Of a DNA stretch of 34,432 nt, positions 1 to 34,432 are shown piece by piece (within the stretch, counting starts at the first letter, position 1; each line of letters begins with the position of its first letter). Both the position numbers and the translations under genes were made by a program. The stretch lies in the NCBI GenBank assembly GCA_016779995.1, contig JADHMO010000014.1, positions 1 to 34,432 of the forward strand. Direction: 5' to 3'. Source of the stretch: Flavobacteriales bacterium. Its GTDB lineage: Bacteria; Bacteroidota; Bacteroidia; Flavobacteriales; UBA7312. The notes beneath the pieces are model-generated. The model saw only the letters and a list, made by a program, of their open reading frames with translations, searched no databases and was not told the origin of the DNA.

Positions 1-575
1 ACAAAATCTGCTTTAGTTCCTTTCCATTTTAGTGTTTCAATTTTCTTGATTGTGGGTGAGTTGTTCAACTTTTCATCTATTAGCTCAATAAATTTTCTCC
101 AGTTTTTAAACTCATATTTGAAAATTAACTCTTCCAAATCAAATACTTCCTTAATGTCAATATCACAAAATAAATCTGATAAAATTTGATATAGAGGGGA
201 TTTTAATGCAAGTGCTTTTAGCGAATAAGTATTGTAGCTTTTTAATTCTTCAATATTATTTTGAATATAATCACCGATTTTTATTTGATAACTTAAAACT
301 TCTTTTGAGTTACTTTTTAAAAAGGGAATAGAAAAATCATTTTTCACTAAAAAAGATAAGTGTTCTATAAAATTGACAGGAGTCATATCTTCATAAAGAC
401 TAATCTCCCTGTAGGATATATATCTTTCTAAATCACCTTTCAAAATTTTTAGTAACTCAGTATTATAGTTATTAGAGTATGTTTTAAGTAGAAAGTGTAA
501 ATCATAATCAGAAACAGTATCTTTTATTTTACGAAACAATTTTCCTGTTGATTTCTCAATGTTGTCTGTACTCAT
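1..575 (-). CDS. RteC-like protein, partial (C-terminus outside window)
   Basis: An open frame reads leftward from the ATG at 575 to the window edge, 191 codons without a stop. The protein begins MSTDNIEKSTGKLF and is rich in Lys, Leu, Asn and Glu, as expected of a helical cytoplasmic protein. Its last visible residues, IETLKWKGTKADFV, resemble the conserved W-x-G-[ST]-K-x-[DE]-[LF]-[VI] stretch of RteC-domain proteins, which are DNA-binding regulators of excision and transfer in Bacteroides conjugative elements and are also common beside integrases. The ATG lies two bases after the stop of the integrase gene, so the two are probably co-transcribed and belong to the same integrated element. 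The family call rests on one short motif and on context. The part that should confirm it lies outside the window. Confidence 0.5.
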   Translation of the reverse strand, partial: MSTDNIEKSTGKLFRKIKDTVSDYDLHFLLKTYSNNYNTELLKILKGDLERYISYREISLYEDMTPVNFIEHLSFLVKNDFSIPFLKSNSKEVLSYQIKIGDYIQNNIEELKSYNTYSLKALALKSPLYQILSDLFCDIDIKEVFDLEELIFKYEFKNWRKFIELIDEKLNNSPTIKKIETLKWKGTKADF

Positions 576-577
576 TT

Positions 578-1879
578 TTAAGCTTTTTTAAGAAACTTTA
601 GTTTTGGTTTATTCTTTTGCTCTTTTTTAAAGATTTTCATCATTGGTGCTATATGGCTTTCATCACTCTTGTTTATGTATTTAAGAAAAGTACTTTCCTT
701 TGTGTGACCTGTAACACTCATAATCATAGGAGTGCTTGCTTCTTTGTTATAGTAGTAATTAGTTGCAAATGAACGTCTGCCAGTATGTGTTGTAATGTAC
801 ATATACTTTGGTCTTGTGCCCTTTACTTTTCTTTTAGTTTTAGGGTCATATAGTTTTCCAACAGTTAAATCGTTTATCTCTGCAAGTTCACAAATTTTCT
901 TAAAGTATTTATTTAACTTTTGGGTTGATACTTTGTAAGGAAGCCCATTTCTATAGATTTCTTCAACCTTAGGATGAACAGGAATGGTAACCTTTTTATT
1001 TCCCTTGTGTTGTGTTATATCAATTATAAGATTTCCATCTTCCTTTGTTTTAAAGACTCTAGAATCAGCAACTTTCAATAAATCTTGACCTCTTTGTCCT
1101 ATGTGGCAAGCTATAACGAGCCACTTTCTGGCATTAACTAATGCTTCTGATTTTAAATCAACCTCTTCTATTCGTTCTATTTCATTTTTATTTAAATAAA
1201 CAACATCTTCATCATCATCATAAGTCTTAATTTCACCTAATTTAAATGAATGAAAATCAATTGGAAGGGGCAATCCTTTTGAATTGGCGTATCTACAAAC
1301 TACACGTAAATCAGCTATTTTTTTATTTGAATATACAGCAGAGTAATTATTGTCTGTTAAAAGCCAAGACCTAAACTCATTCAATAACATTGAGTTTAAT
1401 TGAATTAATCTTATGCTTTTGTTCTTTTGAAATTCTGAAAATAAAGTTTTTAATCTTTTATATGCTTGTATTCTTGATTTAGATAATCCAATACCTCCTT
1501 TAGAATTGTTTATAGTATTAGCATTATCTATTAAATTCTGAATTAAGTCTAAAACAAAATCACTTTGGGTTGTTTCGCTTACTCTCTTAAAGAATAAATC
1601 AATTTGAAAACCTAACCAAGTGCTATTTAAAATTTCATTACTAGCATTGGCTTGATTTACCTTATTGTAGATGTGAGTCTCTAATGCTTTTAAATCTACA
1701 GCCAAATTTTTGTTGATAGGACTTGTTTGTTTAGGGTATCCTTTAGAATAACTCCATTGATTTTTAGCAATAGTAAAGCCTGTTTTTTTCATATAGTCCC
1801 TCCCTCTACCCAAACTTAACCTTAGGTAAATTGATAAAGTGTCAGACTTTCCTTTTAGCTGGTATTTGATTGTTGCCAT
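578..1879 (-). CDS. Tyrosine recombinase / phage-type integrase
   Basis: A 433-residue site-specific recombinase that should insert and excise the element to its left. The N-terminal ~90 residues look like the arm-binding domain typical of Bacteroidota integrases. A helical core-binding (SAM-like) domain follows at ~105-210, and the catalytic domain runs from ~230. The active-site set is complete: Arg263 in GQRGQD, a Lys in the QHKGNK beta-hairpin (~292), His365 and Arg368 in THTGRRS, His392 in TGHTKES, and the nucleophile Tyr401 in FLKYI. Length and motif spacing fit full-length enzymes, so it is probably active. It is the last gene before an attachment site made of a tRNA 3' end, and the intervening DNA carries direct repeats suited to arm binding. 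The RteC-like gene follows two bases downstream. Specificity cannot be told beyond the tRNA tail. Confidence 0.93.
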   Translation of the reverse strand: MATIKYQLKGKSDTLSIYLRLSLGRGRDYMKKTGFTIAKNQWSYSKGYPKQTSPINKNLAVDLKALETHIYNKVNQANASNEILNSTWLGFQIDLFFKRVSETTQSDFVLDLIQNLIDNANTINNSKGGIGLSKSRIQAYKRLKTLFSEFQKNKSIRLIQLNSMLLNEFRSWLLTDNNYSAVYSNKKIADLRVVCRYANSKGLPLPIDFHSFKLGEIKTYDDDEDVVYLNKNEIERIEEVDLKSEALVNARKWLVIACHIGQRGQDLLKVADSRVFKTKEDGNLIIDITQHKGNKKVTIPVHPKVEEIYRNGLPYKVSTQKLNKYFKKICELAEINDLTVGKLYDPKTKRKVKGTRPKYMYITTHTGRRSFATNYYYNKEASTPMIMSVTGHTKESTFLKYINKSDESHIAPMMKIFKKEQKNKPKLKFLKKA

Positions 1880-1895
1880 TAATGATTTGTTTGTT

Positions 1896-1925
1896 CAAAT
1901 TTAATAATTCCCAACATATTCCCAA
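1896..1925 (-). promoter_or_regulatory. Candidate integrase promoter
   Basis: On the minus strand TAAATTTG (1903-1896) matches the Bacteroidota -7 box TAnnTTTG exactly. A TTG (1925-1923) sits 19 bases upstream as a -33 element. Transcription would start near 1890, some ten bases before the integrase ATG at 1879. The spacer and the -33 element are covered by a tandem repeat (1907-1927), so whatever binds that repeat could control the promoter. Confidence 0.5.
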
Positions 1926-1927
1926 CA
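1907..1927. repeat. Tandem direct repeat ATTCCCAACA overlapping the integrase promoter
   Basis: ATTCCCAACA occurs at 1907-1916 and again at 1918-1927, an 11-base period or roughly one helical turn. Two same-face copies over the integrase promoter suggest a binding site for the integrase itself or for an element-encoded regulator. Confidence 0.55.
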
Positions 1928-1935
1928 ATTATATT

Positions 1936-1967
1936 ACTTATTTAAACCAAATGAAACTTATTTAAAC
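1936..1967. repeat. Direct repeat ACTTATTTAAAC, candidate arm-type integrase sites
   Basis: The identical 12-mer ACTTATTTAAAC is found at 1936-1947 and 1956-1967, 20 bases apart start to start. The pair lies between the integrase start and the tRNA-tail attachment site, where lambda-type recombinases have their arm sites. The sequence is AT-rich, so a chance repeat is possible, but an exact 12-mer at about two helical turns is suggestive. Confidence 0.5.
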
Positions 1968-2061
1968 ATCTAATATTTTTTATGAATAAGATATTTTAAT
2001 CAGAAATGTGTTATGTTAACAGCTATGAATCTAAAAAGATTAATAAATGGTAACACAGGGT

Positions 2062-2083
2062 TTCAAGTCCCGCCCTGGGTACA
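2062..2083 (+). other. Attachment site: duplicated 3' end of a tRNA gene
   Basis: TTCAAGTCCCGCCCTGGGTA reads as the tail of a tRNA: T-loop TTCAAGT, 3' T-stem CCCGC, 3' acceptor strand CCTGGGT and discriminator A, followed by CA. An intact gene would need a T-stem 5' half GCGGG and a 5' acceptor ACCCAGG. Instead the preceding bases are ACACAGGGT, which breaks the T-stem, and no D arm, anticodon arm or 5' acceptor is present. This is what remains at the far end of an element integrated into a tRNA 3' end; the reconstituted tRNA should lie at the other end, left of the window. An imperfect inverted repeat (ACACAGGG at 2053-2060 with CCCTGGGT at 2073-2080) is also present. Which tRNA it was cannot be told. 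Confidence 0.65.
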
Positions 2084-2110
2084 AGCCCTCGAATAATCGA
2101 GGGCTTTTTT
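2084..2110 (+). terminator. Intrinsic terminator directly behind the tRNA tail
   Basis: A perfect nine-base-pair stem, AGCCCTCGA (2084-2092) with TCGAGGGCT (2097-2105), a four-base loop and a six-T run to 2110. It starts three bases after the tRNA discriminator and is best read as the original terminator of the tRNA gene, now separated from its promoter by the integrated element. Confidence 0.85.
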
Positions 2111-2137
2111 GTTTTAAGTTATTCAAATATACTTTAT
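2108..2137 (+). promoter_or_regulatory. Weak candidate promoter for the structured RNA
   Basis: TTTG at 2108-2111, at the end of the terminator T-run, and TACTTTAT at 2130-2137 are separated by 18 bases. The first fits the -33 element. The second matches four of the six fixed positions of TAnnTTTG plus the following T, so it is a degenerate -7 box. Initiation would be near 2144, just before the large hairpin. Confidence 0.3.
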
Positions 2138-2143
2138 AGCTAC

Positions 2144-2345
2144 AAAAAAAAGAGTTTTAAGCTGTTGCGGTGGTTAAAAGACCACGACAATAGCAAAAAC
2201 TCTAATTAAGTATTAGTGAAGTTATCGAAAACAGTTCGCAAGATCACGCTAATACTAAAGGCTTAAAATTCAGGCTTAAAGGACAATCGAGTGCCGCTTA
2301 TTTTAGGATTAAATATAAAAAGCACTCATTTCTGAGTGCTTTTTG
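2144..2345 (+). ncRNA. Candidate structured small RNA of about 200 nt (6S-like size), family unknown
   Basis: The segment has no coding frame but is dense in complementarity. Hairpin 1 pairs AGAGTTTT (2151-2158) with AAAACTCT (2196-2203), then GCTGTTG with CAATAGC, then GTGGT with ACCAC around TAAAAG. Hairpin 2 pairs AGTATTAG (2209-2216) with CTAATACT (2249-2256) and contains an inner CGAA/TTCG. A perfect terminator hairpin ends the segment. TTTTAAGC (2155-2162) can alternatively pair with GCTTAAAA (2261-2268). Size, isolated position and terminator would suit a stand-alone RNA such as a flavobacterial 6S RNA, but I do not recognise a family-specific motif. Orientation is not certain: read on the minus strand, hairpin 1 is followed by eight Ts, so it could also end a leftward transcript. 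It does not resemble RNase P RNA, tmRNA or SRP RNA. Confidence 0.4.
2317..2344. terminator. Bidirectional intrinsic terminator
   Basis: AAAAAGCACTCA (2317-2328) and TGAGTGCTTTTT (2333-2344) form a perfect twelve-base-pair stem with loop TTTC. The A-run before and T-run after make it work on both strands: rightward for the candidate small RNA, leftward for the waaA transcript, whose gene ends about 200 bases away. The same GAGTGC also occurs at 2289-2294 and could compete for the GCACTC arm. Confidence 0.85.
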
Positions 2346-2540
2346 CTTAAGGGAGGTAAATAAGTCTATGTCAGTATAATTAACATAAAATCAGAGAAGT
2401 AAGCTCTGTATTCGTCTTTTCCACAACAAAGAAACGCTACTTTTTTGAATATAGCACTATAGTTTTTGACGACTAATAAAATTATATGGATGAAATGGGA
2501 TATTTGCCGATAAACAAAATTCTAAAACCTTAAAAATGAC
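2346..2540. other. Intergenic, nothing recognised
   Basis: This AT-rich stretch lies between the bidirectional terminator and the end of waaA. I see no convincing coding frame, RNA hairpin with T-run, or clean promoter pair here. Together with 1880-2345 it makes a 660-base interval without a protein gene. Confidence 0.5.
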
Positions 2541-3740
2541 TTAAATCGCATCATTTATAGCATTAATAATCATTGTGTTTGCACCTTTTTTTTCTGAAAT
2601 AAAGGCTAAAGCGTCATTTTCACTATGGCTTCTATGGTCAATAAGTTGTTTAATAGCTGTCTCTAACTCATATTCGTTCTTGATACTTTGTGCAATACCT
2701 GCACGAATCGCTTCTTTTGCTTCTTCGTATTTATGGAATTTAGGACCAAAAAATACATACGAGCCAAAGGCTATTGCCTCGAGAATATTGTGTAATCCCT
2801 TACCAAAAGCACCTCCAATGTAACTAAGGTTGGCGTATTGATACAATTGTGATAAAATTCCAATACTATCTATGATTAAAATAGAGTGATTTTTGACGTT
2901 ATCTTTATTAGCTTGACTGTAGAGTAAACCATATTTTTTTAAATCATTGCAAAGTTCTATTTCATGAGGAGCTAAAATAAATTTTACTTCTGGCATTCTA
3001 TTGCTGATGTTTATCAGCATTTTACTATCAATTTTATAAGTGCTTCCAGCTACTATTAGTGGGCGAGAACCTTTAAATGATTTGATGTAAGGAATTTCTT
3101 TTGATTGAATACTATCTTCAAATACTTTGTCGTATCTATTGTCTCCGCTAACTGTAACTTGATGAATACCTTTATTATTCAACAGAGTTTTGGATACTTC
3201 ATCTTGAACAAAGAAATGACTAACGTCTTTTAGTATGCCAAGGTGCCATTTTCCATAAAATTTAAAAAGATAGTGTTGGGGTCTAAAAATAGCCGAAACT
3301 ACATATGTTGGAATTGATTTATGATGCAGTTTTTTGAAAAAGTTAGGCCACAATTCTGACTTTATAAAAATGGCAATTTTAGGTTTTGTCCTATCTAAAA
3401 AGCTATCAGCATTAGCTGAAGTATCTAAAGGTAAATAGGCTTTATAATCTACATGCTCATTTTTTCCAGCATTTAAATAACCAGAAGGAGAGAAAAATGT
3501 AAGTAAAATTTTATGTTCTGAATGTCTTTGTTTTAAAGCCTCAATAATAGGTTTGGCTTGCATATACTCGCCTAATGAAGCACAATGGAACCAAATAACT
3601 TTCTCTGTTGTGCCGTCTGGCAAATAATCCTCTAAATTTTTTCTTCCATTCAGCCATTGCCTAGCTTTTAATGAAAAGGGACTAGATAGATAAATGATTG
3701 CCCCGTAAAGTCGAATGATTATTTGATAAATTAAATTCAT
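2541..3740 (-). CDS. waaA: 3-deoxy-D-manno-octulosonic acid (Kdo) transferase
   Basis: Transfers Kdo from CMP-Kdo to lipid A precursor at the inner face of the cytoplasmic membrane, the first core-sugar step of lipopolysaccharide synthesis. The 399 residues fit the family (about 400-430). A hydrophobic N-terminal segment (~3-20) anchors it to the membrane. The signature FHCASLGEY (51-59) contains the catalytic-base Glu58. FSPSGYLNAG, KSELWPNFF (127-135), VSGDNRYDKV, VAGSTYKID and the nucleotide-sugar site GGAFGKGLHNILEAIAFG follow in the usual GT-B order. It begins three bases after the stop of the outer-membrane-type gene upstream, so the two are likely co-transcribed. Transcription should end at the bidirectional terminator near 2330. 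It shows the cell makes Kdo-containing lipid A, as expected for Bacteroidota. Confidence 0.95.
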   Translation of the reverse strand: MNLIYQIIIRLYGAIIYLSSPFSLKARQWLNGRKNLEDYLPDGTTEKVIWFHCASLGEYMQAKPIIEALKQRHSEHKILLTFFSPSGYLNAGKNEHVDYKAYLPLDTSANADSFLDRTKPKIAIFIKSELWPNFFKKLHHKSIPTYVVSAIFRPQHYLFKFYGKWHLGILKDVSHFFVQDEVSKTLLNNKGIHQVTVSGDNRYDKVFEDSIQSKEIPYIKSFKGSRPLIVAGSTYKIDSKMLINISNRMPEVKFILAPHEIELCNDLKKYGLLYSQANKDNVKNHSILIIDSIGILSQLYQYANLSYIGGAFGKGLHNILEAIAFGSYVFFGPKFHKYEEAKEAIRAGIAQSIKNEYELETAIKQLIDHRSHSENDALAFISEKKGANTMIINAINDAI

Positions 3741-3743
3741 CTA

Positions 3744-4481
3744 TTAAAAATAATAGAACTCCCTTGTTGAACGCTTACTGATTGGGACTATCCATCCAAA
3801 TTTAAAGCCCAAGAATGAATCGTTTCGCATTTCGTCTATTGGGCCGCCAACAATGTGGTTGTAACTTCTTTGATTGTATGAAAAGGCTCGCATCAATTCC
3901 ATACCTGCATAAAAATGTATGCCACTTTTTTTACTGATGCTTAAATAACCCATAAATGCTGATGTACTCAGTCCACTGGCCAATTGGTCGTACATCTTTT
4001 TATGTTCAGTATCCAATTGAGGAACGGTAGAGTTTTTGACATCAATTCGTATTTTATGTTGGTGAAATCCGATACTACCATAAGCTAATAGTCCAGAATT
4101 TTCGTGCATGATTGGGTATAGATAGCCTAACTTTAAGTTAGTGTTAAAACCTCTTTCGCTGAGAAGAATTTCTGCTATTTGACCATTTTTGTCAATGATA
4201 TTATAATTGTCATCCATCAAGTGGTCAAGAATAGTCGTGTCCTTGACTTGGCTACCAAACAAAAAAGAACCACTTAATGATAAATAGATATTATTGTCAT
4301 TTATTAAAGATAGTTCTAAACCTAAATTAGAGTTTACACCAAAGTCAGCTTTCATATCTGCTAAAGGAAACTGTAGTTCATAGAAAGGCGAAATAAAAAC
4401 TACCTTTTCTTTAGCATCTTCACCTTGAGCATATATCCGTAAAGTGCTTAAGAGTATTAGTAAAACAGTTGAAAACTTCAT
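3744..4481 (-). CDS. Outer-membrane beta-barrel-like protein, unknown function
   Basis: A 245-residue exported protein that I cannot assign to a named family. A signal peptide is clear (MKFSTVLLILLSTLRIYAQG, cleavage near residue 18-19). The rest alternates polar and hydrophobic residues with many Gly, Tyr and Phe, for example LGLELSLINDNNIYLSLSGSFLFG, TNLKLGYLYPI, GLLAYGSIGFH and SFLGFKFGWIVPIS. These look like transmembrane beta-strands of a small barrel, and the last residues (REFYYF) end in Phe, as outer-membrane proteins often do. There is no lipobox Cys after the signal. It is directly upstream of waaA with a three-base gap, so an envelope role is plausible. It is divergent from rmlB with about 100 bases between starts. 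Confidence 0.6.
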   Translation of the reverse strand: MKFSTVLLILLSTLRIYAQGEDAKEKVVFISPFYELQFPLADMKADFGVNSNLGLELSLINDNNIYLSLSGSFLFGSQVKDTTILDHLMDDNYNIIDKNGQIAEILLSERGFNTNLKLGYLYPIMHENSGLLAYGSIGFHQHKIRIDVKNSTVPQLDTEHKKMYDQLASGLSTSAFMGYLSISKKSGIHFYAGMELMRAFSYNQRSYNHIVGGPIDEMRNDSFLGFKFGWIVPISKRSTREFYYF

Positions 4482-4579
4482 TTGAAAAATTTTATGCTAA
4501 GTTAAATATTATCAACGCAATTACTAACGAAGATTTGATAGATTTATTGATTACATTTGTTGAGATAAATATTTGTGTG

Positions 4580-5626
4580 ATGAAAACGATTCTAATAACA
4601 GGTGGGGCAGGATTTATTGGCTCTCATGTAGTGAGGTTATTTGTAAACAAATATCCTGATACACAGATTGTCAATTTAGATAAACTTACTTATGCCGGAA
4701 ATCTAGAAAATCTTAAAGATATCCAAAATAAGTCCAATTATATTTTTGAAAAAGGTGACATTGTTGATTCTAATTTTATCAACGATTTGTTTGATAAGTA
4801 TAAATTTGATGGTGTTATACATTTAGCTGCTGAATCTCATGTAGATCGTTCCATTTCTAATCCCTTAGAATTCATTCAAACCAATGTTGTAGGGACTTTT
4901 AACCTATTGCATGCGGCTAAAAATCTTTGGAGAAAAAATTTCGATGGCAAATTGTTTTATCATGTATCAACAGATGAGGTGTATGGTTCTTTAGGAGCTG
5001 AAGGCTTTTTCTTAGAAACAACGCCATATGACCCACAGTCTCCCTATTCATCATCGAAAGCAAGTTCTGACCACTTTGTGAGAGCCTATGGTAATACCTA
5101 TGGTCTCCCGTTTATGATTTCTAATTGTTCTAATAATTACGGTGAAAATCAATTTCCTGAAAAGCTGATTCCATTATTTATTAATAACATAAGAAACAAT
5201 AAATCTTTACCAGTATATGGAGATGGCTTATTTACTCGGGATTGGCTATATGTTGTCGATCATGCAAGGGCTATTGATACAGTTTTCCATAATGGTAAAA
5301 TAGGTGACACATATAATATCGGTGGATTTAATGAGTGGACTAATATTGATTTGATAAAACTACTTTGTGGTATTATGGATGAGAAATTAGGAAGAGAGCA
5401 GGGCAGTTCCGCACAACTAATTACTTTTGTAAAAGATAGACCTGGACACGATAAGCGTTATGCTATCGATGCCACTAAAATCAAAACCGAACTAGGGTGG
5501 GAGCCTTCGTTGCAATTTGCTGAAGGGCTAGAAAAAACAATAGACTGGTACCTTAATAATCAAGATTGGTTAGATAATGTAACCTCTGGAGAATACCAAA
5601 ACTACTATCAAAACCAATACCAATAA
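4580..5626 (+). CDS. rmlB: dTDP-glucose 4,6-dehydratase
   Basis: Converts dTDP-D-glucose to dTDP-4-keto-6-deoxyglucose in the cytoplasm, the branch point to dTDP-rhamnose and other deoxy sugars of surface polysaccharide. It is a short-chain dehydrogenase/reductase of 348 residues: the NAD-binding GGAGFIG (8-14), HLAAESHVDRS (81-91), the active-site TDE (131-133), Tyr156 and Lys160 of YSSSK, then NCSNNYGENQFPEKLIP and GDGLFTRDWLYV. The frame is open further upstream to 4469, but that extension overlaps the divergent gene and lacks family similarity, while the ATG at 4580 begins exactly with MKTILITGGAGFIG. Other rml genes are not in this window. Its stop shares one base (TAATG) with the start of the next gene, so the pair is translationally coupled. 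Confidence 0.96.
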   Translation: MKTILITGGAGFIGSHVVRLFVNKYPDTQIVNLDKLTYAGNLENLKDIQNKSNYIFEKGDIVDSNFINDLFDKYKFDGVIHLAAESHVDRSISNPLEFIQTNVVGTFNLLHAAKNLWRKNFDGKLFYHVSTDEVYGSLGAEGFFLETTPYDPQSPYSSSKASSDHFVRAYGNTYGLPFMISNCSNNYGENQFPEKLIPLFINNIRNNKSLPVYGDGLFTRDWLYVVDHARAIDTVFHNGKIGDTYNIGGFNEWTNIDLIKLLCGIMDEKLGREQGSSAQLITFVKDRPGHDKRYAIDATKIKTELGWEPSLQFAEGLEKTIDWYLNNQDWLDNVTSGEYQNYYQNQYQ

Positions 5627-6363
5627 TGTTTTCATTTTTTAAAAGAAAAGATAAAAATCTTGAACCTATAAATTTTGATTCATTAGTTTGCGATATGCAT
5701 TCACACTTGATTGCAGGTATTGATGATGGTTCTCCTGATTTAGAAACCTCAGTTCAAATTATTAAGAATTTACAATCTTTAGGTTTTAAGAAAGTTGTCA
5801 CTACTCCTCATATAATGCACGATTTTTATAGAAATACACCTGAAATTATTTTGGGTGGATTGAAAGATTTGCAAGATGAGTTAAAAAAACAATCTATTGA
5901 TGTTGAGGTCTCGGCAGCAGCAGAGTACTACATTGATTATGATTTTGAAGCCAAAGTCGATTCTGGCGAGAAATTTTTAACAATGGGAAATAATCAGATG
6001 TTGATAGAAACCTCTTTTATTTCTGCGCCTCCCAATTTTGGAGATGCTATTTTTAAATTACAACTTGCTGGTTACAAGCTTATTTTGGCACATCCAGAAC
6101 GCTATGGTTTTATGACTTTTGAAGATTTACAAACCTACAAAACACGCTCTTTAAGTCTTCAATTAAATCTACTTTCTCTATTAGGCTATTATGGCCCGCC
6201 AGCCAAAGCAATGGCTGAAAAACTAATTGAAAATAATATGGTGGATTATGTAGGTACTGACTGTCATAACCTTCATCAATCTTCTTTGTACTCTAAGTGC
6301 TTTACCAACAAACATTGGCATATGTTAGTAAATAGTGGTACTCTAAAAAATCAAATGTTATAG
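5626..6363 (+). CDS. PHP-family tyrosine-protein phosphatase (CpsB/YwqE-like)
   Basis: A 245-residue metal-dependent phosphatase of the PHP family, related to CpsB of streptococci and YwqE of Bacillus, which dephosphorylate tyrosine kinases controlling capsule export. The metal-binding set is visible: His25 and His27 (MHSHL), a DDGS motif at 33-36, His62 (TTPH), Glu100 (AAAEYY), His156 in HPERY, and Asp212 and His214 in TDCHN. No signal peptide is present, so it acts in the cytoplasm. It overlaps the rmlB stop by one base, which links it to surface-sugar synthesis. Its 3' end runs six bases into the convergent fabD gene. No partner kinase is encoded in the window, so the substrate remains an inference; sugar phosphates are an alternative for PHP enzymes. 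Confidence 0.85.
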   Translation: MFSFFKRKDKNLEPINFDSLVCDMHSHLIAGIDDGSPDLETSVQIIKNLQSLGFKKVVTTPHIMHDFYRNTPEIILGGLKDLQDELKKQSIDVEVSAAAEYYIDYDFEAKVDSGEKFLTMGNNQMLIETSFISAPPNFGDAIFKLQLAGYKLILAHPERYGFMTFEDLQTYKTRSLSLQLNLLSLLGYYGPPAKAMAEKLIENNMVDYVGTDCHNLHQSSLYSKCFTNKHWHMLVNSGTLKNQML

Positions 6364-7242
6364 TATTTGAGCACTTTCGGTCTCTAAAGCTCTATCCATC
6401 TTTTTGAATAAACCTTGCAATACTTTTCCCGGACCAACTTCAGTTACAGATGTTAATCCATCTTTTTGCATTTGTTGCATGGTCTGAGTCCATTTGACAG
6501 AAGCTGTCAGTTGTTTTATCAAATTGCTTTTTATTTCTTCAGGATTAGTTTCCGCTTTAGCAGTAACATTTTGATAAATTGGGCAGTCACCTTTTTTGAA
6601 TGGTGTACTTTCAATAGCCGCTGCTAATTCAATTTGGGCGGGTTCCATAAGTGGAGAATGGAAAGCACCTCCAACAGGCAATTGTAACGCTCTTCTTGCA
6701 CCAGCGTCAGTTAATTTTTGACAAGCCTCTGCAATAGCTTCATTAGAACCAGAAATTACCAATTGACCAGGGCAGTTATAGTTGGCAGGAACAACCACTC
6801 CATTTATACTTTGGCATACCTCTTCTACGATTTTATCTTCAAGTCCTAAAATTGCTGCCATAGTAGAAGGGTTTTGCTCACAGGCTTTTTGCATAGCCAA
6901 GGCACGGTTATAGACTAATTTTAGCCCATCTTCAAAAGTCATGTAGTTGGCAGCAACAAGAGCAGAGAATTCGCCCAAAGAATGACCAGCAACCATATCG
7001 GCTTTGAATTGACTTCCTAATACTTTGGCAAGTATAACGGAGTGTAAAAAAATAGCTGGTTGGGTAACTTTAGTTTGGGTAAGATCTTCTTTTTCACCTT
7101 CAAACATTATGCGAGTAATGTCAAATCCTAAACTATCATTAGCTTGTTTAAAAAGACTTTTTGCTAGTTCAGAGTTATCAAATAAATCCTTACCCATTCC
7201 AGTAAATTGTGCCCCTTGTCCGGGGAAAACATATGCTTTCAT
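6358..7242 (-). CDS. fabD: Malonyl-CoA:ACP transacylase
   Basis: Moves malonyl groups from CoA to acyl carrier protein, supplying the extender unit for type II fatty acid synthesis in the cytoplasm. The 294-residue protein starts with FPGQGAQ (6-12), carries the nucleophilic Ser88 in GHSLGEFSAL, and has the partner His195 in GGAFHSPLM; VTEVGPGKVLQGLFKK closes the fold. It is full length for the family (about 290-310). It is third in a minus-strand cluster after the PTPS-like gene and folE, starting ten bases after the folE stop, so it is probably read from the promoter upstream of the PTPS-like gene. The rest of the fab set is not nearby. Confidence 0.96.
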   Translation of the reverse strand: MKAYVFPGQGAQFTGMGKDLFDNSELAKSLFKQANDSLGFDITRIMFEGEKEDLTQTKVTQPAIFLHSVILAKVLGSQFKADMVAGHSLGEFSALVAANYMTFEDGLKLVYNRALAMQKACEQNPSTMAAILGLEDKIVEEVCQSINGVVVPANYNCPGQLVISGSNEAIAEACQKLTDAGARRALQLPVGGAFHSPLMEPAQIELAAAIESTPFKKGDCPIYQNVTAKAETNPEEIKSNLIKQLTASVKWTQTMQQMQKDGLTSVTEVGPGKVLQGLFKKMDRALETESAQIL

Positions 7243-7252
7243 AATCGTGTTT

Positions 7253-7843
7253 TTAACGTATTAAATTCATAAACTCTAATCTTGTCTTTTCGCTTTCCAG
7301 AAAAGCACCAGAAAATGCCGATGTAGTAGTGAGTGAGCTTTGTTTTTCAACCCCTCTCATTTGCATACATAAATGACGTGCTTCCATTACTACGGCTACT
7401 CCTTTAGGTTTCAAAGTGTCTTGAATGCAATCTCTTATTTCGTTGGTCAATCGTTCTTGGACTTGTAGTCTTCTTGAGAAGGCATCCACGACTCTTGGCA
7501 ATTTACTTAGACCTACAATATTACCATCAGGAATGTAGGCTATATGAGCTTTCCCAAAAAAAGGAAGGAGGTGGTGTTCGCACAAGGAGTAAAATTCAAT
7601 TTCTTTAACAAGAACCATTTGGCTGTAATCTTCTGAAAACATAGCAGATTGTAATATTTCTGTTGCATTCATTTCGTATCCCTGAGTAAGAAATTGCATA
7701 GCTTTAGCTACTCTCTCAGGGGTTTTTATCAAGCCTTCTCTTGAGGGGTCTTCACCTATCAGTTCCAACACTTTAGAATAATGTTCTTTTAGCGATTCTA
7801 TGTTTTTACTATCGTATTGTTCTTCTTTTTTGTATGCTCCCAT
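7253..7843 (-). CDS. folE: GTP cyclohydrolase I
   Basis: Opens GTP to 7,8-dihydroneopterin triphosphate, the first step of folate and of other pterin or queuosine-type pathways. At 196 residues it is typical. The zinc site is Cys88 and His91 in [10 protein letters not shown] plus Cys159 in [41 protein letters not shown] and [12 protein letters not shown] are the conserved substrate and subunit-contact segments. It lies between a PTPS/QueD-family gene (stop three bases upstream) and fabD on the same strand. Since PTPS/QueD enzymes use the FolE product, the adjacency makes metabolic sense. Confidence 0.97.
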
Positions 7844-7846
7844 TTC

Positions 7847-8260
7847 TTATTTTCCAAAATATTCAACGAAGTTATTTTCTGTTTCTTGAACCTTGATGCA
7901 ATGTAATGTAGCTCCTAACTGCATAATGTTTGCTTCTAATTCTTGCCAAATAGCTATAGCTAGAACTTCAGTAGATGCCATTTTATCTTTCATAAAATCG
8001 ACATCGAGATTAAGATTCTTGTGGTCTAACTTATCAATTACTTTTTCTTTAATGATTTTAGCTAAATCTTTTAAATTAACTACAAAACCAGTATCTGCAT
8101 TGACTTTTCCTTTGACCGTAACGAATAATTCGAAATTATGGCCGTGCCAGTTTTTGTTGGCACATTTCCCAAAAACTTCAATGTTTTTCTGCTCATTCCA
8201 ATTGTAGTTCCAGAGCATGTGAGCGGCGTTAAATCGTTCTCTTCGAGTAATGTAAATCAT
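7847..8260 (-). CDS. 6-pyruvoyl/6-carboxy-tetrahydropterin synthase family protein
   Basis: Acts on dihydroneopterin triphosphate, the product of the adjacent FolE, giving 6-carboxytetrahydropterin (QueD, for queuosine) or 6-pyruvoyltetrahydropterin (PTPS). I take the ATG at 8260 (137 residues) because MIYITRRERFNAAH is the family's normal N-terminus and lies just downstream of a TAnnTTTG box; the frame could extend to 8302, but that would run over the promoter. Zinc ligands are His14, His39 and His41; the catalytic Cys33 is followed by five residues and then HGHN. DTGFVVNLKDL, KLDHKNLN and Glu126 (KVQETENN) are conserved. Bacterial QueD proteins usually show C-x3-HGH, while animal PTPS show C-x5-HGHN as seen here, so the exact product is open. 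Confidence 0.88.
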   Translation of the reverse strand: MIYITRRERFNAAHMLWNYNWNEQKNIEVFGKCANKNWHGHNFELFVTVKGKVNADTGFVVNLKDLAKIIKEKVIDKLDHKNLNLDVDFMKDKMASTEVLAIAIWQELEANIMQLGATLHCIKVQETENNFVEYFGK

Positions 8261-8279
8261 ATTTTCCTTTTGAGCTCGG

Positions 8280-8287
8280 CAAATATA
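8280..8287 (-). promoter_or_regulatory. -7 promoter box for the pterin-folE-fabD cluster
   Basis: On the minus strand TATATTTG (8287-8280) is an exact TAnnTTTG match, placing the start of transcription near 8275 and leaving about 15 bases before the ATG at 8260. A TTTG at 8302-8299 is only 12 bases upstream, shorter than usual, so the -33 element is uncertain. Confidence 0.55.
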
Positions 8288-8311
8288 CGACCTTTTACAC
8301 AAAGGAATTGG

Positions 8312-8319
8312 TATCTTTG
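8312..8319 (+). promoter_or_regulatory. -7 promoter box for mqnB-mqnD, near-leaderless
   Basis: TATCTTTG (8312-8319) is an exact TAnnTTTG match only four bases before the mqnB ATG at 8324. Transcription would begin at or next to the start codon, so the mRNA would have almost no leader. It lies 25 bases from the divergent -7 box, so the two promoters interleave. Confidence 0.6.
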
Positions 8320-8323
8320 CACT

Positions 8324-8899
8324 ATGAATGTATTAGTTGTTACGGCTACAAAAGAAGAGCTTAGCATAGCTTTAGACAATCACCTTGTAAGTGGTGTTGG
8401 TATGGTTTCTACTGCTATTGCCGTAACTAATGCACTTAAATCTAAGCACTATGATTTGGTAATTAATGCAGGTGTAGCAGGTTCATTTAATAGGTCTCTA
8501 GAACTCGGAGATGTTGTTGAAGTCAATGAAGATTATTTATCGGAGTTAGGAGCTCAAGATGGCAATCGATTTCTAACACCTGAGGAAATGAATCTAGAAA
8601 TGAAAAATCGAGTGCAAATGCCCAAAAGAACACAATTAAAATCGGTGCGAGGCATTACTGTAAATACGGTGCATGGCGATGAGTTGTCCATTATGAAAAT
8701 TGTGCATAGACTCAATCCACAAGTGGAAAGTATGGAAGGAGCTGCTTGTATGTTGGCTTGTCAAGAAGCTAATGTGCCTTGTGTTCAAATTCGTTCCATT
8801 TCCAATTATGTAGAGAAAAGAAATAAGTCTAAATGGGATATGACTAAAGCCATAATTAACTTAAATAAAGAGCTACAAAATTTCATTTCCACACTATGA
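8324..8899 (+). CDS. mqnB: Futalosine hydrolase
   Basis: Removes the purine base from futalosine (or its 6-amino form) to give dehypoxanthinyl futalosine in the alternative menaquinone pathway. The product is a nucleoside phosphorylase-fold protein of 191 residues: VVTATKEEL at the N-terminus, GVGMVSTAIA, the base/ribose site VINAGVAGSF (47-55), ESMEGAACM (136-144) with the ribose-contacting Met-Glu pair, and RSISNYVE near the end. The track-length frame starts at 8138 inside the opposite gene; the ATG at 8324 gives the family N-terminus and sits just behind a promoter box. The ATGA overlap with mqnD separates it from the related MTA/SAH nucleosidases and supports the pathway call. It is a little shorter than many homologues. 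Confidence 0.88.
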   Translation: MNVLVVTATKEELSIALDNHLVSGVGMVSTAIAVTNALKSKHYDLVINAGVAGSFNRSLELGDVVEVNEDYLSELGAQDGNRFLTPEEMNLEMKNRVQMPKRTQLKSVRGITVNTVHGDELSIMKIVHRLNPQVESMEGAACMLACQEANVPCVQIRSISNYVEKRNKSKWDMTKAIINLNKELQNFISTL

Positions 8900-9708
8900 A
8901 GTTGACTTTAGCATATTCTCCTTGTCCTAATGATACCTTCATTTTTGATGCTATGGTTCATCATAAGGTGGATACTGAGGGTTTAGAATTTGAAGTTCAG
9001 TTACACGACGTTGAAGCCTTGAATGTGATGGCTTTTGATAATAAGGTAGATGTCACTAAACTATCTTACAACGCTTTTTTACACCTTTTTAAAAAGTACG
9101 CCCTACTCAGTTCTGGTTCTGCTTTGGGTGAAAAATGTGGTCCTCTACTGATTGCAAAACAAGATATGATTAAGTCATTTAATGCTCAATCCTTAGTGGC
9201 TATTCCTGGTAAATATACTACGGCCAATAGTTTATTTTCATTAGCATTTCCAAACAATACCAATACAAAAGAAATGTTGTTTTCAGAAATAGAAGATGCT
9301 GTATTGAAAGGTGAGGTTGATGCTGGCGTTATCATTCATGAAAATCGATTTACCTATCAAGAAAAGGGTTTAGAAAAGCTGATGGACTTAGGAGAATATT
9401 GGGAAGAACAAACACAATTACCCATACCTTTGGGTGGCATTGTAGTTTCAAAATCTTTAGATAGTTCTGTACAGAAAAAGATACAACGGGTGTTAAGACG
9501 TTCTATAGAGTTCGCTTTTAAGTTTCCACAAGAATCACACGACTATGTTAAACAACACGCTCAAGAGATGGATATTGACGTGATGAATAGTCATATTCAA
9601 TTGTATGTCAATGAGTATTCACTAGAGCTAGGGAATAAGGGTAGGGAGGCTGTATACTATTTATTCGATAGTAAGGGAATTTCTAAAAATGATTTAGAGA
9701 TTATCTAG
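8896..9708 (+). CDS. mqnD: 1,4-dihydroxy-6-naphthoate synthase
   Basis: Forms 1,4-dihydroxy-6-naphthoate from cyclic dehypoxanthinyl futalosine in the futalosine route to menaquinone, the respiratory quinone of these bacteria. The 270-residue protein has a periplasmic-binding-protein fold without a signal peptide. It begins LAYSPCPNDTFIFDAMVHHK (4-23), the family hallmark, then DVEALNVMAF, VTKLSYNAF, the LGEKCGPLL loop, VAIPGKYTTAN, DAGVIIHENRFTY (with the conserved His) and LGEYWEEQTQLPIPLGGIVV. It starts in a four-base ATGA overlap with the mqnB stop, so the two are translationally coupled. Other pathway genes (mqnA, mqnC, mqnE) are not in the window. Its end overlaps the convergent merR-type gene by four bases. 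Confidence 0.95.
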   Translation: MKLTLAYSPCPNDTFIFDAMVHHKVDTEGLEFEVQLHDVEALNVMAFDNKVDVTKLSYNAFLHLFKKYALLSSGSALGEKCGPLLIAKQDMIKSFNAQSLVAIPGKYTTANSLFSLAFPNNTNTKEMLFSEIEDAVLKGEVDAGVIIHENRFTYQEKGLEKLMDLGEYWEEQTQLPIPLGGIVVSKSLDSSVQKKIQRVLRRSIEFAFKFPQESHDYVKQHAQEMDIDVMNSHIQLYVNEYSLELGNKGREAVYYLFDSKGISKNDLEII

Positions 9709-10040
9709 AGTCCTTCTTTAAGCTCTACTAAGAAGCTTCTTATTTCTTTTAATCTTGATATAATTTCAAAATTATTTATAGTATCTTCTTTGTTTTCTTT
9801 GAGTTTGTTTTTCGCACCTTCTAGGGTAAATCCTCTCTCTTTGACAAGATGAAATATCAACTTCAGATTTTCAAAATCTGCTGCCGTAAACATTCTATTA
9901 CCTTTTTTATTTTTTTTAGGTTGAAGGATATCAAACTCCTTTTCCCAAAATCGAACTAGAGAAACGTTGACATTGAGTGTTTTTGACACTTCACCAATGG
10001 AGTAATATAATTTTTCTATTGGTTTATCTTTGTAAGGCAT
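9705..10040 (-). CDS. MerR-family transcriptional regulator
   Basis: A short (111-residue) DNA-binding protein. The MerR winged-helix begins at YYSIGEVSKTLNVNVSLVRFWE (12-33) and continues through the wing GNRMFTAADFENLKLIFHLVKERGFTLEGAKNKL. There is only a short helical tail, with no Cys cluster or ligand domain, so this is the small MerR type common in Bacteroidota, and its inducer is unknown. Its start shares one base (TAATG) with the stop of the M23 peptidase gene upstream, so it is made together with the peptidase. A palindrome in front of the peptidase gene could be its own operator. It runs four bases into the end of mqnD. Confidence 0.88.
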   Translation of the reverse strand: MPYKDKPIEKLYYSIGEVSKTLNVNVSLVRFWEKEFDILQPKKNKKGNRMFTAADFENLKLIFHLVKERGFTLEGAKNKLKENKEDTINNFEIISRLKEIRSFLVELKEGL

Positions 10041-11011
10041 TAGTCGAAAGATTGGTTTTCTTGCGAAGAAAGTTCTAGCATACGATCAAACTCTTCTGGT
10101 GATAAGTCGTTGTGGAAGTAATAAGCAGGATTAATTTTCTTACCGTCTTTATGGACCTCATAGTGAAGGTGAGGAGCAGTAGATTTTCCACTACTACCAA
10201 CATATCCTATGATATCACCTCTTTTTACTTTTTGCCCTTTTCTGACTGTATATTTTGTCATATGAGCATATAAAGATTCGTAGCCAAAGCCGTGATTTAT
10301 CACCACATGATTACCAAATCCTCTTCTACTTTTCTGGACCTTAGCAACTGTACCATTTCCTGTAGCGTAAATAGGGGTGCCTTTAGGTGCCGAAAAATCT
10401 ACACCATAGTGAAATTTAAGCTTCTTATAATAGGGGTCTATTCTCCTTCCATAACCAGAGGCTATTCGTTTTAACTCTTTGTTCTTGACGGGTTGAATAG
10501 CTGGTATAGAAGCCATCATTTCCGACTTTTTTAAAGCCATATCTATGACTTCATCAAAGGATTTAGATTGTATATAAAGTTGCTTAGATATTTGGTCAAT
10601 TTTCTTAGAAGTGGATATCAATAAATCGGAATTGTTATAGCCTTCTAAATCTTTGTAGCGATTGACACCACCAATACCAGCTTTACGTATGGAGTTAGGT
10701 ATGGGGTCTGCTTCGAAAATAACACGGTAGATATTATCGTCTCGGTCTTTAATATTTTCTAGTACTGCTGCAAGCTGTACCAAATTTTTATCCATTAATT
10801 CATATTCTAGTACTAATTTATCTAATTCCCTTTTTAGCATCTTTTCTTTTGGGCTGTCAAAGAAATTAAAAGCAGCAATAACCATAAGTAGTCCAAAAAA
10901 GCTACTAGCAGATAAAAAAACGAGGATATTTTTAAGTCTTGTTTTCCAAGTTTTTTCTATTCTCTTGAATGAAAGAGTTTTTTTATCGTAAAAATACTTT
11001 GCCTTTTTCAT
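10040..11011 (-). CDS. Membrane-anchored M23 peptidase (LytM/peptidoglycan endopeptidase)
   Basis: Probably cuts peptidoglycan cross-links in the periplasm. The 323-residue protein has a basic cytoplasmic N-terminus, one transmembrane helix (~28-50), a predicted coiled coil (~55-90), a linker and a C-terminal M23 domain (~185-298). The zinc ligands are His201 and Asp205 (FHYGVDFSAP) and His283 of HLHYE; His250 (YAHM) is the catalytic His. All are present, so it should be active rather than a degenerate EnvC/NlpD-like activator. The short tail after residue 300 is acidic. It leads a two-gene unit with the MerR regulator and has an exact -7 box 25 bases upstream. It is divergent from alaS. Confidence 0.93.
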   Translation of the reverse strand: MKKAKYFYDKKTLSFKRIEKTWKTRLKNILVFLSASSFFGLLMVIAAFNFFDSPKEKMLKRELDKLVLEYELMDKNLVQLAAVLENIKDRDDNIYRVIFEADPIPNSIRKAGIGGVNRYKDLEGYNNSDLLISTSKKIDQISKQLYIQSKSFDEVIDMALKKSEMMASIPAIQPVKNKELKRIASGYGRRIDPYYKKLKFHYGVDFSAPKGTPIYATGNGTVAKVQKSRRGFGNHVVINHGFGYESLYAHMTKYTVRKGQKVKRGDIIGYVGSSGKSTAPHLHYEVHKDGKKINPAYYFHNDLSPEEFDRMLELSSQENQSFD

Positions 11012-11035
11012 AAGGTATTTTGGCTAAATTTGCCA

Positions 11036-11066
11036 CAAAAGTAATTAATTCGCAGATAATATGCGA
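11036..11066 (-). promoter_or_regulatory. Promoter and possible MerR operator before the M23-merR unit
   Basis: On the minus strand TACTTTTG (11043-11036) matches TAnnTTTG exactly, giving a start near 11031 and a leader of about 20 bases. Just upstream an inverted repeat, TCGCA (11050-11054) and TGCGA (11062-11066) with seven bases between, fills the region where the -33 element should be. I see no TTG there. A palindrome between or over the core promoter elements is how MerR proteins bind, and a merR gene is second in this unit. Confidence 0.45.
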
Positions 11067-11118
11067 TTACTCGCTGGTTATTGTTAACAAGAGGGTGTGA
11101 ATTTGAAATAGAAAAATA

Positions 11119-13713
11119 ATGAAATCGAAAGTTATTCGTCAACAATTTTTAGACTTTTTTGAAGGTAAAAATCACCATACTGTTTCATCGGCTCCTATGG
11201 TAGTTAAAGATGATCCTACTCTTATGTTTACCAATGCTGGTATGAATCAATTTAAGGATTATTTTTTGGGCAATTCTAATCCGAAATATGCTAGGGTTTG
11301 CGATACTCAAAAATGTTTGAGAGTTTCTGGAAAGCATAATGATTTAGAAGAAGTCGGTTATGATACCTATCACCATACCATGTTTGAGATGCTTGGTAAT
11401 TGGTCTTTTGGAGATTACTTTAAAAAAGATGCTATCGAATGGGCATGGGAGTTGTTAACTGAAGTTTATAAGATTGATAAGGACAGACTTTATGTTTCTG
11501 TTTTTGAAGGAAGTAAGGAAGATAATCTTCAAAAAGATAATGAAGCTTTTGATATTTGGTCAACCCTCATAGATAGTAGTCGAATTATTGATGGCAACAA
11601 AAAAGATAATTTTTGGGAGATGGGTGATACAGGTCCTTGTGGTCCTTGCTCAGAAATACACATAGATATTCGTTCTGATGAAGAACGTAGTAAAGTAGAT
11701 GGCAAAACCTTAGTAAATGCTGATCATCCTCAAGTTATTGAGGTTTGGAATTTGGTCTTTATGCAATACAACCGCAAATCCGACGGTAGTTTAGAAAAAT
11801 TACCTCAAACGCATGTCGATACGGGTATGGGTTTCGAGCGTTTGTGTATGGTTTTACAAGGTGTGCAATCCAATTATGATACGGACATTTTTCAACCTTT
11901 GATTCAAAAGATAGCATCGCTTTCAAACAAAATATATGGTAAAGATGAAAAAGATGACATTGCTATGCGTGTTATTGCTGATCATCTCAGAGCGGTATCT
12001 TTTTCTATTGCCGATGGTCAATTGCCATCAAATACTGGTGCTGGTTACGTTATTAGACGAATTTTAAGACGTGCTGTACGTTATGCTTTTACCTTTTTAG
12101 ATGCTAAAGAACCATTCATGTATCAACTGGTTGAGGTCCTAGTTCAAAATATGGGCGGTCAGTTTGAGGAACTCAACTCTCAATTTGAGCTTATTCAAAA
12201 AGTCATTCAAGAAGAAGAAAATTCCTTTCTCAATACCTTAGATGTGGGAATCGCTAGATTTGAAAGTCTTCAAGTCAACAACGATGTTCTTTCTGGAAAA
12301 GATGCTTTTGAGTTATACGATACTTACGGATTTCCAATTGACCTTACTCAGTTACTAGCTCAGGAAAAAGGTTTTCAGGTCAATATTGATGAGTTCAATT
12401 CATTTTTAGAAGAACAGAAAAATCGATCACGTCAAGCTTCGTCTTTAGAAACTGAAGATTGGGTAGTAATTTACGAGGACGAAGTTGAGGAGTTTGTTGG
12501 TTACGACCTAACAGAATCTAAGGTTAAGATTGTAAGACACAGAAAGGTTAAGCAAAAGGGCGAAGAATTTTATCAATTGGTTTTTAATTTAACACCGTTT
12601 TATCCAGAGGGAGGCGGTCAGGTTGGTGATACTGGTACTCTTTCAAGTGACAATGAAACTATTGAGATTTTAGATACTAAAAAGGAAAATAACTTAATTG
12701 TTCATTTCTGTACTGAATTACCAAAGAATACTTCTGCAAAATTTGTTGCTAAAGTAGATATTGATAAAAGAAATAGAACAGCCAATAATCATACCGCAAC
12801 ACACCTTTTACATGAAACACTTAGAGAAGTTTTAGGAGATCATGTTAGTCAAAAAGGTTCTTTAGTTAATGCTGAATATTTGCGTTTTGATTTTTCGCAT
12901 TTCTCTAAAGTTTCATCTGAGGAAATAAAGCTTATTGAAGATAAGGTTAATCAAAAAATACGTCAGAATTTATTACTTGAAGAACACCGTAATTTGCCCA
13001 TTGAAAAAGCACAAGAAATGGGTGCTATGGCATTATTTGGTGAAAAGTATGGCGATGTAGTGCGTGTAATAAAGTTTGGCACATCGGCAGAATTATGTGG
13101 AGGTATTCACGTACCATCTACTAGTCATATAGGCTTGTTCAAAATAGTTTCTGAAAGCGCTGTAGCTTCTGGAATAAGAAGGGTAGAGGCAATTTCTTCT
13201 GAACAAGCCATGTCGTTCTATGAGGACAGACTAAGCATGATAAATGAGCTAGGAACTATGCTCAAAACACAGGACGTGATGAAGTCTGTTCGTCAGTTGA
13301 TAGAAGAAAATCAACAACTAAATAAAAAGGTTGCACAACTGAATACTGCAAAGGCTGGAGATTTAAAAACTGATTTGTTAAAAGAGTCCAAAGAGATTAA
13401 TGGTGTAGATTTTATTGCCAAATCGGTAGAGCTTGATGCTAAGACCATTAAAAACTTAGCTTTTGAGCTAACCAAGTCTAATGACAATCTTCTTTTAGTA
13501 TTAGCTTCACAAACTGATGGTAAAGTAACGCTTACTATTGCACTTTCTGAAAAGCTATCTCAAGCCAAAGGCTTGCATGCAGGTAATATGGTAAGAGAGT
13601 TAGCTCAAGAAATTAAAGGTGGTGGGGGTGGTCAAGCATTTTTTGCTACCGCAGGAGGTAAAGATGCTTCAGGAATTCCTACTGTCTTGCAAAAGGCTGA
13701 AGATTACCTTTAA
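11119..13713 (+). CDS. alaS: Alanine-tRNA ligase
   Basis: Charges tRNA-Ala and hydrolyses mischarged Ser- or Gly-tRNA-Ala. The 864 residues hold the full set of domains. The class II catalytic core has [14 protein letters not shown] (motif 1 region), [34 protein letters not shown] (motif 2), [16 protein letters not shown] and the motif 3 region [15 protein letters not shown]. The editing domain has His558 and His562 in HTATHLLH and Cys660 and His664 in CGGIH. A coiled coil around 720-750 is followed by the DHHA1-type C-terminal domain with [16 protein letters not shown]. Length agrees with bacterial AlaRS (about 875). The gene is on its own on this strand; its stop overlaps the convergent ppx gene by four bases. 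Confidence 0.98.
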
Positions 13714-14627
13714 AAATAGTAGTGCATAGCACCTTCTTTTAGGGCGTATTTTGAGCGTATTATGTCTTGAATATCAAATTCTCTCAATACAAAATTGATG
13801 AGTAAAACTGATAGAACTATCATATCAGCTCGCATAGTAACGATTCCTTTGGTATTTAGTCTTTCAGCAAGTGTACTTTGAATCAGAAAATCTTGAGCCC
13901 ACTTATAGTGTTCCAAATCGAGGTCACAAGATGATTTATTATTTTTCAATTCTAAATTATTGAATTTATATCCAATCATTTCTACTAAGGTATCAAATGA
14001 ACCCGATGAGCCAATCAATGTTTTGCATGGAAAGGCTTGGATATTCTCAATCAAATCTTTTAGCTCACTTTTCAAGTGATGCTCAATCGTTTGTATTTCT
14101 TCTTGAGTAATAGGATCTTTGGGTTTGAATAATTCTTTAAGTCTTGAAACCCCTAATTGATAACTTTTTTTCCATTGAACACCCTCTGCATTGGCAATTA
14201 TAAATTCAGTACTACCACCACCAATATCCATTATGAGCTTATAATCTAAGTCAAATTGTATTGTTTTTTTGACACCTTGATAAATCAGTTCTGCTTCTTT
14301 ATCTCCATCGATAACTTCTATTTTTAAAGCTAGTTTTTCAAAAACTTCGCTGACAAAATCACCACCATTTTTTGTGGAACGTATAGCAGACGTAGCAAAA
14401 GCTCTTACCTTATCCACCTTATGTTCTTTTATAGTAATTAGGTGGTCTTCTAAGGCTTTAATTCCTCTCTGGTAAGGAGCTTGAGCAATGATACCTTTAT
14501 CTATACCTCCTTCTCCTAATTTAACAGCAATTTTATTTTTAAAAATGGTTTTTTGACTTTCACCTGTTTTATCACAAATCAATAAATTAAATGTGTTTGT
14601 TCCTAAGTCAATGATAGCAATTCGCAT
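13710..14627 (-). CDS. Ppx/GppA-family exopolyphosphatase / pppGpp phosphohydrolase
   Basis: Releases phosphate from polyphosphate chains or converts pppGpp to ppGpp; the two activities cannot be separated by sequence alone. It is the short single-unit form (305 residues) with the ASKHA ATPase fold: phosphate-1 loop [10 protein letters not shown] (7-16), [11 protein letters not shown] (78-88), the catalytic-acid region GDKEAELIY (108-116), phosphate-2 loop DIGGGSTEF (134-142), [11 protein letters not shown] and GSSGSFDTL. It lacks the C-terminal HD-type half of the long E. coli enzymes. It is last in the minus-strand run that includes the ABC transporter (three bases after the permease stop) and ends four bases inside alaS. 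Confidence 0.92.
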
Positions 14628-14630
14628 ATT

Positions 14631-15911
14631 TTAATCTGTATATTTTAACCATTTCCACAACTCTTTGTAGCTAATCTTTTTGCCGTACATAAGAATGCCT
14701 ACTCTATAAATTTTTGCTGCTACCCAAGTGGTTAGTAAGAATCCACCTATCAACAGACTTATGGAAAGTATTAACTCGTGTAGTGGTACTCCAAAGGGAA
14801 TTCTTGCTATCATAATAATAGGCGATGTAAACGGAATCATAGATAGCCAATATGCTAAACCACCATGAGGGTTGTCAATTACTACTTGCACTAGTACAAA
14901 GGAAACAATGAGTGGTATAGTGATAGGGACAATAAACTGTTGGCTATCTGTTTCTTGATCTGATGCAGAGCCAATGGCAGCGAATAAGGAACCGTACAAC
15001 AAATATCCCCCAATAAAATAAATGAGGAAAACAAACAACAAAGATTTTATTGGCAATGCCATTAAAGATGTGCTTATTTCAGAGGATAAAACTGCTTCGT
15101 TGGCATTTAAGTTCGTCACATCTATGTCTGCAGAAATGAAGCCGTTAGCTATTAAAAGAAAAACAAAGCCTAGTATTATCCACATAGCAAATTGACTCAA
15201 GCCGACCAGGGCAACACTAATAATTTTGCCTAACATCAGTTCAAATGGTTTTACTGATGATATAATAATTTCAACAATTCTATTGGTTTTTTCTTCTATC
15301 ACACTTCGCATGACCATAGTGCCGTACATAAAGATGAATATGTATATTAAAAATCCACCTACTAGACCTATTCCGAAACTAGCTTCGGAATTACCTTTTG
15401 TGTTTTCTCCTTGTTCATCAACAACATAAGTTTTGATTGTTGACTTACTTTCAGATTTCTTTATTTGGTCAGGATTTATGCCACTCTGTAAGAGGTATAT
15501 ATTCGTTAATTTTTTATCGATTTGATTTTCTACATTTTGTTTGATGGACAAACTCATCTGATTAATCGAATATACTTCTACGTTACTTTCTATCTGTTGT
15601 ATTGAATCAATTTCTGGAATGTGTAACAGAAAGTCATAGGTTTCAATTAATGTGGTTTTATGTTGTTCTAAGTTCAATTCATTGAGATAGGTATACTCTA
15701 GATTGTGACTTGAAGTTAAACGAAATTCATTGAACTTATTATTATCAATAATTGCTATCGTGGTCTTATCTTCACTACTTGAAGCTAGTAGTATAGGAAT
15801 AACAAATACTCCAATCATAAACAAAGGAGTTAAAAGAGTCATAATTATAAAACTCTTCTTTCTAACCCTAGACAGGTATTCTCTTTTTATAATTAGAAAT
15901 AGTTTATTCAT
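14631..15911 (-). CDS. ABC-2 type transporter permease (NatB/YhaP-like)
   Basis: The membrane half of an exporter whose ATPase is encoded just upstream. Its 426 residues show a basic N-terminus, one transmembrane helix at ~19-41, a large extracytoplasmic domain (~42-175), then a block of hydrophobic helices at roughly 178-200, 228-252, 285-312, 328-350 and 384-405. The motif VIEEKTNRIVEIIISSVKPFELMLGKI between the second and third helices is characteristic of NatB/YhaP permeases. Related systems export sodium or unidentified small compounds, so the substrate is open. The start lies eight bases inside the ATPase gene, a sign of coupled translation. Confidence 0.9.
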   Translation of the reverse strand: MNKLFLIIKREYLSRVRKKSFIIMTLLTPLFMIGVFVIPILLASSSEDKTTIAIIDNNKFNEFRLTSSHNLEYTYLNELNLEQHKTTLIETYDFLLHIPEIDSIQQIESNVEVYSINQMSLSIKQNVENQIDKKLTNIYLLQSGINPDQIKKSESKSTIKTYVVDEQGENTKGNSEASFGIGLVGGFLIYIFIFMYGTMVMRSVIEEKTNRIVEIIISSVKPFELMLGKIISVALVGLSQFAMWIILGFVFLLIANGFISADIDVTNLNANEAVLSSEISTSLMALPIKSLLFVFLIYFIGGYLLYGSLFAAIGSASDQETDSQQFIVPITIPLIVSFVLVQVVIDNPHGGLAYWLSMIPFTSPIIMIARIPFGVPLHELILSISLLIGGFLLTTWVAAKIYRVGILMYGKKISYKELWKWLKYTD

Positions 15912-16794
15912 TATTTACAGATTGTATGAACACATCATTTATAGTAGGTAGTTTTTCATTAAAGCTAGTGACATTAACCTGCTCTACGAGTTGTTTAATT
16001 AAAGTATGGGTATTTTCTTTATTCTTAGCCCTAAATATTCCGTACCTTGACTCTATCACTAGTGTGTCGAAGTGCTGAATTTCATTTTGGATAGTGCCTT
16101 CAAATTGAACCTCGAAGATGTGTTCTTTAAAGTTATTTTTTATTTCATTGACACTTCCTTTAAGAATACATTGTCCCGAGTTGATTAAGGCTATGTCGTC
16201 ACATAGTTCTTCTACCGATTCCATTCGATGGGTCGATAAAATTATAGTACTTCCATTTTCTTTTAGTGCAATAATTTCGTTTTTAATAATTTCACTATTA
16301 ATAGGGTCAAAACCTGTAAATGGTTCATCTAAAATAATAAGTTTTGGCTGGTGTAATACGGTGCTAACAAATTGTACTTTTTGCGCCATACCCTTGGAAA
16401 GTTCTTCTACTTTCTTATTCAGCCAATCCAACATATCTAACTTTTTGAACCACTGATGGATTTTTTGTTTAGCCTCGTTTTTTGACAGACCTTTTAGCTG
16501 AGCTAAGTAAAGGCACTGTTCGCCTACTTTCATACTCTTATACAAGCCTCTTTCTTCTGGCAAATAGCCAATGTTTTGGATATGTTCTCTTTTAAAACGT
16601 TCACCACAAAAAAGAATTTCTCCCTTGTCTGGAGCTGTAATTTGATTGATAATTCTTATTAGTGTCGTCTTGCCAGCACCATTAGGTCCTAATAGACCGA
16701 AAATTTTTCCTTCATTAACATTCAAAGAAATGGAGTCCAGAGCTTTTTTATTTTCATACTCTTTTATTACATGCTTGATTTCTAGTATGTTCAT
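15904..16794 (-). CDS. ABC transporter ATP-binding protein (NatA/YhaQ-like)
   Basis: Energises export by the neighbouring ABC-2 permease. The 296 residues contain Walker A GPNGAGKT (36-43), a Q-loop region ending in LPEERGLY (78-85), signature LSKGM (132-136, a variant of LSGGQ), Walker B LIILDEP (152-158), D-loop GFDP and the switch His189 in STHRM. The C-terminal ~80 residues form the accessory extension typical of NatA-type subunits. It overlaps the permease by eight bases and the upstream secreted hydrolase gene by four (ATGA), so the three are one unit. It resembles GldA of gliding motility only at the general ABC level, and I do not call it gldA. Confidence 0.93.
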   Translation of the reverse strand: MNILEIKHVIKEYENKKALDSISLNVNEGKIFGLLGPNGAGKTTLIRIINQITAPDKGEILFCGERFKREHIQNIGYLPEERGLYKSMKVGEQCLYLAQLKGLSKNEAKQKIHQWFKKLDMLDWLNKKVEELSKGMAQKVQFVSTVLHQPKLIILDEPFTGFDPINSEIIKNEIIALKENGSTIILSTHRMESVEELCDDIALINSGQCILKGSVNEIKNNFKEHIFEVQFEGTIQNEIQHFDTLVIESRYGIFRAKNKENTHTLIKQLVEQVNVTSFNEKLPTINDVFIQSVNNE

Positions 16795-18335
16795 TCTTCA
16801 AGTAAACTAATGGAGTAGGGTTCTAATTCTACCATTCCTTTTAATTTTTGTTTGTTGACTTTGACTATTTTGCTGGTAGGCTTTGCATAGTATTGAGTCA
16901 TTTCACAATTACCTATTATTGAGCTCAAATCTGTAGAAATAAGTTCTTCAGATAAATTGACAATGAGAAGTTTAGCTTTTCCTTTTTCATAACTGATATA
17001 GGCGTGAATAGGTGTAAAAGTAATATTTTTTTCTTCACTTAAATTATTCGGATTTTCTTTACTTTTTGCTTTGTAGTTGAGGTTCCATTTTTTAGTATTT
17101 ACATTAATTTGATAAAGTTGCTCGGCATTGTGGGTTAGCTTATTCCAAATAGCGGTTACTATGCCACTAGTTGTTGGTTGTAGGTAGGTGCTGTCTTTAG
17201 TCATTAGTTGAAGAGCTGAAAATACAGGAAAGCTTTCTGCACCTATACTATGAAAATGAAACATTTCTGCCTTTGTTTTTCTTAACAGTTGATTGATTTG
17301 ACTTGAAACTAGTAGTCCGTGTGCCCAAGTGTTATTTATAGTATAAGGTTTTTGTTCAATCATATTGAATTCAGTAACCCAAGTAGTGAATGGTTGTGTG
17401 GTATTCCATCTCCAGTTTTTAAGCTTAAATTCTAAGTCTAGCATCGGGTAAGCTACAAGTTGTCTATATCCCATATTCGTATTGAAATCGTATTCAGGAT
17501 GTTTAAAATGACTGTAATAATGTAGAATAAAGTGAATTTGAGATTCTTTGTCTTTAAATTTATTCTGTAAGGCTAAGGATAGCTTTTTGTTCCATTCTCT
17601 TGTTCTTCTATTTTTATCACCACCTACAACACCGATATGCACATCAGGAAATTCTTGCCAAATAGCTTCTGACCATTTTATACATGTATCTATGTAGTTA
17701 TCGACAGTAGGGTAAATGTGTTTAGTCAATAAGTTTTCAGCGTATACTTCATTTCCGAGTTCAACAAATTTAGGTTGTGTACCATTTTGCTCAATAGCTT
17801 TTAACATGCCTAGTTCTTTATCTAGATGGCTACTAATGACGTTTAGCGTAAAGACTCCTTTGGATTGTGTTGCTTTTAACCCTTTAGAAAACTCGCTAAT
17901 GGTATTGTATTTAGGAGTTTTTTTATTGTAACGATACAGTTGCCTCCAAAATGAATTGCTTTTTCTGTTTTGTTGGGTTAATTCCTTTAACTGCTTTGCA
18001 TCGGTGATGTATTTACTATTGAAAGAGAAGTTTTGTTTTTGTAGTATTGGTACAAGTTCTTGATAGGACAAGGTCCAACCTGTTTTCCAATCCCAATATA
18101 AGCTGTTACTTCCTCCGGGATATCTGAGGGTTGAGGTATGTAATTCTTTTATAGCTTGACTAAATTCTGTATTACTCCACTTTGGCGTGTTAGACATGTC
18201 AGAATTGTACCCCATTAAAGGTACTTTTATGGACTGTCCGATAGATAGAGATACTGTTTGCTGAGCAAAGATTTTTGCGCTAAACAGAAAACAAATTAAG
18301 ATTAAAACTCTTGCCATTGTTACCTTTAACGCCAT
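16791..18335 (-). CDS. Secreted glycoside-hydrolase-like protein (clan GH-A type), unknown substrate
   Basis: A 514-residue exported protein. A signal peptide is clear (hydrophobic LILICFLFSA, cleavage after KIFA near residue 24); the ATG at 18317 (residue 7) is an equally good start. The body looks like a TIM-barrel hydrolase related to alpha-L-arabinofuranosidases: LRYPGGSNSLYWDWKTG (70-86) recalls the RYPGG loop of GH51, ELGNE places a likely acid/base at Glu196, and TWVTEFN places a likely nucleophile at Glu322. The C-terminal ~100 residues resemble the beta-sandwich that follows such barrels. No sorting domain or lipobox is seen, so it is probably periplasmic. It starts 15 bases after dnaJ and overlaps the ABC ATPase gene by four. 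Family and substrate are inferred, not established. Confidence 0.7.
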   Translation of the reverse strand: MALKVTMARVLILICFLFSAKIFAQQTVSLSIGQSIKVPLMGYNSDMSNTPKWSNTEFSQAIKELHTSTLRYPGGSNSLYWDWKTGWTLSYQELVPILQKQNFSFNSKYITDAKQLKELTQQNRKSNSFWRQLYRYNKKTPKYNTISEFSKGLKATQSKGVFTLNVISSHLDKELGMLKAIEQNGTQPKFVELGNEVYAENLLTKHIYPTVDNYIDTCIKWSEAIWQEFPDVHIGVVGGDKNRRTREWNKKLSLALQNKFKDKESQIHFILHYYSHFKHPEYDFNTNMGYRQLVAYPMLDLEFKLKNWRWNTTQPFTTWVTEFNMIEQKPYTINNTWAHGLLVSSQINQLLRKTKAEMFHFHSIGAESFPVFSALQLMTKDSTYLQPTTSGIVTAIWNKLTHNAEQLYQINVNTKKWNLNYKAKSKENPNNLSEEKNITFTPIHAYISYEKGKAKLLIVNLSEELISTDLSSIIGNCEMTQYYAKPTSKIVKVNKQKLKGMVELEPYSISLLEE

Positions 18336-18350
18336 GTTGTTCCAATTGTT

Positions 18351-19472
18351 TTAGTTGAACATATCTTTTACTCTTTCAAAGAATGACTTGTCAGAGGCTG
18401 TTGGGTTTGGGGTAAAACTTTTTGAATCTTTAAAAGAGTTGAATATTTTTTGTTCTTCTTTAGTTAAGTTTTGAGGGGTCCAAACGTTGATGTGAACAAG
18501 TAAATCACCTTTTCCATAGCCATTTAACGATGGTAAACCTTTATTTTTAAGTCTTAAGATTTTACCACTTTGTGTGCCAGACTCAATTTTTATTTTAGCT
18601 TTTCCTGAAATAGTAGGTATTACAACATCATTGCCAAGTACTGCGTCAACAAGGCTTATGTAACAATCGTAATGAAGGTTGTTATTTTCTCTTTTCAGTT
18701 CTTGGTGTGCTTCTACTTCTATCAGTACGATTAAGTCTCCCGAATATCCGTCAAATGGTGCTGCATTTCCTTTGCCGCTTACTTTTAATTGCATACCATC
18801 TTCTACTCCAGCAGGTATATTTATGCTTACGACTTCTTCTTTTTGAAGCATGCCGTTGGCGTCTGTGCCACTAGGTCTTTTGTCGATGGTTTTCCCCATC
18901 CCTTGACAGGCAGGACACGCTTGAGCAGTTTGCATTTGTCCAAGTATGGTGTTGGTTATTCTAGTGACTTGTCCAGTACCTCGGCATTGGCTACAACTGT
19001 TGTAAGTTACACCTTCGGCTTGTACTAATTTTTTAACCTTTATTTTTTTGTCAACTCCCTTGGCGACTTCTTCTAAATTGAGTTTAAGTTTAATTCTTAG
19101 GTTCGAGCCTTTGTGTCTTCTAGCTCCACTTCGTCCGCCACCACCAAAGAAGCTTTCGAATCCACCTCCACCACCAAAGATATCGCCAAATTGAGAAAAG
19201 ATGTCGTCCATATTCATGCCGCCACCTCCGCCAAAGCCACCTCTGTTGCCCATGCCAGCGTGTCCAAATTGGTCGTAACGTTGTTTTTTGTCTGGATTAC
19301 TTAAGACATCATAGGCTTCAGCAGCTTCTTTAAATTTTTCTTCAGCTTCTTTATTGTCTGGATTTTTATCAGGGTGATATTTGATTGCCATCTTGCGATA
19401 GGCTTTTTTAATTTCACTTTCACTAGCCGATTTGCTTACGCCAAGTACTTCGTAATAATCTCTTTTACTCAT
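18351..19472 (-). CDS. dnaJ: Chaperone protein DnaJ
   Basis: Hsp40 co-chaperone that delivers unfolded proteins to DnaK and stimulates its ATPase. The 373 residues have a J domain (5-70) with His33-Pro-Asp, a Gly/Phe-rich linker (~76-116), a zinc-binding segment and the two C-terminal substrate domains. Only two CxxCxGxG repeats are present, CSQCRGTG (160-167) and CPACQGMG (186-193), instead of the usual four; the inner spacer has the [15 protein letters not shown] sequence seen in flavobacterial DnaJ, so this is a lineage trait and not damage. It follows grpE by five bases and is presumably read from the promoter in front of grpE. Confidence 0.97.
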
Positions 19473-19477
19473 CTTAT

Positions 19478-19969
19478 TTAGCTATTAGCTACAACCACTT
19501 TGGCATAGCGAATTACCTTTTCATTTAAAAAATATCCTTTTTCTACTACATCAATTATTTTGCCTTTCATATCATCTGATGGGGCAGGTATATTAGTAAT
19601 AGCTTCGTGATAGTCTGTATTAAGTTCTTGTCCTATGGGTTCTTCCATAGCTTTTAGACCTTTTGTTTCAAGAATATTTTTTAGTTTGTTGTAAATCAAA
19701 ACAACACCTTCGTCTTCTTGTTTTTGATTGGCTTTTATTGAACGCTCAAAATCATCAAGGACTGGCAGTAATGCTGTTAGAACACTTTCGCCGGCGGTCT
19801 TGTATAAGTCCATACGTTCTTTAGCGGTTCTCTTTTTAAAATTTTCAAACTCTGCAAAAAGTCGCAAATGTTTATCGTTAAGTTCAGCAAATTTTTCTTC
19901 TATAGTCAGTTCTTGCTTTACTTCTTTGGCTTTTTCTTCTTTTTTCGTTTCTTTCTTTTTCTTTGCCAT
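19478..19969 (-). CDS. grpE: Nucleotide exchange factor GrpE
   Basis: Releases ADP from DnaK so the chaperone cycle can turn over. The 163-residue protein has a highly charged Lys/Glu-rich N-terminus, a long helix that dimerises (~25-85, including [22 protein letters not shown]), and the C-terminal beta-wing with [17 protein letters not shown] and [26 protein letters not shown]. It is first of the grpE-dnaJ pair, with a 112-base gap to the gene upstream that holds a sigma-54-like sequence. dnaK itself is not in the window. Confidence 0.96.
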
Positions 19970-20005
19970 CTTTAAAATAAAAATTAATCTTTACTACTTA
20001 TCTAT

Positions 20006-20022
20006 GACAAAAAAAGTGCCAA
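20006..20022 (-). promoter_or_regulatory. Sigma-54-like (-24/-12) promoter candidate for grpE-dnaJ
   Basis: On the minus strand TTGGCACTTTTTTTGTC (20022-20006) closely follows the RpoN consensus TTGGCAC-N5-TTGC, with GG and the -12 dinucleotide ten bases apart. The deviation is GT in place of the GC at -12, a position that matters. Initiation would be near 19995, some 25 bases before the grpE ATG. No good TAnnTTTG box is nearer to grpE. Confidence 0.4.
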
Positions 20023-20081
20023 TAGCTAAATGTTAGACATTTTGTCAGAAAATATACTTTTTTTAAAGCCGAAAGTTTGGG

Positions 20082-20594
20082 TTAGTTAATTTTTTTGGAA
20101 TTCAAGAAGTTGTTTAATTCTTCTCCTTTCAAATTTTTAGCAATAATAACACCACCTCCATCAATTATGAAAGTTTGAGGAATTGAGCGAACTCCATATA
20201 TAGCAGCGCCGTCAGACTGCCAGCCCTTGAGGTCACTGACGTGGTATTCCCAAAACAGTTTGTCCTTAGTCATCGCTTTAAGCCAACTACTAAATTTCTT
20301 ATCCAAAGAAACGCTATACACTTCAAGACCATTTCCGTTTTCAAATTTTTGATTTTTGAATTTGTTGTAGGTCTTTACTAGATTTGGATTTTCTCTTCTG
20401 CAAGGTCCACACCACGAAGCCCAAAAATCAATAATGACATACTTTCCTTTTAAAGAAGATAATTTCAACACTTCTTCTTTAGGGTTTTTGAATGCTAATT
20501 CTGGTGCTTTGTCACCTATATTTAATGATTGAGCATCAAGATTAAAACTTGAAATTAGAAAGGCTAAGATTAAATAAATTTTAAATGATTTCAT
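20082..20594 (-). CDS. TlpA-like thioredoxin-family protein
   Basis: An exported disulfide reductase-type protein acting in the periplasm. The 170 residues start with a signal peptide (hydrophobic KIYLILAFLISSF, cleavage after LDA near 21) and continue as a thioredoxin fold of the AhpC-TSA/Redoxin type: IGDKAPELAF, VIIDFWASWCGPC with Cys62 and Cys65 (WCGPC at 61-65), and SIPQTFIID with the cis-Pro. Bacteroidota encode many such proteins, linked to cytochrome c maturation or general thiol repair; no partner here narrows it. It begins five bases after the murA stop, so it ends the helicase-DUF4290-murA run. Confidence 0.88.
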   Translation of the reverse strand: MKSFKIYLILAFLISSFNLDAQSLNIGDKAPELAFKNPKEEVLKLSSLKGKYVIIDFWASWCGPCRRENPNLVKTYNKFKNQKFENGNGLEVYSVSLDKKFSSWLKAMTKDKLFWEYHVSDLKGWQSDGAAIYGVRSIPQTFIIDGGGVIIAKNLKGEELNNFLNSKKIN

Positions 20595-20598
20595 TGTA

Positions 20599-21906
20599 TT
20601 AGTTTACACGTTTAATATTAGCTCCTAGCTTATTTAATCTTTCATCAATATTTTGATACCCTCGGTCAATTTGATTAATGTTATCAATGGTACTTGTGCC
20701 TTCTGCCGATAATGCAGCTATTAGAAGCGAAACACCTGCTCTGATATCTGGTGATGTCATACGAGTAGCTCTAAGGGGTGATTTTCTGTCAAGCCCTATG
20801 ACCGATGCTCTGTGTGGGTCGCAAAGAATAATTTGCGCACCCATATCGATGAGTTTATCCGTAAAGAACAACCTACTTTCAAACATTTTTTGATGAATAA
20901 GTACACTACCTTTGGCTTGTGTTGCTACAACTAAAACAATGCTCAAAAGATCAGGAGTGAAGCCTGGCCAGGGGGCATCAGAAATGGTTAGTATAGAACC
21001 ATCGATAAAGTTTTCAATTTCGTAACTTTCTTGTGATGGTACAAAAATATCATCCCCACGTCTTTCGAGCTTAATACCAAGTTTTTTAAAGACATTTGGT
21101 ATAACTCCTAGCTCATCGTATTTTACGTTTTTGATAGTTATTTCAGATTGCGTCATTGCGGCTAAGCCAATGAATGAGCCAATTTCTATCATATCAGGAA
21201 GGACTGTATGCTCACATCCACCAAGGTAATCTACTCCCTCAATGGTAAGTAAGTTAGAGCCTATTCCAGTAATCTTCGCGCCCATACTATTTAGCATTTT
21301 GCACAATTGTTGGAGATATGGTTCGCAAGCGGCGTTATATATTGTTGTAGTTCCTTCTGCCATTACAGCAGTCATAACAATATTAGCAGTTCCAGTTACT
21401 GATGCTTCGTCAAGGAGCATGTACGTTCCCTTTAGCCCGTCTGTTGTTACTCTGTAGAAACTCTCTTTTGAGTCGTAGGTAAAAATAGCTCCTAGTTTTT
21501 CAAAACCTATAAAGTGAGTGTCTAGTCTTCGTCTACCTATTTTGTCACCACCTGGCTTAGGAATATAACCCTTTCCAAAACGTGCTAACAATGGTCCTAC
21601 AATCATAATAGAACCTCTGATTCTTGTACCTTTAGTTTTGAACTCGTCGGATGTTAAGTAGTCTAAATTAATTTCGTCAGATTGGAAAGTATAGCTGCTT
21701 GGACTTAATTTTTGAATTTTAACACCTAAATCAGATAATAAATCAATCAAGATATTAATATCTACTATATCAGGAAGGTTGTTTATTGTTATTTTTTCTG
21801 GTGATAGAAGAACTGCGCATAGTATCTGTAAAGCTTCATTTTTTGCTCCTTGTGGCTCAATTTCGCCACTTAATTTTCTTCCACCTTCAATTATAAATGA
21901 ACTCAT
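20599..21906 (-). CDS. murA: UDP-N-acetylglucosamine 1-carboxyvinyltransferase with Cys-to-Asp active-site loop
   Basis: Transfers enolpyruvate from phosphoenolpyruvate to UDP-GlcNAc, the committed step of peptidoglycan synthesis. It has 435 residues, as expected. Lys22-Asn23 in QGAKNEAL is the conserved substrate site, and TRIRGSIMIVGPLLARFG, RRRLDTHF and the C-terminal DIRAGVSLLIAAL segment follow the family order. The catalytic loop reads PKPGGDKIG (117-124): Asp121 replaces the Cys (Cys115 in E. coli) that fosfomycin alkylates. Asp variants occur naturally in mycobacteria and chlamydiae and remain active but fosfomycin-insensitive. The gene abuts the DUF4290 gene without a gap and precedes the TlpA-like gene by five bases. 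Confidence 0.95.
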   Translation of the reverse strand: MSSFIIEGGRKLSGEIEPQGAKNEALQILCAVLLSPEKITINNLPDIVDINILIDLLSDLGVKIQKLSPSSYTFQSDEINLDYLTSDEFKTKGTRIRGSIMIVGPLLARFGKGYIPKPGGDKIGRRRLDTHFIGFEKLGAIFTYDSKESFYRVTTDGLKGTYMLLDEASVTGTANIVMTAVMAEGTTTIYNAACEPYLQQLCKMLNSMGAKITGIGSNLLTIEGVDYLGGCEHTVLPDMIEIGSFIGLAAMTQSEITIKNVKYDELGVIPNVFKKLGIKLERRGDDIFVPSQESYEIENFIDGSILTISDAPWPGFTPDLLSIVLVVATQAKGSVLIHQKMFESRLFFTDKLIDMGAQIILCDPHRASVIGLDRKSPLRATRMTSPDIRAGVSLLIAALSAEGTSTIDNINQIDRGYQNIDERLNKLGANIKRVN

Positions 21907-22533
21907 TTAGTTTCTGTGTTGGTTTTTATTATTTCTGTTGTTTTTCTTTTTCTTCTTAGCTTGAGGGTTTTGTTGTTTTGGATTTGGAGCAAACTTTGAA
22001 AGCTCTGTTCCTTCAGGTATACTAAGCTTATTTTTTGAAAGTTTTGACAATTGATTTAAAATGACCTCATCTTCAACAGTATCTAAATTCCAATTTACGT
22101 AAGATTTTTTCATTTGATTAGCTATAGCAATGACGAGTTTACTCTTTAGCTCTTGGTCTTCCATTTTTACAGCTTCATCAATCATTAGTTCAATAACTTT
22201 TCCATAATGATTGTACTTGATTTTACTGTTAGGATAATTTAGTGGTTCTGGTTTTTCGAATAGTTTTTCTATGACTGGTTTTTCGTAAGGTGAATCCACA
22301 TCAAGTTCAAAGTTTGAAATGTAAAATAAGTGATCCCATAATTTATGTTTGAAATCTACAACATCTCTTAATTGTGGGTTTAATTCTCCCATAATATCAA
22401 TAATGCCGTTAGCCATTTTTTGTCTTTCGTCTCTATTTTTTAAAGTCATGGCATGTTCTACCAATTTTTGAATATGTCTGCCATATTCTGAAATGACTAA
22501 TCTATTTCTAGAAGTGTTATATTCTAATTCCAT
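21907..22533 (-). CDS. DUF4290 domain protein
   Basis: A 208-residue cytoplasmic protein of the Bacteroidota-specific DUF4290 family, function unknown. The N-terminal MELEYNTSRNRLVISEYGRHIQ and the mostly helical body (LVEHAMTLKNRDERQKMANGI, LNPQLRDVVDFKHKLWDHLF) are characteristic. The tail from ~188 is a Lys/Asn-rich, disordered, strongly basic extension, which could bind nucleic acid or acidic surfaces. It lies between the helicase gene and murA, touching murA directly; this neighbourhood is, as far as I know, common in the phylum, hinting at a link to cell-wall synthesis. Confidence 0.85.
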   Translation of the reverse strand: MELEYNTSRNRLVISEYGRHIQKLVEHAMTLKNRDERQKMANGIIDIMGELNPQLRDVVDFKHKLWDHLFYISNFELDVDSPYEKPVIEKLFEKPEPLNYPNSKIKYNHYGKVIELMIDEAVKMEDQELKSKLVIAIANQMKKSYVNWNLDTVEDEVILNQLSKLSKNKLSIPEGTELSKFAPNPKQQNPQAKKKKKNNRNNKNQHRN

Positions 22534-22586
22534 ATATATAAGGTAAAATAATAATGTTCGAATGTACGCTTTTTTTACAAATCTAA

Positions 22587-24890
22587 TTAGGCTATTACAT
22601 CTAATTTAGCAAATTTAAGAAGTAATGTTTTTTGTCCTAAGCCATCGAAGAAAATAATGGCTTTTTTGTTGTCTGATAGTCCTTCAATCTGTAAAATTTT
22701 GCCTTGTCCAAAGCGTTCATGATTAACACGCATGCCCGCTTGTAGTTGTTGGTTTTTAGAGTTTTCACTACCAACTTTGCTCATAGCCGCATTAGCTTTT
22801 GTAAGATGACTAGGAGCTTGTTTAGGTATAAATTTTGTTTTTGGGCTGTTTGCTTTAACAAAAGGGTTTTTGGTATTGTCTCTAAATGGTATTACATTGG
22901 ATTTGGTTTGGTGGTAATTCCTCTTAGTTTGGAATTGCCAATCCAAAAATTCTTCATCAATTTCTTGTAAAAAACGACTAGGCTCACAATCTGTTAATTG
23001 ACCCCATCTCCATCGGCTTGTAGCGTAAGAAAGCTGAATTTTTTTCTTAGCTCTAGTTAATGCCACGTAGAACAATCTTCTTTCTTCTTCCAATTCTTCC
23101 CTAGAATGTACTGCTAATTGTGAGGGGAATAGATTTTCTTCTAAACCAACGATATAAACGTATGGAAACTCTAATCCTTTGGCAGCATGAATTGTCATCA
23201 TTGTGACTTTATTGAAATTATCTTTGTCATCATTATCTTGGTCGGTAATGAGTGCCACATCTTGCATGAAGTAATCTAAAGTATGGGGTTCACCTACTTT
23301 TTTATTTTTCTCAACAAATTCCTTGATGGCATTTAAAAGTTCTTGTACATTTTCATAACGACTTACGCCTTCTGGTGTCTTGTCTTTGTCTAGCTCCTTT
23401 AGCAATGTGCTGGACTTGGCTATAGATTCTGCTAGTATAAAAGCATCTTCTTGAAGTTGAACCTTAAAGCTGTTCATCATAAGAGCAAAAGCCTTCAGTT
23501 TTTGTAAAGTTCCATTGTTAACCCCAATTCTAGGGTGGTAAAACGGGTTTTCTATACATTCCCAAATACTGACTTTATTTGTTCGTGAACAGACTATAAG
23601 TTTTTGAATAGTTGTTGTCCCAATTCCACGCGCTGGGTAATTGATTATTCTTTTTAAAGATTCTTCATCGTTTGGATTTATGATTAGTCTAAAATAGGCT
23701 AGTAAATCCTTTACCTCTTTACGTTGGTAGAATGATAAGCCTCCGTAGATTTTATAAGGAATATTTCTGCGTCTCAGCGATTCTTCCAAAGACCTAGACT
23801 GGGCATTTGTTCTGTAAAGTATAGCAAACTCATTAAAGAAACATTGATTGTTCATCTGTGTTTCAAATATAGATTGCCCTACGATTTGCCCTTCTTCATT
23901 ATCGCTCATTGTTTTACAAACTTTTATGATATCGCCGACACCATTTTTGCTAAACACGGTTTTCTTAATCTGATTTTTATTGTGTTTAATGACACTATTG
24001 GCGGCATTAACAATAGTTTGTGTAGAGCGGTAGTTTTGTTCTAGTTTTACAGTGCGAAAATCAGGGTAGTCATTTTTAAAATTCAAAATATTTTGAATGT
24101 TTGCACCTCTAAAAGCATAAATACTCTGTGCATCATCGCCTACCACACAGATGTTTTCATTCATTGCAGCAAGACGTTTTACAATCATGTATTGAACTTG
24201 ATTGGTATCTTGATACTCGTCAACAAGAATGTATTTGAATTTGTTTTGGTATTTGTTAAGCGTTTCAGGAAAATCTCTTAACAATATATGTGTATTAAAT
24301 AACAGGTCGTCAAAGTCCATTGAGCCAGAAGTGAAAAGTCTATTCTGATAGGTTCTGTAAACCATAGCCATTTCGTTTAGCTTTCTACTTGCGTCTTCAG
24401 CCTGTAATGAAGAGTCGCTCATATAGGCTTTGTAAGAAATGAGGTTGTTTTTAAGTGAGCTGATGCGCCCTAAAATTACATTAGGTTTGTATATGTCTTT
24501 GTCTATATTGAGTTCTTTGACAATACTTTTGATGAGATTCTTAGAGTCCGCCGAGTCATATATTGTAAAATTTTGGGGATAATTCAACTTATCAGATTCA
24601 AACCTTAAGATTTTAGAAAAAATGGAGTGAAAAGTTCCCATCCACAGATTTTGCGCTTCACTACCAATAAGTTGATTTATCCTCTCTCTCATTTCTTTAG
24701 CGGCTTTATTGGTAAACGTAAGAGCAAGAATGTTGAAGGGGTCAATACCCTTGCTAATTAGGTTAGCAATTCTGTAAGTCAGTACTCTAGTCTTGCCAGA
24801 ACCTGCGCCAGCAATAACCATAAGAGGCCCTTCTGTGTGCTGAACGGCTTGTTTTTGGGATGGGTTTAATTCGTTTAAAAAATCACTCAA
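22587..24890 (-). CDS. UvrD/PcrA-family ATP-dependent DNA helicase
   Basis: A 3'-5' SF1A helicase for repair and replication-conflict resolution. The 767 residues carry all motifs: Walker A GAGSGKT (28-34), LTFTNKAAKEM (Ia), VDEYQDTN (II), GDDAQSIYAFRGAN (III), LEQNYRST (IV), TIHAAKGLEFPYVYI (V) and RRLFYVALTRAKK (VI). The C-terminal MRVNHERFGQGKILQIEG segment is the Tudor-like domain by which PcrA/UvrD contacts RNA polymerase. The start codon is TTG (24890-24888): MSDFLNELNPSQKQAV is the expected N-terminus, there is no ATG upstream in frame nearby, and the next Met (residue 24) would cut off the Q motif. It heads the run through DUF4290, murA and the thioredoxin. Confidence 0.95.
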   Translation of the reverse strand: MSDFLNELNPSQKQAVQHTEGPLMVIAGAGSGKTRVLTYRIANLISKGIDPFNILALTFTNKAAKEMRERINQLIGSEAQNLWMGTFHSIFSKILRFESDKLNYPQNFTIYDSADSKNLIKSIVKELNIDKDIYKPNVILGRISSLKNNLISYKAYMSDSSLQAEDASRKLNEMAMVYRTYQNRLFTSGSMDFDDLLFNTHILLRDFPETLNKYQNKFKYILVDEYQDTNQVQYMIVKRLAAMNENICVVGDDAQSIYAFRGANIQNILNFKNDYPDFRTVKLEQNYRSTQTIVNAANSVIKHNKNQIKKTVFSKNGVGDIIKVCKTMSDNEEGQIVGQSIFETQMNNQCFFNEFAILYRTNAQSRSLEESLRRRNIPYKIYGGLSFYQRKEVKDLLAYFRLIINPNDEESLKRIINYPARGIGTTTIQKLIVCSRTNKVSIWECIENPFYHPRIGVNNGTLQKLKAFALMMNSFKVQLQEDAFILAESIAKSSTLLKELDKDKTPEGVSRYENVQELLNAIKEFVEKNKKVGEPHTLDYFMQDVALITDQDNDDKDNFNKVTMMTIHAAKGLEFPYVYIVGLEENLFPSQLAVHSREELEEERRLFYVALTRAKKKIQLSYATSRWRWGQLTDCEPSRFLQEIDEEFLDWQFQTKRNYHQTKSNVIPFRDNTKNPFVKANSPKTKFIPKQAPSHLTKANAAMSKVGSENSKNQQLQAGMRVNHERFGQGKILQIEGLSDNKKAIIFFDGLGQKTLLLKFAKLDVIA

Positions 24891-24921
24891 AATGAAAAGT
24901 ATTTGGGTATGAAATTGTCTT

Positions 24922-24929
24922 CAAAATTA
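24922..24929 (-). promoter_or_regulatory. -7 promoter box for the helicase run
   Basis: On the minus strand TAATTTTG (24929-24922) matches TAnnTTTG exactly. Initiation near 24917 leaves a leader of about 27 bases before the TTG start. A TTG lies 23 bases upstream, slightly further than usual. Confidence 0.5.
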
Positions 24930-24979
24930 ATTCTATTATGTAATTTATTTGTCAATTACTCAAATCATTTTTCAACATA

Positions 24980-25009
24980 TTGTTTAGCGATAAAATTTGA
25001 TTAATTTAG
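24980..25009 (+). promoter_or_regulatory. Candidate promoter for the first secreted protein gene
   Basis: TTG (24980-24982), 19 bases, then TAATTTAG (25002-25009), a one-mismatch version of TAnnTTTG. Initiation would be near 25014, about seven bases before the ATG at 25021. Confidence 0.45.
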
Positions 25010-25020
25010 TGCATTGATTT

Positions 25021-26043
25021 ATGAAAAAAATTCCATTATTATTTTTCACTTTATTAGCAAGTTTTTCATTTGCACAATGTAGTCTAGAAATCGCTGATAC
25101 TACTCACATCAATTGTAATGGAGATAATACTGGTGCTATAGGTCTGAGTGTTTTGAATGCTGCTCAGCCCTACACTGTTTATTTAAGTAATGGCGCAGTG
25201 GCTGTTAACGGTGATAGTTTTTCGGGCTTATTAGCTGGAACTTATCAGCTCATACTTTTAGATGCTAATATGTGTAGCGATACTGTTGAAATAAAGTTGA
25301 AAGAACCTTCTTTACTAACTTTAAATTTGAGATGTGAGTCTAATGATTTAATTGCTGAAGTAAATGGAGGAGTAAAGCCTTATATGTACTATTGGAGAGA
25401 TCTTACAAATGCCATTTTTTCAAACGATTCTTTACTTAGTTTTAATCCTTCTCAATTATATGACTTTGAGGTTATAGACAGTAAAGGTTGTCAATTAAGA
25501 GATAGTGTGTCCTTGGTTGTGGATTTTAGTGTTGATAAAGTCATTGGTGATGTGCCCTTGACTATTCAGCTTACAAATAATAGCAGTGAAGGTTTTTATC
25601 AATGGACTTTTGACGATGGTGAAAGTGCTAGTGATTATAATCCAATCCATGAGTACGAATCTGTTGGCACATACAACCTAAGTTTACAATTGACTGATGA
25701 ACATGAGTGTGTCGATGAAAAAACAGTTGTAATTGAGGTGCAAGGTTTTGATTTATCTATCAATGATTGGGAAGAAATGTTCAATGCTTTTAGCCCAAAT
25801 GGAGATGGTATAAATGACAGTTTTTCTTTTGAAGAAAATAATGCTATTTCTGAATTTAGCGTAAAAATTTTCAACAGATGGGGTTCTTTAGTTTATAGCT
25901 GGACTGACCCCAATTTCAAGTGGAATGGTTTAAGCTTTGATGGCGATAATTTAACACAAGGAGTGTATTATTATTACATGAATGCAACAGGTCAAGACGG
26001 TCAATTATATGAAAAAAAAGGTTCAATAAGCTTGTTTTTCTAG
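25021..26043 (+). CDS. Secreted protein with SprB-like repeats, PKD domain and T9SS type B C-terminal domain
   Basis: A 340-residue cell-surface protein. Signal peptide 1-18 (MKKIPLLFFTLLASFSFA). Residues ~19-97 are a SprB-type repeat (HINCNGDNTGAIGL, AGTYQLILLDANMCSD, IKLKEPSLL); ~98-168 is a degenerate second one. A PKD domain spans ~172-241 with FYQWTFDDGESASDYNPIHEY and GTYNLSLQLTD. The last ~87 residues (254-340) are the gliding-motility-associated/CHU_C domain: FNAFSPNGDGINDSF, KIFNRWGSLVY, WNG and GVYYYYM, the signal for export through the type IX system and surface attachment. It is the smallest of three tandem genes with the same architecture. Its target is unknown; adhesion or motility are family-based guesses. 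Confidence 0.9.
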   Translation: MKKIPLLFFTLLASFSFAQCSLEIADTTHINCNGDNTGAIGLSVLNAAQPYTVYLSNGAVAVNGDSFSGLLAGTYQLILLDANMCSDTVEIKLKEPSLLTLNLRCESNDLIAEVNGGVKPYMYYWRDLTNAIFSNDSLLSFNPSQLYDFEVIDSKGCQLRDSVSLVVDFSVDKVIGDVPLTIQLTNNSSEGFYQWTFDDGESASDYNPIHEYESVGTYNLSLQLTDEHECVDEKTVVIEVQGFDLSINDWEEMFNAFSPNGDGINDSFSFEENNAISEFSVKIFNRWGSLVYSWTDPNFKWNGLSFDGDNLTQGVYYYYMNATGQDGQLYEKKGSISLFF

Positions 26044-26079
26044 AGTGTTAACAACTTTGTTGAAGTAGAGTTTAGCTAA

Positions 26080-26142
26080 TTTGTTTTAATAGTACTATTA
26101 ATGTTATCTTTGGCTGTTTTGTAAGATATAAATGATATTTTT
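26080..26142 (+). promoter_or_regulatory. Two candidate promoters before the 1468-residue gene
   Basis: TTTG (26080-26083), 21 bases, then TATCTTTG (26105-26112), an exact -7 box. Further down TATTTTTG (26135-26142) is also exact, with TTTG at 26109-26112 lying 22 bases before it. The leaders would be about 75 or 45 bases. Their presence in the 149-base gap suggests this gene has its own transcription and is not only read through from the preceding gene. Confidence 0.5.
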
Positions 26143-26192
26143 GTAAATTCTTATGTATATGAGTAAATTTACTTTGTTAATAAGCATTAAAA

Positions 26193-29100
26193 ATGAAAAA
26201 CATTAAAATTTACACGAAAGCTTTATTTTGCTTTCTTTTGTTACTATCCTCATCTAGTAAGGCTCAGCAGGTTTTCATAAGTCAAGATTTTGAAAATCCA
26301 GCAACAATGGATTGGACCTTAAATGAAATTGTGCCATTTTTAGGAACCGTTAGTTCTGTTCACAACACATTCATTGTAAATGATGTTTACGAAGGAGGAA
26401 ATGTGTTTTATGATTTTGCTGTTATTCCAATTCCAAATACAGCAGATCAAGGATATCAACCAAATAGTAATTACTTGCATACAGCAGCTTTTGATGCAAT
26501 CAATGGAAATGGTGGTCTGCCTGCTGTTTTAAACTCTACCTACATAGATCAAGTCATTAACGACATACCAGAGTTGATTTGTGCTATGACACCTGATTAC
26601 AGCACCATTGGATTTGAAGGTGTTGATGTGTCTTATTGGTGGTACAGTATTTGGTCCGAAACAGAGTTTGGTACAGAAGTTTACTATTCTCTTGATTTTG
26701 GAACAACATGGACGCTCATAGATGGTCCATTATCTGCTGACACTACTTGGCAACAATCTTACATTGATATGGGTAATACCCTTGATAACTTACCAAATGT
26801 TCGATTTGCTTTTGTTTTCAGTAATACATTGGATAATCAATTTACAAACAATCTTCTTCCTTTGCAGGGTTTTGGACTAGATGATTTTCGTTTGATTGCA
26901 GATTGTGATTTTGAATTACCTGAAGATTATACGGTTTGTTCTGGCGAGTTAACAACCATTCATGCCGATACAACTTGGTATAACTCATTTGCTTGGAGCA
27001 CAGGTTCTGCATTAGATAGTGTGTCTCTTGTTATCAATCAAGACACTACAATTTCTATTTTAGCTATCAATGAATATTGTACTATTCAAGATGATATTAC
27101 CATTTTTGTGCAAACAGAAAGAGCAGATCTTGGCCTAATAGTCAATGGGGAAGTTAATGGTGTTGGAATTCCTTGCTACGGTGATTGTAATGGAGAACTT
27201 CAACTTGAAGTAATTAACGGTACTCCAGAAAATGATGGGTCATATACTGTTCAGTGGATGGATTCTTTGATGAACCCAATTAATAACAACGTCAATAATA
27301 GTGTCCTAAATAATTTCACTTCAACTCTTTCAGATATTTGTGAAGGTAAATATTATGTCTCTGTTTTAGATGCGATTTGTACAATTCCAGAAATAGATTC
27401 GATTATAATCATTTCTAACGATTCAATTTCCAATTCATTTACTTCAGACTCTACTTCTTGCTACAACGGTACTGATGGAACGGCGATGGCACACCCTTCA
27501 GGTGGTATAGCCCCATACACATACAATTGGGGTGCATTCGGCACACAACAATCTATTGATGATTTGCCAATTGGTACATACACTGTAGTCGTTACAGATA
27601 GTGTAGGTTGTTCTAAAGATTTTAGTGTAAAAATAAGTCAACCCAACCAACTAATTGTAGATGCTTTTATCTCTGATCAAATTAGTTGTTATGGTCTTTC
27701 AGATGGTGAGCTTTCAGCTAATGTTTACGGAGGTACTGGTGATTATTCATTTGTTTGGAGTCACCCTAATTATCCTTGGGTTGACGATGCGCCATATCAT
27801 CTTCAAACACTTTCAAACCTTCCTTATAGCGTTGGAGCTGATGACATAGCTCTAAACCCAAATTATCAGTCTTACTCAGACCCATATAAAATCACTGTCA
27901 CAGATGATAATGGATGTCAATCTGAGTCTGAAATTTATTTGATAGAACCATCAAAATTAGAATTGTTCTTGACTCAACCGACAAAACCTGCTTATTGTAA
28001 CAATAACTTGCTGGGTTATAATACAGGATGGGCTCAAGTTTCAGCTTCTGGTGGTACTCCTAATGCTAATGACAATTATAATTTCGTATGGTCAGTGTTG
28101 GGTCAAACAGATGAAGATGTATTATATAGTTCTATAGAGAATATGAATTCTGGATTTTATGATGTAACTGTTGTGGATAGTCGATTATGTGCTGATCAAA
28201 TTACAGTTGAAATTGATTTAGTTGCTACTTGGCAAGAGTACACTTATTCCACACCAGCTAGTTGTTTTGGATATAATGACGGAACAGTTTCTATTTCTAT
28301 GGAAGGTGGTTGTGGTGATGTAGACAACAGTTGCGATTTCTATTATGAGTGGAATGGTGGAGCAGCAACTGGTAATAACTTACCTGATGTTGATGAATTA
28401 CAACAAGGTAATTATTCAGTAACTGTAACGGATGAGTTTGGTTGTGAAGGGGTTTATACACTTACAGTCGATGGTCCTACTCGAGTAGATTTTCAAGTTA
28501 CTGACTTAGTAAATCAGTCTTGCTTCAGTCCTACAGCATCTTCAGACGATGGTTCTGTAGTTGTTGAAGTCGTAGGTGGAGTCCCCCCTTATGACGTAAG
28601 TTGGACTGATATGAATACGATGATTGGCAATAATGCCCAAACTCTAAACTCTTTAACTATTGGCGGATTGACCTCTAGCAATTGGGAAATTCAGATTACT
28701 GATGCTTCGGGTTGTGAAGGTATTTTTGACTTAACGTCTTTACATTCTAACCCATTCTTTATAGATAATGGTGTTGAAGTCACTGCTGCAATAAATACTA
28801 ACGAATTATTTTTAACAGATACAATTAATTGTTATGGTTCAAGTAATGCAATGGCATCAGTTTTAAATTCAAACCCTACGTTTGATTATTCATGGCACAT
28901 TGAAGGTTCGACTGTGGTTATCGATGAAGGTCCATCTTCCAATACACTCCCAGCAGGAAACATTCAAGTTACGGCGTCTTATCTGCTTGGTCTTTGTAAA
29001 GCAACGTCTATTCCAGTCACAATTGTTGAAAGAAATCCATTCACTCTAAATAACTTAAGCACAAACCCATCTTGCTTAGATGATAATGATGGTTCAATAT

Positions 29101-30599
29101 CAATTTCAGTTACTGGAGCCACTCCATTTTTAAATAATAATCAGCTAGAGGATTATAATCACACTTGGTTTCCAAATAATTTAAATGGACTTGGTTTAAT
29201 AAATGAAAATGGATCACTTGATTATAATATCGCCAACCAAGAAGCAGGGACTTATTATCTTGAAGTGGTAGATAGATACGGTTGTGATACAGTATTTACA
29301 ATTGAGTTAGCTAACCCTTCTCCTGTAATAGCTAACATAAGTACATCAAATCCAGATTGTCATAATTCAAACGGTGCGCCAAATGGTAATATTACAATAG
29401 TTGCTTCTGGTGGGACAACTCCTTATGACACCTATTATATATCAGCATCTAATAGCAACGGATCAGGAGTATTTAACGGTCTTTCTGGAGGAAATTATTC
29501 GGTTTATGTTGAAGATGATAATGGTTGTACTTCAATAGTATCTAATGTAATTCTTTCAGAGCCTTCTCCTTTAACTATTGACTTAGTTTCTTTATCAGGT
29601 GTTGATTGTGATGGAGATAATTCAGGAGAAATAACTGTCGTAGCTAATGGTGGTACTCAGCCTTATGCAAATTATACACTAACAGGAGCTTCTACTTCTA
29701 ACAATAATAGTGGTGTTTTTGCCAATTTACCAGCAGGTAATTATGTTGTTGGAGTTGAAGATGCTAATAATTGTACTAAAACAATAAATGAAACGGTAAC
29801 TTCGCCTGCTCCACTTTCTAATCCTATTCTTGCAGTAACTAATCCAAGTTGTTTTGGTTCCTCTGATGGAAGTATTGATTTAACAGTTACTGGAGGAACT
29901 ATGCCATACACCTTTGATTGGTCAAACGGCGAAAATTCTGAAGATGTTGGTTTTCTTAGTTCTGGTTTAATTTCTGTCACTGTAACCGACGAAAACGATT
30001 GTGAGGTTACAGCTAGTCACACTCTATTAGATCCAGCAAAGGTTATTGCTGATTGGGTAATCAATACACCGGGTGCTAATGGGCCTTATTCTATAGTGTC
30101 AAAACCTGCACCCTTTACTGTTGAATTTATTGATGTTAGTCAAAACTCAGATGTTACGCTGAATCAATGGTGGGTTAATGGTAACAATACAACATCAAAT
30201 TTTTATGAGGGATTTGCTACAAATTCTTATCAGTATACATTTACCGAAATAGGCGATCACGAGGTTGTTCTCGAGGTTACAGATGGTATTTGCGTCGATA
30301 CAATTTCTCTAGTTGTTTCTGTTCAGGGAATTGTTGAGTTTAATGCATTCTCACCAAATGGTGATAATATCAATGATAATTTTTCATTTGAAAATTATGG
30401 AATTTCGGATTTAAATGCTATTTTCTATAACAGATGGGGCGATAAAATTTATGAAATGAATAGTCCATCAGATACATGGAATGGCGTTTCAATGAATGGT
30501 TTAGAAGTTCCAGAAGGAGTTTATTTTTATGTATTAAATGCTACTGGAGAAGACGGAACTCCATATAATGAAAAAGGATCGGTTACTATTTACAGGTAA
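26193..30599 (+). CDS. Large SprB-repeat surface protein with T9SS type B C-terminal domain
   Basis: A 1468-residue secreted protein. Signal peptide 1-24 (hydrophobic ALFCFLLLLSSSS, then SKAQQ). Residues ~27-235 form an N-terminal beta-sandwich of the kind that opens many adhesins (VYYSLDFGTTWTLIDG, FVFSNTLDNQF, GFGLDDFRL), followed by a Cys-containing stretch. About eleven SprB-like repeats occupy ~325-1283, each starting near C-[YF]-G-x-x-[DN]-G and ending with a [VT]-x-D-x-x-G-C strand. A PKD-like domain (~1283-1379, QYTFTEIGDHEVVLEVTDG) precedes the CHU_C domain (~1380-1468: FNAFSPNGDNINDNF, FYNRWGDKIYE, WNG, GVYFYVLNA). Flavobacterium SprB is a mobile gliding adhesin with such repeats; this protein is much shorter, so the comparison concerns architecture, not orthology. 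Confidence 0.92.
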   Translation: MKNIKIYTKALFCFLLLLSSSSKAQQVFISQDFENPATMDWTLNEIVPFLGTVSSVHNTFIVNDVYEGGNVFYDFAVIPIPNTADQGYQPNSNYLHTAAFDAINGNGGLPAVLNSTYIDQVINDIPELICAMTPDYSTIGFEGVDVSYWWYSIWSETEFGTEVYYSLDFGTTWTLIDGPLSADTTWQQSYIDMGNTLDNLPNVRFAFVFSNTLDNQFTNNLLPLQGFGLDDFRLIADCDFELPEDYTVCSGELTTIHADTTWYNSFAWSTGSALDSVSLVINQDTTISILAINEYCTIQDDITIFVQTERADLGLIVNGEVNGVGIPCYGDCNGELQLEVINGTPENDGSYTVQWMDSLMNPINNNVNNSVLNNFTSTLSDICEGKYYVSVLDAICTIPEIDSIIIISNDSISNSFTSDSTSCYNGTDGTAMAHPSGGIAPYTYNWGAFGTQQSIDDLPIGTYTVVVTDSVGCSKDFSVKISQPNQLIVDAFISDQISCYGLSDGELSANVYGGTGDYSFVWSHPNYPWVDDAPYHLQTLSNLPYSVGADDIALNPNYQSYSDPYKITVTDDNGCQSESEIYLIEPSKLELFLTQPTKPAYCNNNLLGYNTGWAQVSASGGTPNANDNYNFVWSVLGQTDEDVLYSSIENMNSGFYDVTVVDSRLCADQITVEIDLVATWQEYTYSTPASCFGYNDGTVSISMEGGCGDVDNSCDFYYEWNGGAATGNNLPDVDELQQGNYSVTVTDEFGCEGVYTLTVDGPTRVDFQVTDLVNQSCFSPTASSDDGSVVVEVVGGVPPYDVSWTDMNTMIGNNAQTLNSLTIGGLTSSNWEIQITDASGCEGIFDLTSLHSNPFFIDNGVEVTAAINTNELFLTDTINCYGSSNAMASVLNSNPTFDYSWHIEGSTVVIDEGPSSNTLPAGNIQVTASYLLGLCKATSIPVTIVERNPFTLNNLSTNPSCLDDNDGSISISVTGATPFLNNNQLEDYNHTWFPNNLNGLGLINENGSLDYNIANQEAGTYYLEVVDRYGCDTVFTIELANPSPVIANISTSNPDCHNSNGAPNGNITIVASGGTTPYDTYYISASNSNGSGVFNGLSGGNYSVYVEDDNGCTSIVSNVILSEPSPLTIDLVSLSGVDCDGDNSGEITVVANGGTQPYANYTLTGASTSNNNSGVFANLPAGNYVVGVEDANNCTKTINETVTSPAPLSNPILAVTNPSCFGSSDGSIDLTVTGGTMPYTFDWSNGENSEDVGFLSSGLISVTVTDENDCEVTASHTLLDPAKVIADWVINTPGANGPYSIVSKPAPFTVEFIDVSQNSDVTLNQWWVNGNNTTSNFYEGFATNSYQYTFTEIGDHEVVLEVTDGICVDTISLVVSVQGIVEFNAFSPNGDNINDNFSFENYGISDLNAIFYNRWGDKIYEMNSPSDTWNGVSMNGLEVPEGVYFYVLNATGEDGTPYNEKGSVTIYR
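27160..30040 (+). repeat. Array of about eleven SprB-type protein repeats
   Basis: Within the 1468-residue gene, repeat cores occur at irregular spacing of roughly 60-110 codons: CYGDCNG, CYNGTDG, CYGLSDG, CNNNLLG, CFGYNDG, CFSPTASSDDG, CYGSSNA, CLDDNDG, CHNSNG, CDGDNSG and CFGSSDG. The copies are diverged at DNA level, so this is an old array and not a recent amplification. Paired Cys at the start and end of each unit could form disulfides. Confidence 0.8.
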
Positions 30600-30636
30600 A
30601 ATATTCATTAGGAATTTAATTTTATAATTCATATTT

Positions 30637-33600
30637 ATGAGGTATTACTTACTACTACTTGCTTTTTTATTTGCTTTCATTGATGTTAAATCGCAGTTTA
30701 TCACATCTACTGATACAGTACTTTGTTCTGGTGAAAATATCACACTTGTAGCATCAGGGGCAAATATTAGTCCATCATTTATTAATACTGATGATATCCA
30801 TTCTGGTATTATTGATATGGGGTTTGATTTTACTTTTTATGGTAATACATACAATCAATGTGTTTTATCAGCTAATGGCTATATCACGTTTGATTTGGCT
30901 CAAGCAGGTGTTTATTCTCCTTGGGTAATAGACAATGCAATTCCAGATGCGGGACAATTACCTGAAAATGCAATTATGGCTCCTTGGCACGATATTGACC
31001 CAAGTGTAGGGGGTAGTGTAGTATATGGTACTTATGGTGCAGCTCCTAACAGAGTATTTTATGTGGTTTGGTGTAATATGCCTCTATATCAGTGTAACGA
31101 CCTTATTATTGGTCAATATGCTCTTATGTTTGAAGGGTCTAATAAAATTGAAATGCATATAGACGATAAGCTATTATGCCCAGTCTGGAACGGTGGAGCA
31201 GCAATTCAAGGAATAGTGAATGAAAACAGTACACTATTTGAAATAGTTGTTGATCCTGTTTTACTTCAGCCTAGAAATTTTCCATTAAACTGGACAGCTG
31301 ATGATGAGGGTTGGGAATTTATCCCTAATGCCGACTTTACAGATTATACCATAAATTCAATTGATTACAGCCCTATTGCAACAGGTACAGTAGTATGGTC
31401 GGATCAGTATGGAAATATTTTAAGCGATTCTTTAACGCTAAATGTAACTCCTGATACCGGTGCTGTTTATTATTATATTTCTGTAGTTGATGTTTGTACA
31501 GGAGAAACCATTAATAACGTAGACTCCGTACTCGTTCAAACCTCAGCACCATCAAATGCAGGTTTGGTGGATGTTGCTACTGAAGACAGTACAATTTTTT
31601 TATGCGACATAACAGATGGTCTAGAAACAGTAAATTTATTTAATTATTTAGGTGATGACTATGAAGATAACGGTAGTTGGTTTGAAAATAATGTAATTGT
31701 TTCAAATGAGCAAGATTTAGTAGAAAGCTCAACAGGTAATTATTCTTACATAACATACGGTGTTAATGACTTATGTAACGACACATCATTTATAAGTTTA
31801 AACATTAATAGATTACCTGATGCTGGAGTAGAAGGATATAAGCTAGTTTGTTCTGGTGACCCTTCCTTTAGTATGTTCAATGAGCTTAATGGAATTCCAC
31901 AAACAGGAGGAGTATGGTATAATCCAAATAATGATAGTGTCATTGATATTTTTGATCCACTAACTGCTCAAGTTGGTACATATAAATATGTAGTTGAAGG
32001 AGTAAATGCATGCCCCTCTGACTCTCAATTTTTATATATAGATTATCAAGAAGGTTTTGAGATAGAAACTTATTCTTCTCCAGTAAGTTGTAATGGATAT
32101 CAGGATGGGTCAATTGTTTTATTTGCCAATAATAATACTGTTGCGCCAATAACTTATTCCATTGACGGAGGGGCTACATATCATAGTTATAACGAGTTCG
32201 ATAATTTAGAATTCGGTTCGTATAATATATCAGTTAGAGATGGTAACGGTTGTTTAACGGATTCTATAGCCATAGTTTCTTCTGCAGCTCCTGAAATAAA
32301 TGTTTTAACAACTGCTACTGATGTTTTATGTTATGGAGATAGTTCAGCAATTGTTTCAGTTTCTTCAATTTCGGGAGGTAACATTGAAAACTCATCTTAT
32401 CAATACAATTGGTTTCGATCAGGAACAGATGAATTGGTAGGAACAACCGAATCCGTTCAAGTTCCTGTTGGTGGGTATTACTTAGTTGTTGAAGATGATA
32501 ACGGATGTCAAGGAACAGATGAAGTTTCAGTTGAACAAGTAAACCCTATTACCTTCTCTGCTGAAACGGAGGACATCACTTGTTTTGGGGGTACTGATGG
32601 ACAAATACATGTAGTCGTTACAGGAGGTGGAACACCACCATATAACTTAAAGTGGACAAATCAAGGTAATATTAGTTCATCTTTCCTTTATGATTTAAGT
32701 GCTGGAGTGTATGATTTGGAAATTTCCGATGTAAATGACTGTATGGTATCTACAAGCTTTGAATTAGAACAATCACCGTCCCCTTTAACAATTGAAATGG
32801 GAAGTGTTAGTATCAGCTGTTTTGGAGAATCTACAGGCACTGCTCAAATTATAGCTAATGGTGGCACACCACCTTACTCTTATCAATGGAGCAGTGGGCA
32901 TGTCACAGATATTGCTGATCAATTACCTCAAGGTGTTTATCATGTTGATGTGACAGATGCAAGAGGATGTATTGTCACTGATTCCGTTACAATTAATGAA
33001 AACTCTCAGATTATAAATAATATTAGTTCAGTATCTATATCTTGTTACAATGGCTCAGATGGAAGTGCAACAGTTTCTAGTTCAGGTGGTACAGGTTCTT
33101 TGATTTATAATTGGTCCACAGGAGGTTCAAATACAACAATTGTAAATCAATCCTATGGAGAATATTGGGTAAAAGTAGAAGATGAATTAGGGTGTTTTGT
33201 AATAGATACAATAGAGATAAGTCAGCCTAAACCATTAAAGTTACAACTTATAACGACTGATGTAAAATGTTATGGTGGTTCTGACGGAGCAATTTCATCA
33301 ACTGCAACAGGTGGAACAGAACCATATAATTATGATTGGAGCTTAAGTGGAAATTCTTTCAATTTTGTCCAAGATGTATTTGCTTTGCCAAGCACTGACG
33401 AGCCATATGTGTTAACAGTTACTGATAATAATTCTTGCCAATCTTCAGTATTAACCTTTATTCATCAGCCTGACCCTCTAGTCGTTGATACCAGCCATTT
33501 GGTTTCTGCTTACTGTCTTAATATACCTACAGGAGAAGTATCAGTTGTTGCTTCCGGAGGTTTCTTAAATACCAATAGCTCATATTCATTTTTGTGGAAT

Positions 33601-34432
33601 ACTGGTGAGACCGATGCAGTTTTAACAAATAAAACGTCTGGTAGCTATTCAGTAATCGTTGAAGATGATAACGCATGTAAGGATACTTTGAATATTGAAA
33701 TTCCATTGCAAGAAACATTTACACTCCAATTGACGTCAGATTCGTTAAACTGCTTTTCTGATGGAAGTGGTTCTGCTACTGTTATGAATTCAGGTGGATT
33801 TGCTCCTTATGATTATCAGTGGAATACTACAGATGGAGTTACTCAAGTATTATCGGCCTCCAATACTAACACTCTATTAAGCCTATCGGAAGGTGTAACT
33901 AGTGTCTTAGTAACTGATGTCAATGGTTGTACTAAGACTGCTCAGGTTGATGTGTTTCAACCTAATGAATTACTATATACAGTTACAAAACTTAATAATG
34001 AAAGTTGTTCTGGGCAAATTTCTAGTTGTGATGGTGTCTTGAAATATACAGCATTTGGAGGTACAGGGATTTACACCTTTTCAACATTAGACTTAGACGG
34101 AAATCTGATTTCAGAGCATTATTCTGATAGTCTAGTGATTGACTCTGGTCTTTGCGCTGGTTTTTATCAAATTCTAATTGAAGACGAACATGGGTGTTCA
34201 GGTACTCTAAGTGGTAGTGGTTTGCCATTACCTGTTGAAATTATTGCGGGTAGCCCTGTGACATCCTCTATCAATACTACAACGGGTTCTATTACAAACA
34301 ATATTTTATGTTACGGAGATACTGCAGCATCACTTTCTGTATCTAATCCTAACCCTTCTTATACTTATGATTGGTATGTCAATGGAGAACTGTTTACTAG
34401 TGGTTTGAATGTTGTTTTACCTGCTGGAGAAA
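30637..34432 (+). CDS. Third SprB-repeat surface protein, partial (C-terminus outside window)
   Basis: An open frame of 1265 codons runs from the ATG at 30637 to the window edge. Signal peptide ~1-19 (MRYYLLLLAFLFAFIDVKS, then QF). A short Cys-containing strand (DTVLCSGENITLVASG) leads into a nidogen-like beta domain at ~49-196: DMGFDFTFYGNTYNQCVLSANGYITF, IMAPWHDIDP, VFYVVWCNMP and ALMFEGSNKIEMHI. Two or three beta-rich segments follow (~200-475), then SprB-type repeats from ~478 to the edge, ten visible. It starts 37 bases after the preceding gene with no promoter seen in between, so the two are likely co-transcribed. A CHU_C sorting domain is expected beyond the window but not observed. 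A shorter frame scan misses it because no stop is present. Confidence 0.9.
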   Translation, partial: MRYYLLLLAFLFAFIDVKSQFITSTDTVLCSGENITLVASGANISPSFINTDDIHSGIIDMGFDFTFYGNTYNQCVLSANGYITFDLAQAGVYSPWVIDNAIPDAGQLPENAIMAPWHDIDPSVGGSVVYGTYGAAPNRVFYVVWCNMPLYQCNDLIIGQYALMFEGSNKIEMHIDDKLLCPVWNGGAAIQGIVNENSTLFEIVVDPVLLQPRNFPLNWTADDEGWEFIPNADFTDYTINSIDYSPIATGTVVWSDQYGNILSDSLTLNVTPDTGAVYYYISVVDVCTGETINNVDSVLVQTSAPSNAGLVDVATEDSTIFLCDITDGLETVNLFNYLGDDYEDNGSWFENNVIVSNEQDLVESSTGNYSYITYGVNDLCNDTSFISLNINRLPDAGVEGYKLVCSGDPSFSMFNELNGIPQTGGVWYNPNNDSVIDIFDPLTAQVGTYKYVVEGVNACPSDSQFLYIDYQEGFEIETYSSPVSCNGYQDGSIVLFANNNTVAPITYSIDGGATYHSYNEFDNLEFGSYNISVRDGNGCLTDSIAIVSSAAPEINVLTTATDVLCYGDSSAIVSVSSISGGNIENSSYQYNWFRSGTDELVGTTESVQVPVGGYYLVVEDDNGCQGTDEVSVEQVNPITFSAETEDITCFGGTDGQIHVVVTGGGTPPYNLKWTNQGNISSSFLYDLSAGVYDLEISDVNDCMVSTSFELEQSPSPLTIEMGSVSISCFGESTGTAQIIANGGTPPYSYQWSSGHVTDIADQLPQGVYHVDVTDARGCIVTDSVTINENSQIINNISSVSISCYNGSDGSATVSSSGGTGSLIYNWSTGGSNTTIVNQSYGEYWVKVEDELGCFVIDTIEISQPKPLKLQLITTDVKCYGGSDGAISSTATGGTEPYNYDWSLSGNSFNFVQDVFALPSTDEPYVLTVTDNNSCQSSVLTFIHQPDPLVVDTSHLVSAYCLNIPTGEVSVVASGGFLNTNSSYSFLWNTGETDAVLTNKTSGSYSVIVEDDNACKDTLNIEIPLQETFTLQLTSDSLNCFSDGSGSATVMNSGGFAPYDYQWNTTDGVTQVLSASNTNTLLSLSEGVTSVLVTDVNGCTKTAQVDVFQPNELLYTVTKLNNESCSGQISSCDGVLKYTAFGGTGIYTFSTLDLDGNLISEHYSDSLVIDSGLCAGFYQILIEDEHGCSGTLSGSGLPLPVEIIAGSPVTSSINTTTGSITNNILCYGDTAASLSVSNPNPSYTYDWYVNGELFTSGLNVVLPAGE
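32068..34432 (+). repeat. Array of at least ten SprB-type repeats, continuing past the window
   Basis: Repeat cores CNGYQDG, CYGDSSA, CFGGTDG, CFGESTG, CYNGSDG, CYGGSDG, CLNIPTG, CFSDGSG, CSGQISSCDG and CYGDTAA recur about every 230-250 bases, more regularly than in the preceding gene. A 16-base exact copy, GTTGAAGATGATAACG, occurs at 32488-32503 and 33658-33673, and nearly again at 29508 in the neighbouring gene (one base different), coding for VEDDN. These could support recombination within or between the genes. Confidence 0.75.

Follow-up and report, generated by a model that had tools for sequence, protein, structure and literature searches.

A stably folded non-coding segment between tRNA-Leu and waaA in a marine Flavobacteriales genus as a candidate small RNA

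The 34,432-nt stretch of DNA analysed here (the window), a contig from a marine member of the Flavobacteriales, contains a non-coding structured spacer restricted to one marine genus of the order, which we read tentatively, and ahead of the other explanations considered, as encoding a short plus-strand RNA that would end at a bidirectional terminator. This reading is built on the two hairpins, the terminator, the retention of the segment in a related species (G004) and the slower change of stems than of unpaired bases. At most, the segment can be called a candidate small RNA, and one of ordinary kind. The initial annotation had described a structured, non-coding segment at this place with two hairpins whose outer stems are 8 bp each; both are present, as are the terminators on either side, and the fold lies far beyond chance. 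It had also remarked that there is no gene to control on the same strand, and indeed none lies on the plus strand ahead of the convergent waaA. The features of the region are as follows.

2059-2082, plus strand: 3' part of tRNA-Leu(UAA), the likely junction of an integrative element with the chromosome
2083-2106, plus strand: intrinsic terminator of tRNA-Leu; the same hairpin follows tRNA-Leu in G003
2108-2137, plus strand: promoter-like TTTG-N18-TACTTTAT, a background-level match
2151-2203, either strand: hairpin 1 (H1), with an outer, a middle and an apical stem of 8, 7 and 6 bp, respectively
2151-2158 and 2196-2203: outer stem of H1, AGAGTTTT paired with AAAACTCT, 8 bp
2209-2256, plus strand: hairpin 2 (H2), 10-bp stem with an inner CGAA/UUCG stem; pairing slightly better on the plus strand
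2209-2216 and 2249-2256: outer stem of H2, AGTATTAG paired with CTAATACT, 8 bp, with one U-G and one G-C pair in addition
2257-2316, plus strand: linker, unstructured (z -0.34) and fast-changing
2317-2344, both strands: predicted bidirectional intrinsic terminator, common to the segment (plus) and convergent waaA (minus)
2346-2540, minus strand: 3' flank of waaA, non-coding; colinear in G003 and G004, missing from G002 and G001
2541-3740, minus strand: waaA (3-deoxy-D-manno-octulosonic-acid transferase; Pfam PF04413, E 5e-42), convergent with the segment

On the plus strand, positions 2120-2350 fold at -65.2 kcal/mol (z -5.9), a value equalled by none of 200 shuffles, and the segment still gives a z of -5.65 without its terminator; the minus-strand fold of 2100-2345 reaches -57.3 kcal/mol (z -4.5). 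H1 alone has a z of about -7 to -8 and is the second most stable of the 8594 58-nt windows on each strand of the contig, the first being the tRNA terminator region. H1, H2 and the terminator follow one another in that order. As a feature of the sequence the putative bidirectional terminator is firm: 2317-2344 forms a G+C-containing hairpin with T runs on both sides and is kept in relatives. The strand ambiguity pointed out in the initial annotation is borne out, the more favourable strand for folding of H1 being plus in the window and minus in G004; a T8 run, counting the last stem base, lies 3' of H1 on the minus strand. Beyond the terminator, the plus-strand fold of 2346-2540 is unremarkable (z -1.15). 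On the minus strand 2317-2540, terminator included, gives a z of -2.55, and the waaA 3' flank (2346-2540) is 59-76% identical to G004 and gone in G002 and G001.

The segment was located in three of five related species: that of the window, G003 (in part) and G004. The sister contigs, all from uncultured Flavobacteriales metagenome-assembled genomes, are 94.5% (G003), 90.9% (G002), 89.6% (G001) and 77.8% (G004) identical to the window. G004 keeps the whole segment as a colinear homologue, its alignment with the window running on to 2146. In the G003 assembly, 92 bp including H1 are missing between two TTAAGT repeats (2114-2119 and 2206-2211); the promoter-like region is deleted there as well, and it is not kept in G004. 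The matches of G002 and G001, about 90% identical over the neighbouring genes, break off at the waaA end, at 2553. Since these two stop at 2553 while G004 reaches 2146, the genus ancestor probably had the segment, which would then have been lost in the G001/G002 line, as judged from these alignments, exchange being a possible alternative. Beyond the waaA stop, G002 (contig C14) and G001 (contig C16) carry unrelated DNA from the same breakpoint (window 2553). From this common breakpoint, the interval beside tRNA-Leu is a replacement hotspot. When covariance model R1 was run against 196 genomes of the order, strong matches were confined to the three genus members, and further matches of 32-39 bits probably reflect the terminator. 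Phage, plasmid and viral collections yielded no homologue of the segment, one viral contig having only a terminator-like hairpin in common with it.

A tyrosine integrase gene (578-1879, minus strand; PF00589) joins the tRNA-Leu fragment on its left, and G003 has a full tRNA-Leu where the window has the 3' part only. ARAGORN finds tRNA-Leu(taa) at the corresponding place in G003, G002 and G006, and the window yields no tRNA in the same type of search; its positions 2059-2119 share 96.7% identity with G003. The integrase adjoining the 3' fragment of tRNA-Leu(UAA) makes it probable that the window's left part belongs to an integrative element that used this tRNA; 578-2082 would be one end of the element, with the remainder beyond the contig. 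The segment itself is on the chromosomal side, with the tRNA-Leu terminator to one side and waaA reading towards it from the other, and G003, which is without the element, has the order tRNA-Gly, tRNA-Leu, segment, waaA.

Elsewhere in the contig, the spacer at 26040-26195, ahead of the gene for a 1468-aa SprB-repeat protein with a type IX secretion signal, is 96% identical to G004, though the flanking genes are 76-77% identical, and only 81% identical to G002, which is otherwise closer (about 91%). This spacer has no stable fold (z +0.5), and its identity pattern suggests local recombination between lineages.

Comparison with G004 showed changes at 15 of 90 stem sites against 39 of 89 non-stem sites (p = 8.5e-5, a value that treats adjacent sites as independent and takes the structure from the window). 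The linker differs at 24 of 54 positions from G004 and at 10 of 62 from G003. Overall, the segment is 50-86% identical to G004, which is not above other intergenic regions (70-96%). H1 is kept in G004 and missing in G003; when its 11 substitutions in G004 were placed at random, equal stability arose in 10.9% of trials on the plus strand and 1.1% on the minus strand. The outer 7-bp stem of H2 is kept in G004 and the full stem in G003, where random substitution did as well in 2.9% of trials on the plus strand; the figure for G004 is 19%, and H2 in that genome is no better than shuffles. Compensatory changes in the waaA-downstream region of relatives, proposed as a check in the initial annotation, were found mainly in the terminator, where G004 keeps every pair with two compensatory changes and none broken, and at one pair of H2; H1 has none, the three sequences giving little power. 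Over the whole structure, standard pairs make up 95.6% on the plus strand versus 92.0% on the minus strand, a difference of four cells that is too small to settle the strand. Both hairpins are real and probably under some constraint; their distribution is narrow, and sister species can dispense with them.

Among the readings weighed, a lineage-specific small RNA on the plus strand is the likeliest, though we hold it tentatively; a neutral palindrome and accessory termination follow closely. An RNA of about 200 nt would be transcribed from its own promoter, starting just past the tRNA-Leu terminator; H1 and H2 would form in it, and its 3' end would lie at the predicted terminator 2317-2344, which would also end the convergent waaA mRNA. 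By analogy with other intergenic small RNAs it might act by base-pairing to mRNAs, no target being proposed. Slightly more doubtful is the proposition of a trans-acting RNA that is confined to this marine genus, sits at a tRNA-Leu/waaA integration hotspot and has repeatedly disappeared from sister species. The very stable fold, the order of hairpins and terminator, the predicted intrinsic terminator at the expected 3' end, the lack of a conserved ORF and the colinear homologue in G004 all speak for a small RNA. Its length fits the independent transcripts of Flavobacterium psychrophilum, which have a median of 176 bp (PMC9723704). The segment resembles the Rfp RNAs of that species (PMC9723704), by their description, and GibS and the BTnc RNAs of Bacteroides thetaiotaomicron (PMC7366714) in being short, non-coding, structured and intergenic with an intrinsic terminator, but those RNAs have mapped start sites and transcripts whereas the segment is known here from sequence alone. 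Intergenic small RNAs of Bacteroidota sometimes have a narrow phylogenetic range (PMC9723704, PMC7366714). The initial annotation's suggestion of an undescribed small RNA may hold, the structure being partly maintained in relatives, but is weakened by the absence of H1 from one close relative and by the promoter: the match is present, but its class occurs at 4.85 per kb per strand in the contig and hence is no evidence. Against the small RNA also stand the loss of both H1 and promoter region in G003 and of everything in G002 and G001, and H1 itself, which lacks compensatory change and in G004 folds better on the minus strand, where alone it beats random substitution.

It is less likely, though still a serious contender, that the segment is a palindromic spacer, neutral or decaying, sited at a tRNA integration hotspot in an interval repeatedly replaced, with hairpins that are functionless leftovers owing their shape in part to hairpin-templated correction. 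The directly adjoining integrase and tRNA-Leu junction, the fast-changing linker and the switch in G002 and G001 from about 90% identity up to 2553 to wholly different sequence are in keeping with such decay, and the 92-bp gap of G003 between TTAAGT repeats is as expected of slippage across a hairpin. Such neutrality sits poorly with stems more conserved than non-stems against G004 and with a minus-strand H1 in G004 that is more stable than random substitution usually leaves. A repeated palindrome of the REP/MITE type was rejected, the segment being single-copy in its genome.

Somewhat less probable again is an accessory transcription-termination zone, in which 2317-2344 would stop transcription both ways and H1 with its minus-strand T run would serve as a back-up against waaA read-through antisense into tRNA-Leu. 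The conserved pairs of the predicted bidirectional terminator, the T8 run after H1, the convergent gene order and the good minus-strand fold of H1 in both the window and G004 would suit this role, but G004 does not preserve the T run, the bases in question being part of a longer stem there, and H2 is left unexplained. Compared with bidirectional intrinsic terminators between convergent genes, 2317-2344 fits the pattern and H1 and H2 are extra.

Very improbable is a cis-regulatory leader, or attenuator, working through a GAGTGC/GCACTC switch. The alternative long-range pairing noted in the initial annotation does exist in the window, where GAGTGC (2289-2294) can pair with GCACTC in the 5' arm of the terminator, but it is not conserved, the partner reading CAGTGC in G003 and CGATGC in G004, and the plus strand offers no gene before convergent waaA. 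A small protein was likewise rejected, no ORF being common to the window and G004; the exception among ORFs of at least 20 aa, a minus-strand frame of 20 aa that crosses the terminator in both the segment and its homologue, looks coincidental. Rfam families other than 6S gave no match at gathering level, the best sub-threshold ones being FtrA and FasX (E 0.02-0.06; 27-28 bits versus gathering scores of 100 or more), whose scores seem due to AT-rich sequence and terminators, and BTnc231 matched the segment at chance level (18.5 bits versus a gathering score of 80.4).

The initial annotation's further suggestion that this is the lineage's 6S RNA can be given next to no credence: size (about 200 nt), intergenic position and structure alone speak for it, but 6S RNA (RF01685, 6S-Flavo; RF01693, Bacteroidales-1) is a rod with a central bubble whereas the segment forms separate hairpins, and the Rfam scan, 6S-Flavo included, gave no gathering-level match in the window and no 6S model among the matches at E<=10 (1980-2560). 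A better candidate lies on another contig of the window's own genome, at G000:C7:14635-14763 on the minus strand (L068), so the segment is not the 6S RNA. Orthologues of this 6S-like RNA occur in G002, G003, G004, G005, G006 and G008 (L065-L067, L069, L070, L083), making the locus conserved in 7 of 10 genomes of the bacterial family; they have a mean identity of 85% when aligned, and a pairable ACCCGC...GGGT end stem followed in several members by T runs. RF01685 finds weak matches of about 128-131 nt, at one orthologous locus in most family genomes. RF01693, annotated in Rfam as a suggested 6S-Bacteroidales, matches the locus at E 2.9e-6 in G006, 0.002 in G008 and 0.039 in G005. Scores of both models are below the Rfam gathering scores everywhere, and the label '6S-like' is accordingly a qualified one, resting jointly on the two models and on orthology.

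To our knowledge, hardly any small RNA has been described in uncultured marine Flavobacteriales, and the tRNA-Leu/waaA segment, if expressed, would add one more lineage-specific example. The more useful by-product of the analysis is the location of the family's putative 6S-like RNA despite its sub-threshold Rfam scores, which makes it a candidate for extending the 6S models.
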